Below are positions 1 through 50,841 of a stretch of 50,841 nt of DNA, piece by piece. Each line of letters opens with the position of its first letter. Position 1 is the stretch's first letter. The DNA comes from Clostridia bacterium. Its GTDB lineage: Bacteria; Bacillota; Clostridia; Oscillospirales; Acutalibacteraceae. Below the pieces are notes generated by a model that did not search any database, was not told the DNA's origin, and saw nothing but the letters and a program-made list of their open reading frames with translations. Position numbers and translations under genes: made by a program. Location: positions 1 to 50,841 of the forward strand of contig JAFQMC010000008.1 of NCBI GenBank assembly GCA_017421045.1. The letters are read 5' to 3'.

Positions 1-1931
1 GTGAGACCTGCAACAAACTTCTGGATGATAGTTGCATCCTTAACGTTGACCTCTGTGTTGATATCTGCATCTGCACAGATGAATGCTTCACCTCTGAATG
101 CGGATACAAGACCTGCAGTTGCCTTCTGAATAAGAGTTGCATCCTTGACGTTAACTGTGCCGTTCATATCAGCGTCGCCGAGGAAGTACTTAGCATCGGT
201 GCCGCCACTTGACTGGGTAGTAGTCTGAGTGGGCTGGGGCTTTGCTGTAGTAGGCTCTGTCTTTGTTGATGTGGGCTCTGTCTGAGTTGTGGGCTGTGTA
301 GGCTGTGTGGGCTTGGTAGTGGGAGTTGTGTTCTCGGACTGGAGCTTGCCTATACGAGCGAAGGGTACGGAAATGTGGTCAGAGTCGCTCTTCTCGAAGC
401 TGTTGAACTCCTGAGAACCTGCTGCGTCGTCAAGGTGAGCCTGGTCTGTCATTGCCAGATCGCCGGGGAGACAATCCATTGCGGACTTACCCATTGTAGC
501 AACAACCATAACGCCAACGCCGTTTGTCTCAACATCGCTCTTGTCGATGCCTAACTCGCTGAAGGGAATCGAAAGCTCATAGAAGAAGTCCATTGTTGAG
601 CTCTTGTGACCCTTTGTATTGAAGTCAACCCAGTCTGAGGATTCATCAGCAATATCTCCGGGGATACGGTTGTTGTACTCACCGTATGCGCCGTTGATAC
701 CGTAAACATTATCGCTTAAGATTCCGAGACCGAATCCCATATCAATCTTAGAAGTAGCGGCTGTGAGAATCTCTACAGGATTAAGACCTGTCTCGTCGCC
801 ACCGTAAACCCAAGGACCGTTGCCGCCCTTAGTGTTGATGGAGATCAGCTTATTGAAGCCGTTCTCGAATGTCATACCTGAATCCCAGATAGTGCCGCCG
901 GTTGTGAGAGCACCCTTCTCGCCGATAGCTGTGTCTGCATCGCCAGTATCAACAGCAATGAAGAAGGGAAGCTCCTGTGTCTGCCAGAGAACACCCTGAG
1001 ACAGAGGATAGTTATCGTTAGGTGCTACTACGTCCTGAACGTTTGTCATTTCCCACATGAGATACAGGTTGTTGTCATCATATGCACCGTAGAGTGCGTA
1101 CAGATCAATACCTACCTCGTACATGGAGTTGGGACGATATACACGGGGATCATCGTTTGCTGTGCCCTGTGCAATAAGCATGGAGCTGTTCCAATCGGAT
1201 ATTGAACCATCGATGGAAATGTTAGCTTTTTTGCCAACCTGACCGTTGGGGTTGGTGGAATAATAACCATCAAGAGGTGCGGAAGTTGTGCCGGAGGTGT
1301 TGCCGCCTGAAGAGGAAGCATCCTTCTTGGTGTATGTAGCGGACTGGGTAACGGTTCCGTTTGCGTTAGTTGCAGAAACGAAGAGAGTTGTTGTGCCGCC
1401 TACTGCTGTGGATGCACCGAGGGTAACTTCTGCGGTATCGTAGATTGTCTTCTGAGCACCGCCGTCTACTGTGTAGTATGCGGAGTCAGCGTTCTTGACT
1501 GTAACAGTAACTGTGACAGACTCGGTCTTGAAGGATGAGCCGTCCTTCTTGCTGATTGTGATTGTGGGTTCAGCAGAAGATGGATCATATACAGACCATG
1601 TGTTTGCAGACAGGTCGTAAATCTGGTTTGCACCGGGATAAACGAGGTCATCTGTCTGAGTGCCTGAGCCATTGTTGAAGATAACATTAGCAAAGGACTT
1701 GGAGGGTGTGTAGGAATATACACCGTCGCCCTCTGCTGTCATCTGAGTACCGGGCCAGCCTGCATCCTGATCGGAAGCAGAGTTCCACATATAGCAATAG
1801 GGTGTGCCATAGTTTGAAGGAACTTTGACATAAACTGTGTCTCCTGCTGCGGAAACAGAGAGTGTTGCTACTGAGCCCACAAGAAGCATGAGAGCCAGAA
1901 GCAGAGAAAGTAACTTGTGTGTTCTTTTCAT
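1..1931 (-). CDS. Secreted CBM26/dockerin protein, 3' end cut by window edge
   Basis: The frame is open from an ATG to the window edge with no stop, so about 643 residues are visible and the C-terminus is missing. An AGGAGG site sits 8 bases upstream of the start. A signal peptide spans about residues 1-28 (MKRTHKLLSLLLALMLLVGS). Next come a CBM26-like starch-binding segment with the WPGTQM motif (about 30-120), a chitobiase-C-terminal-like beta domain, and a large CBM9/DOMON-like region containing SDWNSSMLIAQG and LYLMWEMTN. A Thr/Pro-rich linker and a type I dockerin follow (GDADMNGTVNVKDATLIQK, then a second repeat reaching FVAGL). Only a few residues should be missing, judging from the paralogue ending at 2516. 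Likely role: an extracellular carbohydrate-binding component docked on a cohesin scaffold. No glycoside hydrolase motif was recognised. Confidence 0.88.
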   Translation of the reverse strand, partial: MKRTHKLLSLLLALMLLVGSVATLSVSAAGDTVYVKVPSNYGTPYCYMWNSASDQDAGWPGTQMTAEGDGVYSYTPSKSFANVIFNNGSGTQTDDLVYPGANQIYDLSANTWSVYDPSSAEPTITISKKDGSSFKTESVTVTVTVKNADSAYYTVDGGAQKTIYDTAEVTLGASTAVGGTTTLFVSATNANGTVTQSATYTKKDASSSGGNTSGTTSAPLDGYYSTNPNGQVGKKANISIDGSISDWNSSMLIAQGTANDDPRVYRPNSMYEVGIDLYALYGAYDDNNLYLMWEMTNVQDVVAPNDNYPLSQGVLWQTQELPFFIAVDTGDADTAIGEKGALTTGGTIWDSGMTFENGFNKLISINTKGGNGPWVYGGDETGLNPVEILTAATSKIDMGFGLGILSDNVYGINGAYGEYNNRIPGDIADESSDWVDFNTKGHKSSTMDFFYELSIPFSELGIDKSDVETNGVGVMVVATMGKSAMDCLPGDLAMTDQAHLDDAAGSQEFNSFEKSDSDHISVPFARIGKLQSENTTPTTKPTQPTQPTTQTEPTSTKTEPTTAKPQPTQTTTQSSGGTDAKYFLGDADMNGTVNVKDATLIQKATAGLVSAFRGEAFICADADINTEVNVKDATIIQKFVAGL

Positions 1932-2130
1932 TTCAAAAATCCTCCTTTTAATATTCATATATATGGTAACAGAATCCCGAGATATTTTCAAGATAATTTT
2001 TGTAAACACCTATACAAAAGTTAAGAATCGACAATTCTGTAGGCTGATTGTATACAGAAAGATGTTTTTATATTAAGAATCTTATGAGAAGTATGATTTT
2101 GCTTTCCGCAGAATTACAGAATTTTCAGCA

Positions 2131-2175
2131 AAAAAAGTGTCCTATGACACCTTAGTATCAAAGGACACCTCTCAG
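2131..2175 (-). terminator. Rho-independent terminator after spoVM-like gene
   Basis: On the minus strand GTGTCCT pairs with AGGACAC around an 18-base loop and is followed directly by seven T. It lies just downstream of the SpoVM-like stop. The long loop makes it weaker than others in this window. Confidence 0.6.
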
Positions 2176-2192
2176 GGTATGTTCAAAAAAAC

Positions 2193-2276
2193 TCAATTTT
2201 TCTGCTTCTTGATTCCGTAAAACTTGCGTAGAAAGAAGGACAGGAATCGGGGATTCTCTAAAAGTATGATTTTCAA
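2193..2276 (-). CDS. spoVM: SpoVM-like stage V sporulation peptide (27 aa)
   Basis: The peptide reads M/LKIILLENPRFLSFFLRK followed by FYGIKKQKN. It resembles B. subtilis SpoVM (26 aa), an amphipathic helix that recognises positively curved membrane and recruits SpoIVA to the forespore. The TTG start is chosen for two reasons. GGAGG lies 8 bases upstream, and this start puts the proline at position 9, matching the functionally important Pro9 and following Phe-Leu of SpoVM. A GTG one codon earlier is the alternative. It overlaps the 3' end of the small membrane peptide gene by four bases, so the two are probably translationally coupled. The assignment rests on motif, length and register only. 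Confidence 0.7.
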   Translation of the reverse strand: MKIILLENPRFLSFFLRKFYGIKKQKN

Positions 2277-2416
2277 CACATTCGCCTCCTGAATATAAAG
2301 CAGATTATGATTATGGTGATAGCTGCGACAACTACTACAAACTCGTAGGGCAGGCAGCTTGCAACCAATAATCCTGCCGCGAATGCAACTGTGCATTTGG
2401 CTGTGCAGTTTCTCAT
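2273..2416 (-). CDS. Small membrane peptide (47 aa) upstream of spoVM
   Basis: This 47-residue frame begins with ATG 8 bases after AGAGG and ends MCTGA-style, with its stop overlapping the spoVM-like start. Residues 1-10 hold two cysteines (C4, C8). Residues about 11-43 are strongly hydrophobic (VAFAAGLLVASCLP, then VVVVAAITIIIICFIF), giving one long or two short membrane segments. The C-terminus is basic (RRRMC). I do not recognise a named family. Similar Cys-containing short membrane peptides occur in clostridial genomes, and the position implies co-expression with spoVM during sporulation. Confidence 0.6.
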   Translation of the reverse strand: MRNCTAKCTVAFAAGLLVASCLPYEFVVVVAAITIIIICFIFRRRMC

Positions 2417-2515
2417 CAGCAACACCTCTGAAATATACTATGAAAACCAATCAGATTTGTTACAGAAAAACAGAAGCCGCTCTCTTTAGAGCGACTTCCG
2501 AGTATTCTGTGAGAA

Positions 2516-5374
2516 TCAGAAATATTCACCGACAGGGGTGTTGATGCTGAGTCCTGCTACAAACTTCTGAATTACAGTAGCATCTTTGACGTTGATAGCG
2601 TTGCTCAGGTCTGCATCTGCACACCTGAGTGCGTCTTCGTCGGTTATGGTCACAATAGCGGCAACGTGCTTCTGGATAAGTGTTGCGTCCTTTACGTTGA
2701 CCTTGCCTGACATATCAGCATCACCGAGGAGAAGCTTTTCATCATCAGGCTGAGTTGTGGTCTCTGTGGGAATTGTGGTGGGTGTGGTAGGAATAACAAC
2801 CTCTACCTCCTCGCCTACTGTGAAGTTTTTCTCAGCAGTGACAACATCGCCGTCGGCATCTGTAACCTTAACTGACAGAGTGTACACACCGGTTTTTGCA
2901 GGAGTCCACTTGGCTGTATCAGCAGAAGATGCTATTTTGCTGCCGTTGACTGCAAATTCATAGGTATAAGGTGCTGTGCCGTTATATCCCTCTGCTTTAA
3001 GAGTAATCTCGCTATTGACACCCTGTGCGGCTGCCTTGTCTGTACCGAAGTTCACCTCGAGAGGTGCATCGGTAATGACGGTATCGGAAAGCAGTGCACC
3101 TACACGTGCCAGAGGTACGGAGATGTGGTCAGCGTCCTCTTTCTCGTGAGATGTTGAGGGGTCGAAGCTGTACTCAACATTTGCATTATCAAGAACTGTG
3201 GGATCGTGAGGAAGTGTATTCATAGCAGATGTGCCATAGGTAGATATGAGCATTGCGCCGATTCCGTTTGTCTCAATATAGTCCTTGTCAATTCCAAGGT
3301 GCTTCAGAGGAATTGCGATTTCGTAGATAAAGCCTGCATCCTTCTTGTAGCCTGCATCGAAGAAATCAATCCACTCGGAGTTTGCTGTGTAGGTATCGCC
3401 AATGGTTCTGCTGCCGCCGAATCCGTTTATACCGACAATCTCTGTGGAAAGTGTTCCGTAATCCCAGGCGATTTTGAAGTCGTTGTTGTTGGGAGTACCT
3501 GCGTAGTTATTGGGTCTGCCGATGTTGATGGATTCCGTGTAGTTGAAGAATCCCTCCTCATCCAGAGGAATGATTGCGGCACCGCCGTTTGTATTGGCTG
3601 AATCGAAAGCGATAAAGGTGTCGATGTTGGTATCGAAGGTGAGTCCGCTTCCCCATACGGAGTCTGACTCCACCCATGTGTTTGTCTTTGTATTGAGCTC
3701 ACGTGCTTTGCCGTCTGCGTGTTTCTCAGGGTCAACGCTCAGCACCATGTATATGGGAAGCCCCGGATTCCAGATAGAGCCGTTGGGCTTCTGAGCTGAG
3801 AAGATGTCGTTGCCGCCGAGAATTGCACTGACGTTTGCCATTTCCCACATAAAGTAGATATTGTCGTCATCCCAAGCGGCATAGAGAGCGTAGTCGTCTA
3901 CGGAACGCTCATGGATGGAAGAAGGCATATAGACTCTGGGATCATCGTTGGCAACACCCTGAGCAATAAGCATGGAGCTGTTCCAATCGGAGGGATCGCC
4001 GTCTACAGTGATGCCCGACTTGTAGGAACCGAGCTGCATATTGGGATTTGTGCCGTAGTAACCTGTGAGGGCATCGGTGGTGTGACCGTCGCTTTCAGAC
4101 TCGAATGTTGTGCTTGTTGCAGTGAAGGTCTTGGTGTAAGTAAGGTTGGTAGTAGTCTCCAGACCGTTTTCTGCCTTTGCTTTGAGGGTGAGGGTGATGT
4201 CGGAGTTTCCGATTTTACCCTCGCCTACTGTGATTGTGGTACGCTCTGTGTAGGCGATTTCAGAACCGCCGTCAATGGAATAAGTGGCTGAAACAGCGTT
4301 TTTCAGGTCGATATCAACATTGATGGTCTCTGTGGAGAACTTAGTACCCGAAGCTGTATATGCAAAACCGTAGGGCTTTGAATCGGGCTTGCCGTAGTCT
4401 ATCCACTGAAGGTCTGCAGTGAGGAGCTTGCAATCGCCGGTTTTCATCTTGAGTCCTGACTCTGCAGGATATTTGCCGTAGCCTTCCTCATCCTTTTCGA
4501 GACCATTGGTAAAGAGGATATTCTCTGACTTATAGGTTTCGTCAAAGGTCAGGTAGCAGTAACCTGTTTTCTCATCAAGCTTCATAAGCTGACCGGGCCA
4601 CTCGGCGTTTTCCTTGGTGCCGTATGCATAGCAGTAAACAGTATCCCAATTAAACTGCGAATTGTCAAAATATACTATGGAAGCTGCTACGGGAGTGTCG
4701 GTCTTGACATACTGATACTCTGCAGTGACGGTGTCTGTGCCGTCAGTTGCCGAAAGAGTGAGTGTATAGATGTCCCCTGCTTTGCCGTCGGCGCCGATTG
4801 TGAGCTTGTCGCCGTCCTCAAAAGCAGTTGCTTCGCCGCCGTTGAGTTTATAGGTAGCGGATGTTGCAGAGCTTGCTTTGAGGGTAACAGTGAGAGAGCC
4901 GAGGAAATCACAGCTATCTGTATCTGCAGAAACGGAAAGTCCTACACCCTTGAACTCTGACCAGGAAAGATTCCAGCACTCGTTGCCGTAGTCGTTATTG
5001 CCTGCAGATTTGCCGACAGTACCCAGCTTATTATCTCCCGGCCAGTTAAGGTTTACTGTCTGGTGAGGGTTGGGTACATTATCTGCACCGCCGTCGTTGA
5101 TGTTAAACTCTGTGATGGAACTCTTGGCGGTATAGGAATAGACATTTCCTGATACAAGTGTCATCTTGACACCGGGCCATGAGGGTGCGCCCGAGCCGTT
5201 CCACCAATAGATGTAGACTGGAGTGTTCCAGTCGGCAGGCTTCTCAAAATATATTGTGTCACCCGCTGCCGCTCCTGCGGTGAAAACTCCGCCGCTAAGC
5301 AACACGCTGAATGCAGAAAGCACCATCAGCGTTGTAAGTAAAAGGCTTATTACTCTGTTTCGGTTTTTTTGCAT
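2516..5374 (-). CDS. Secreted CBM26 x2 / CBM9-like / dockerin protein (952 aa)
   Basis: The start is the ATG preceded by AAAGGAGG at 7-8 bases and followed by a clear signal peptide (MQKNRNRVISLLLTTLMVLS). An in-frame codon 17 residues earlier lacks a ribosome site. Domains in order: signal 1-36; CBM26-like starch-binding segment 39-135 (SWPGVKM); chitobiase-C-like beta domain 143-225; second CBM26-like segment 232-325 (EWPGQLM); second chitobiase-C-like domain 330-415; CBM9/DOMON-like region 437-765 (DGDPSDWNSSML, IYFMWEM); PKD-like domain 770-855; Thr-rich linker; dockerin 884-945 with two Ca-binding repeats (GDADMSGKVNVKDA and CADADLSNAINVKDA). It is a paralogue of the gene at 1-1931. No catalytic domain was recognised, so it is likely a starch-adherence component bound to a cohesin scaffold. 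Confidence 0.9.
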   Translation of the reverse strand: MQKNRNRVISLLLTTLMVLSAFSVLLSGGVFTAGAAAGDTIYFEKPADWNTPVYIYWWNGSGAPSWPGVKMTLVSGNVYSYTAKSSITEFNINDGGADNVPNPHQTVNLNWPGDNKLGTVGKSAGNNDYGNECWNLSWSEFKGVGLSVSADTDSCDFLGSLTVTLKASSATSATYKLNGGEATAFEDGDKLTIGADGKAGDIYTLTLSATDGTDTVTAEYQYVKTDTPVAASIVYFDNSQFNWDTVYCYAYGTKENAEWPGQLMKLDEKTGYCYLTFDETYKSENILFTNGLEKDEEGYGKYPAESGLKMKTGDCKLLTADLQWIDYGKPDSKPYGFAYTASGTKFSTETINVDIDLKNAVSATYSIDGGSEIAYTERTTITVGEGKIGNSDITLTLKAKAENGLETTTNLTYTKTFTATSTTFESESDGHTTDALTGYYGTNPNMQLGSYKSGITVDGDPSDWNSSMLIAQGVANDDPRVYMPSSIHERSVDDYALYAAWDDDNIYFMWEMANVSAILGGNDIFSAQKPNGSIWNPGLPIYMVLSVDPEKHADGKARELNTKTNTWVESDSVWGSGLTFDTNIDTFIAFDSANTNGGAAIIPLDEEGFFNYTESINIGRPNNYAGTPNNNDFKIAWDYGTLSTEIVGINGFGGSRTIGDTYTANSEWIDFFDAGYKKDAGFIYEIAIPLKHLGIDKDYIETNGIGAMLISTYGTSAMNTLPHDPTVLDNANVEYSFDPSTSHEKEDADHISVPLARVGALLSDTVITDAPLEVNFGTDKAAAQGVNSEITLKAEGYNGTAPYTYEFAVNGSKIASSADTAKWTPAKTGVYTLSVKVTDADGDVVTAEKNFTVGEEVEVVIPTTPTTIPTETTTQPDDEKLLLGDADMSGKVNVKDATLIQKHVAAIVTITDEDALRCADADLSNAINVKDATVIQKFVAGLSINTPVGEYF

Positions 5375-5521
5375 AGAATTACCTCCTTTAATATGCTGAT
5401 TTAATAGTACCACTGAAAATTTCAAGATACAATATAAAAGTCATAATACATGCATTTTTTGTAGACTTGTACATTATTTAAATTCCCTTTTTATTCAAAA
5501 ATAATGGTCGTTTTTTATCTA

Positions 5522-5549
5522 TTGAAAAAATACCGATGTATGGTATAAT
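5522..5549 (+). promoter_or_regulatory. Sigma-A promoter of rluA-family gene
   Basis: TTGAAA, 16-base spacer, TATAAT, ending 27 bases before the start codon. Confidence 0.75.
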
Positions 5550-5576
5550 TACTTTGACTTAGAGAGGCGAGTATCT

Positions 5577-6527
5577 ATGAGGACTATTACTATAAATAAA
5601 AACGACTCAGGGCAGAGGCTTGATAAGTTTCTTGCGAAGAGATTCAGAACCATGCCCAAATCACTGATGTACAAATATATCCGCACCAAGTACATAAAGC
5701 TCAACGGCAAAAAGTGTGCCATTGACAACGTGCTCTCAGAGGGTGACGTTCTGACGCTGTATATCAAGGACGAGTTTTTCGAAACAAAATTCGATGAGTA
5801 TGAGTTTATGAAGGCTCCCAAAAAACTTGATATTGTATATGAAGATGATAATCTGATTATCATAGACAAGCCTGAAGGGGTGCTCACGCATCCCGACAAG
5901 ACATACCACTTCGACTCCATGGTTGCACGTGTTCAGCACTATCTATATGACAAGGGAGAATACGACCCCAAGGAGGAAAACTCCTTCTCCCCTTCCATGG
6001 CAAATCGTCTTGACAGAAACACGGGCGGACTGCTTATTGCGGCGAAGAACTCAGCGGCGCTCAAAGAGCTTAACAAGCTTATTAAGGACAGAATGATAAA
6101 GAAGCTGTACCTTTGTATTTGCGAAGGCACGCCGAAAAAAAGCGAGGGACTCCTCACGGGAACACTCACCAAGGACGAAAAGAAGAACAAGGTCAGTGTG
6201 AAAAAACACTCGGATGACGGCAAGGAGATCGCCACAAGGTACAGAGTGCTTGATTCAAGGGGAAAATACTCCCTTGTGGAGGTTGACCTGCTCACCGGCA
6301 GGACTCATCAGATAAGAGCACACATGGCATCTATCGGCACACCTCTGGCAGGAGATACAAAATACGGAGGAAAAGCGCTGAGGACGAAGGGACACACGGG
6401 CCAGGTACTGTACTCATATATGCTGATATTTGAAGAATTGGGAGATTCTCCCCTCTCCTACCTCTCAGGAAAAGAATTCAGGGCAAAAAATGTATGGTTC
6501 GAAAAAGACGGAAGGGTCAACTTGTGA
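5577..6527 (+). CDS. RluA-family 23S rRNA/tRNA pseudouridine synthase
   Basis: 316 residues, the usual size for RluA/RluC/RluD enzymes. An S4-like RNA-binding domain covers about residues 1-70 (DSGQRLDKFLAKRF). The catalytic domain follows with LDIVYEDDNLIIIDKPEGVLTH, the catalytic-Asp motif NRLDRNTGGLLI, and the later LVEVDLLTGRTHQIRAHM. The enzyme isomerises uridine to pseudouridine in structured RNA in the cytoplasm. The exact target cannot be read from sequence. The start follows AGAGAGG at 9 bases and lies behind a good promoter. The stop codon sits inside a bidirectional terminator shared with pgeF. Confidence 0.93.
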   Translation: MRTITINKNDSGQRLDKFLAKRFRTMPKSLMYKYIRTKYIKLNGKKCAIDNVLSEGDVLTLYIKDEFFETKFDEYEFMKAPKKLDIVYEDDNLIIIDKPEGVLTHPDKTYHFDSMVARVQHYLYDKGEYDPKEENSFSPSMANRLDRNTGGLLIAAKNSAALKELNKLIKDRMIKKLYLCICEGTPKKSEGLLTGTLTKDEKKNKVSVKKHSDDGKEIATRYRVLDSRGKYSLVEVDLLTGRTHQIRAHMASIGTPLAGDTKYGGKALRTKGHTGQVLYSYMLIFEELGDSPLSYLSGKEFRAKNVWFEKDGRVNL

Positions 6528-6535
6528 CTCTTCCG
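6509..6535. terminator. Bidirectional terminator between convergent rluA-type gene and pgeF
   Basis: CGGAAGGGTCA and TGACTCTTCCG form an 11-pair stem with one wobble and a 5-base loop. T-rich tracts follow on both strands (TTTGTTTTC on plus, TCTTTTTC on minus). It contains the stop codon of the upstream gene. Confidence 0.8.
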
Positions 6536-6548
6536 CCTTTGTTTTCTC

Positions 6549-7379
6549 TTATTTTTCTATTGACATAAATGCCGACATGGTACCGCGTTTGCCGTTGGTT
6601 GCACGATGAGACCACAGAAGGTCGCTGTTGCACTGTGTGCACAGGTCGCTTACTATGATATTCTCTTCTTTCACACTGCTTCTTTGAAGCAGGAGTTTGT
6701 TTGCAAGTGCAAGGTCTATCATATATTTTCCTTTTAAATCAGCAGGAGTGACTACTGCCGTCTCTTCTGAAAACAGCCTCATAAAATGCTCGGCACAATC
6801 CTCGCTGACTTCATAGCAACACTTGCCTATTACAGGACCTATGGCACAAATCAGATCCGCAGGGTTCGTGGAAAACTCCCTTGCCATATGCTCGACAACC
6901 TTTGAGGAAATCTCTCCCACCGTGCCTCGCCAGCCTGCATGGGCAAGTCCGATTGCCTTTCGCTTTGTATCAACAAAGAAAATCGGAGTGCAGTCTGCAT
7001 AGTAGGTCACAAGGGTGACATCGGGGTCGTTGGTGATAAGTGCATCTACGGATGACATATCACGGGGTTTATAGATACCCACACCCCGGTCTGCGGATGT
7101 GACCTTTCGCACCACGGTCTCGTGAACCTGTGCTGATGCCACGAGAGAATCGTATTCAAAGCCCACCGCTTTGCATATACGCTTATAGTTCTTTTTGACG
7201 TTTTCGTCGCTGTCGCCTCGTCCGAAAGACAGATTCATCGAGGTGAACTCTCCCTCGGAAACTCCTCCGAGGCGGGTTGAGAAAGCGTGGCGTATAAAAT
7301 CAAGCTCGCTGAGAGCGTTATATGTCAGGTAGGGTACGTCTCCTTTGTGGAGTGTCATTATTTTTGAAGAAAAGTCCAT
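6549..7379 (-). CDS. pgeF: PgeF/YlmD laccase-domain purine nucleosidase-type enzyme
   Basis: 276 residues of the COG1496 (YfiH/YlmD, polyphenol oxidase) family. Members act on purine nucleosides (adenosine phosphorolysis/deamination), and E. coli PgeF also edits peptidoglycan precursors. Family hallmarks are all present: HAFSTRLGGVSEGEFTSMNL near the N-terminus, a central YADCTPIFF, the metal-ligand histidine motif GLAHAGWRGT, and the C-terminal DLCTQC with a later SHRATNGKRG. GGAGG lies 9 bases before ATG. The gene is divergent from the Cys-rich small gene, with which it shares an overlapping promoter region. Confidence 0.92.
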   Translation of the reverse strand: MDFSSKIMTLHKGDVPYLTYNALSELDFIRHAFSTRLGGVSEGEFTSMNLSFGRGDSDENVKKNYKRICKAVGFEYDSLVASAQVHETVVRKVTSADRGVGIYKPRDMSSVDALITNDPDVTLVTYYADCTPIFFVDTKRKAIGLAHAGWRGTVGEISSKVVEHMAREFSTNPADLICAIGPVIGKCCYEVSEDCAEHFMRLFSEETAVVTPADLKGKYMIDLALANKLLLQRSSVKEENIIVSDLCTQCNSDLLWSHRATNGKRGTMSAFMSIEK

Positions 7380-7405
7380 ATATCATTACCTCCGTGATAA
7401 GATTC

Positions 7406-7434
7406 ATTATATACTAAAATGACTTGCAAGACAA
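7406..7434 (-). promoter_or_regulatory. pgeF promoter, overlapping a divergent promoter
   Basis: On the minus strand: TTGTCT, 17-base spacer, TATAAT. Its -35 box overlaps the -35 box of the plus-strand promoter at 7424-7452. Confidence 0.7.
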
Positions 7435-7452
7435 TAATATTCGTGCTATAAT
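7424..7452 (+). promoter_or_regulatory. Promoter of Cys-rich small gene
   Basis: TTGCAA, 17-base spacer, TATAAT, 39 bases before the ATG. The -35 region is shared with the divergent pgeF promoter. Confidence 0.72.
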
Positions 7453-7491
7453 TTCTATGAACAATCCTCTCGGGGATTTTTGGAGGTCAAT

Positions 7492-7710
7492 ATGTTCAGG
7501 AAAAAGAGTAAATTCATCGGTGTTAACATTCCCCACAGCTGTGACTACTGTCAGAACTGCGTGGTTGAGGGCGGAAAGAATTTCTGCCGATATAAGAAAT
7601 CAATCAATAAAAAAGGAAAATGCTCAAAGTTTGACTATAATCCCGTTATGAGAAAAGTTGCAGCTCCTCAGGTGCTGGAAAAATATGACGAGAGCGATTT
7701 TTCTTTATAG
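7492..7710 (+). CDS. Conserved Cys-rich small protein (72 aa)
   Basis: The ATG has GGAGG 5 bases upstream; an upstream in-frame TTG overlaps that site and is rejected. The protein starts MFRKKSKFIGVNIP and holds four cysteines in the order CDYCQNC (about 16-21), C at about 31 (FCRY) and C in KGKCSKFDY. This spacing could bind one metal ion. The family occurs as an uncharacterised small protein in clostridia (my recollection), typically ending YDPxxR...YxxxDFxL as here (YNPVMRK, YDESDFSL). Function unknown. It is a single-gene transcript with its own promoter and terminator. Confidence 0.8.
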   Translation: MFRKKSKFIGVNIPHSCDYCQNCVVEGGKNFCRYKKSINKKGKCSKFDYNPVMRKVAAPQVLEKYDESDFSL

Positions 7711-7748
7711 GAATTTTTAGATCCTTTCATCACATATCTGCACAAAAA

Positions 7749-7786
7749 GCCTTTCCCGAAGCTTTGGGAAAGGCTTTCTCTGTTTT
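7749..7786. terminator. Bidirectional terminator
   Basis: GCCTTTCCC and GGGAAAGGC form a perfect 9-pair stem with an 8-base loop. TTTCTCTGTTTTT follows on plus and a T-run on minus. It serves the Cys-rich gene and the convergent sigma-like gene. Confidence 0.85.
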
Positions 7787-7790
7787 TCTC

Positions 7791-8081
7791 CTAATAATAG
7801 CTTGCGATATGCTGAAGCTTTTCGGTTGCACGGCGGATATGCCGTGTGACGGTTGAGGGATGAACCGACAAAATCGCGGCGATTTCTTTCATCTTTCTGC
7901 CGTTGATGTAATACTCCACAAGGCAGTATCGCTGCTGCTCGGTGAGCTCTGTATTGATAGCTCGCCTGAGAATGGATTTCATAAATTTTCTGTCCTTGGC
8001 ATTGGTATCGCCCGAGAGAAAATCCCGGTACGCCATCGTATCAAAGACAAAATTCTCCGCAGCAAAAGTTTTACGCGGCAT
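7791..8081 (-). CDS. Sigma-70 region-4-like helix-turn-helix protein (96 aa)
   Basis: Start chosen at MPRKTF, with AGGAG 9 bases upstream; it overlaps the end of the preceding gene by 11 bases. The C-terminal half (about 45-92) reads as sigma region 4: ELTEQQRYCLVEYYINGRKMKEIAAILSVHPSTVTRHIRRA, ending in LQHIASYY. There is no region 2, so it is not a complete sigma factor. Pairs of a short coiled-coil gene and a sigma-24-like HTH gene are typical of clostridial prophages and integrative elements. This pair may be a remnant, or a small stand-alone regulator. Confidence 0.75.
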   Translation of the reverse strand: MPRKTFAAENFVFDTMAYRDFLSGDTNAKDRKFMKSILRRAINTELTEQQRYCLVEYYINGRKMKEIAAILSVHPSTVTRHIRRATEKLQHIASYY

Positions 8082-8286
8082 GGGACTTCTCTCCTGCACG
8101 GCTTCTGAGGTAACCTGCGATATGAATACATTCGTAGTAGATTGAACGAAGTTTCATAATTTTGTCTTCCGTTGTGCGGTATTCATCGGAAGGGCAGGAA
8201 CTGAGCTTCGCCTTGAGCCGTTCGATGTTGCGAAGCACCTTGTCCGCTTCCTGAAAATACTCCTGTGACCACTGTAAATAATCCAT
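8071..8286 (-). CDS. Small coiled-coil protein paired with HTH gene (71 aa)
   Basis: Start placed at MDYLQW, 10 bases after AAGGA; an ATG three codons earlier is too close to that site. The protein is charged and helical throughout (ADKVLRNIERLKAKLSS, TTEDKIMKLRSIYYECI) with no membrane segment. It resembles the short coiled-coil proteins encoded directly upstream of region-4-like regulators in phages (DUF1492-like architecture). That is a resemblance of size, context and helicity, not a confirmed family match. Confidence 0.6.
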   Translation of the reverse strand: MDYLQWSQEYFQEADKVLRNIERLKAKLSSCPSDEYRTTEDKIMKLRSIYYECIHIAGYLRSRAGEKSHAA

Positions 8287-8552
8287 TATTTTCATATCCT
8301 TTCGTCCGGCAAACAGACATCAAAGGATCAGACACCTGCATGGATACAGTGCACATAGTCCTATTCGATTGCTTGTTCGCCTGTCTTCATACTCATAACA
8401 AATTGGGGCTTATTCGTTATACTGAGCTGTGAGAATTTTCCTCACACATATATACTAACAGATTATTTTTCATTTTTCAAGAGTTTTTCGAATTTTTGTT
8501 CGATTATTTTTAAAAAATCGCACCGCTGTGGAAATTCCATAGCGGTGTCTTC
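8287..8552. other. Intergenic stretch
   Basis: Apart from the terminator at 8505-8541 I see no gene. On the minus strand there is a short hairpin (TGTGAG / CTCACA near 8434-8450) and a TATAAC that could be a -10 for the coiled-coil gene, but no convincing -35. Part of it may be the 5' leader of that gene. Confidence 0.4.
8505..8541 (-). terminator. Terminator of typA-exonuclease operon
   Basis: CACCGCT and AGCGGTG arms extend through TGGAA/TTCCA to a 13-pair stem. CGATTTTTT follows on the minus strand, just downstream of the exonuclease stop. Confidence 0.85.
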
Positions 8553-9440
8553 TTACTGATTGTTGTTTTCTGATGTTTTTGAAGCTTCGTTTTCCTGGGG
8601 TTGTTCAGGCTCGATTATCTTCTTGGTGAACACAACACCCTCGTACTTCTGCTTGACAAAAACCTGTCCTGCAAATTCGTTTTTACATTCGGGACAGACA
8701 AAGAAAGCCTTGAAGCTGCGGCTTTTTACATTCCACTTGGATTTTTGCACACAGCGTGCGGAACACTCGGGACAGTCAAAGAACATCTTTGAGCGATCTA
8801 CCAGAGGATTCCTGATGTCGGTGATGTGCTTTGACTTGAAAGTGAGCTTACGGTAGAACTCGTCATCTGTAGAATCCTCAATAAACTCCTCCAGAACGTG
8901 CTTTCTGAAAATCTTTTTGAGGCATTTATAGCTGAGCTGAGCATCCGTGAGAGCACGGTGCTGTTCCCCATCCGCTGTAATATTCATAAGCTCTGCGCAA
9001 GTGCTGAGACCCAACTGGCGGGATGCACTGCCAACACCCAGAATATGCTCACAGTAGCTCTGCAAATCGCAGTAGCGCTTCATAAAGCTGAGCTTGCCAA
9101 CTCCTGTGAAATAGTGCTGATTATCCAGAAGAGCCAGAAGGTCTGATGTGCTCCATGTCAAGAGCACGCTGTCAGAAAGAAAATCTGCAAATGCCCTGAT
9201 TGCCTCGGTGTATGTGTTCTCCGCCTCCTGAAGCTCCTCAAAAGTAACGTTTGTGAGTTTCTTAACGTAGGGGTTCATAAACTTTCCTATCTGAGGTCTT
9301 ACAAGCATAGAGAAACTATCGATGACGTTCATGGAATCATCGATTTTCACTGCACCGAATTCAAATATCTCGTTGATGTATTTTCTGCGTTTTTTGCTGT
9401 AGGCAGAATTCCACTCAAGGTCGAGAATTACATAAGTCAT
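8553..9440 (-). CDS. DEDDh 3'-5' exonuclease with C-terminal zinc ribbon
   Basis: 295 residues. Exonuclease motif I is YVILDLEWN (D7, E9), followed by EIFEFGAVKI. A later HRALTDAQLSYKC supplies the His and final Asp of the DEDDh set, placing it in the DnaQ/KapD-like superfamily that degrades RNA or DNA from the 3' end. After about residue 215 a treble-clef-like segment carries two CPEC motifs (FFDCPECSARC and FFVCPECKNEF), probably a zinc ribbon. The ATG overlaps the TypA stop as ATGA, so translation is coupled to the ribosome-associated GTPase. That context suggests RNA processing, which is an inference. Confidence 0.88.
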   Translation of the reverse strand: MTYVILDLEWNSAYSKKRRKYINEIFEFGAVKIDDSMNVIDSFSMLVRPQIGKFMNPYVKKLTNVTFEELQEAENTYTEAIRAFADFLSDSVLLTWSTSDLLALLDNQHYFTGVGKLSFMKRYCDLQSYCEHILGVGSASRQLGLSTCAELMNITADGEQHRALTDAQLSYKCLKKIFRKHVLEEFIEDSTDDEFYRKLTFKSKHITDIRNPLVDRSKMFFDCPECSARCVQKSKWNVKSRSFKAFFVCPECKNEFAGQVFVKQKYEGVVFTKKIIEPEQPQENEASKTSENNNQ

Positions 9441-11257
9441 TTGCGGAAAGCCTTCTTCATTCTGAGTTCTTTGGAAAGGATTGTTTTTCTCATACGGATG
9501 GATTCGGGAGTAACCTCAACAAGCTCATCGTCGGCAATAAACTCCAGACACTGCTCCAGTGAAAGGATTGTGGGAGGAGTGAGCTTGAGTGCATCGTCGG
9601 AACCTGATGCACGGGTGTTTGTCATATGCTTGCGCTTGCAGACATTGACGGTCATATCATCAGCCTTGGGGTTCTCGCCTACTATCATTCCCTCGTACAC
9701 CTCTACACCGGGGCCGATGAAAAGTCTGCCTCGCTCCTGTGCCTGATAAAGTCCGTATGCCACGCTGTCGCCTGACTCGTGAGCAATAAGGGAACCCTTG
9801 TGGCGGGTGATGATCTCACCCTTGAGGGGTTCGTAGGAATCGAAAACGCTGTTCATAATACCGTTGCCGTTGGTGTCTGTGAGGAATTCGGGACGGTATC
9901 CCATAAGTCCTCGGGAAGGAATACGGAATTCGATGTGGGTCATCTGACCGTCACCGCGACTGCCCATATTTACAAGCTCGGCTTTTCTTGCACCAAGTTT
10001 TTCCATAACAGGGCCGACGTAAGACTCGGGTACCTCAATCATCAGGTACTCGATAGGCTCACAGAGGACACCGTCTATGGTCTTTGTGATGACCTGAGGA
10101 CGGGACACCTGAAACTCATATCCCTCGCGACGCATGGTTTCGATAAGGATAGAAAGGTGCAACTCACCTCTGCCCGATACCTTGAAAGTATCGGTGGAGT
10201 CGGTCTCTTCAACGCGGAGTGCCACGTTTGTCTCTATCTCTTTATAGAGTCTGTCACGGAGATTTCGGGAAGTGACGAACTTGCCCTCCCTGCCTGCAAA
10301 GGGGCTGTTGTTGACAATGAAATTCATTGAAACCGTAGGCTCATCAATCTTGATGAAAGGCAGTGGCTCAATAAGCTCTGTGTCACAGATTGTTTCGCCG
10401 ATGTTGATATCGCCTAATCCGCTGACACAGACGATGTCGCCTATTGTGGCGGAATCTGTTTCAACACGTGAGAGACCCTCGTATTCATAAAGTTTTGCAA
10501 TTTTGACTTTTTTCTGCTCGCCGTCAGCTCGGCAGAGTACCGCCTGCTGGCCGGCTTTGACAGAACCGCGCTCAACACGACCAATGCCGATTCTGCCTAC
10601 GTATTCATCGTAATCAATGTTGGAAAGAAGCAGCTGAAGTCCGCCCTCGGAGTCGCCCTCGGGTGCAGGAATCTCCTCTACTATCTTTTCGAAGAGAGGC
10701 TTCATATCGGTTCCTTTGCAGTGGTAATCCAGCATGGAGTAACCCTCGCGGGCAGATGCGTAGACCACGGGGAATTCCAGCTGGTCGTCATCGGCACCAA
10801 GCTCGATGAACAGATCGAGAACCTCGTCGATAACCTCTTCGGGTCTTGCACCCGTGCGGTCGATCTTGTTGACAACAACAATTACTTTCTTTTTCAGACC
10901 CAGTGCTTTTTTGAGAACAAAACGGGTCTGGGGCATACAGCCCTCAAAGGCATCTACCAGAAGCAGAACGCCGTCTACCATCATAAGGATACGCTCAACC
11001 TCACCGCCGAAGTCGGCATGACCGGGAGTATCGACAATGTTGATTCTCACATCTTCGTGCATAACCGCAGTGTTCTTGGAGAGGATTGTGATTCCGCGCT
11101 CACGCTCCAGATCGTTGCTGTCCATTACACGCTCTGCCACGACCTCGTTTTTGCGGAATATTCCGCTCTGTTTGAGAAGCTGGTCAACAAGTGTAGTCTT
11201 GCCGTGATCAACGTGGGCTATGATTGCTATATTTCTGAGCTTTTCGTTTTTAGACAC
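9437..11257 (-). CDS. typA: BipA/TypA ribosome-associated GTPase
   Basis: 606 residues, standard length. G1 is [10 protein letters not shown] (about 14-23), the switch I region lies around [17 protein letters not shown]3 is [14 protein letters not shown] and G4 is NKIDR. EF-G-like domain III/V segments follow, with a BipA-type C-terminal domain ([18 protein letters not shown]). It is a translational GTPase that helps 50S assembly and stress responses. The start codon is GTG with AAGGA 9 bases upstream. It is first in an operon with the exonuclease gene and divergent from the aconitase operon. Confidence 0.97.
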
Positions 11258-11291
11258 AATATCATTTCCTTAAATAAAATTCCAGTATAGG

Positions 11292-11306
11292 ATTATAACA
11301 CATTGC
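11292..11306 (-). promoter_or_regulatory. typA promoter (extended -10)
   Basis: On the minus strand TGTTATAAT is an extended -10 (TGn-TATAAT) about 35 bases before the GTG start. No good -35 is visible at 17 bases. Confidence 0.5.
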
Positions 11307-11388
11307 GACATAAAATACTATGGTAATATTATATGAAAATTATACTTCATATGGATAGGATATTAGATTACGGGAGAGTTATTTTTCC

Positions 11389-11417
11389 TTTACATTCTTC
11401 CTCTGTTGATATATAAT
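11389..11417 (+). promoter_or_regulatory. Promoter of acn-icd-rex operon
   Basis: TTTACA, 17-base spacer, TATAAT, 39 bases before the acn ATG. A second TATAAT overlaps just downstream. TTAATTGTTAA beside the ribosome site is AT-rich and loosely palindromic, but is not a full Rex operator. Confidence 0.7.
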
Positions 11418-11456
11418 ATATAATGTATTTTTATTAATTGTTAAGGAGGTATCTGT

Positions 11457-13394
11457 ATGGGTTACACTATTGCAGAAAAAATCATTAAAGCTCATCTTGT
11501 GGAAGGCGAGATGACAAAGGGTACTGACATCGCTCTGAAGATCGACCAGACCCTCACACAGGATGCCACAGGCACAATGGCTTACCTCGAGTTTGAGGCT
11601 ATGGGCGTGCCCAGAGTTAAAACCGAGAGAAGCGTGGCTTACATAGACCACAACACTCTGCAGACAGGTTTTGAAAATGCAGACGACCACAGATTTATTC
11701 AGTCCGTGTGCAAAAAGCACGGCATCTACTTCTCACGTCCCGGAAACGGAATCTGCCACCAGGTACATCTGGAGCGATTCTCAAAGCCCGGCAAGACTCT
11801 CATCGGCTCCGACAGCCATACCCCCACAGGCGGCGGTATCGGTATGCTGGCTATGGGTGCAGGCGGACTTGACGTAGCAGTTGCTATGGGCGGCGGTGCA
11901 TATCACATCACAATGCCCGAGATGGTAAGAGTGAACCTTACAGGCAAGCTTCAGCCCTGGGTATCTGCAAAGGATATCATCCTTGAGGTTCTCCGTCTGC
12001 TGTCTGTTAAAGGCGGTGTAGGCAAGATTATTGAGTACGGCGGTGAGGGTGTTAAGACTCTGACTGTTCCTGAACGTGCAACCATCACAAACATGGGTGC
12101 TGAGCTGGGCGCTACTACTTCTATCTTCCCCTCTGATGAAATCACAAAATCCTTCCTGGAGGCTCAGCAGAGAGCTGAGGACTGGATTGAGCTTTCTGCT
12201 GATGAGGATGCAGTATATGACAAGGTTGTTGACATTGACCTGTCTCAGCTTGTTCCCATGGCAGCATGTCCCCACAGCCCCGACAACATCAAGACAATCG
12301 AAGAAATCGGCGACAAGCCCGTTCATCAGGTATGTATCGGCTCCTGCACAAACTCCTCTTACCTTGACCTTATGAGAGTTGCTGCAATTCTTAGGGGCAA
12401 AACTGTACATCCCGGTGTGTCTCTGTCTATTGCACCCGGAAGCAAGCAGGTATTCAATATGCTGGCACAGAACGGCGCACTGGCTGACCTTATTGCAGCA
12501 GGCGCAAGAATTCTTGAATGTGCTTGCGGTCCCTGCATCGGTATGGGTCAGTCTCCCAACAGCGCAGGTATCTCACTTCGAACTTTCAACAGAAACTTTG
12601 AGGGCAGAAGCGGTACTGCAGACGGCCAGATTTACCTTGTATCTCCCGAGACAGCTGCAGCATCTGCGCTAAAGGGTGTATTTACAGACCCCAGAACTCT
12701 GGGTGACGCTGTGGATATCAAGCTGCCCGAAAAGTTCCTTATCAATGACAATATGATTGTTGAGCCTGCAACTGTGGAAGAGATGGACAGTGTTGAGGTT
12801 CTTCGCGGTCCCAACATCAAGCCCTTCCCCACTACCGAACCTATGAAGGAAACCATTGATGCTTCTGTAGCTCTGAAGGTCGGCGACAACATTACAACAG
12901 ACCACATCATGCCTGCAGGCGCAAAGATTCTGCCACTGCGTTCCAACATCCCTGCTATCTCTCAGCACTGCTTCACAGTTTGTGACAAGGAGTTCCCCGA
13001 GAGAGCTAAGGCTCTGGGTTCAAGCATCATCGTAGGCGGTATCAACTACGGTCAGGGTTCATCAAGAGAGCACGCCGCACTGGCTCCTCTGTATCTTGGT
13101 GTTAAGGCTGTGCTGGTTAAGTCCTTCGCAAGAATCCACAGAGCAAACCTTATCAACGCGGGTATTCTGCCTCTGGAGTTTGCAAACGAGGCTGACTACG
13201 ACGAGATTGCCCTCGGCAACGAGATCACCATGCCCGATGTACGCGACATCATCACAAAGGGCGGCGACGTTATCATCCAGAACAAGACCACAGGCAAGAC
13301 CATCACTGCAAAGTGTGAGCTGACACAGAGAATGAAAGACATCATACTTGCAGGCGGACTCTTAAACTACACAAAGGAGCAGAACAATGGATAA
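11457..13394 (+). CDS. acn: Aconitate hydratase
   Basis: 645 residues, matching the short monomeric aconitases. It converts citrate to isocitrate via cis-aconitate using a 4Fe-4S cluster. The cluster cysteines are in GSCTNSS (about 303) and CACGPCIG (about 360). The substrate-binding segments GSDSHTPTGGGIGMLAMGAGG and the swivel-domain motif NYGQGSSREHAAL are intact. TAAGGAGG precedes ATG by 7-8 bases. It overlaps icd by 8 bases. With icd it forms the oxidative TCA segment that supplies 2-oxoglutarate for glutamate; citrate synthase is not in this window. Confidence 0.96.
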   Translation: MGYTIAEKIIKAHLVEGEMTKGTDIALKIDQTLTQDATGTMAYLEFEAMGVPRVKTERSVAYIDHNTLQTGFENADDHRFIQSVCKKHGIYFSRPGNGICHQVHLERFSKPGKTLIGSDSHTPTGGGIGMLAMGAGGLDVAVAMGGGAYHITMPEMVRVNLTGKLQPWVSAKDIILEVLRLLSVKGGVGKIIEYGGEGVKTLTVPERATITNMGAELGATTSIFPSDEITKSFLEAQQRAEDWIELSADEDAVYDKVVDIDLSQLVPMAACPHSPDNIKTIEEIGDKPVHQVCIGSCTNSSYLDLMRVAAILRGKTVHPGVSLSIAPGSKQVFNMLAQNGALADLIAAGARILECACGPCIGMGQSPNSAGISLRTFNRNFEGRSGTADGQIYLVSPETAAASALKGVFTDPRTLGDAVDIKLPEKFLINDNMIVEPATVEEMDSVEVLRGPNIKPFPTTEPMKETIDASVALKVGDNITTDHIMPAGAKILPLRSNIPAISQHCFTVCDKEFPERAKALGSSIIVGGINYGQGSSREHAALAPLYLGVKAVLVKSFARIHRANLINAGILPLEFANEADYDEIALGNEITMPDVRDIITKGGDVIIQNKTTGKTITAKCELTQRMKDIILAGGLLNYTKEQNNG

Positions 13395-14598
13395 GATTAA
13401 AATGACCACTCCCATCGTTGAGATGGATGGAGACGAAATGACCAGAATCATCTGGTCTATGATAAAAGAGGAACTGATCCTCCCCTTTGTTGACCTGAAC
13501 TCTGAATACTATGACCTTGGACTCGAAAACAGAAATGCTACTGACGACCAGGTTACCGTACAGAGTGCTGAGGCAACTAAGAAATACGGCGTTGCTGTTA
13601 AGTGTGCAACTATCACTCCCAACGCTGCACGTATGACTGAGTATGACCTGAAGCAGATGTGGAAGTCTCCCAACGGCACAATACGTGCGATTCTTGACGG
13701 TACTGTGTTCCGTGCACCCATCCTTGTGAAGGGTGTGACTCCCTTTATCCCTACATGGACAAAGCCTATCACCATTGCACGTCATGCTTACGGCGATGTT
13801 TACAAGAACACCGAGATGAAGGCTCCTGCAGGATCAAAGGCTGAGCTGTGCGTAACAGATGCTGAGGGTAACGAGACCCGCTCCACAATCATGGAGTTCA
13901 AGGGTGACGGCATTGTGCAGGGTATGCACAATACTGACAGAAGTATCTCTTCCTTTGCAAGAAGCTGTTTCAACTATGCACTGGCTACAAAGCAGGATGT
14001 ATGGTTCTCTTCAAAGGACACCATCAGCAAGATTTATGACCACAACTTCAAGGATATCTTCCAGGATATTTATGACAATGAGTACAAAGAGAAGTTTGAG
14101 GAAGCTGGCATTGAATACTTCTACACCCTGATTGACGACGCTGTGGCAAGAGTTATCCGCAGTAATGGCGGCTACATCTGGGCTTGCAAGAACTACGACG
14201 GCGATGTTATGAGCGACATGGTTGCAACTGCTTTCGGCTCTCTGGCTATGATGACAAGCGTGCTGGTATCTCCTGACGGTGTTTATGAGTACGAAGCTGC
14301 TCACGGCACAGTACAGAGACACTACTACAAGCACCTTAAGGGTGAGGAAACCTCCACAAACTCTGTTGCAACAATATTTGCATGGAGCGGTGCTCTGCGC
14401 AAACGCGGTGAGCTTGACGGAAACGCTGAGCTTCAGAACTTTGCAGATATGCTGGAGAAAGCTACCATTGATACTATTGAAAGCGGTATTATGACCGGCG
14501 ACCTGTATCTTATCTCTTCACTTGAGAATAAGACAAAGGTGAATACACAGGATTTTCTTAAGGAGACAGGTAAGAGACTTGCTTCCTATATGAACTGA
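13387..14598 (+). CDS. icd: Isocitrate dehydrogenase, NADP-type (eukaryote-like class)
   Basis: 403 residues. The N-terminus IVEMDGDEMTRIIW and the segments ATITPNAAR, MWKSPNGTIRAILDGTVFR and WTKPITIARHAYGD are typical of the dimeric NADP-dependent class related to eukaryotic IDH1/2, unlike E. coli Icd. The catalytic segment DDAVARVIRSNGGYIWACKNYDGDVMSD holds the metal-binding Asp residues, and EAAHGTVQRHY the cofactor loop. It decarboxylates isocitrate to 2-oxoglutarate. Overlap with acn and an 18-base gap to rex indicate one transcript. NADP preference is family-based. Confidence 0.95.
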   Translation: MDKIKMTTPIVEMDGDEMTRIIWSMIKEELILPFVDLNSEYYDLGLENRNATDDQVTVQSAEATKKYGVAVKCATITPNAARMTEYDLKQMWKSPNGTIRAILDGTVFRAPILVKGVTPFIPTWTKPITIARHAYGDVYKNTEMKAPAGSKAELCVTDAEGNETRSTIMEFKGDGIVQGMHNTDRSISSFARSCFNYALATKQDVWFSSKDTISKIYDHNFKDIFQDIYDNEYKEKFEEAGIEYFYTLIDDAVARVIRSNGGYIWACKNYDGDVMSDMVATAFGSLAMMTSVLVSPDGVYEYEAAHGTVQRHYYKHLKGEETSTNSVATIFAWSGALRKRGELDGNAELQNFADMLEKATIDTIESGIMTGDLYLISSLENKTKVNTQDFLKETGKRLASYMN

Positions 14599-14616
14599 TT
14601 TATTCGGAGGAGCATT

Positions 14617-15270
14617 ATGAGCAAAACCGACAGACACATTGCCATGCCTGTTATCCGCAGGCTACCCAGATACTACAGATGTCTGTGCAATATGGAGCAA
14701 AACGGAATAGAGAAGATTTCCTCACGGGCACTGGCAGAGGCTATGAATATCACTGCTTCGCAGGTAAGACAGGATCTGAACTGCTTCGGAGGATTCGGCC
14801 AGCAGGGTTACGGCTATATTGTGTCTATGCTCCGCGGTGAAATCGCTAAGCTTCTCGGCATGGATTCAAAGAAAAAGACTGTGCTCTACGGAGTCGGAAA
14901 TCTGGGCAGAGCCATTATCTATCACTTCGATTTTGAAAAATTCGGTTTTGAGCTTTGCGGTCTGTTCGATACAAATCCTGAGCTTGTGGGCACAGAGCTT
15001 GGAGGACTTATTATCTCTGATGACGAAGAGCTTGAGAAGTTCACCGAGGACCACACTGTTGACGCGGCTATTCTTTGTATACCCACAACAAGCGCCGAAG
15101 AGGTCGTTGAAAAGCTCTATGCTGCAGGAGTCAGATGTTTTCTGAACTTCAACCACTTCGACATAAAGTCAAGATATCCCGATTGCGTTGTTGAAAATGT
15201 ACATCTCAGCGAGAGTCTTATGACGCTGGGCTATCTGATGACCGATAAATCAAACTCTGCTGAGGAATAA
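14617..15270 (+). CDS. rex: Redox-sensing transcriptional repressor Rex
   Basis: 217 residues. The N-terminal winged helix (about 1-80) includes ISSRALAEAMNITASQVRQDL. The Rossmann domain has VLYGVGNLGRAI (GxGxxG at about 92-97) and a domain-swap C-terminal helix. Rex senses the NADH/NAD ratio and represses fermentation and electron-transfer genes when NAD is abundant. CGGAGG precedes ATG. Being third in the acn-icd operon is notable: redox control of, or feedback from, the oxidative TCA arm is a plausible reading, although no clear Rex operator is visible upstream. Confidence 0.96.
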   Translation: MSKTDRHIAMPVIRRLPRYYRCLCNMEQNGIEKISSRALAEAMNITASQVRQDLNCFGGFGQQGYGYIVSMLRGEIAKLLGMDSKKKTVLYGVGNLGRAIIYHFDFEKFGFELCGLFDTNPELVGTELGGLIISDDEELEKFTEDHTVDAAILCIPTTSAEEVVEKLYAAGVRCFLNFNHFDIKSRYPDCVVENVHLSESLMTLGYLMTDKSNSAEE

Positions 15271-15300
15271 TCAATCGTATTCCCCGCAACAAAAAGTTAT

Positions 15301-15339
15301 CCCCCATAGGTACATGACTTGTACTTATGGGGGTTTTTG
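15301..15339 (+). terminator. Terminator of acn-icd-rex
   Basis: CCCCCATAGGTACA and TGTACTTATGGGGG form a 14-pair stem with one wobble and a 5-base loop, followed by TTTTTG. It also lies at the convergent end of the minus-strand operon. Confidence 0.92.
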
Positions 15340-15348
15340 TATGCTTAT

Positions 15349-15987
15349 TTACATAATCAAATCTGCAAGCTCCGTGAGATTATCAATAATCTCTGCATCT
15401 GTGACGGAAAATTCCTTTCGGCTCTGATGACCTTTTGTGTTGAGGATGCAATCGCAGGAAAGTTCTTTTGACATTTGCCAGTCTGCAACACAATCTCCAA
15501 TAACCACGCAACTTTCGGGGTATGTGGTGTTTTCTTCGAAGTATTTCTTCGCAAGGAAAACTTTGTCCCCTGCCTGATAGTCGCTTCGTCCGAGGACTGC
15601 ATCAAAATACTGAAGCAGTTGAATCTCACTGAGTCTTCGGGTTATCTTGTCAATGTTGGAGGCTGAGACGATAATCTGTCTTTTTCCCATTTTCTGAAAA
15701 CGAGAGAGCATCTCCTCAGCACCAATCATCACAGGATTCTTCTGAATGTGTTTTTCGTAGCCTGAGTCAAACTCTACTACGGCATCGCTGAAATCAAGGG
15801 TACCGGGAAGAAACACGGTTTCGTAGAACCTGCTTATGGGTGTGTCAACCGCCTCGTAATATCTATTGATGTCTATGGTTGGCTGATTCCTCTTTAAGAG
15901 CATATCGTTGACGGAGGCAAGTGCCGCCTGCACATCGTCAATGATTGTGCCGTTGAAGTCCCAGATTATTGTTGAGTATTCTTTCAT
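15349..15987 (-). CDS. HAD-family hydrolase (Gph-like) with DFN motif
   Basis: 212 residues. HAD motif I is IIWDFNGTIIDD: the nucleophile Asp10 is present, but the usual acid/base Asp two residues on is Asn12. Motif II is IIVSASN, motif III Lys falls around KVFLAKKYF, and motif IV is VVIGDCVADW. A cap domain (about 17-85) resembles phosphoglycolate phosphatases. DWNGT/DFNGT variants exist in clostridial HAD subfamilies, so it may still be active. AGGAG precedes the ATG. It is the last gene of the kinase-PqqD-ABC operon, 20 bases after the nucleotidyltransferase. The substrate is unknown; dephosphorylating something the upstream kinase makes is speculation. Confidence 0.82.
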   Translation of the reverse strand: MKEYSTIIWDFNGTIIDDVQAALASVNDMLLKRNQPTIDINRYYEAVDTPISRFYETVFLPGTLDFSDAVVEFDSGYEKHIQKNPVMIGAEEMLSRFQKMGKRQIIVSASNIDKITRRLSEIQLLQYFDAVLGRSDYQAGDKVFLAKKYFEENTTYPESCVVIGDCVADWQMSKELSCDCILNTKGHQSRKEFSVTDAEIIDNLTELADLIM

Positions 15988-16007
15988 CGTATCTCCTGTA
16001 GTAAATG

Positions 16008-17210
16008 TTACATTCTTAAATCAAGTCCCAGTACATCCATAGCTTTGCGTATATATTCTGCTTTGGCTGAGTCTGAGCTTTCCATATAATAATTAAGGTT
16101 AGCGGTTGTGATATTTCTGTCCTTGAATGCTCTTTTGAACCAGTAGGCAAAGACGTAGAAAGGATAGAGAAGTCTGTGATTTTTTGCAGACTCAAACCGT
16201 GAACAAATAAAGCTGTAGGGCGGAAATACTTTTCTGAACACATTACTCAGACCCGAGCGTTTTTTGCCTGTTCTCTTTTCCTCGCGGATTGCTGACTGCA
16301 AGAGAGAATTCTCAGCTGTGCCGAAAGTACAGCTACAGAGGATATAGTCTGCAGCCACCGAGTCTGTATCAGGGACACCGCCACCAAACCAACTCTTTGA
16401 AAGCTCCGAGATAATACCGCAGAACTTTGTAAGCCGAAGCTTTGTGAGCTCCTGAGATATGTACTCTGAATCAAGCTCTGTACTGTGGGCTTTCAAAAAT
16501 ACATACACATCCATTATAAGCCTGAGTCCTGCTCCCCCACCCTCCAGGTGCTTTGCAAGATGCTCCAGCATATAGATGTAGGTGTCGTTTATGCTGAGTG
16601 AACCTACACGGGTATCGGGAGGAGTGAGCACCTTGTCCCAGATATTCTCAAAGTATGCATGAGACGTTTTTGTGCTTGGAAGAAGCTTGCTATGAAGCTC
16701 GTAGTGATAAAAAGGCTCTTTGACAAAATCCAGCTGTCCTTCTATATCGTGCCTGAGAGTATATCCTGAGGATTTGAAAAGTTGGATTACTTCTTCTCTG
16801 TACTCCTGCCGATAAAGGATGTCTATGTCTGACATTGTACGCATCGAGGGTTCGGGATAGTCGTTTTTCAAAACAAAACCTTTGACAGGCACAACGTCAA
16901 CGCCGAGGCGGTCAAGCTCACCTAAAAGCCTATCGGTTTCCACCTGTAGATTTGCTTCATATATAATCTGCTCACGATATGCATTTCTGAATTCATTCAG
17001 CAGTTCAGTATCCGGCAGATATTCGGGAGCAAGCTTCATCAGGGCATAGTAAACCATACCTGTCACAGAATGATACTCTGCCAAAGAATAGACAGAAGCC
17101 CAGTCTGTATTCACAGCGGGCTTCTCGGGTTTTGTATCATTCAGTACACTGCTGAGAAGCTGTAACAGGTATGAAAAATTATCAGAATACTCAGTCTTTG
17201 CTCTTCTCAT
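16008..17210 (-). CDS. Nucleotidyltransferase-family protein (NTP_transf_5-like)
   Basis: 400 residues. An N-terminal helical region is followed by a minimal nucleotidyltransferase core: VDVVPVKGFVLKNDYP then SMRTMSDIDILYR, where D128 and D130 form the metal-binding DxD. The helical C-terminal half contains HLAKHLEGGG. This matches the uncharacterised nucleotidyltransferase family (PF14907 type) found as a tailoring gene in Firmicute lasso-peptide and related RiPP clusters. It overlaps the ABC exporter by 20 bases and has no strong ribosome site, so it is probably translationally coupled. The transferred group and target are unknown. Confidence 0.8.
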   Translation of the reverse strand: MRRAKTEYSDNFSYLLQLLSSVLNDTKPEKPAVNTDWASVYSLAEYHSVTGMVYYALMKLAPEYLPDTELLNEFRNAYREQIIYEANLQVETDRLLGELDRLGVDVVPVKGFVLKNDYPEPSMRTMSDIDILYRQEYREEVIQLFKSSGYTLRHDIEGQLDFVKEPFYHYELHSKLLPSTKTSHAYFENIWDKVLTPPDTRVGSLSINDTYIYMLEHLAKHLEGGGAGLRLIMDVYVFLKAHSTELDSEYISQELTKLRLTKFCGIISELSKSWFGGGVPDTDSVAADYILCSCTFGTAENSLLQSAIREEKRTGKKRSGLSNVFRKVFPPYSFICSRFESAKNHRLLYPFYVFAYWFKRAFKDRNITTANLNYYMESSDSAKAEYIRKAMDVLGLDLRM

Positions 17211-18939
17211 TGTTTTCTATCACAACTATCTTTCCGTCTATGATTCGTACTTCTTTATTGCACACAGCATTAGCCGCTTTTTTGTGAGAAATAAGGATAC
17301 AGGTTTTGTTGGAGAGGGTTTTGATATTCTGGAGGAGTTTCAGCTCGGTTGCTTCATCCAGTGCAGAGGTTGCCTCATCCAGCAAAACAACAGGTGCGCC
17401 TGACAGAATAGCTCTGGCGATTGCCACACGCTGTACCTGTCCTTCGGAAAGTCCCAGGCCCTTCTCACCTATTACGGTATCGAGGCCTTCAGGAAGCTCG
17501 TGGATAAAATCAGCGCAGGCAAAGTGCACTGCCTGCCAGATTTCTTCGTCAGTTGCATCGTCTTTGATAAAGGCGATGTTCTCTCTGAGTGTGCCTGAAA
17601 GCAGGAAGTTACCCTGAGGCACGTAGGAGAACAGACGGCGGATGTTACGGTCAACCAAAATCTTCGAGCCATCCTTGAGCTTCAGGTAAATTTCACCGCT
17701 CTCCAAGGGGAATACGCCAAGAAGCAGTTTTGTCAGGGTGCTTTTGCCGATGCCTGAAATACCGGTCATAACGATCAAATCACCCTTATTGACTGTAAGG
17801 TTTGTATTGTTGAAGATTACATCCCGGTCATATTTGAAGACGATATCCTTGAACTCGATTGTGTCGAGGTTTTCGTAGAGTACGTTGAAGTCGATGTTTG
17901 ATTCGTTGAGAACAGGTTCATCGTCCATATTCTCAAACTCGATGATACGCTCTGCAGAGGCGATTGCACCATAGTACGTAGGAATGATTGCAGTAAGAGA
18001 GCGGATGGGAACGCTAATCTGAGAAATGAGTGATAGCACCTGGGACAGAACACCGTAGGTCACAACGGGATCGTTGTTTGCGATTTTCACTGCGCAGTAG
18101 ATTAGTCCGAATATGTAAGCTGCATTGAAAGCAAGAGAAAACAAGCACTGGGTTGCGATAGAAATGAAATTTCTCTTCTTCTTGCGCTTGTAGTTGATTT
18201 CCTGCAAATCGGATGCAGACTCTACAACCTTGTCTTCTGCGTTGAAGATTTTGATGACAAGCAAGCTTGAAAGAGTCTCCTGCATAAAGGAACGAACCTT
18301 ACCGTCAGTCTCGAAAATCTGCTTGTGGTAGTTCTTCATTTTCTTTTTGAAGATGGTGGTAATTACAAATGCAAAGATTCCCACTGCAAGGAACAGCACG
18401 GTAAACAGGGGGTCTATTGTAAACAATACCACAAATATACCTATGAGCTTTGCGAAGGTATAGACCACACCGGGGATGAGGGCTGTGATTGCATTAGATA
18501 TAGTTGTGACGTCGTTATTGAGGCGGTTGAGCATCTCGCCTGTGTGGTATTTGGTTATCTGGGAATAGCTCTTTCTGAGAATTTTGTCGTAAAGAGAGGT
18601 CTTCATATCTATAGTCAGACGAGCGGTTATCCTGAACACAAGATGATTACTGAGAATTGTCATAGCAAACTGAGCAAGGACGACCAGAGCAAACATTACT
18701 CCCCAGAAAGTGATATTGCTCATACGGGTTGCAACTTCTGCACCGTACACACCAGTTGCAGAATTGACAACATTCTTGAGCATATATGAAACAACGATGC
18801 TGGCACCTGCAAGCAAAACATTCAGAAAAGTCAGCAGTGATATGGAAAACCACTGACCCTTTGCATTCTTTGCTATCCAGCGTATGGCCTCGCTATCTGT
18901 GAGACTTTTAAAAAATCCCTTTATAGAAAACTTTTTCAT
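17191..18939 (-). CDS. ABC exporter, fused permease-ATPase
   Basis: 582 residues in a half-transporter layout. Six membrane segments lie within about 30-325, then a nucleotide-binding domain from about 360. Walker A is GISGIGKST (393-401), the Q-loop region is VPQGNFLLSG, the signature LSEGQVQRVAIARA (497 on) and Walker B VVLLDEATSALDE. There is no N-terminal C39 peptidase domain, so if it exports a peptide, leader removal must be done by another protein. GGGGAGA precedes the ATG. Direct co-transcription with PqqD-like and kinase genes suggests export of a modified peptide or small molecule. A multidrug or lipid exporter remains possible. Confidence 0.9.
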   Translation of the reverse strand: MKKFSIKGFFKSLTDSEAIRWIAKNAKGQWFSISLLTFLNVLLAGASIVVSYMLKNVVNSATGVYGAEVATRMSNITFWGVMFALVVLAQFAMTILSNHLVFRITARLTIDMKTSLYDKILRKSYSQITKYHTGEMLNRLNNDVTTISNAITALIPGVVYTFAKLIGIFVVLFTIDPLFTVLFLAVGIFAFVITTIFKKKMKNYHKQIFETDGKVRSFMQETLSSLLVIKIFNAEDKVVESASDLQEINYKRKKKRNFISIATQCLFSLAFNAAYIFGLIYCAVKIANNDPVVTYGVLSQVLSLISQISVPIRSLTAIIPTYYGAIASAERIIEFENMDDEPVLNESNIDFNVLYENLDTIEFKDIVFKYDRDVIFNNTNLTVNKGDLIVMTGISGIGKSTLTKLLLGVFPLESGEIYLKLKDGSKILVDRNIRRLFSYVPQGNFLLSGTLRENIAFIKDDATDEEIWQAVHFACADFIHELPEGLDTVIGEKGLGLSEGQVQRVAIARAILSGAPVVLLDEATSALDEATELKLLQNIKTLSNKTCILISHKKAANAVCNKEVRIIDGKIVVIENNEKSKD

Positions 18940-18973
18940 TTAGGTCTCCCCTGAAACTTGATGAATTTCGTGC

Positions 18974-19015
18974 TAAAACAATATGCCGTACAGTAACACT
19001 GCACGGCTGATATTG
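18974..19015 (-). terminator. Intra-operon hairpin, possible partial terminator
   Basis: CAATATGCCGT and ACGGC..ATATTG arms, with inner CAGT/ACTG, give about 15 pairs with one mismatch and a 2-base bulge. Only TTTT follows on the minus strand. It lies between the pqqD-like and ABC genes. Confidence 0.55.
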
Positions 19016-19026
19016 AAAACTCGTAA

Positions 19027-19290
19027 TTATTCAAGAAGATCTGCGTTTTTAAGCTCGGTGATGAAGTTCTTAACATCGGCTCTGGCAACTGCCTCGTCAA
19101 CTTCATACTGCTGAAGCATGCTGTTAACTACTTCGTCCTCTGTAGTCTCGTTCTCTAAAAGCTGCCAGAGAAACGCACCTGCTTCGTTGAGGTTAATCAT
19201 ACCGTTGAAATCAGCAACAGCGGATCCTACGGGTACTACAACATAGCAATCGGCTACCTTTCTGAGCATAAAGTTTTCTTTGATTTTCAT
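19027..19290 (-). CDS. PqqD-family peptide-binding protein
   Basis: 87 residues from the ATG (MKIKENFML) lying 9 bases after AAAGG; an ATG three codons earlier abuts the ribosome site. The fold pattern is PqqD-like: an N-terminal beta strand set (LRKVADCYVVVPVG), then MINLNEAGAFLWQLLENETTEDEVVNSM, then a winged-helix C-terminus (VDEAVARADVKNFITELKNADLL). PqqD and lasso B1 proteins (RiPP recognition elements) bind leader peptides and present them to modifying enzymes. Here it sits between a kinase-like gene and an ABC exporter, with no radical-SAM, cyclase or peptidase gene in the window. Confidence 0.88.
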   Translation of the reverse strand: MKIKENFMLRKVADCYVVVPVGSAVADFNGMINLNEAGAFLWQLLENETTEDEVVNSMLQQYEVDEAVARADVKNFITELKNADLLE

Positions 19291-19303
19291 AATAAACATC
19301 CTT

Positions 19304-20008
19304 TCAGATTTGCTTTATAATATTCATGGCAGTAGTGACTGCATTGTCGCTGTCTGTGCATGATAATTTATAAACCGGATAGTGTGTAAGTATGTCGGAA
19401 TACATACTGAGAAGTTTATCTGCGATTTTCGGCGTAAGTCTGCCCGGGGTTTGCTCAAGCAAAAGAGAAATTGCCTCGGGAGTTGACAGTTTGCGAAGTG
19501 TATCGGTAGCGGCCTGCTCCAAAAACACAATGGCTCCGAGCTCCGCAGATTTATTCAGCTGTTTGCAGGTGCCTCCTGCAAAGGGTGTGCCGTATATGAT
19601 GCATTTGTCATCAATAAGCCGGAAGGAAGGCTTATCGTCATTTATGACTTCTGTCCTATCGGGGTACATCCTGCACCAACGAGTGGTAAGTGTGGATTTT
19701 CCTACACCCGATGAACCTGATATAAGATAAACCTTGTCGTCAAAAAGCAAGGCAGAACTGTGGATATAGCTGCCATCAAACTTCAGAAGGCGGCGGTTGA
19801 ACTTATCGGTAAAAACAGTATTTTCTGCTGTGCCGTGGGTAAAGCCTTCTCCCTCAGTAAGAAAATAGTCGATTTCTTCATCTGTTGCTGTAATGGATAT
19901 CTGAGGCTCGATATCCTCCTTGCAGAGATACGGCTCATACCAGGAAGCGGTATCTTCAAACCGTGGTGACATTTCTACAGGCACATCTGCAATTTTATAA
20001 AGCGGCAT
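19304..20008 (-). CDS. HPr kinase-like / SerK-type kinase
   Basis: 234 residues. The P-loop GSSGVGKSTL (98-107) and the following VINDDKPSFR (NDD at about 123-125) match the HPrK catalytic core (GxSGxGKS and the ADD motif). The N-terminal half is unlike the regulatory domain of true HPr kinase/phosphorylase, and the length is short. This is the architecture of the HPrK homologues in lasso-peptide clusters (paeninodin-type), which phosphorylate a peptide serine. AGGAGG precedes the ATG by 5-6 bases. It lies 16 bases after the LRR-dockerin gene and 13 bases before the PqqD-like gene. The substrate is unknown. Confidence 0.85.
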   Translation of the reverse strand: MPLYKIADVPVEMSPRFEDTASWYEPYLCKEDIEPQISITATDEEIDYFLTEGEGFTHGTAENTVFTDKFNRRLLKFDGSYIHSSALLFDDKVYLISGSSGVGKSTLTTRWCRMYPDRTEVINDDKPSFRLIDDKCIIYGTPFAGGTCKQLNKSAELGAIVFLEQAATDTLRKLSTPEAISLLLEQTPGRLTPKIADKLLSMYSDILTHYPVYKLSCTDSDNAVTTAMNIIKQI

Positions 20009-20024
20009 TATTGCCTCCTATTGA

Positions 20025-21248
20025 TTAAACAAGTACTTCTGTGCCGACAAAGAGGATATTCTCAAATCCTGCGCAATACTTCTGCACAAGAGTTGCATCC
20101 TTGACGGTGATCTCGCCTACAGCATCGCAGTTAGATAAAAGCTTCTGCACATGGTCGAGATACTCTAAATCTACAATAAACTTCTGGATAAGTGTTGCAT
20201 CCTTGACAGTAATTTTTCCGTCCAGATCGCTGTCACCTATGATATAGGGCTTCTTGTTAGAGGCTGTAGAAGACTCCACCGGATCGGTTATGGTTACAGT
20301 GGTGCTATGAGTGGCCGTTGTTGTTTCTGTGACCTCTGCGGTTGTAGCTACAGTTGACTCAGAAGGATCTGTAGAGATTGAAGTCTCTGTGGGATCTGTG
20401 GTTGTAGAAGGTTCTACGGGGTTTGTTGCAAGAGATGTAGCAGGTGCTGTTGAGGTAGTTTCAACAGTGGTATCTGCAGTTGTCTCGGTGGTAGTAACTG
20501 CTGTTGTAGTAACAGGAGCGATTGTAGTGGCGGGTTCTGTTGCAGTGGTAGGCTCCACATAGGCGCCGTAGGAATAGAATTTTATTCCTTTCTCTTCGGC
20601 ATATGTCTGAGCATATGTATTTTCCCAACCATATATTGTCAGATTATCGCACTTATTGAATGCGTTATCGGCGATACATGTGACAGATGCGGGGATTGTT
20701 GCGGAAGTGAGGTTTGTGCAACCAAGGAATGCCATGGACTCGATTCTTTCAACTCCCTGAGCAAGAATAACCGTGTTGAGCGAAGTACATCCGTTGAAGC
20801 AGTTTCTGGGAATCACATCTACACCGGTATTAGCGTCAAAAGAAACGAGGCTCAGGGTAGTGCATCCATAGAAAGCGTTATTTCCTATAGTTTCGATAGT
20901 ATTAGGAATGATGAGAGACTTAAGTGCAGTGCATCCATAGAAAGCATTGTTGCCTATTTCTTTGATTGTTGCAGGGAAAGCGATATAGTTGATATCTATA
21001 TTGTTAAGGAAAGCCTCGCTGTTCACCTTAGTGACAGGTTTTGACTGAAAAAGCGCCGGAATCTGAACTCTGGACGAATTACCAAGGTAACTCTCGATAT
21101 GATACTCGGAAGATATAACTCCGGACATCTCGTACTTCCAATCGCCGTCCTGAATATAGCTTGCCGCAAAGGTAGGAACAATTGTCGCAACAACTATCAG
21201 CAAAACAGAAACGACTGAAAGCAAGAGCTTGGAAAGATGTTTACTCAT
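20025..21248 (-). CDS. Secreted BspA-type leucine-rich-repeat protein with dockerin
   Basis: 407 residues. Signal peptide about 1-29 (LLLSVVSVLLIVVATIVPTF). About six BspA-type (LRR_5) repeats cover 60-205, with units such as IKEIGNNAFYGCTALKSLIIP. A Thr-rich linker spans about 232-330 and a dockerin 337-395. The first Ca loop is canonical (GDSDLDGKITVKDATLIQK). The second (CDAVGEITVKDATLVQK) has Val where Asp/Ser/Asn is expected at loop position 5, so it may bind calcium poorly. AGGAG precedes the ATG and a consensus promoter lies upstream. It is the first gene of the operon holding the kinase-like, PqqD-like and ABC genes, which is unusual for a scaffold-bound surface protein. Confidence 0.9.
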   Translation of the reverse strand: MSKHLSKLLLSVVSVLLIVVATIVPTFAASYIQDGDWKYEMSGVISSEYHIESYLGNSSRVQIPALFQSKPVTKVNSEAFLNNIDINYIAFPATIKEIGNNAFYGCTALKSLIIPNTIETIGNNAFYGCTTLSLVSFDANTGVDVIPRNCFNGCTSLNTVILAQGVERIESMAFLGCTNLTSATIPASVTCIADNAFNKCDNLTIYGWENTYAQTYAEEKGIKFYSYGAYVEPTTATEPATTIAPVTTTAVTTTETTADTTVETTSTAPATSLATNPVEPSTTTDPTETSISTDPSESTVATTAEVTETTTATHSTTVTITDPVESSTASNKKPYIIGDSDLDGKITVKDATLIQKFIVDLEYLDHVQKLLSNCDAVGEITVKDATLVQKYCAGFENILFVGTEVLV

Positions 21249-21291
21249 AGGCTCAACTCCTAAAAACAGTTATTTGTATATTAGTAAATAT

Positions 21292-21320
21292 ATTATATCA
21301 AAAACACATACAGAATGCAA
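21292..21320 (-). promoter_or_regulatory. Promoter of LRR-dockerin / kinase / PqqD / ABC operon
   Basis: On the minus strand: TTGCAT, 17-base spacer, TATAAT, 44 bases before the ATG. Confidence 0.78.
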
Positions 21321-21404
21321 TATTTTATACAAATTTGAAGGCATGTTTTGTAGCCATATTTCACGGATTTTTGTAGTAAAAAAAGGCTTTCAAAATTTAA
21401 CAGA

Positions 21405-21440
21405 TATAAAAAAGGGTGGATGCATAAATGCATCCACCCC
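21405..21440 (-). terminator. Strong terminator after the 53-aa peptide gene
   Basis: GGGTGGATGCAT and ATGCATCCACCC form a near-perfect 12-base inverted repeat, with CCTTTTTTATA on the minus strand. It ends the cotH - giant protein - peptide unit. Confidence 0.93.
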
Positions 21441-21479
21441 GTTGTTTATAATCGGAACAACTCCGGACAGAAATCCTGA

Positions 21480-21641
21480 TTACGGATTAGGTGCAAAAGG
21501 ATTATCCTCATTGTCACCGTCGATAATATTATCAGAATTATCGACAATGGGGGTCTCTGTGCCGGGAACACTTGCTACGATAGCTGTTTTAAGTGAAAAC
21601 TTAACTACTTCCATTTCAGGAGCTTCATAAATATTTCTCAT
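21480..21641 (-). CDS. 53-aa peptide with YxxPxM leader-like motif
   Basis: ATG with AGGAGG 8 bases upstream, stop TAA, then a strong terminator. The sequence begins MRNIYEAPEMEVVKFSLK, continues TAIVASVPGTETPIVDN and ends in an acidic Asn/Asp-rich tail finishing NPFAPNP. There is no signal peptide or membrane segment. Y5, P8 and M10 resemble the YxxPxL element that lasso B1/PqqD-like proteins recognise in leader peptides; the downstream Gly and Thr of the lasso leader are absent. Short clostridial proteins opening YExPxxEVV are widespread and mostly unannotated (recollection). It lies 67 bases after the giant protein gene. It could be a RiPP-like precursor for the adjacent PqqD/kinase operon. 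That is an inference. Confidence 0.75.
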   Translation of the reverse strand: MRNIYEAPEMEVVKFSLKTAIVASVPGTETPIVDNSDNIIDGDNEDNPFAPNP

Positions 21642-21708
21642 GATAAATTCCTCCTATTCAATACAAATTATACTATACAACAAATACTTTTAAATGTCAA
21701 GTATCTGA

Positions 21709-24700
21709 TTAAGCAAATGTTGTATTGTCGTTTACTACTGCATCAGTTGTACCCTCTGTGTAGATGTTCAGAGTCTGAGCGTTGCTGATGTAGTAAGTGA
21801 AAGTATTGCTGCCGGGTGCCTTAACTGCAAGATATCCGTAAACATTGTAGAAGTTAGATCTGTTGTTCTCATTATTTGTGTAAGACAGAGTAATGAGCAG
21901 ACGGTTCTTGTTTGTGATATCAATGCTCTCTGCACCGTATGCGTAGTAGTAGTTGTTCTTGTTGTTGACATCGTCCCAACCCTTGGAAGTGCCGTCCTCA
22001 ACGAATCTCTGAGCGATCATCTCGATGATTGCGTCGCTGCTTGCTGTACCGTAGCCCTCAGCCTGTGCAGCCTTGAGAGCCTCCTCGTATGTTTCATAAG
22101 CACCGTCGCCAACCTTGAAGTAACCGACCTGCTCAAGAATGAGACCATAGTGGAACTCATATCCTGCAGCCTCGAGAGACTCGAGAGTTACATGGTTACC
22201 ATTCCAGTTCTCGGTAATAACCTCGCCATTGTAAATGGGTGTGAAGTTTGTACCGTCGTAGAAGTAAGGTGTAAGGATGTTTGTCAGATAGTCAACAAAG
22301 ATCTTATCGGTCTTGTTGTTACCGTTTGCATCTGTCTCCTGCTCACGTCCGTATACGGGATCGTCGATCATGATGTTGAAGTCAAGCTTGTCAACCTCAA
22401 TGTAGTTGATGCTCATATCCTTGGTTACACGATAACCATAGTAAGGACCGTAAGTCAGAATAATATCGATGCTCTTGTCGTAAGCTCCGTTGCCGTTCTC
22501 ATCGCTGTACCAGAAGCCATTTTCAGTTGCGTTTGCATCAAGATCACGTGCATCAAGGTTAAGAACAGTATTATAGGGAACCTGAGAAATATTAACATTC
22601 TCGCCAATCTGGGAAGTAACGGTGTACATTGTAACACGCTGTGTTGCCCAGAGAAGGAAGGTTGTTGTATCGTAGCTTGCACTGTCAATGATCCATGTTG
22701 CGTCCTTGTAGTAGTCCTCAACATAAGGAGCATAATAGAGCACTGTGTTCACCCACTCTTCTGTGGGAGAGCTGATATATGCAGGTGCATAAGGTGTGTT
22801 GTTGTTACCTGCGAAGCCTTCGATCTCCTGATCGGTGAGGACGTAAGGAACAACGTAGCTGACGATGTTGCCGTAACGATCGTTGTACTTGTAAACGAGC
22901 TTTCTGTTAACGGAAACGGGCATCAGATCGGAATACAGAGTCATGCTGAATACGTCGGATACAACATACCTAAACTTGAAGTATACCATATCGTTACGTC
23001 CAACAACTGTATTACCATTGTTGTAAAGGTTGTCGTCTGTGTCAACACCAACCTCTTCGTAGGTTGTAAGACCGTTCTTATCAACTGCATCGATGTACCA
23101 GGAATAGAATGTATCTGCGCCTGTTGCATCTGTTGCGATTGTGATGTAGAGTACGTCGCCCTCTGTAGCCTCCAGGTAAGCAGTCTCACCCTTGAGGAGA
23201 GTTGTGGTTGTGCCCTGAGTATCGTTTTCGATTCCTACATAGAGAACAGCGCTGCCGCCGTGAGCCTCGGGAATCTCAGCCTGAGGTGCTGTACCAACAC
23301 CTGTGTAGATGTAGTGGTTTACGTAGAAGTAACCCTCTGCAAGAGCCTCGAATACTGCTGTGTAAGTAGTACCGATAGCGGCTGTTACTGTGTAGGTTGT
23401 GTTTGTGCTGAAGAGTTCGCCGTTTGCAGAGAACCAACCAACGAACTTGTAACCAGCCTTAGGTGTAGCTGTCAGAGTAACAAGCTCACCACGGGCTACG
23501 TCAACGCTCTGGTAAGAAACATTGATATAACCTGAACCATAGTCTGCCTCATTGACAGGATCTGTATTGTCAATTGTGTAGTCCTGACCGCCGTTTTCTG
23601 TAAGAGCAACATTAACAGCAAGGTTGATTGTTACGGAAACGTCTGCGTCACCGTACCACTCACCGTCGTAACGACCGCCGTTTACATGCTCGTAAGAGAT
23701 GTATGCTCTCTGGTTCTCATAAGCATCGAGGATACCCCAGATTGCTGAATCCTCATCGTGGAGCTCATAAGAGTAGCACTTGCCGAGGTAATTACCTGTA
23801 GCATTATAGAGGTAGCAGTCAACGTACCACTGGCCGTCAAGGTTACCTACGCCGGAGTAGTTCTTGTCACCTGCCTGAACAATGTAGAGTGCATTGCTGT
23901 CGGACAGAGTGCTGTCGATATCCTCAATATCGTTGCCGAAGATATCTGTCTTCAGACCTGAATAGTCAGTGTACTGAACGAAGTCCCAGTTACCGCCGGA
24001 GATATTGATGGAGGTTGTAGAAGTTCTGTTTGAGTTGTAGGTATCGTTTGTATCCTTGAGAACGAAAGTGATGTTCTGCTTGCCGTCTCCAAGGAGAGAG
24101 ATGAACTCGTAGTAGTCATAAGTCTGGATATGACTGTAATCTACTTCGTGAGATACGTCGTATCCGTTGCCGTTTGCATCACCGTGGTTGTTGAATGTAA
24201 CACCGGAGATTGCAACGCCATCGGGAGATGTTGTCTCGATGTAGGTGTAGTAAACACCGTCAAGACCTGCAACAGGAATCATAACCTGACCTGTGTACTT
24301 ACCGAACTGCTCATACAGGGTTACACCGGAAGTCTTGTACCAAGTGTATGCTGACATATAGTCATCCCAGTTTGTGATGTCGTTGTTGTTAACTGCGTAA
24401 ACAGTAACTGTCTCAACGCCGTTAGCAGCGAGCCACTCGTTGGTGTGGAAGTAAACAGGAATAAGAGTGGAGCCATCCTCTGTGAATGCATAGGAACCGC
24501 TGTAGAGGCCGTTACCCATTGCAGTTGCAGGAACGAACTCGGTACCGTTTACTACCCAACCTGCTACGTAGTAGTCATAGCTGTCGCCTGTTTTGTTGAC
24601 CTGTGTGTAGAAGGTTACAGGATCACCTGCAACAACTTCTGCCTTGTCATAATAGGTGTGATAGCTTACTCTGTTGACTGTATCCTCATCAAAGTAAGTG

Positions 24701-27700
24701 TCACCTACACGACCGTTGGGTGAATTCATATCATCATCAGCTTCGTTGGTCATACGACCGTCAGAGCCGTTGACGGAGATTGTGGGAATATTCTCAGCCT
24801 TTGTCCAGCTAAATGCGCCTGTTGTGGGATTGAATGTGAAGGTTACGTCGTAAGCCTTCTGATAGTTTGTTGTATCGATCTCAACCTTTACAGTATTTCT
24901 GTTAGCAAAAGCAATGTAATCAGTGCTGGGACCTGAGAGGGTCTGAGGATTACTTGTATTGCCTGCTGTGGAGGCTGAATAGGTACGAGAATTCTCGTTA
25001 CAGGGGTTGACATAGATGTAACCGTCTGTTGTTGAATTTACGGTGAGTGTGTAGCTGTATGTACCATCGCCGTTGGACTCAAACTTGATCAGAGAGGTAC
25101 CGTCATACTCATTGCCGTTCCACTTACCCTGGAGGTAGAAACCGGGTTCAACGTAAGTTGTGGGATAGCCGGTAGTATCGGTCAAATTGGTGAACAGGTT
25201 ATCGGAAACTGTAAGATTATCATACTGAACACCTTCGTCACCGCCCTGGTTAAACTTAAGACCTGTGATATCCATGGGAACATCACGATACCAGAAACCA
25301 AGTGCGCTGTCATATGTCATTGCCTGACCGGGATAGCCGTCACCCTCGCTGCCACCGAAGTGATAAACATAGGGCTGTGCCCAGTTTGCTTCATTTCTCA
25401 GGTAAATTCTGCGATATACCTGAGTGAAGTTTGCAACTGCTGTGACATTACCTGTAGCAACGATGTTGAAGTTAGCATCTGTACGGGTTGAGCTGTCAGC
25501 TGCATAGTAGCTACCCTCGATTGTCCAGTTAACGAACTTGTAGCGGGAATCGGTAACTGTTGCAACCAGATTTACTGTTGTGTACTGGTCAACTGTTACG
25601 GAATTTGTACCATTGACTTTACCGGTACCGCCGGATGCGGGTTTACCGGTTGCTGTGACTGTAACCGACTCAATCTCTTCCCACTCAATATCGAGAGTAT
25701 GATCTGCTGCGATATTGGAGAATGTGTAAGTAAGTTCACGATGCTTTGTTTCGCTATCTGCAATCCAGTAGTAAACTGCGTAGCCGTCATCAGGCTCAGC
25801 GGTAATTGTAACATTATCGCCTGCAACTACTTCGATTACTGTACCTGTTGTAGGAATAGCCACACCGTTGTAGTAGAGAGTACCGGTTGCGGGATAGGAC
25901 TCAACAGTAATGTTGTAGGTTGTCTGCTTAGCATAAGAAACCTGAACAGTGGTATCAGCTGTTACATCAGCGATGGTGTATGTGTAGGTTGTCTTAGTCT
26001 CGTCTGTGTTAGTCAGAACGGGTGTGCCGTTTACTGTAACACTCTGGATGTAATAAAGCTCGGGAGCTGTTACGGAGAGAGCTGCGTCGGTGTTGTAATC
26101 AACAACAACGGGTGATGTAGAACCGTTGATGGTAACTGTACCATTACCGCCGTTCTCGGCTACTGTAACAGTGGGATCCTCTGCATAAACAATGTCAATG
26201 TTGCCGTTTGCATTAACGGTTGCATTGCCTGTGTAGGTATTTCCGTTCTCAGCGTTGATTAAACCACTGATAGACTTGATGTAATAGCCTGCAGGAGCTG
26301 TGATCATAACAGAAGCGCTCTTGCCCTGTACAACCTGAACATCCTGAGAAGCAGCATTAACGGAAGTACCGTCGATAGTAACTGTGCCGAGATTGTCAGC
26401 GCCGGTCTGAGTAACAGTTACTGTGTAGTAAGCCTGAAGCTCAAGATTATCCCAAGCTGTACGCAGATTTGCCTCTGCGGTGTCAATAGCTGACTGTGTG
26501 GAAGTTGCTGAGCCTGAAGCACTCTTTGCTGCTGTGTAAGCACTTGTGAATGCTGACCAGGAAGTTGCGGTGTAACCTGCGGAGTTTGTGCCGCCGTTGT
26601 AGTCAGCAGTTGCTGCTGTGATGAGGTCGAGAAGCTCACGGCGGAGAGTAACTGCACCGGTATCTGTGATCCAAACCTCGCTTACACCCTTCCATGAATC
26701 GCCTTCATAGAGGTAATCGGTAAGGATGATATCATCAGTCTTATGGGTTGTGTTGCTGCTTGCTGTGAGTGTGAAGCAGTCAGACTGACGGTCGCCGTGT
26801 CTGGTATTTGAAGAGCCAATTGTGTAGGTGTTGTAAGTAGTGCTGTATGCTACGTGAGATACATCTACCTGCCATACCTGGCCATAAGTGCTCTCGTTCA
26901 CTGACCAAACTGTGAAACCGTAGTTCTTGAGTGCTGTGAGGTTTGCACTGGGAATAGTCCACTTGTAGGTAGAACCTGAAACCAGTGTACCTGAGCCAAG
27001 CCATGTGTCGTTTTGGGGAACGTAGGAGCCTGCACCGGAGGTGTCGGTTGCGTTCATGTTTTTACCGGAGTTGGAAGAAGCGGTGATTGAGAGGTAATGA
27101 CCGCTGCCCCAGTTGGAACCTGCAGCACTGAAATCAACATAGATAACAGTGTCGGCAGATGTGCCACCGCCAAGAATTGCACCAACCTCGTAGGAATATC
27201 CGGGAGTAAGCTCGAGCTGTTCGGAAGTCTTCCAAGTGACACCATTGAAATCGGTGGTGTCATTCTGTAGTGTTCCGGGCCATGCGCCGTTCAAATCAAC
27301 AGCATTGCTTGTTGAAGTCTCCTTCTCCCAAGCATAGAGGTAATCATAACCCATGTCGGAGTAGGTATGAATTGTGAGGTACTGACCCTCTGCGAACTTA
27401 GCCTGAGCTGTGATGTTTGCTTTAGGTCTGATTACGAATGTTGATGAAGATGTAGTGCCTTCAACAATATCGTATGCACCAGTGATAGCCCAACCATTGA
27501 AGATATAATCTGCATTGGAGGGAGTTGCTGTGAGGGTTACTGTGTTGGGGTAAGTAACGCTTGAAGCAGAAGCCTCAGCGGTACCGCCGTCAGTATAGGT
27601 AACGCCTACAGTGTAGGTGTTTGCTACGTAAGTAGCGTTAACTGTAGTATTCGCTGTGATGTTTGCGAATGTCTTATCCCAACCGTTGAAGGTGTAGCCC

Positions 27701-29550
27701 TCACGGGTGGGGTCGGCAGGAGCTGTAGCACCCTCGCCGTACTCGACAGTCTGAGTTTTGAGCACTGTGCCGTCGTAGTCAACAAATTCTACAGTGTATG
27801 TGTTGATTGTGAAGTTAGCGGTTACTGTTAAATCTGCGCCATCCTTGAGGGGAGTGATTGTAACAGAAGTACCATTTGTGGACATAGTGTAGTCGGTGTT
27901 GAGAGTACCGCCTGTAACTGTCCAATTATTGAATGTGTAACCCGGATTTGCTGTTGCAGTAGAGGTTGCAGTTGCGGGATGGGTTACGGTATTTGCACCG
28001 GAGTTTGTAACTGTACCGCCATTGCCTGCAGCGAATCTTACTGTAGCAGTATTTGCACGGAAGTTAGCGGTTGCGGTGACGTCGCTATTAACGACGATAG
28101 AGAAAGACTGGTCATTCACTGAGCCACTCTGAGGAGTGTAGGTACCCTGAATGGTCCAACCTGTGAAGGTGTAACCGTCGTTGGGAATTGCAGTGAGGTT
28201 GATCATGCTTCCCTCGGGAACTTCCTGCTGGGTGGGAGAAACTGTACCTGCACCTGCGAGACCTACAACACCCCTAACGGTGTAGGTAGGAATCTGCTGG
28301 AAGCTTGCTACAGCTTCGGTATCCTCAGTGATGTTTGTAATGGTCAGGGGATTTGTAAGTCCCATATCGACACCATTTACTGTCCATCCTGTGAATACGT
28401 ATCTGTTAGCAGCATCTGCAGTAGCAGTGAAGGTTACTTCCCCACCGTGGTCAACCTTGGAAGCAGAAGCGGAAACTGTGCTGTTGCCTGAATCAGCGTT
28501 TTTGGAAACAGTGATGTCGTACTGATTAATCTCATATACAGCATTTACTGTGAGATCGCCTGTAACATTTGAGAAATCCTTATCCCAACGAACAAAGTGG
28601 TAACCCACTTTGTTGTCTTTGGGAGTGGGAGCAGTTGCTGAACCGCCATCCTGAACTGTTACTTCAGTCTCAGTACCGTCCCAATCAACGAAGGTAACGG
28701 TGTGCTCGGAAGGCTCTTTCTCAAAGCGAGCATAATATGTAGCCGCTGAGCCACTACAAACATAAGTGAGGGTTGTGGAACTTGTCTGAAGTGTTCCGCT
28801 TGAGTTATACCAACCCTTGAATGTGTAACCCGAGTTAGCAGTTGCCGTCATAGTTACAGTTGCAGTTCTTGCGGCAGATGCTGAAGTTGTACCAGTCGAA
28901 GAGGTAGAACCGGTATTACTGCTCATTTTGTAGGTGCTAATAGAAGTAGTACCTGCTGCGGAGTCGTTTGCATAGCTTGTACTACCCTTATCTGCAGACT
29001 GAACAGTTGCAGTCTGGGTAGTATTCAGACTAGAATAAGAGGAATGGTATGTTGTTGTAAGGGTAAAGTTATCAGTAGTGGATGTAGCACTTGAAGGGGA
29101 TGTAAGCAACTGAATACCATCGGTCATATTGCCTGAAAGAGCTTTAGCAGACGAGTTCTTATCTGCATATCCCAGACGATGAGAAACACTGTTGCCTTCT
29201 CCACCCCAAGTTGAGGAAGCATTAAAAACACCAATATGTGTAGCTCCTCCCCAAGTTGAGTTCATGTTGTAATACCAAAGGTCAGTGTTTGCTATCTTTG
29301 TCATCATATAACCCTGAGACCAAGAGCTGTGGCCAACCATAAGCTGAACACTGGACCATTTAGTCTTAGAGTTATCGTAGATGAATACGCATTTCAGGTC
29401 ATAGCCTGTTTCTGCGAGATCGACGTTTGCCTCAGTATCTGCAATGTCGAGCTGTGCTGCGGAAAGTCCGAGAGTTGTGGTGGACAGAAGCATCAGCAAT
29501 GTGAGAAGCAGAGTGAGGGAACGTCTCAGAATTGATTTAGTTTTGTTCAT
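21709..29550 (-). CDS. Giant secreted repeat protein (2,613 aa), InlB-B/FIVAR/CBM26-like
   Basis: AGGAGG precedes ATG by 8 bases. Signal peptide about 1-32. A module near 48-170 resembles carbohydrate-binding beta domains. InlB B-repeat / Listeria-Bacteroides-type repeats (GYTFKGWYNSSG, GYHFVRWDKDF, GYTFTGWTIQG, GYTFNGWDKTF, GYKFVGWFSANG) fall within about 235-720, 1290-1380 and 1985-2075. A FIVAR-like helical segment spans 968-1040. A CBM26-like starch-binding segment starts at about 1381 (NEANWAQPYVYHF, YPGQAMTY). The last third is Tyr/Asn/Asp-rich beta sequence. I see no dockerin, LPxTG, SLH or membrane anchor at the C-terminus. Likely an adhesin or surface-matrix protein binding glycans. 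It is 33 bases downstream of cotH, so one transcript is likely. Confidence 0.9.
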   Translation of the reverse strand: MNKTKSILRRSLTLLLTLLMLLSTTTLGLSAAQLDIADTEANVDLAETGYDLKCVFIYDNSKTKWSSVQLMVGHSSWSQGYMMTKIANTDLWYYNMNSTWGGATHIGVFNASSTWGGEGNSVSHRLGYADKNSSAKALSGNMTDGIQLLTSPSSATSTTDNFTLTTTYHSSYSSLNTTQTATVQSADKGSTSYANDSAAGTTSISTYKMSSNTGSTSSTGTTSASAARTATVTMTATANSGYTFKGWYNSSGTLQTSSTTLTYVCSGSAATYYARFEKEPSEHTVTFVDWDGTETEVTVQDGGSATAPTPKDNKVGYHFVRWDKDFSNVTGDLTVNAVYEINQYDITVSKNADSGNSTVSASASKVDHGGEVTFTATADAANRYVFTGWTVNGVDMGLTNPLTITNITEDTEAVASFQQIPTYTVRGVVGLAGAGTVSPTQQEVPEGSMINLTAIPNDGYTFTGWTIQGTYTPQSGSVNDQSFSIVVNSDVTATANFRANTATVRFAAGNGGTVTNSGANTVTHPATATSTATANPGYTFNNWTVTGGTLNTDYTMSTNGTSVTITPLKDGADLTVTANFTINTYTVEFVDYDGTVLKTQTVEYGEGATAPADPTREGYTFNGWDKTFANITANTTVNATYVANTYTVGVTYTDGGTAEASASSVTYPNTVTLTATPSNADYIFNGWAITGAYDIVEGTTSSSTFVIRPKANITAQAKFAEGQYLTIHTYSDMGYDYLYAWEKETSTSNAVDLNGAWPGTLQNDTTDFNGVTWKTSEQLELTPGYSYEVGAILGGGTSADTVIYVDFSAAGSNWGSGHYLSITASSNSGKNMNATDTSGAGSYVPQNDTWLGSGTLVSGSTYKWTIPSANLTALKNYGFTVWSVNESTYGQVWQVDVSHVAYSTTYNTYTIGSSNTRHGDRQSDCFTLTASSNTTHKTDDIILTDYLYEGDSWKGVSEVWITDTGAVTLRRELLDLITAATADYNGGTNSAGYTATSWSAFTSAYTAAKSASGSATSTQSAIDTAEANLRTAWDNLELQAYYTVTVTQTGADNLGTVTIDGTSVNAASQDVQVVQGKSASVMITAPAGYYIKSISGLINAENGNTYTGNATVNANGNIDIVYAEDPTVTVAENGGNGTVTINGSTSPVVVDYNTDAALSVTAPELYYIQSVTVNGTPVLTNTDETKTTYTYTIADVTADTTVQVSYAKQTTYNITVESYPATGTLYYNGVAIPTTGTVIEVVAGDNVTITAEPDDGYAVYYWIADSETKHRELTYTFSNIAADHTLDIEWEEIESVTVTATGKPASGGTGKVNGTNSVTVDQYTTVNLVATVTDSRYKFVNWTIEGSYYAADSSTRTDANFNIVATGNVTAVANFTQVYRRIYLRNEANWAQPYVYHFGGSEGDGYPGQAMTYDSALGFWYRDVPMDITGLKFNQGGDEGVQYDNLTVSDNLFTNLTDTTGYPTTYVEPGFYLQGKWNGNEYDGTSLIKFESNGDGTYSYTLTVNSTTDGYIYVNPCNENSRTYSASTAGNTSNPQTLSGPSTDYIAFANRNTVKVEIDTTNYQKAYDVTFTFNPTTGAFSWTKAENIPTISVNGSDGRMTNEADDDMNSPNGRVGDTYFDEDTVNRVSYHTYYDKAEVVAGDPVTFYTQVNKTGDSYDYYVAGWVVNGTEFVPATAMGNGLYSGSYAFTEDGSTLIPVYFHTNEWLAANGVETVTVYAVNNNDITNWDDYMSAYTWYKTSGVTLYEQFGKYTGQVMIPVAGLDGVYYTYIETTSPDGVAISGVTFNNHGDANGNGYDVSHEVDYSHIQTYDYYEFISLLGDGKQNITFVLKDTNDTYNSNRTSTTSINISGGNWDFVQYTDYSGLKTDIFGNDIEDIDSTLSDSNALYIVQAGDKNYSGVGNLDGQWYVDCYLYNATGNYLGKCYSYELHDEDSAIWGILDAYENQRAYISYEHVNGGRYDGEWYGDADVSVTINLAVNVALTENGGQDYTIDNTDPVNEADYGSGYINVSYQSVDVARGELVTLTATPKAGYKFVGWFSANGELFSTNTTYTVTAAIGTTYTAVFEALAEGYFYVNHYIYTGVGTAPQAEIPEAHGGSAVLYVGIENDTQGTTTTLLKGETAYLEATEGDVLYITIATDATGADTFYSWYIDAVDKNGLTTYEEVGVDTDDNLYNNGNTVVGRNDMVYFKFRYVVSDVFSMTLYSDLMPVSVNRKLVYKYNDRYGNIVSYVVPYVLTDQEIEGFAGNNNTPYAPAYISSPTEEWVNTVLYYAPYVEDYYKDATWIIDSASYDTTTFLLWATQRVTMYTVTSQIGENVNISQVPYNTVLNLDARDLDANATENGFWYSDENGNGAYDKSIDIILTYGPYYGYRVTKDMSINYIEVDKLDFNIMIDDPVYGREQETDANGNNKTDKIFVDYLTNILTPYFYDGTNFTPIYNGEVITENWNGNHVTLESLEAAGYEFHYGLILEQVGYFKVGDGAYETYEEALKAAQAEGYGTASSDAIIEMIAQRFVEDGTSKGWDDVNNKNNYYYAYGAESIDITNKNRLLITLSYTNNENNRSNFYNVYGYLAVKAPGSNTFTYYISNAQTLNIYTEGTTDAVVNDNTTFA

Positions 29551-29583
29551 TCGTTTAACCTCCTATATTAATAGTATAGGAAA

Positions 29584-32500
29584 TCAAAGTAGTGCAACGA
29601 GCTTTTTCTGAACAGCCGTTGCATCTTTGATAGTGACTCTGCCGTCACCGTCAACATCCGAGATGTCCATGCCGAGGTCATCGAAAGCTGTGATGCCTGC
29701 GATGTACTTCTGGATGAGGGTTGCGTCCTTAATATTGACGATGCCGTCGTCGTTAGCGTCGCCGATGTATCTGAGGTTTACTCTTGCGGAAACTTCTGCG
29801 AGCTTTTCAGCGTCGATTTCTGCGTCGTAAACCATGTGGAGAGCACTCTGTGTCCAGTTGCGCTCGTCCTCTGTCCAATCGGTCATGTTGATCATCTCAG
29901 CGCCTGCGTTGAGGTTGTCGATACCGAAGTAGTAGGAACCGCTTGCAGAAACTGTGAAATTATAGGTTGCGTCCATAGCATAACGAGAGGACTTGATCTG
30001 AATAGACATTGAGGGAGATGCCTTGGAAACAGTTACATCTGCTTTATACCAATAGTATGCTGCTGTCTGAGTAGCATTCTTGCAGATGTATGCATCTCTT
30101 ATCATTGCGTAGTCTGTCATATCTTCAAGAGTACCTGTGGTAGTAAGCAGAGGCTTGTAGCCCAGAGTACCTGTAGACTTGAAGTAGACAGTTACTTCAT
30201 AGGTCTCCTTAACAGTTGTAACAGAAACAGACTTTGTCTCTGAAGTTGCTGTATAGGAATCACCTGCAACTGTAGTAGTTGCTACAACGTAGAAAGACTT
30301 GGTTGTGCCGATGTCGCTATCAAGTGCATCAATGGTGTAAACACCTGTTGTGTTGGTAGCAAGTACGGAGTCGTCTGCTGCGTTATAGAAGGTATATGTA
30401 ACAGCCTGATTGGAAGTAGATGTAGCCTTCAGACTGATAATCATACCTGCCTCTACAGACTCGGGAGCTGTGAGAGATACACTAAACTCGAAAGCGGTAA
30501 CCTCGACATCGAAGATGTCGTATTGGGCTGTGAGAGTCTCACCGTCTACTGTTGCAGAAGCTAAGATGTAGTAAGACTTTGTTGTGTCAGCATCAGCCTT
30601 GGTAGTTGCAATTGTGAACTCACCGGTGGTGTTCTGAGCAACCTGTGTATCGCCTGAAGTGAAGAGTGTGTATGTGACAGTCTCGTCAACATTAGCACTT
30701 GCCTCAATAACGATTGAGTCGCCAACCATTACTTGCTCAGGAGCTGTTACATCAAGTTTGAGAGAAACACCCTCAACATTTACTGCTGCTGCATCAGAGA
30801 AATCAGAAATCTTAGCGGAAGTATTGGATGTAGCCTTAACTGTGTAATCAGATATACCCTTCTCATCTGCTGTGAAGGTATATGTGCTGTCGGTTGTGGT
30901 GGCAACCTGTGCACCGTCCTTGTAGATGGTGTAGGTGTAGTTACCGCCGGTTACGTTCTCGATTGTAAGAGTAACGGTATCCCCTATCTGATAGGAATCT
31001 GCATCTGCAGAAACTACAGGAGGCTGGATTACGTAGTTGACGTTATAGGGAGCTGTGCCGTGGCTTGAACCGTCTGTGCTGATGTACTTATCCATCCAGG
31101 TGAGACGGTCATATACCCAGTCGCTGAGCCATACGGTAGCGGCTTCGTGTGTGTCACCTGTATCGGTAGAACCCCAGTTATTGACAATAAAGGGGTCGCT
31201 TGCGATGAGTCCCCACTTGGTTTCGTCCATAGCTGTGGAAGCTTTGACCAGGTTGTAGTACTCAGCGATTTTGCCACCAAGAGTAGCAGCTGATGAAACA
31301 GAACTGCTTGGAGCTGTGTAGGTCATTGCTGTGTTGTAGAATATCTCATCCCACTCAGCAGTAACTACGCTCCAGAATGCATCGTTCTGACAGAGAGCTG
31401 CCTGAGCATTGAGAGTAGAAGCGGCGTAGATGTTCTTAGAGTTGAGATACCATCCGCCGTAATTAGAGGGATTAGCATCTACATTACCATAGAAGTCACT
31501 GCCGGAGTTAACTCGATCGGTGTAGGTTTTTTCATACTGACCGAGAGTCCAGTCATAGTCCCATGCACAACCTGCCTGGAGTCTGCCCTCGTGGTAGAAT
31601 ACATAGAAGGAAGTTGCACCGCCGTCCAGGTTCTTTGTGAGTTCCTGAATAAGGTACATACGGGCGAAGGACTCAACGTCGATGACTTCTGAAAGCTCCT
31701 CGTAGGTAGCTGTCTCGTCATACATCAGAGCCTCGGCTGTGTTCCACTTGTTCATGATGAACTGAATCTCATTCCTTGTAGCGAACTCGGGGTACTTACA
31801 GACTATCTGCTGACCCTCGTTGGAGATAAAGCCTGAGATTTCGTCATCAAAACGCTCGTTGAGCTCAAACTCCAGAAGGAAGCCGGAGTCGGCATACTCG
31901 GAAGGATCAGGCTCTTCGAGGTTGGAGATGTACTTGTAGAAGCCCTTTGTGGATGTATCGTTGATTGAGCTACCACCGCCGTATGCACGAGTCATGAGAG
32001 AATCGTCATCATAGAGTGCGAAGTTGTCACCGAAAGGACCCAAATCCTCATCTACAGTACCGAGAAGCTCGTTGATTTCGTCAAGGTTTACGATGTCAAC
32101 AAGGGGATCGCCTATCTCAACCTTATCGGTGAGAAGGTAGGAACCGATGTACTTACCGTTGTTGTAAAGATCGATAGGCTCGAACTTTGCGGTAAAGTCA
32201 ACGCCGATTTCTGCTGCCAGGTCGTAAACCAGCATATTTCTCATACGTGCTTCGTCAGCGTTGTAGGAAACGAGGCAGTATTTCTTGCTCTTGGAGCTGT
32301 CATCAAGGAGCTTAGCTTTCTTATCAAGAGTGATGTTGAAAGCGTACTTACCGATAATCTTATGGGATGCTTCCCAGGAGGAGTTACCGCGACCCTTGAT
32401 TTTCTTGAGGACTGTGTCAGAGTTCTTCTGTGTACCATCGGGGCTGATTACCATAATGGAACCCTTGGTCTCGAAGTCATCCTTATGCTCATAGCCCTGA

Positions 32501-33354
32501 TATGTACCCTGAGGTACATCTATATTTGTGGTAGTGTAGATTGTGCTGACGTTGCTGGACTTGTATAATTTCAGACTACCGGAAAAATCGCCGCCCAAAT
32601 TGTATGTACCGGATGTATTAAAGAGATAGGTTGAACCGGTTGCTGCAATGTTTGCACCGCCGATAGTAAGGGAAGAATCCTCAGAAACAAAGAATGTGAG
32701 AGTAGCTTTGTTTGCAGAATCCACGGTTACGTGAGAAGGAAGATACAGTCTGTAGGTGCTGCCTTCCTTGTCAGGGAAAATCTGGTCAAGTGTAGTTGTT
32801 AAATCACCATCAAGGTCTACCCAGAATTCACCGGTAGTTGTTGAGCTGCCGCCACCGTTATAAACGGAACCTGTGTAGGTTGTGCCGCCAACAACTAAGT
32901 TAGTGTAGCAGTTATTGGTTGCATCCAGAGGAATATCACCTGTCTGGTTCTGTTCGACCCAAGGATCAGTGGTACTGTGGCTACGAGTGAAGATTACATG
33001 GGTATATGTACCTGCTGTAGTAACCTTTGCACCATAGATAGCACCTACTGCGTTCTCTGTACCCTCGATAAGCTCAAACTTAACATCAATTGCTACGTTT
33101 GTTGATGAATTCCAGAGGTGCATCCATTCAGTAACATCCGAATGGAACCAGTTTGCACTCCAACCGGAGGGTGTGAAGTTCTTGACATAAATGTAGTCGC
33201 CTGCTGCAAATGTACGGGAAGCACCTACGGTCTCAACTTCAACCTCTGCTGAAGATGCAGAAGTGATGCCGACTACGCAAAGTGAAACGATCATCATCAG
33301 CGCCAGCGCCAACGAGAGAATTCTCTTTGCGAAGCCATGCGTAAGAGTTTTCAT
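29584..33354 (-). CDS. Secreted CotH-kinase domain protein with dockerin (1,256 aa)
   Basis: Signal peptide about 1-36. An N-terminal beta region (47-280) includes CBM26-like YIYVKNFTPSGW. The CotH protein-kinase-like domain covers about 290-640, with LKKIKGRGNSSW (nucleotide-binding Lys/Arg region), SYLLTDKVEI and the metal motif AGCAWDYDWTLG (D599, D601). Three Ig-like beta repeats span about 780-1045 (LDVTAPEQVMVGDSI, SLTAPESVEAGMI), and a dockerin 1195-1256 has two full Ca loops (GDANDDGIVNIKDA, SDVDGDGRVTIKDA). CotH kinases phosphorylate secreted or coat proteins; dockerin-bearing CotH proteins are known near ruminococcal scaffoldin loci. Substrate unknown. AGGAGG precedes the ATG. A structured leader lies upstream. 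Confidence 0.92.
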   Translation of the reverse strand: MKTLTHGFAKRILSLALALMMIVSLCVVGITSASSAEVEVETVGASRTFAAGDYIYVKNFTPSGWSANWFHSDVTEWMHLWNSSTNVAIDVKFELIEGTENAVGAIYGAKVTTAGTYTHVIFTRSHSTTDPWVEQNQTGDIPLDATNNCYTNLVVGGTTYTGSVYNGGGSSTTTGEFWVDLDGDLTTTLDQIFPDKEGSTYRLYLPSHVTVDSANKATLTFFVSEDSSLTIGGANIAATGSTYLFNTSGTYNLGGDFSGSLKLYKSSNVSTIYTTTNIDVPQGTYQGYEHKDDFETKGSIMVISPDGTQKNSDTVLKKIKGRGNSSWEASHKIIGKYAFNITLDKKAKLLDDSSKSKKYCLVSYNADEARMRNMLVYDLAAEIGVDFTAKFEPIDLYNNGKYIGSYLLTDKVEIGDPLVDIVNLDEINELLGTVDEDLGPFGDNFALYDDDSLMTRAYGGGSSINDTSTKGFYKYISNLEEPDPSEYADSGFLLEFELNERFDDEISGFISNEGQQIVCKYPEFATRNEIQFIMNKWNTAEALMYDETATYEELSEVIDVESFARMYLIQELTKNLDGGATSFYVFYHEGRLQAGCAWDYDWTLGQYEKTYTDRVNSGSDFYGNVDANPSNYGGWYLNSKNIYAASTLNAQAALCQNDAFWSVVTAEWDEIFYNTAMTYTAPSSSVSSAATLGGKIAEYYNLVKASTAMDETKWGLIASDPFIVNNWGSTDTGDTHEAATVWLSDWVYDRLTWMDKYISTDGSSHGTAPYNVNYVIQPPVVSADADSYQIGDTVTLTIENVTGGNYTYTIYKDGAQVATTTDSTYTFTADEKGISDYTVKATSNTSAKISDFSDAAAVNVEGVSLKLDVTAPEQVMVGDSIVIEASANVDETVTYTLFTSGDTQVAQNTTGEFTIATTKADADTTKSYYILASATVDGETLTAQYDIFDVEVTAFEFSVSLTAPESVEAGMIISLKATSTSNQAVTYTFYNAADDSVLATNTTGVYTIDALDSDIGTTKSFYVVATTTVAGDSYTATSETKSVSVTTVKETYEVTVYFKSTGTLGYKPLLTTTGTLEDMTDYAMIRDAYICKNATQTAAYYWYKADVTVSKASPSMSIQIKSSRYAMDATYNFTVSASGSYYFGIDNLNAGAEMINMTDWTEDERNWTQSALHMVYDAEIDAEKLAEVSARVNLRYIGDANDDGIVNIKDATLIQKYIAGITAFDDLGMDISDVDGDGRVTIKDATAVQKKLVALL

Positions 33355-33437
33355 AAATTAACCTCCTAATTTACAAATTTGCATTGAATGATGGATTGTA
33401 AAGCCGATTAGCGAAACAGAGTCTGACCACCACTGCT
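33355..33437 (-). other. cotH leader, proximal part
   Basis: Between the structured element and the start codon there is the AGGAGG ribosome site and no coding frame with a ribosome site. The remaining part of the gap, 33571-33785, is AT-rich and shows no gene. Confidence 0.4.
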
Positions 33438-33504
33438 GCTGTGTGTTATCAAATGCCGAGAAATCAGCATATTGCTGAAAAATCAGCAGCTGATAACGCA
33501 CAGC
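33438..33504 (-). ncRNA. Candidate structured 5' leader RNA of cotH operon
   Basis: Two 14-base arms (33438-33451 and 33491-33504) pair with one G-U. Inside, TCAGCA/TGCTGA (33464-33469 with 33473-33478) forms a hairpin, and a second TCAGCA (33483-33488) competes for the same TGCTGA. CTGCTG at the outer edge can also pair with CAGCAG. There is no T-run, so it is not a simple terminator. It lies 84-150 bases upstream of the cotH ATG and downstream of a plausible promoter. I recognise no known riboswitch class. It could instead be a DNA palindrome bound by a protein. Confidence 0.5.
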
Positions 33505-33540
33505 ATGTGCCAAAAGGGTATACTACCCCACCAATAATTA

Positions 33541-33570
33541 CTTATATATTATATTACATATATATGGCAA
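33541..33570 (-). promoter_or_regulatory. Candidate cotH operon promoter
   Basis: On the minus strand: TTGCCA, 18-base spacer, TATAAG, in a very AT-rich tract with other possible -10 boxes. It would give a leader of about 180 bases. Confidence 0.45.
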
Positions 33571-33784
33571 AAAGCAACATCAAAAGGGGAATTTTCTCAA
33601 AACTGTGATATTGAATCAAAAACACACCTTATTTTTGGCATTTTGCATAAATTATTTTTAGGTTTAAGAATATTATGTCGAATACTCTGATTTTAAATCC
33701 ATTTTGTGGTAATATATCTCAAGATTTTTGATGAACTTATACGTAAATATTCGCTATCTTTTCTAACTCAAAACAATAGATTTC

Positions 33785-33824
33785 AGAACAAAAAAATACC
33801 CACCGAGGAATCCTCGATGGGTAT
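33785..33824 (-). terminator. Terminator of rpsF-ssb-rpsR
   Basis: ATACCCATCGAGGA and TCCTCGGTGGGTAT (minus strand) form a stem of about 14 pairs with one wobble, followed by TTTTTTTG, just after the rpsR stop. Confidence 0.92.
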
Positions 33825-33839
33825 AAGAATCAGATGTTA

Positions 33840-34073
33840 TCAGTCTGCAGAATAAGGAAGCAGAGCAAGATAGCGAGCACGCTTGATAGCTACTGTGAGC
33901 TCTCTCTGGTGTGCTGCGCAGGTACCGGTTACACGTCTGGGGAGAATCTTAGCTCTCTCGGACATATAACGACGAAGACGGTTGATGTCTTTGTAGTCGA
34001 TCTTCTCTACCTTGTCTACGCAAAATGCGCAAACCTTTCTGCGGGACTTTCTGTGCATGGGTCTTTCTGCCAT
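33840..34073 (-). CDS. rpsR: Ribosomal protein bS18
   Basis: 77 residues. KVCAFC and the core [21 protein letters not shown] followed by [27 protein letters not shown] are diagnostic of S18. It assembles with S6 on the 16S central domain. GGAGA precedes the ATG. The cysteines (CAFC plus a later GTCAAH) indicate a zinc-binding (C+) paralogue type, common in anaerobes. It is third gene in the rpsF-ssb-rpsR operon. Confidence 0.98.
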
Positions 34074-34111
34074 GATGTAAGTCTCCTTTCGAAATATTAG
34101 TGGTTAAACAA

Positions 34112-34564
34112 TCAGAAGGGCAGGTCGTCGTCTGCGGGCATCTCCTCAAAATCTGAGGGTGCGCCGTTAGAAAATGCGGGAGCCTCTGCTGCATATGCAG
34201 GATGAGCAGGAGACGCAGGCTGCTGTGAGTAACCTGAATTGTCTCTTCTCTCTCCTGTGAAAGAAGCATTGTCAGCCACAACCTCTACAACGTAGCGGTT
34301 GGTGCCGTCCTTTGCCTGATAGGTGCGGCTCTGAAGCTGACCGTCGATTGCGATTAGAGAGCCCTTTCTGAAATGTCTGCATACAAAATCTGCGGTGTAA
34401 CGCCATGCAACGATATCAAAGAAATCCGCCTGACGCTCCTCGCCTGCCTTGACATAACTGCGGTCAACAGCGATACGGAAAGTAGTCACGTTGATACCGG
34501 ACTGTGTTGTCTTCAGCTCAGGGTCAGAAACAAGTCTGCCCATTAATACTACTCTGTTAATCAT
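34112..34564 (-). CDS. ssb: Single-stranded DNA-binding protein
   Basis: 150 residues. The OB fold is N-terminal (MINRVVLMGRLVSDPELKTT, FRIAVDR, ADFFDIVAWRYTADFV), with a flexible Gln/Ala/Pro-rich tail and the acidic C-terminal tip DDDLPF that recruits replication and repair proteins. It lies between rpsF and rpsR, as is usual in Firmicutes. Confidence 0.98.
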   Translation of the reverse strand: MINRVVLMGRLVSDPELKTTQSGINVTTFRIAVDRSYVKAGEERQADFFDIVAWRYTADFVCRHFRKGSLIAIDGQLQSRTYQAKDGTNRYVVEVVADNASFTGERRDNSGYSQQPASPAHPAYAAEAPAFSNGAPSDFEEMPADDDLPF

Positions 34565-34612
34565 AAATACTCGTCCTTTCGTTAGGCATCACAAGGATGC
34601 GGTTCACATTGA

Positions 34613-34906
34613 TTATTCGTCCTTTTTGATGATGATAGATCTGAGCACGCCGTCAGTGATCTTGTAGATACGGTCAAGCTCAGCAGGGAACTCAGCCTCG
34701 GACTCAAAGTTAATGAGTACGTAGTAGCCTTCGCTCTCCTTGTTGATGAGGTATGCGAGCTTTCTCTTGCCCCACTCATCAATGCTCTGCAGTGTTGCGT
34801 TCTTCTCGATAAGAGCCTTGAACTTCTCAACGAGAGCCTGAACAGCCTCATCGCCGTTCTTAACGGAGAGAACCATAACGGTCTCGTAGTTTGCCTTAAC
34901 TGCCAC
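34613..34906 (-). CDS. rpsF: Ribosomal protein bS6
   Basis: 97 residues starting at GTG, 8 bases after AAAGGAGG; the longer upstream reading is leader sequence. Core features are NYETVMVLS at the N-terminus, then IDEWGKRKLAYLINKESEGYYVLINFES and the final LRSIIIKKDE. It pairs with S18 in the 30S platform. First gene of the operon, behind a structured leader. Confidence 0.97.
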   Translation of the reverse strand: MAVKANYETVMVLSVKNGDEAVQALVEKFKALIEKNATLQSIDEWGKRKLAYLINKESEGYYVLINFESEAEFPAELDRIYKITDGVLRSIIIKKDE

Positions 34907-34999
34907 TATTTGCACCTCCTTTTGGACTATTGGCGCCGAAACTGCGAAACGAAATCGCCTTGGCGCAAGGATGTACGCAGCTGACCGCTGCGCAGGCTT
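34907..34999 (-). promoter_or_regulatory. Candidate S6:S18 autoregulatory leader
   Basis: The leader contains a hairpin (GCAGC GGTCA GCTGC inside GTAC/GTAC). Next comes an imperfect stem TTGCGCC / GGCGCCAA that encloses GCGATTTCGTTTCGC. Bacterial rpsF leaders bind the S6:S18 complex at a stem mimicking its 16S site. I cannot confirm the consensus CCG placement by eye. Confidence 0.4.
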
Positions 35000-35002
35000 T
35001 GT

Positions 35003-35049
35003 ACAAAACAAAAGCCTGTTATGCGCATACTTACACACATAACAGGCTT
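35003..35049 (-). terminator. yitT terminator overlapping the rpsF transcription start region
   Basis: AAGCCTGTTATG and CATAACAGGCTT give a perfect 12-pair stem with a 14-base loop, followed by TTGTTTTG on the minus strand. Its upstream arm begins immediately after the -10 box of the rpsF promoter. Confidence 0.8.
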
Positions 35050-35077
35050 ATTATATCATGATATTTGAGTTTGTCAA
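35050..35077 (-). promoter_or_regulatory. rpsF operon promoter (near-consensus)
   Basis: On the minus strand: TTGACA, 16-base spacer, TGATATAAT (extended -10). Very strong by sequence. Confidence 0.88.
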
Positions 35078-35094
35078 GATTTTTCCGGTGAAAT

Positions 35095-36063
35095 TTACTG
35101 TTTTTCTGAGGATTCGTCAGTTATCTCCCGTGTCGGTGCTCCTCCGTGAACAGCTGGGTTCGGAGCTTCGTCGTAACCGTAGAAACCTCTGCCCTTGATA
35201 GCTGTGGCGGTGGTGATAATGACGAAAGCATCAGGGTCGATTTCGTGCACAAGAACATTTGCGCGGTGAACCTGCTGGGGTCTTACTGCGCAAAGAATCA
35301 CGCGTTTGTTATCTCTGCGGTATCCGCCCTCAGCATTGAGCAGGGTAACTCCCCTGTCTATTTTACTGAGAATGGCGTCTGTCACCTCGTCGTATTTCGA
35401 AGTGACGACAAAGAGAAGTTTGCCGTTGTTACGGGAGAAGCCGTAGAGGATAACATCAATGACTTTACTATTCACAAAAATGCATATTATTGCATAAAGT
35501 GCGTTCTCTATATTTCCATATACAAAGGCAGAAATGGTAATGACGGCAAAGTCTATCAGAAGAATAAAATTAGCCTGAGATATGTGAGGTGACTTCTCGT
35601 GCATAATCCTTGAGACAATATCGGTACCTCCCGTGGAGCCTCCGCGATAAAACACAAGAGCCAGTCCCGCACCGCACAGAAGTCCGCCGAATATGGCAAC
35701 GAGCATTGGATCTCCCGTGTAATAATTGATGATATCGCGGGCAATGAGCAGGTCGATAAAGTCAATCATAATCGAGGATAAGACCGAGCAGAGAAGGGAC
35801 TTTCCAAGATATCTCCACCCGAGTGCAAAGGCACCCCACAAAAACACGGGGATGTTGAGAACAAGGGTCAGAGTACCAATGGGCAAAAAGGCGAAAACGT
35901 AATTGAGCATGGTGCTGATACCGATGATTCCGCCGGGTGCGATGTTGTTGGGAGCTGTGAAAAGAGCTATGGACATAGCGTAGAGAATACAGCCGATAAA
36001 TATGATTAAATAGTCCATAAAGACCATTTTGTCAGGCTTGTTGAGAACAATTTTATTTTTCAT
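35095..36063 (-). CDS. YitT family membrane protein
   Basis: 322 residues. Five to six hydrophobic helices lie within about 15-205 (DYLIIFIGCILYAMSIALF; APGGIIGISTMLNYVF; GLLCGAGLALVFYRGGSTGGTDIVS, the conserved YitT loop). A cytoplasmic DUF2179-like domain follows at about 215-295 (GKLLFVVTSKYDEVTDAIL, DRGVTLLNAEGGYRRDNKRVILCAV, VHEIDPDAFVIITTATAIKGRGF). Function of the family is unknown; a transporter role is often assumed. AAAGGTG precedes ATG. It lies 22 bases after the mrnC stop, in the obg-mrnC-yitT unit. Confidence 0.92.
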   Translation of the reverse strand: MKNKIVLNKPDKMVFMDYLIIFIGCILYAMSIALFTAPNNIAPGGIIGISTMLNYVFAFLPIGTLTLVLNIPVFLWGAFALGWRYLGKSLLCSVLSSIMIDFIDLLIARDIINYYTGDPMLVAIFGGLLCGAGLALVFYRGGSTGGTDIVSRIMHEKSPHISQANFILLIDFAVITISAFVYGNIENALYAIICIFVNSKVIDVILYGFSRNNGKLLFVVTSKYDEVTDAILSKIDRGVTLLNAEGGYRRDNKRVILCAVRPQQVHRANVLVHEIDPDAFVIITTATAIKGRGFYGYDEAPNPAVHGGAPTREITDESSEKQ

Positions 36064-36085
36064 AATTATTCACCTTTATGCATAT

Positions 36086-36487
36086 TTATTCATCTTTTTC
36101 TGCAATTATCAGCTGAAACAATTCTCGGACACGAGGGACATTACCACTGAGATAAAGATAGCCGAAAAGAGCCTCCAGACCGGTTGCTGTATGATAATCT
36201 CTGAGGGTACTGTTGCGCGGAACCGAACGAACCTGAACGTTTCTGCCTCTACGAAAAACCGCCTCTTCCTCTTCGGTAAGGTGGTTCAGGATTTTATTGA
36301 GAGCCTTTGTCTGAGCAGAGCAACAGACCATTGCAACCTTTGATTTATTCAGCTCCCCTACCCTGTTGTTGCCAAAGGTGAGAAGGTATTCTCTCACCAA
36401 GAGGTCATAGACACTGTCGCCTACAAACGCAAGAGTCAGAGACGAAAGCTCCTTGGGATTTAAATCAGATGATAATAGTTTATCCAT
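36086..36487 (-). CDS. mrnC: Mini-ribonuclease III
   Basis: 133 residues, an RNase III catalytic domain without a dsRNA-binding domain. The motif LAFVGDSVYDLLVREYLL carries the active-site Asp, and GLEALFGYLYLSG the second metal ligand Glu. Mini-III matures 23S rRNA ends in Firmicutes. 23 bases after obg. Confidence 0.95.
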   Translation of the reverse strand: MDKLLSSDLNPKELSSLTLAFVGDSVYDLLVREYLLTFGNNRVGELNKSKVAMVCCSAQTKALNKILNHLTEEEEAVFRRGRNVQVRSVPRNSTLRDYHTATGLEALFGYLYLSGNVPRVRELFQLIIAEKDE

Positions 36488-36510
36488 AAAAATACCTGCA
36501 TAATCAGAAA

Positions 36511-37809
<1,299 letters not shown>

Positions 37810-37829
37810 TCATATGTGAGTGTTGTATT

Positions 37830-38318
37830 CTATCTGATGATTCTGCCACATTTGGGACAGTTAGTGTTGGTTCGTGAAACCTTGGCTCCACACTCTGAAC
37901 AACGGCCACTGTCCGCATCGACAGACGTGTTTGTATGCTTCTTCTCTGCATATTCCTTGAGGATTTTATACTCATTGCTGACGTGGGTAAACTCGTCAAT
38001 CTCAGGCTTTTTTGCATCAGGGCTGTGAGACAAAATTGCACCGATAAATGCCACGACAACTAAAATCAGTATAACAAATATAGTTAACATAATAGACTGT
38101 GGATCCAGATCGGAGAAATAGTGGGAAAAAACCGTAGGAGCAACCACTATAACATACACAACTATCATTATGAGAAATATTGCTGAGCAGCCGAATTTGA
38201 GTGAAACAGTTCTGTCACCCAGTGAAGGCTTGCGGGAAGAGGGCGGTGTCTTTTTATTCTTATCACTAACATCTTTGTTGTCATTTTTATTATCGGGAGA
38301 AAAATCAGGATTAGTCAA
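37830..38318 (-). CDS. Two-TM membrane protein with C-terminal zinc ribbon
   Basis: About 162 residues from a TTG 8 bases after GGAGG; a GTG three codons earlier overlaps the ribosome site. The N-terminus is hydrophilic and Lys/Asp/Asn-rich. Two membrane helices follow (AIFLIMIVVYVIVVAPTVF and IMLTIFVILILVVVAFIGAIL), then a short helical segment and a zinc ribbon (CSECGAKVSRTNTNCPKCGR). Unnamed family. It sits between rpmA and obg, 47 bases ahead of obg. Confidence 0.8.
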   Translation of the reverse strand: MTNPDFSPDNKNDNKDVSDKNKKTPPSSRKPSLGDRTVSLKFGCSAIFLIMIVVYVIVVAPTVFSHYFSDLDPQSIMLTIFVILILVVVAFIGAILSHSPDAKKPEIDEFTHVSNEYKILKEYAEKKHTNTSVDADSGRCSECGAKVSRTNTNCPKCGRIIR

Positions 38319-38347
38319 AACACGCACCTCCTCGCACTGAATTTACT

Positions 38348-38381
38348 GTAAAAAACTAACGGGCGGATAAAATATCCGCCC
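38348..38381 (-). terminator. Terminator of rplU-prp-rpmA
   Basis: GGGCGGATA and TATCCGCCC form a perfect 9-pair stem with a 3-base loop. GTTAGTTTTTTAC follows on the minus strand, just after rpmA. Confidence 0.9.
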
Positions 38382-38395
38382 GAATGTATCGTGTA

Positions 38396-38680
38396 TTACT
38401 GCTCAACAGGATAAACGCTGGCGCGCTTTCTGTCTCTGCCCATACGCTCGAAGCGAAGAACGCCGTCTGTAAGAGCGAAGAGAGAATCGTCCTTACCCCT
38501 GCCAACGTTCATGCCGGGATGGATGTGAGTACCTCTCTGCTTAACGAGGATGTTGCCTGCGAGAACGAACTGACCGTCTGCACGCTTAACACCAAGACGC
38601 TTGGACTCGGAATCACGGCCGTTCTTGGTGGAACCCATTCCCTTTTTATGTGCGAATAACTGGATGTTGATTTTAAGCAT
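38396..38680 (-). CDS. rpmA: Ribosomal protein bL27 with Prp-cleaved N-terminus
   Basis: 94 residues from the ATG with GGAGG 9 bases upstream. The N-terminal [14 protein letters not shown] is the Firmicute extension that must be removed by Prp near LFA (residues 8-10), so that the mature Lys-rich tail can reach the peptidyl-transferase centre. The core [19 protein letters not shown] is canonical. The next gene upstream encodes Prp, 4 bases away. Confidence 0.97.
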
Positions 38681-38684
38681 TACC

Positions 38685-39002
38685 TTACACCTCCGAATAA
38701 ATAACTGAAATGTTGCTTTTGTACTGCTCTGAAAGCTCGCAGACGTGAATCTCAAAACCTCTGAGAATATCCTGAGCTATCTGAGCATCCTTTGCGGAAA
38801 GCTTCATCATCATAAACCCGTCAGAAACAGATATGTCTGCATCTATGCCGAGGACATCTGTCACGGTGTTTGCAGTCATATAGGCTGCTGAGCTGACTGC
38901 AGCACAGACTATATCAGAGCCGGACTCTGAGTAACCACTGTGGCCGTTCATCTCAAAACCTGTGAGGGTGCTATGAGTAGTGATGAAGCGGATGTTGATC
39001 AT
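38685..39002 (-). CDS. prp: Ribosomal-processing cysteine protease Prp
   Basis: 105 residues of the YsxB family. The catalytic pair is visible: His21 in NGHSGY and Cys33 in DIVCAAVSS. It cleaves the bL27 N-terminal extension, matching the extended L27 encoded directly downstream. It starts 2 bases after rplU with no strong ribosome site, so it is likely translationally coupled. Confidence 0.95.
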
Positions 39003-39004
39003 AA

Positions 39005-39313
39005 TTACTGAGCGATGGACTTGATCTCAACCTTTGTGTAAGGCTGTCTGTGTCCGAGCTTTCTCTTCTCACCCTTCTTGGGCTTGTAGGTTGCAACGGT
39101 GATCTTCTTGCCCTTTGCGGTTTTGAGGATCTCACCTGTTACCTTTGCACCGTCAACATAAGGGGTGCCGACAACGAGACCGTTGTCATCTGCGATAGCA
39201 ACAACCTTGAACTCAACAGTTGAAGCTACTTCTGCGTCAAGCTTCTCAACATAGATAACGTCGCCGTTCTCTACCTTGTACTGCTTGCCGCCGGTTTCGA
39301 TTACTGCGTACAT
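39005..39313 (-). CDS. rplU: Ribosomal protein bL21
   Basis: 102 residues, [20 protein letters not shown] at the start and the C-terminal [15 protein letters not shown] motif. The start is placed at this ATG by homology; the longer upstream reading is the leader. The only purine-rich site (AAGGAATGG) is rather far (12 bases). First gene of rplU-prp-rpmA. Confidence 0.96.
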
Positions 39314-39390
39314 AGTTAGTACCATTCCTTTATTAAGACTCGCTATGGCTGGGCGTGACAAAGTCAACTTATGACCCACAATAAGCGGCT
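39314..39390 (-). promoter_or_regulatory. Candidate L21 leader
   Basis: About 75 bases of transcribed leader with short stems (ATAAGC/GCTTAT; GTGGG with CGCCC). Firmicute rplU genes often carry an L21 leader RNA. Match to the family not verified. Confidence 0.35.
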
Positions 39391-39395
39391 TATAC

Positions 39396-39424
39396 ACTAT
39401 ATCACAATAAAAGCACGTTGTCAA
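39396..39424 (-). promoter_or_regulatory. rplU operon promoter
   Basis: On the minus strand: TTGACA, 17-base spacer, TATAGT (preceded by TGA). Confidence 0.82.
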
Positions 39425-39498
39425 CAGTTTTTTGCTGATTTTTTAAGTATTTATCAGTGTTTGGTGAGAATTGCCCATTCGCTTTCAAAGGAGTGATA

Positions 39499-41157
39499 TC
39501 AGTCGATGTTATTCTGAAGCTTGCAGGCTTTGAGGGTGTTCTTCATAAGCATAGCAATAGTCATGGGACCTACACCGCCGGGCACGGGTGTGATGAAGGA
39601 TGCCTTGTCCTTGACTTTGTCAAAATCCACATCTCCGCAGAGCTTGCCGTCATCCATACGATGGATGCCCACATCAACAACCACTGCACCGGGCTTCACC
39701 ATATCTGCTGTGACAAACTTAGGCCTGCCTACTGCGGCAACAAGGATGTCTGCTTCCTTAGTGACTTTCTTGAGGTTCTTGGTTTTGGAGTGGCAAACAG
39801 TGACGGTGCCGTTATCGTGGAGAAGAAGCATTGCCATAGGCTTGCCTACGATGTTGCTTCTGCCGATTACTACGCAGTTTTTGCCCTCGATCTCGCAATC
39901 GTAGTGGTAGAGGATCTCCATGACACCTGCAGGTGTGCAGGGTAGGAAATCGTACTCTCCTATCATAATTTTGCCAACGTTGGAGGCGTGGAAAGCATCG
40001 ACATCTTTGTCGGCACGGATGGTCTCAATTACTTTCTTCTCGTCGAGACCCTTGGGCAGAGGAAGCTGTACAAGGATTCCGTTGAGATCTTTTCTGTCGT
40101 TTAGCTCTTTTACAAGAGAAAGCAGTTGCTCGTTTGTAGTATCGGCAGGCAGTGCATACTCCTCGGATACTATGCCGCAAGCCTCACAAGCTTTTTTCTT
40201 GTTATTTACATAGACTCTGGATGCAGGGTCGTCACCTACGATAACAACCGCAAGCTTTGCCTCTGTTCCCTTTTCCTTGAGCGCTGCAATTTCTTTTGCT
40301 ACGTCTTCTTTAACCTTTGCAGAAACGGCCTTGCCATCCAATAAAACTGCTCCCATAGTATCTCTCCTCTTTCTGAATACGATAAGTAAAATAACACCTG
40401 CAACCACAAGCGCAAAGGAAAGCACCTGTGAAACTCTGGGGGTGTATGAGCCGATGGAGAAAGGCATATACAGGCTGTCTGTACGCAAGCCCTCCACTAT
40501 CATTCTCTCTGCACCGTACCAGATAATATAAAGTATAAAAAGCTGACCGAAATAACGCTGGAACTTCTTGCTGAAAAAGTGCAGAAGCACAAAGCCTATA
40601 AGACACCACAGGGATTCGTAGAGAAAGCAGGGATGTACCGTGACGCCCCCTGTGGTATCGCTGAGCATTCCCCAAGGGAGAGATGTCTCAGTGCCGAAAG
40701 CCTCCTGATTCATAAAGTTGCCCCAACGACCGAGACCCTGACCTATCAAAAAGCCAAGAGCGGCTAAGTCAAGGAGTCCGGGGATATTAATTTTTTTAAC
40801 TTTCGCGGTTATACAGCCGCCGAGCAGGGCACCGATGAGTCCGCCGTAGATGGCAAGTCCTCCCTGATGTATGTACAGGATGCTGATAAGGTTATCCTTA
40901 TAGTCATCCCACGAAAAGATTACATAGTAAAGTCGGGCACCTACTATGGCACAGATGAATCCCACGATGATACAGTCAAACATCTTGTCGGTATCTACAT
41001 GGAAATACGATGCACGGTGCATAGCATATAGAAATGCCAGAATGAAGCCTGTGGCGATGATGACGGCATACCAGCGGATATCGTAGTTGCCTACCGTGAA
41101 CGCCACTTCGTTGATGGCAAATTCAAGCCCCAGTGCGGGAAATGAAACCTGATGCAT
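39499..41157 (-). CDS. lgt-folD: In-frame Lgt-FolD fusion (552 aa)
   Basis: One uninterrupted frame. Residues 1-267 are prolipoprotein diacylglyceryl transferase: seven membrane helices, the Lgt motif GRWGNFMNQEAFG, and GLIIG-type segments such as GGLAIYGGLIGALLGG. Residues 268-552 are a full FolD: MGAVLLDGKAVSAKV, QLPLPKGLDEKKV, GRSNIVGKPMAMLL and PVPGGVGPMTIAML. FolD is methylene-THF dehydrogenase/cyclohydrolase. At the junction (FRKRRDTMGAV) there is no stop. An internal AGGAG at 40364-40368, 7 bases before the ATG at 40354-40356, would allow separate FolD synthesis. The Lgt C-terminus is cytoplasmic, compatible with a tethered FolD. GGAGG precedes the lgt ATG. Third in the M16-M16 operon. 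Confidence 0.88.
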   Translation of the reverse strand: MHQVSFPALGLEFAINEVAFTVGNYDIRWYAVIIATGFILAFLYAMHRASYFHVDTDKMFDCIIVGFICAIVGARLYYVIFSWDDYKDNLISILYIHQGGLAIYGGLIGALLGGCITAKVKKINIPGLLDLAALGFLIGQGLGRWGNFMNQEAFGTETSLPWGMLSDTTGGVTVHPCFLYESLWCLIGFVLLHFFSKKFQRYFGQLFILYIIWYGAERMIVEGLRTDSLYMPFSIGSYTPRVSQVLSFALVVAGVILLIVFRKRRDTMGAVLLDGKAVSAKVKEDVAKEIAALKEKGTEAKLAVVIVGDDPASRVYVNNKKKACEACGIVSEEYALPADTTNEQLLSLVKELNDRKDLNGILVQLPLPKGLDEKKVIETIRADKDVDAFHASNVGKIMIGEYDFLPCTPAGVMEILYHYDCEIEGKNCVVIGRSNIVGKPMAMLLLHDNGTVTVCHSKTKNLKKVTKEADILVAAVGRPKFVTADMVKPGAVVVDVGIHRMDDGKLCGDVDFDKVKDKASFITPVPGGVGPMTIAMLMKNTLKACKLQNNID

Positions 41158-41158
41158 A

Positions 41159-42424
41159 TTAACCTCCTGTAATGACTGAGAGGGTGGTGTTATCTGCATC
41201 CAGTACCTCGCTGAGTCTGTTCATAATATCCTGAGTGGTCGCAGAAGCGATTGCGTCAAAATAATCAAAAACTTTTCTGCCGCTGAAATAAAAGTCCTCG
41301 GTGAGGTTAGCAGTTGTATCCACGGAATTGAGAGATGACAGTGCATCGCCGTAGGTGGCTCTGCGTGCATTCTCGAAATCCTCCTGAGATATGCCCTCTG
41401 CACGGAGTTTTTCTATATATTTCTTGACAATCTGCTCTACCTTTTTGGGATCTCGGGACTCACCGCCGAAGAGGATGCAGTTGTATCCGGGTCCTTCAAA
41501 CTGCTCATAGGAGAAGGTGGAATTAATGAGGCCCTCGTCCATAAGTTCACGATACATGGGGCTTACAGAGGATGCAAGCAAAAACAGCAGAATGTCGGTA
41601 TAGGCTATCTCTTTTTCGGTGAGACGCTTATCACCACTGCCCTTGAAACCAAGATTGAAAATAGGCATGGCAACGGGGAGCTTTTGCTCCACGTAGTGCT
41701 CACAGACCTCGTAGGGTTCTGAGGGGAAATGGCTCTCTACCCTGACATTTTCGCAGGGTTTGAGCTGTTTGTCGCAAATTTCCAGAACCTCATCCACAGT
41801 GACCTTACCGACTACGGTGAGCGCCATATTGTGGAGATTATAGTAGGAGTTGTAGCAGGTGTAGAGCTTGTCGGCGGTTATCTCTGCTATTGTTTCCACG
41901 GTGCCAGCAATATCAATACGGACAGGATGCTCCTTGTACATGGCACGGAGCATATTGAACATTACCCGCCAATCGGGAGAATCGTCGTACATCTTGATTT
42001 CCTGACCGATGATGCCCTGCTCTTTCTGAACAGTTTCCGGGGTGAAATAGGGGCTTGTGACAAAGCCCAGCAGAATTTCAAGACACCTGTGGAAATTCTT
42101 GGTGCAGGAAAAAAGATAGCAGGTTTTGTCGAAGCTGGTGTAAGCATTGGCGTTGGCGCCTGTGGACGCATAGAGGGTGAAAGCATCGCCTTCTTCGCTT
42201 TCAAAGAGCTTATGCTCCAGATAGTGAGCAATGCCGTCGGGCACACGTACCTCGTCATCACCTACCGTAAAATGATTATAGATACTGCCAAAGGGAGTGC
42301 CGAAGATTCCGTAGGTGGAGTTGTAACCCTCTTTTGGCCAGACAAAAATTTTGAGTCCCGAGGGGTGGTCAATCTCGTAATACTTCTCCGAAAGTAACTT
42401 TGAGGATATTTCTTTTATCTGCAT
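41159..42424 (-). CDS. M16 metallopeptidase, YmfH-like (active-type)
   Basis: 421 residues from the ATG with GGAGG 7 bases upstream. The inverted zinc motif HYLEH (67-71, in GIAHYLEHKLFE) and a downstream Glu (GIIGQEIKMYDD) make it a catalytic M16 family member. The two-lobed M16 fold fits the length. It is adjacent to a second M16-like gene lacking the motif; such pairs form heterodimers (YmfF/YmfH in Bacillus, cf. AlbE/AlbF). Substrate unknown. Confidence 0.92.
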   Translation of the reverse strand: MQIKEISSKLLSEKYYEIDHPSGLKIFVWPKEGYNSTYGIFGTPFGSIYNHFTVGDDEVRVPDGIAHYLEHKLFESEEGDAFTLYASTGANANAYTSFDKTCYLFSCTKNFHRCLEILLGFVTSPYFTPETVQKEQGIIGQEIKMYDDSPDWRVMFNMLRAMYKEHPVRIDIAGTVETIAEITADKLYTCYNSYYNLHNMALTVVGKVTVDEVLEICDKQLKPCENVRVESHFPSEPYEVCEHYVEQKLPVAMPIFNLGFKGSGDKRLTEKEIAYTDILLFLLASSVSPMYRELMDEGLINSTFSYEQFEGPGYNCILFGGESRDPKKVEQIVKKYIEKLRAEGISQEDFENARRATYGDALSSLNSVDTTANLTEDFYFSGRKVFDYFDAIASATTQDIMNRLSEVLDADNTTLSVITGG

Positions 42425-42426
42425 AA

Positions 42427-43701
42427 TCACACCTCCTCATTTCCTTTGAGAACATAGACTGTATCAAGGGTGAGCTTGTTTGCAACTGCAACAATCTGCT
42501 CCTTGGTGACAGAGTTGAAGTCCGCTATTGCCTCTTCGACAGAGAGGAGTCTGCCGTCGCCCAGCTGTGACAGATACCACTCCCCTATACCTGAGACGGT
42601 GTCGCAGATGCTGACAAAGTCGTTGGAAACACTGAGCTTGGCGAAATTGATTTCGTCGTCGGTGATGTCACCTTTTCGGATAGCATCAAGCTCTGCCATT
42701 ATAGCGTTCTTGGTTTTCTCGATATTTTCAGACTCGACACCGCTTTCAACGGTCATGATACCTTTGACGCGATGATACCTGCTGATGCAGTAATAGCAGA
42801 GGCTCTGCTTCTCGCGGACATTCTTGAAGAACTTGGAGTGAGCGCTTCCGCCGAGGATGGCACACATCAGGCGCATGGCGGTTACTTCCGTCTGAGGAGC
42901 TGCAACGCTTGTGCGATAACCAAGAAGAAGCTTTGCCTGGGAAACCTCCATTTTGTCCGAAAAATCACGGACGTTTTCGGGTGCAGAGACGGGAGTTGTG
43001 CCGAGAGGCAACAGCTCGCGCTGTACAGAAGAGAACTTTTCGGCAAATACGCCCTTCGCCATTTCGGGGGAGGAATCACCCACGTATATTATCTCAAAGG
43101 TTGCACCTGAGAGCATTGTTTTCCACGTATTGTAAAGCTCGCTTGAAGTGACGGCTTTGATACCGTCACGGCTTCCGTATCGACGGACACCGTATGGCTC
43201 GCCATCGCACATAAGCTCCAGAAGTCGGTTGTTGGCATAGACACGCTTGTCGTTTAGCTCGGCGTCCGCTGTGTCGATAAGCTGACGACGTTCCTGCTCA
43301 ACTTCCTCTGCATCAAAAGCATCATCACGGAGCAAAGGCTCAAAGAGAACACTGCACAGAAGCTTTGAAAGCTCCTCGGAGATGCTCTCTCCCGAAAGGG
43401 CATATCTGTCGTCGATACCTGACACGGAGAAGGTCAGCGCCAGTACCTCACCAAGTTTTCTGACACCTGCTTCCAATGCCGCGCCATAGAGAGAACTGAG
43501 CTTTTTGGAAAGGGTGGTGAAGTCGGGATACTGCGCACAGGAACGAGTGAGAACCTGAGACAGAAGCGCATATGCGGAGACTGTCTCTGCCTGCAACGGC
43601 AAAAGTGCTGTGGCGGATATGCGCATGGTTTTGAACCGGTTGTCGCTTACATAGGAGAACGTCACTCCCCGAGCGATTTCCGAACGGACAATAGGATTCA
43701 T
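42427..43701 (-). CDS. M16 peptidase-like protein, YmfF-type (non-catalytic)
   Basis: 424 residues. The N-terminal half (RFKTMRISATALLPLQAETVSAYALLSQVL) follows the M16 fold but has no HxxEH motif. The C-terminal half has the R/Y-containing segment (FKNVREKQSLCYYCISRYHR) typical of the substrate-binding subunit. It is presumably the partner of the adjacent catalytic subunit, with start and stop separated by 2 bases. GGGAGG precedes ATG. Confidence 0.9.
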   Translation of the reverse strand: MNPIVRSEIARGVTFSYVSDNRFKTMRISATALLPLQAETVSAYALLSQVLTRSCAQYPDFTTLSKKLSSLYGAALEAGVRKLGEVLALTFSVSGIDDRYALSGESISEELSKLLCSVLFEPLLRDDAFDAEEVEQERRQLIDTADAELNDKRVYANNRLLELMCDGEPYGVRRYGSRDGIKAVTSSELYNTWKTMLSGATFEIIYVGDSSPEMAKGVFAEKFSSVQRELLPLGTTPVSAPENVRDFSDKMEVSQAKLLLGYRTSVAAPQTEVTAMRLMCAILGGSAHSKFFKNVREKQSLCYYCISRYHRVKGIMTVESGVESENIEKTKNAIMAELDAIRKGDITDDEINFAKLSVSNDFVSICDTVSGIGEWYLSQLGDGRLLSVEEAIADFNSVTKEQIVAVANKLTLDTVYVLKGNEEV

Positions 43702-43771
43702 ATTATACCTCCCTGAGAAGTCATAAAGGCTACACTAAATCGAAATACATAAAATATGCAAATACATATTT

Positions 43772-43800
43772 ATTATACCAAGAAACTTCCTGCTCAGCAA
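43772..43800 (-). promoter_or_regulatory. Promoter of M16-M16-lgt/folD operon
   Basis: On the minus strand: TTGCTG, 17-base spacer, TATAAT, about 70 bases before the ATG. Confidence 0.68.
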
Positions 43801-43828
43801 TACAAAATAAGAAAATATAAAAAAAATC

Positions 43829-43857
43829 TTGACAATCGGATTTTGTTGAGATATAAT
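43829..43857 (+). promoter_or_regulatory. tRNA-Gly promoter
   Basis: TTGACA, 17-base spacer, TATAAT: consensus -35 and -10, about 60 bases before the mature tRNA. Confidence 0.88.
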
Positions 43858-43917
43858 AGTCAAGCAATCAAGGATACGGTACTGCGAACAGAGTTCGGTA
43901 GGCTGTATTGTGGATAT

Positions 43918-43993
43918 GCGGATGTAGCTCATCCGGTAGAGCGCCACCTTGCCAAGGTGGAGGTAGCGAGTTCGAGCCTCGTCATCCGCTCCA
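43918..43993 (+). tRNA. tRNA-Gly(GCC)
   Basis: Acceptor GCGGATG pairs with CATCCGC, the anticodon loop is CTTGCCAA with GCC, the T-arm is GTTCGAGCC, and CCA is encoded. It has its own promoter and terminator. Confidence 0.97.
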
Positions 43994-43995
43994 TT

Positions 43996-44028
43996 CCGTC
44001 GCAGACATAGTTTGCGACGGATTTTTTT
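43996..44028 (+). terminator. Terminator after tRNA-Gly
   Basis: CCGTCGCA and TGCGACGG form a perfect 8-pair stem with a 9-base loop, followed by ATTTTTTT. Confidence 0.92.
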
Positions 44029-44050
44029 ATGTTTGGAAAGGAGATTTACT

Positions 44051-44299
44051 ATGAAGTATACATATACAACCCACGGTGTCTGCTCCAGACAGATTCAGGT
44101 AGAGCTTGACGGAGACATCATCAAGGATGTGACATTCTTTGGAGGATGCCACGGCAATCTGCAGGGAATTTCGGCACTTGTGAAGGGAATGGATGCACAC
44201 GAGGCTATCGAAAGGCTGGAGGGCATCTGCTGTGGAAGCAAGGCTACATCCTGCCCCGACCAGCTGGCAAGGGCTTTGGAAGAAGCACTGGACATCTGA
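44051..44299 (+). CDS. TSCPD domain protein (TIGR03905-type, 82 aa)
   Basis: The start is the ATG 7 bases after AAGGAG (MKYTYTTHGVCSRQIQVEL). The domain signature FFGGCHGNLQGIS followed by GICCGSKATSCPDQLARAL is complete, with four cysteines. TSCPD domains also occur at the C-terminus of B12-dependent ribonucleotide reductases. The stand-alone protein has no established function. It may be read through from the tRNA-Gly terminator or use a promoter not obvious here. Confidence 0.93.
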   Translation: MKYTYTTHGVCSRQIQVELDGDIIKDVTFFGGCHGNLQGISALVKGMDAHEAIERLEGICCGSKATSCPDQLARALEEALDI

Positions 44300-44328
44300 A
44301 AACAGTCTCACGTAAGAATAAAAAATCA

Positions 44329-44361
44329 GGCGGTACAGCAATTAAGCTGTACCGCCGTTTT
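44329..44361. terminator. Bidirectional terminator
   Basis: GGCGGTACAGC and GCTGTACCGCC form a perfect 11-pair stem with a 6-base loop, followed by GTTTTATTT on plus and a T-run on minus. Shared by the TSCPD gene and apgM. Confidence 0.92.
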
Positions 44362-44376
44362 ATTTCTTGTATGGAA

Positions 44377-45591
44377 TTATTTACCGATAAATCGGGACAT
44401 AAGGGTGTAACCTTCAGGGATGTATACTCCTGTTGACTCGGCTGTTTCCTCGCAGAAGCAGGAAATGCCACTCTCCTCTTCCCTGTTACTGCGATATATG
44501 AGGTAAGGTATGGGTGTGCGGGAATGAGTGCGTGTAACAAGGGGTGTGGGATGATCAGGACACACAAGCACTGCGAAATCCTCACCGCTTGAACGAAGAT
44601 ACTCAACTACGGGAGTGAGCACCAGCTCGTCGATAAGCTCGATGGAGCGGACTTTGTTGTCGTACTCTGCTCTGTGACCGCACTCGTCGGGAGCTTCAAC
44701 ATGGATATACACAAGCTCCTGACCACGTGAAAACTCGTCGATAGCCGCCTGAGCCTTTCCGCTGAAGTTCGTGTCTATGTAGCCTGTGGCGCCTTCAACA
44801 TCTACGCTTGCCATTTCTGCACAGATAGCGATACCCTTGAGAAGGTCAACGGCAGAAATCATACTGCCGCGGAGTCCGTAGAGTGTCTCGAAGCTATCCA
44901 GGAGAGGCTTTGTACCCTCACCCCAGAGCCAGATTGAGTTTGCAGGACGCTTGCCTCTTTTGATTCTGTCAAGGTTTACGGGATGGTCTTTGAGGATTTC
45001 GTAGCTGCGCTTCATCAGAGGCAGAAGCTTTTCCTTGGCTACATCTGTGGGAAGGTATTCCTTGATAGGTTTACCTGTGATATCGTGGGGAGGTGTAAGC
45101 TTTCCGGGGGTGCTGTTGCCCTGTGCCCATACGAGACAGTGGCGGTAAGAAACACCTGAATAGAAGGTGAATTCCTCAGTACCCATCTGCTGCTGTACAT
45201 ACTCAACCAGAACTCTTGCCTCTTCGGTAGAGATGTCGTCTGCACAGTAATCGAGGATGGTTTTATCCTCGTAGTTTTCCTCATCAGAGAGGGTTACAAG
45301 GTTGCAACGGAAGGTCACGTCTGTGTCTTTGAGGTCTATGCCGATGCTTGCCGCCTCCAGAGGAGAACGACCACTGTAATACTTCTTTGAATCGTAGCCG
45401 AGAACCGCAAGATTTGCAACATCCGAACCGGGAGACATTCCGTCGGCAACGGTCTTTGCGGTACCTATCTCGGCACACTTTGCAAGGCTGTCCATACAGG
45501 GCTTGCTTGCAAGCTGCATTGGTGTTTTGTTTTGAAGCTTGGCATTGGGCTCATCTGCCATGCCGTCGCATAACATTACAAGATATTTCAT
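44377..45591 (-). CDS. apgM: Cofactor-independent phosphoglycerate mutase, archaeal-type ApgM
   Basis: 404 residues of the alkaline-phosphatase superfamily (COG3635). KYLVMLCDGMADEP holds the first metal Asp, GMSPGSDVANLAVLGYD the nucleophile Ser region, VYIHVEAPDECGHRAEYDNK and LVCPDHPTPLVTRTHS the remaining metal ligands. It interconverts 3- and 2-phosphoglycerate, or acts as a related phosphonopyruvate-type mutase. It is 40 bases downstream of prfB, with AGGAAG before ATG. Confidence 0.93.
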   Translation of the reverse strand: MKYLVMLCDGMADEPNAKLQNKTPMQLASKPCMDSLAKCAEIGTAKTVADGMSPGSDVANLAVLGYDSKKYYSGRSPLEAASIGIDLKDTDVTFRCNLVTLSDEENYEDKTILDYCADDISTEEARVLVEYVQQQMGTEEFTFYSGVSYRHCLVWAQGNSTPGKLTPPHDITGKPIKEYLPTDVAKEKLLPLMKRSYEILKDHPVNLDRIKRGKRPANSIWLWGEGTKPLLDSFETLYGLRGSMISAVDLLKGIAICAEMASVDVEGATGYIDTNFSGKAQAAIDEFSRGQELVYIHVEAPDECGHRAEYDNKVRSIELIDELVLTPVVEYLRSSGEDFAVLVCPDHPTPLVTRTHSRTPIPYLIYRSNREEESGISCFCEETAESTGVYIPEGYTLMSRFIGK

Positions 45592-45631
45592 AATATAGAC
45601 TTCCTGTCTGTATAGAATATTAATTTAGAAA

Positions 45632-46759
45632 TCAGTTACCGCTCTGGTCCATATCTCCTGTGGAGAGACCCTTGAGGTAGGCATTGATAAATCCGTCAAG
45701 CTCGCCGTCCATAACCGCCTGAACGTTACCCATTTCGAAGCCTGTACGATGATCCTTGACAAGGGTATAAGGCATAAATACATAGCTTCGGATCTGGCTT
45801 CCCCAGGTGATTTCTTTCTGGACACCCTTGATATCGGATATCTTCTCCAGGTGCTGCTGTTCCTTGATTTCCACAAGCTTTGAGATAAGCATCTTCATAG
45901 CCACATCACGGTTCTGATACTGAGAACGCTCAACCTGAGATGCAACAACGATACCTGTGGGAATATGGGTAAGACGTACAGCAGAGGAGGTTTTGTTAAC
46001 CTTCTGACCGCCTGCACCTGATGCACGATAAACGTCCATCTTAATTTCTTCGGGAGGTATTGTGACAGAGGTGTCCTCCTCTATCTCGGGCATAACCTCC
46101 AGAGACGAGAAGCTGGTGTGACGTCTGCCTGCACTGTCAAAAGGAGACACACGGACAAGACGATGAACGCCTGCCTCGCTCTTCAGGTAGCCGTAGGCAT
46201 TTTCACCCTCAATAAGAAGCACGGCACTTTTGAGTCCTGCTTCGTCGCCGTCAAGATAGTCAACTTCCTTGACGTTGAAGTTATGAGCAGCTGCCCAGCG
46301 GGAGTACATGCGATAGAGCATCTGTGCCCAGTCCTGAGCCTCGGTACCGCCTGAACCTGCATGGAAGGTCAGGATGGCGTTGTTCTTGTCGTATTCGCCG
46401 GTAAGCAATGTCTCAAGACGGGCGGATGCAAGCTTTGTCTCCAGTGCATCAACCTCTGAGAGAGCTTCATCATAGAGAGACTCGTCCTCTGCCTCATCAG
46501 CAAGCTCAATGAGAGTCATGGTATCATCATACATACTGTCGAGACGCTCGTAGTTTTCTACCTTTGCTTTCAAATCGCTGGTCTGCTTGAGAACTTTCTG
46601 GGAATTTTCCAGATCATCCCAGAAGCCCGGCTCTGTGGCACGGTTTTCAAGCTGCTGAATCTGTGATCTCATATGCTCAAGACCCAGAGCGTCAGCGTAG
46701 TCATCAATGTCGGGACGCATTCCCTCAAGGCGTAAGCGTAATTCTTCAAACTGAAGCAT
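45632..46759 (-). CDS. prfB: Peptide chain release factor RF2, no programmed frameshift
   Basis: 375 residues. Tripeptide anticodon SPF (205-207, VRVSPFDSAGRR) marks RF2 (UGA/UAA), and the catalytic GGQ is at 250-252 (GAGGQKVNKTSSAVR). The N-terminal coiled coil is continuous from an ATG (MLQFEELRLRLEGMRPDI). The autoregulatory in-frame UGA and frameshift of many bacterial prfB genes is absent. It has its own consensus promoter and leads into apgM. Confidence 0.95.
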   Translation of the reverse strand: MLQFEELRLRLEGMRPDIDDYADALGLEHMRSQIQQLENRATEPGFWDDLENSQKVLKQTSDLKAKVENYERLDSMYDDTMTLIELADEAEDESLYDEALSEVDALETKLASARLETLLTGEYDKNNAILTFHAGSGGTEAQDWAQMLYRMYSRWAAAHNFNVKEVDYLDGDEAGLKSAVLLIEGENAYGYLKSEAGVHRLVRVSPFDSAGRRHTSFSSLEVMPEIEEDTSVTIPPEEIKMDVYRASGAGGQKVNKTSSAVRLTHIPTGIVVASQVERSQYQNRDVAMKMLISKLVEIKEQQHLEKISDIKGVQKEITWGSQIRSYVFMPYTLVKDHRTGFEMGNVQAVMDGELDGFINAYLKGLSTGDMDQSGN

Positions 46760-46790
46760 AATAAATCCTCACTTTTTTTAAACTCCCTAA

Positions 46791-46819
46791 ATTATAACTC
46801 AAAGCGTAAAAATTGTAAA
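46791..46819 (-). promoter_or_regulatory. prfB promoter
   Basis: On the minus strand: TTTACA, 17-base spacer, TATAAT. Confidence 0.78.
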
Positions 46820-46853
46820 CCCATTGCAAATGTAATATTTACAAATTATTTTG

Positions 46854-46882
46854 TTGATTTAGACGATAATATTTGATATAAT
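46854..46882 (+). promoter_or_regulatory. Promoter of RING/zinc-ribbon gene and galU
   Basis: TTGATT, 17-base spacer, TATAAT. The -10 overlaps an upstream in-frame ATG at 46881, which therefore cannot be the translation start. Confidence 0.7.
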
Positions 46883-46898
46883 GGCTAAAGGTGATAAT

Positions 46899-47966
46899 AT
46901 GGATTACTCTAAGTATTGCTGTCCTGTGTGCGAAAAAGCATTCGAAAAGGACGACGACATCGTTGTTTGTCCCGAGTGCGGTGCTCCTCATCACAGAGAG
47001 TGTTACGAAACCGAGATGCACTGTCACTATGCTGACAGGCACGCAGAGGGCTTTGACTATAAAAAAGAATCTGATACAGAAAAAGCAAAGGACACCGAAA
47101 CGTCTCAATCCGAAGATTCCCACCTCTGCCCTTTCTGCAAAGGTGCAAACCCCGAAGGCAGCAAGTTCTGCAACAGTTGCGGAATGCCTTTGGAAAACAA
47201 CAAGGGTTACACGCCCTACGACCGCCACCAAGAAGAAAACGGCGCTCCTTACAGGAATCCGGAAGAAAACAAATCCGACGTTAACTCCACGGGAAACATC
47301 CCACCCTCATACTCGGGATTTGTGCTGGACCCCATGGGAGGCATCAAACCCGAAGAAGAGGTCGGAGAGGGCGTCACTGCAGGCGAAGCCGCGAAGTTTG
47401 TAAAGACAAACACACCATTTTACTCCCGACTTTTCTATCACATAGGAAAACTCAAGAGACACCGCTTCAACTTTGCCGCTTTCATATTCTCGGGCGGCTG
47501 GATACTGTACAGAAAAATGTACAAGAAGGGGGCTTTAATCACAGCAATTCTGGCACTCCTTCTGATTGCACAGATGTATGTTACTGTGTTCTACGCCGAT
47601 GTACTTGTAGAGCTTCAGGAAATATACTACGGAAGCGGCGGTCTGTTCATGACGGCTGAAACTTTGGGCGAAATCGAAAATTTCTTCTACGGACTTTCCC
47701 TTAGCGAAATTATAGCTTTCGTCACGTACTATGCCACATCTGTTGGACAGCTGGCGTTGCGGATTATCTGCGGTATTTTTGGCAACAAATGGTACTACAA
47801 CCATTGTATGAAAAAAATCAGGAACATCAAACAAAGCGCAGGCACCAAAGAAGAAGCTGATGCTCAGCTTCAGACAAAGGGTGGTGTGAATATGGGTCTT
47901 GCCGTGAGTCTGGCGATAACCTATATACTTCTCACTCTCCTGCCCTATCTATTCATCGGAGGATAA
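46899..47966 (+). CDS. RING-like / zinc-ribbon membrane protein (DUF2628-like)
   Basis: About 355 residues from the ATG with AAGGTG at 5 bases (MDYSKYCCPVCEK). The N-terminal RING-like finger is CCPVCEK, VCPECGAPHHRECYE and a later HCHYADRH. A zinc ribbon follows (LCPFCKGANPEGSKFCNSCGMP), then a hydrophilic linker. The C-terminal DUF2628-like membrane region has RHRFNFAAFIFSGGWILYRKMYKKG, three to four helices and FGNKWYYNHCMKKIR. Function unknown; the zinc domains face the cytoplasm. It lies 2 bases upstream of galU, so it is co-transcribed. Confidence 0.88.
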   Translation: MDYSKYCCPVCEKAFEKDDDIVVCPECGAPHHRECYETEMHCHYADRHAEGFDYKKESDTEKAKDTETSQSEDSHLCPFCKGANPEGSKFCNSCGMPLENNKGYTPYDRHQEENGAPYRNPEENKSDVNSTGNIPPSYSGFVLDPMGGIKPEEEVGEGVTAGEAAKFVKTNTPFYSRLFYHIGKLKRHRFNFAAFIFSGGWILYRKMYKKGALITAILALLLIAQMYVTVFYADVLVELQEIYYGSGGLFMTAETLGEIENFFYGLSLSEIIAFVTYYATSVGQLALRIICGIFGNKWYYNHCMKKIRNIKQSAGTKEEADAQLQTKGGVNMGLAVSLAITYILLTLLPYLFIGG

Positions 47967-47968
47967 AT

Positions 47969-48844
47969 ATGAAAATCACAAAAGCTGTAATTCCTGCAGC
48001 AGGAATGGGTACAAGAGTTCTGCCTGCAACCAAAGTTATGCCCAAAGAAATGCTTCCTATCGTTGACAAGCCTGCGATTCAGTACATCGTCGAGGAAGCT
48101 GTAAACTCCGGCATCACAGATATTCTCATCATCACCAACCGCGGCAAAGGCTTCATCGAGGACCATTTTGACAAGGCTCCCGTTCTGGAATCAATTCTTG
48201 AGCGTGATCACAAGGACGAGCTTCTCAGAAGCATTTCTCATCTGGACAAACTGGCTAACATCCACTACATCCGCCAGATAGAAACAAAGGGTCTGGGACA
48301 CGCCATAAGCAAGGCAAAGATGTTCACAGGAAACGAACCTTTTGCGGTGCTTTACGGAGACGACGTTGTTATCGACGGAAAAGCCCCTGCTACAAAAGAG
48401 CTGATTGACGCATACGGCACCTACGGCAAAGGCGTTATCGGCATCAAGCCCGTATCCAGAAAAGCAATCAGCAACTACTCCTGTGTAAAGATAGAAAACC
48501 TCAGGGACAATATCTTCAAGTGCACGGACATGATTGAAAAGCCCAAGAGAGACGAGGATATTTTCTCGCTTTACTCTATTCTGGGACGATGTGTTCTGCC
48601 TCCTGAGATATACGATATTCTGGAGAAAACCGAACCCGGTGCCAACAACGAGATTCAGCTTACTGACGCTATGAGAGTTCTGGCTCGTGAAAGCGGAATG
48701 ACCGCCGTTGAATACACCGGCACAAGATACGATATAGGCAATAAGTTCGGAATTATGAAGGCGGCTATCGAAATCGGCCTTCAGCATCCCGAGATAGGTC
48801 TGGAGCTTCGAGATTACCTCAAAGAGCTTACACAGGATTTCTAA
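47969..48844 (+). CDS. galU: UTP-glucose-1-phosphate uridylyltransferase
   Basis: 291 residues. The nucleotide-binding motif VIPAAGMGTRVLPATKVMPKEMLPIVDKP is complete, and so are YGDDVV and the later YTGTRYDIGNKFG. It makes UDP-glucose for glycans and cell envelope polymers. CGGAGG lies within the 3' end of the preceding gene. Confidence 0.96.
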   Translation: MKITKAVIPAAGMGTRVLPATKVMPKEMLPIVDKPAIQYIVEEAVNSGITDILIITNRGKGFIEDHFDKAPVLESILERDHKDELLRSISHLDKLANIHYIRQIETKGLGHAISKAKMFTGNEPFAVLYGDDVVIDGKAPATKELIDAYGTYGKGVIGIKPVSRKAISNYSCVKIENLRDNIFKCTDMIEKPKRDEDIFSLYSILGRCVLPPEIYDILEKTEPGANNEIQLTDAMRVLARESGMTAVEYTGTRYDIGNKFGIMKAAIEIGLQHPEIGLELRDYLKELTQDF

Positions 48845-48863
48845 AATTTACATATAAAAAACT

Positions 48864-48891
48864 GTGGACAGTCGGGATGCCTGCTGTCCAC
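48864..48891 (+). other. Hairpin in ACT gene leader
   Basis: GTGGACAG and CTGTCCAC form a perfect 8-pair stem with a 12-base loop. A T-run follows only on the minus strand, where no gene ends, so it is not a normal terminator for galU. Confidence 0.45.
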
Positions 48892-48915
48892 TGAAATTTG
48901 AAGGGAGAAAAGTAT

Positions 48916-49188
48916 ATGAAAGCAGTTATCACTGTACTGGGAAAGGACAACGTAGGAATTCTTGCAAAGGTTTCCTCAGCTTGCGCCGAGAGAAATCTCA
49001 ACGTTCTGGAGGTTACTCAGAGCGTTCTGCAGGACTTATTCGCAATGATTATGCTTGTCGAATTTGACAAGGAAAACGCACCCTCTTTTGAGGAGCTTAA
49101 CAACGATTTTGACAAGCTGGGTGAAGAGATCGGCACCAAAATCCACGTTATGCATGAAGATATATTTAACAGCATGCATAAGATCTGA
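48916..49188 (+). CDS. ACT domain protein (UPF0237 type)
   Basis: 90 residues from the ATG 8 bases after AAGGGAG. It is a single ACT domain (KAVITVLGKDNVGILAKVSSACAERNLNVLEVTQSVL) followed by EEIGTKIHVMHEDIF. It is always paired with the UPF0210 gene in many Firmicutes, which starts 11 bases downstream, and probably regulates or binds it. The ligand is unknown. Confidence 0.93.
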   Translation: MKAVITVLGKDNVGILAKVSSACAERNLNVLEVTQSVLQDLFAMIMLVEFDKENAPSFEELNNDFDKLGEEIGTKIHVMHEDIFNSMHKI

Positions 49189-49199
49189 GGTGACTGCCA

Positions 49200-50561
49200 A
49201 TGCTTGAAACAAAAGATATTCTTGAAACCATAAATATGATAGACAACGAGCATCTTGATGTTCGTACCGTAACTATGGGTATTTCTCTGCTTGACTGTAT
49301 CGACAGCGACATTGACAAGGCCTGCGACAAGGTATACGACAAAATCTGCCGTTACGCCTCAGAGCTTGTCCCCACTGCAGAGAGCATTTCCAGAGAGTAC
49401 GGAATTCCTATTATCAACAAGCGTATTGCGGTTACTCCTATTTCCATGATTACTGCAGTATGCCAGAACAAAAACCCCATCAAGTTCGCCTATGCTCTGG
49501 ACAGAGCCGCCGAGACACTGGGAGTTAACTTCATCGGAGGTTACTCCGCACTGGTGCAGAAAGGCTTTGCTGCAGGTGACTATGCACTCATCGAGAGCAT
49601 ACCGCAGGCGCTTGCCGAGACAAGCCACGTTTGCTCATCTGTCAACATAGGTTCCACAAAAGCAGGCATCAACATGGATGCCGTAAAAATGATGGGACCC
49701 ATTGTACTGAAAGCCGCAGAGCTTACCAAGGACAACAACTGTGCAGGTGCATCAAAGCTTGTTATCTTCTGCAATGCCCCCGAGGACAACCCCTTCATGG
49801 CAGGTGCTTTCCACGGTGTCGGCGAAGCTGACTGCGTTATCAACGTGGGCGTTTCAGGCCCGGGTGTTGTGAGAGCGGCGCTCTCCAAGCTTGACGACAA
49901 GGAGGATTTGTCCGCCGTTGCCGACATGGTAAAGAAAACTGCTTTCAAGATTACACGAATGGGTCAGTTGGTTGCTCAGGAAGCTTCCAAGCGCCTGTGC
50001 GTCCCCTTCGGTATTGTAGACCTTTCCCTTGCTCCCACTCCTGCTGTAGGCGACTCTGTTGCTCATATCCTTGAGGAAATGGGTCTGGAAATCTGCGGTT
50101 GCCACGGCACAACTGCTGCACTGGCACTTCTCAACGACGCTGTCAAGAAGGGTGGCGTTATGGCATCTTCCCATGTCGGAGGACTTTCGGGTGCATTTAT
50201 CCCCGTGTCCGAGGATGCAGGTATGATTGCAGCTGCAGAGCAGGGTGCCATTGACATCACAAAACTTGAGGCTATGACCGCGGTCTGCTCGGTTGGTCTT
50301 GATATGATTGTTGTTCCCGGCGACACATCACCCGAGGTTATCTCTGCTATTATCGCAGACGAGGCCGCTATCGGTATGGTTAACACCAAGACCACTGCAG
50401 TACGTCTTATTCCTGCTGTCGGCAAGAAAGATGACGAGTGTCTTGACTTCGGCGGACTGTTCGGATACGCTCCCATTATGAAGCTGAGAAAGGGTTCTCC
50501 CGAGGTATTTATTAACCGCGGAGGACGTATCCCCGCTCCCCTGCAGGCACTGAAAAACTAA
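49200..50561 (+). CDS. UPF0210 / PFL family protein (DUF711)
   Basis: 453 residues. Diagnostic segments are [46 protein letters not shown] and [19 protein letters not shown]. The family is related to the pyruvate-formate-lyase-like fold, but the glycyl-radical motif is not evident here. Function is not established. GAGGTG precedes the ATG. It is co-transcribed with the ACT gene. Confidence 0.93.
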
Positions 50562-50622
50562 TGTTGTAAAATAAACCAATTAATTTGTCTTTTTATTTGT
50601 GCATTTAGTGGAAATAAAAGTA

Positions 50623-50651
50623 TTGACAAAAAATCCACATTAAGATATAAT
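50623..50651 (+). promoter_or_regulatory. Promoter of tRNA-Arg/tRNA-His
   Basis: TTGACA, 17-base spacer, TATAAT. Confidence 0.9.
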
Positions 50652-50683
50652 ATTAGAGCTGTCTGAAAACACGGACAGCACGT

Positions 50684-50760
50684 GCGCCAATAGCTCAGCT
50701 GGATAGAGCAACTGCCTTCTAAGCAGTAGGTCCGGGGTTCGAGTCCCTGTTGGCGCGCCA
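50684..50760 (+). tRNA. tRNA-Arg(TCT)
   Basis: Acceptor GCGCCAA pairs with TTGGCGC, the anticodon loop is CTTCTAA with TCT, the T-arm is GGTTCGAGTCC, and CCA is encoded. Confidence 0.97.
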
Positions 50761-50763
50761 TAT

Positions 50764-50841
50764 GGTGACTATAGCTTAGTTGGTTAAAGCGCCAGGTTGT
50801 GGCCCTGGAGACCGCCGGTTCGAATCCGGCTAGCCACCCCA
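50764..50841 (+). tRNA. tRNA-His(GTG), ending at the window edge
   Basis: Anticodon loop TTGTGGC (GTG). The extra 5' G (position -1) opposite C73 is the His identity element. The acceptor has one A-C mismatch. The encoded CCA is the last three bases of the window. Co-transcribed with tRNA-Arg. Confidence 0.95.

Follow-up and report, generated by a model that had tools for sequence, protein, structure and literature searches.

The seven-gene set described here, from an Acutalibacteraceae genome (Clostridia bacterium, GCA_017421045.1, contig JAFQMC010000008.1; genome label G000, 68% complete), appears to make a linear phospho-RiPP in the manner of the Linear Polyphosphorylated Peptide (LPP) pathway, a reading to which we give a probability of about 0.7. 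The genes, their order, their motifs, their co-occurrence across genomes and the pairing of precursor genes with secreted-protein genes were observed directly in the window, by which we mean the whole 50,841-nt stretch of DNA that was analysed, and in related genomes. A preliminary description of this DNA had listed six minus-strand genes (15349-21320), all of which we found in place in the open reading frame list, but it had overlooked a seventh gene of 53 codons upstream of them. Its proposal of a kinase, a carrier and an exporter acting without macrocyclisation appears largely right, but the system is not novel in kind: the supposedly undescribed modification system has the same gene set as the published LPP pathway.

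Gene set, signals and precursor peptide

Features of the operon and its upstream flank (positions in the window)
Feature	Position	Strand	Basis
HAD-superfamily hydrolase, last gene in the set	15349..15987	-	HAD_2 1e-16; 53% identity with L093
NTP_transf_5 (PF14907) enzyme, LppN-like	16008..17210	-	4e-51; 38% identity with L092
MsbA-like ABC exporter, LppD-like	17191..18939	-	ABC_membrane and ABC_tran matches
Hairpin between PqqD and ABC genes	18985..19007	-	Fold; hairpins of different sequence in the same gap of L092 and L093
PqqD-like RiPP recognition element, LppB-like, with N35 and D72	19027..19290	-	PqqD 1.1e-20
HPrK-like kinase, LppK-like, with H83, K104, D124 and D125	19304..20008	-	Weak P-loop matches; relatives aligned
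Secreted BspA-type LRR protein with C-terminal dockerin-like repeats	20025..21248	-	LRR_5 1.8e-33; 39% identity with L093 over its length
Promoter named in the preliminary description	21292..21320	-	-35 TTGCAT 3/6, -10 TATAAT 6/6
Terminator-like hairpin and T run, 3' of the precursor gene	21413..21440	-	Fold
Putative 53-aa precursor peptide, YxxP leader	21480..21641	-	Open reading frame list; precursor profile and alignment
Promoter-like site TTGACA-17-TATAGT, 5' of the precursor gene	21672..21700	-	11/12 consensus
Secreted repeat protein of 2613 aa, the precursor gene's immediate upstream neighbour (gap of 67 bases)	21709..29550	-	Open reading frame and Pfam

The order precursor, LRR, kinase, PqqD, ABC exporter, nucleotidyltransferase and HAD is kept on two MAG contigs, L092 and L093, and the arrangement is thus more than chance. 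From the LRR gene to the HAD gene, neighbours are separated by 16, 13 (counted from the ATG at 19290) and 87 bases, then overlap by 20, and the last pair is 20 bases apart. The 87-base gap, its hairpin and the overlap had been described correctly, but the last gap, between the nucleotidyltransferase and HAD genes, falls outside the 11 to 16 bases claimed for the others. The exporter has MsbA as its top NCBIfam model, below cut-off, and a domain search found no N-terminal peptidase domain on it.

The site once named as the consensus promoter of the operon has a perfect -10 element but a -35 element with only half of its positions matching, and it is absent from our listing of promoter-like sites in the region, where such sites are not enriched (13 versus 14.4 in shuffles, sd 3.6). 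The better site lies ahead of the overlooked 53-codon gene, which thus has its own promoter-like site as well as a strong ribosome site and a terminator. Among five relatives folded, a hairpin of other sequence follows the precursor gene in L092, L093, L070 and L108, and L126 has only a weak fold at that position. Because of the terminator between the precursor and LRR-dockerin genes, and the hairpin there in four of five relatives, separate transcription of the dockerin gene from the precursor, named earlier as a possible refutation, is plausible.

Judged from its residues, the 53-aa product is a putative YxxP-leader peptide of the kind bound by PqqD-like recognition elements. Its motif reads YEAP, a Phe lies 10 residues after the Tyr, and Ser24 falls in the common Ser register. 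We aligned 83 precursors, including four near-identical pairs; one further profile match, which would not align in register, was left out. The YxxP Tyr is present in 82 and the Pro in 80, and a Ser stands at register 18-20 in 72 of them, compared with 5.1% Ser further on. The pattern Px6F occurs in 66 of the 83 and is often followed by [DE]-V-I-T-x-S. The Tyr-to-Ser distance is 19 in the window peptide versus 18 to the phospho-Ser in LppA; in the operon orthologues the Ser is shifted, to register 20 in L092, whose precursor scores weakly in the precursor profile, and to 21 in L093.

Comparison with the LPP pathway

The LPP pathway was published in May 2026 from the lpp cluster of Paenibacillus alginolyticus, with SpI, RRE, HprK, an NTP transferase and an MsbA-like transporter as core genes (PMC13381572). 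It was described there without a known role, from clusters in capsule loci of Bacilli, and neither dockerin nor any word beginning with clostridi, lachnospir or oscillospir occurs in the main text. Compared with that account, the likeness extends to the kinase, a discrete RRE whose Asn and Asp hold YxxP leaders, the NTP transferase, the MsbA-like exporter, an archaeal-type SpI-like peptidase, a YxxP precursor, a similar Tyr-Ser distance and a gene set that includes no cyclase. There are also differences. The published leader motif, Px9Fx[T/A], is found in none of the 83 precursors, the window clade having Px6F; SpI is encoded within the published cluster, whereas that of the window operon is in trans; the window adds the LRR-dockerin and HAD genes; and precursors in its clade number several per genome, most of them encoded behind secreted proteins. 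Given an LPP-like gene set in which Px9Fx[T/A] is absent, we regard the operon as a variant of LPP, not LPP proper: it would work like the LPP pathway, with one defining LPP motif failing.

The kinase has only weak P-loop matches in Pfam and NCBIfam, and a PDB profile search with it found no HPrK structure. Its His, two Asp and Lys listed in the table are invariant among 31 aligned relatives, and His-Lys-Asp-Asp has been reported as essential in lasso kinases. The Asn and Asp of the PqqD-like protein align with N33 and D70 of LppB (9x8z), with a spacing of 37 in both. Co-occurrence of kinase, PqqD, ABC and nucleotidyltransferase genes, proposed earlier as a check, is recurrent. Because 59 of 115 distinct kinase loci are without a nearby PqqD gene, relatives of the window kinase may have different functions. 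We found precursors in 32 of the 150 family genomes, each of them one of the 72 that are kinase-positive; without seed genomes, 22 of 22 precursor-positive genomes are kinase-positive (p = 1.3e-9).

The SpI-like gene is not within the window; it lies on another contig, C35 (G000:C35:4617-5021; E 8.7e-42 with A4). Its product matches sigpep_I_arch (TIGR02228) at 1.1e-7, below the model cut-off, and has Ser, His and Asp residues that are invariant in 12 aligned relatives; a PDB profile search with it gave nothing useful. In the genomes that contain L092 and L093 the gene likewise lies apart from the operon; it is linked in 41 of 56 kinase-PqqD loci, and in L052 a single gene fuses the kinase and the SpI-like domain. 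The SpI-like profile matches 66 of 150 family genomes (E 1e-10) and 9 of 398 across the phylum (E 1e-12). Sixty-four of the 66 are kinase-positive (52 of 54 without seeds), and G074, a 100% complete genome of the same genus, gives no SpI match even at E 0.1 although precursor, kinases and PqqD are all there. Like the precursor gene, the C35 peptidase had been overlooked in the preliminary description.

Secreted-protein neighbours and rival readings

Kinase, PqqD, ABC exporter and nucleotidyltransferase also serve as accessory genes of paeninodin-type lasso peptides, including pseudomycoidin, in which Ser is polyphosphorylated and PsmN then adds a hexose (PMC9266682, PMC7533575). As described in those papers, such pathways require a cyclase and a B2 peptidase, neither of which was found in the window operon; they have a leader Trp where the window has Tyr, and they carry phosphate on a C-terminal Ser, whereas the window candidate lies near the leader. 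A lasso pathway with its cyclase and peptidase elsewhere in the genome is, in our estimation, highly improbable. YxxP leaders and PqqD proteins are common to lasso systems, the best NCBIfam matches of the window PqqD are lasso models (below cut-off), and the incomplete G000 has five Asn_synthase (PF00733) matches, two of them strong, not told apart from AsnB. Against this, Pfam found no Asn-synthetase-like cyclase in the operon, Asn_synthase matches are missing altogether from two precursor-positive genomes, G088 (99% complete) and G122 (77%), and the lasso B2 domain PF13471 has no match in G000 or in any of the 32 precursor-positive genomes. Matches to PF13471 occur in 19 of 150 genomes, one of them passing the cut-off, and the frames concerned are 262-861 aa long; since a rumen lasso-peptide paper reports LasB-transporter fusions, ABC signatures were sought in these frames with a sequence pattern, and none was found. 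The dispersed lasso pathway was rejected mainly on the distribution of PF13471 and on the two genomes missing PF00733. SynChlorMet and HPr-rel-A cassettes (TIGR04249, TIGR04248, TIGR04352, TIGR04353) likewise pair HprK-like with PqqD-like proteins, and their models match the window proteins weakly (2.9e-4 and 1.2e-4, far below cut-offs). SynChlorMet cassettes contain radical SAM enzymes, whereas the window operon has none.

A long secreted-protein gene, called by a simple hydropathy rule, precedes 39 of 53 precursor genes versus 60 of 1505 control genes; the 39 pairs represent fewer distinct upstream genes, since tandem precursors share one, and the other 30 of the 83 precursors were left out because the upstream gene was missing or ran to the edge of the retrieved sequence. 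The C-terminal 110 aa of the 2613-aa protein match the upstream proteins of L092 (1.8e-14), L093 (5.4e-14) and L108 (7.4e-9). A profile from 11 upstream secreted proteins matched 26 ORFs (21 distinct by our count), always no further than 28 residues from the C-terminus; a precursor lies downstream of 17, but of only 6 among the 10 non-seed ones. The 2613-aa protein goes unmatched by this profile, as do the upstream proteins of L092, L093, L108 and L126, and a common C-terminal domain is a lead only. Several precursors occur per genome, many away from any kinase locus. Both this scatter and the pairing would suit short peptides that are chaperones or regulators of the upstream secreted protein rather than substrates, the nearby kinase operon being incidental. 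We consider that unlikely, given the tight genome co-occurrence of precursors with kinase and SpI-like genes, the nearly invariant RRE-type YxxP, and a precursor within 2.5 kb in 17 of 56 distinct kinase-PqqD loci.

The LRR assignment of the secreted protein within the operon holds, but its dockerin match (0.038) is below the Pfam cut-off, which the counterparts in Ruminococcus bromii (1.8e-9) and a same-genus genome (2.2e-5) pass. By Pfam or alignment, the window, R. bromii, the same-genus genome and L093 all have an LRR-dockerin gene separating precursor from kinase, a position that could suggest that the protein is a carrier or target to which the modified peptide is fixed for display on a dockerin-based surface complex. 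We find this very doubtful: such a label, itself loose, occurs near the kinase in just 7 of 56 kinase-PqqD loci, no attachment enzyme was recognised, and a terminator separates the precursor and LRR genes. The kept position and the wider pairing nevertheless lend some indirect support to the surface aspect of the earlier guess.

Proposed pathway and implications

In the LPP-like pathway that we favor, the YxxP leader would hold the 53-aa precursor on the PqqD-like protein while the HPrK-like kinase phosphorylates a Ser shortly past the leader one or more times, most likely Ser24. Further change of the phosphate may fall to the NTP_transf_5 enzyme, possibly helped by the HAD hydrolase; a sugar or nucleotide added only when both are present would account for LppN having been silent in B. 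subtilis. The leader would be cut off by the C35 peptidase, and the acidic linear core would be exported by the ABC protein and probably act outside the cell beside the secreted protein encoded upstream. For each chemical step (phosphorylation, cleavage and export) we extrapolate from the Paenibacillus LPP experiments.

More tentatively, an LPP-like pathway may have turned, in these gut and rumen clostridia, into a general secreted-protein-partner system, wherein one maturation set serves several scattered precursors, each directly behind a large secreted protein. Such a protein would then be produced and exported in company with an acidic phosphopeptide, to which it may be bound or joined. 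Genes for precursor, LRR-dockerin, kinase, PqqD and SpI-like proteins are all found in R. bromii ATCC 27255, which makes the question testable in a cultured bacterium. The LPP-like branch is concentrated in one gut clostridial family, and its pairing of precursor with secreted protein is a first strong genomic hint of where an LPP-type product acts. If the partner system is real, dockerin-bearing starch and fibre degraders would possess a surface-assembly or calcium-binding phosphopeptide.

The operon and its upstream gene

We recovered the six minus-strand genes as claimed in the preliminary description, which had nevertheless overlooked a small gene directly upstream of them. Its 53-aa product is the likely substrate, and 67 bases upstream of it ends the gene of a 2613-aa secreted repeat protein. 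The genome itself comprises 38 contigs (1.34 Mb, completeness 68%).

Features of the operon and of the gene for its likely substrate
Feature	Coordinates	Strand	Description
Operon, six genes	15349-21248	minus	LRR-dockerin, HPrK-like kinase, PqqD-like, ABC exporter, NTP_transf_5 enzyme (NTase), HAD hydrolase
53-codon gene	21480-21641	minus	directly upstream of the six-gene set; strong ribosome site
Promoter-like site of the 53-codon gene	21700-21672		
Terminator of the 53-codon gene	21440-21413		

Of 150 genomes from the window's family, 72 contain relatives of the kinase; among named genome contigs, 588 kinase loci were confirmed, of which the best 80 were kept. The order precursor, LRR, kinase, PqqD, ABC, NTase, HAD is identical at L092 (Ruminococcus sp., roe deer) and L093 (Clostridia bacterium, goat colon), with identities to the window of 52% and 50% for the kinase, 38% for the L092 NTase, and 53% and 39% for the L093 HAD and LRR proteins. 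The locus in the same-genus genome G074 holds a large protein, precursor, LRR-dockerin, PqqD and kinase; ABC, NTase and HAD genes were not found there. Among 115 distinct kinase loci, counting that of the window, 56 have a PqqD gene nearby and the other 59 have none; the 56 include a signal-peptidase-I-like (SpI-like) gene in 41 cases, ABC in 30, NTase in 23, precursor in 17 and HAD in 3. The LRR label in this 115-locus count is loose, with LRR and dockerin Pfam-confirmed only in R. bromii and the same-genus genome. The window's genome has a second HPrK-like gene (L032, contig C4, 10506-11207) that adjoins housekeeping genes with no PqqD nearby, and such lone kinases are common among relatives (59/115 loci).

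A lasso pathway is an unlikely reading of the operon, since neither the window's genome nor any of the 32 precursor-positive genomes matches PF13471, the lasso B2 peptidase, and Asn_synthase is wholly absent from two of those 32.

Precursors and the comparison with linear polyphosphorylated peptides

A profile built from 13 such precursors (E cut-off 0.01) matched 32 of the 150 family genomes, all 32 of them kinase-positive, as were 22 of 22 once the 10 seed genomes were removed. Some genomes pair several precursors with one kinase match (seven versus one in G087). Of 83 precursors put in register, 82 have the Tyr and 80 a Pro at +3 from it, followed by Phe at +10 (68), Asp/Glu at +14 (69), Thr at +17 (41) and Ser at +19 (59). 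Ser falls at +18 to +20 in 72, and later residues are 5.1% Ser. Ser24 of the window's precursor fits this common register; the corresponding Ser is at +18 in the same-genus genome, at +20 in both L092 and R. bromii, and at +21 in L093. Elsewhere in the window's genome (L203, contig C30), a radical SAM gene (532-1425; PF04055, 2.3e-21) lies between precursor-like peptides at 370-489 and 1509-1661, perhaps another modifying branch.

The Linear Polyphosphorylated Peptide (LPP) pathway of Paenibacillus, described in a May 2026 paper (PMC13381572), consists of a precursor, the HprK-like kinase LppK, the RiPP recognition element (RRE) LppB, the SpI-like peptidase LppS, the exporter LppD and the NTP transferase LppN. 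LppK repeatedly phosphorylates core Ser3, LppS removes the leader with LppB, and there is no cyclase (PMC13381572). The key residues match: the RRE Asn and Asp have counterparts in the window's PqqD-like protein, spaced 37 in both, and the His-Lys-Asp-Asp of the kinase is present in the window's kinase. The window's pathway thus appears to work like the LPP pathway, yet it is not a plain member, because the defining precursor motif given there, Px9Fx[T/A], was tested and is absent (0/83 precursors). The window's operon also differs in its added LRR-dockerin gene, joined in its clade by the HAD gene, and in having its peptidase encoded in trans. LppN is suggested to lack a partner in B. subtilis (PMC13381572); speculatively, the HAD hydrolase, whose gene adjoins that of the NTase, could be this partner.

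The LPP paper calls LPPs restricted to Bacillota (PMC13381572). On three Planctomycetes-labelled contigs (L139, L152, L168; GC 54%, 40%, 56%), where binning errors are possible, a kinase gene occurs together with PqqD and SpI-like genes, but their surroundings yielded no precursor.

The SpI-like peptidase

In many relatives the kinase has as its neighbour a small Ser-His protein whose GxSM and GDN boxes resemble those of signal peptidases, and at L052 (9297-10439) the two are fused in a single 380-aa ORF. The SpI-like profile matches 66 of the 150 family genomes, 64 of which are kinase-positive; with the cut-off set slightly more strictly, it matches 9 of 398 genomes sampled phylum-wide. In the window's genome the gene lies on contig C35, flanked by genes for a dockerin alpha-amylase and for an LRR protein; its product matches the NCBI archaeal-type signal peptidase I model at 1.1e-7, below that model's cut-off. 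The gene is also unlinked to the operon in the genomes of L092 and L093, and the same-genus genome G074 gave no match even at E 0.1.

Pairing with secreted proteins

The difference from published LPPs is most striking in the pairing of precursors with secreted proteins. For 53 precursors the fetched stretch contained the whole upstream gene. Of these, 39 lie no more than 250 bases behind a same-strand secreted protein with a length of 300 aa or more, compared with 60 of 1505 other genes. The exceptions have UvrC-like and other housekeeping genes among their upstream neighbours. At L210 (8186-8302 and 8341-9402) and L208 (4330-5112), the precursor ends almost identically to the secreted or membrane protein encoded upstream of it (GWSDWWTPE; IELPII). 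Judged by eye, a second set of upstream proteins, likewise secreted (L225, L226, L227, L230, L231, L169), has a YxYGAAAKxYFG-like C-terminal pattern. In full-text literature searches that covered few subscription journals, we found neither this pairing nor clostridial LPPs in print. The searches turned up a single LPP paper, whose list of 199 SpI proteins may include clostridia. The pairing with secreted proteins points to a product that may act at the cell surface or in the medium.
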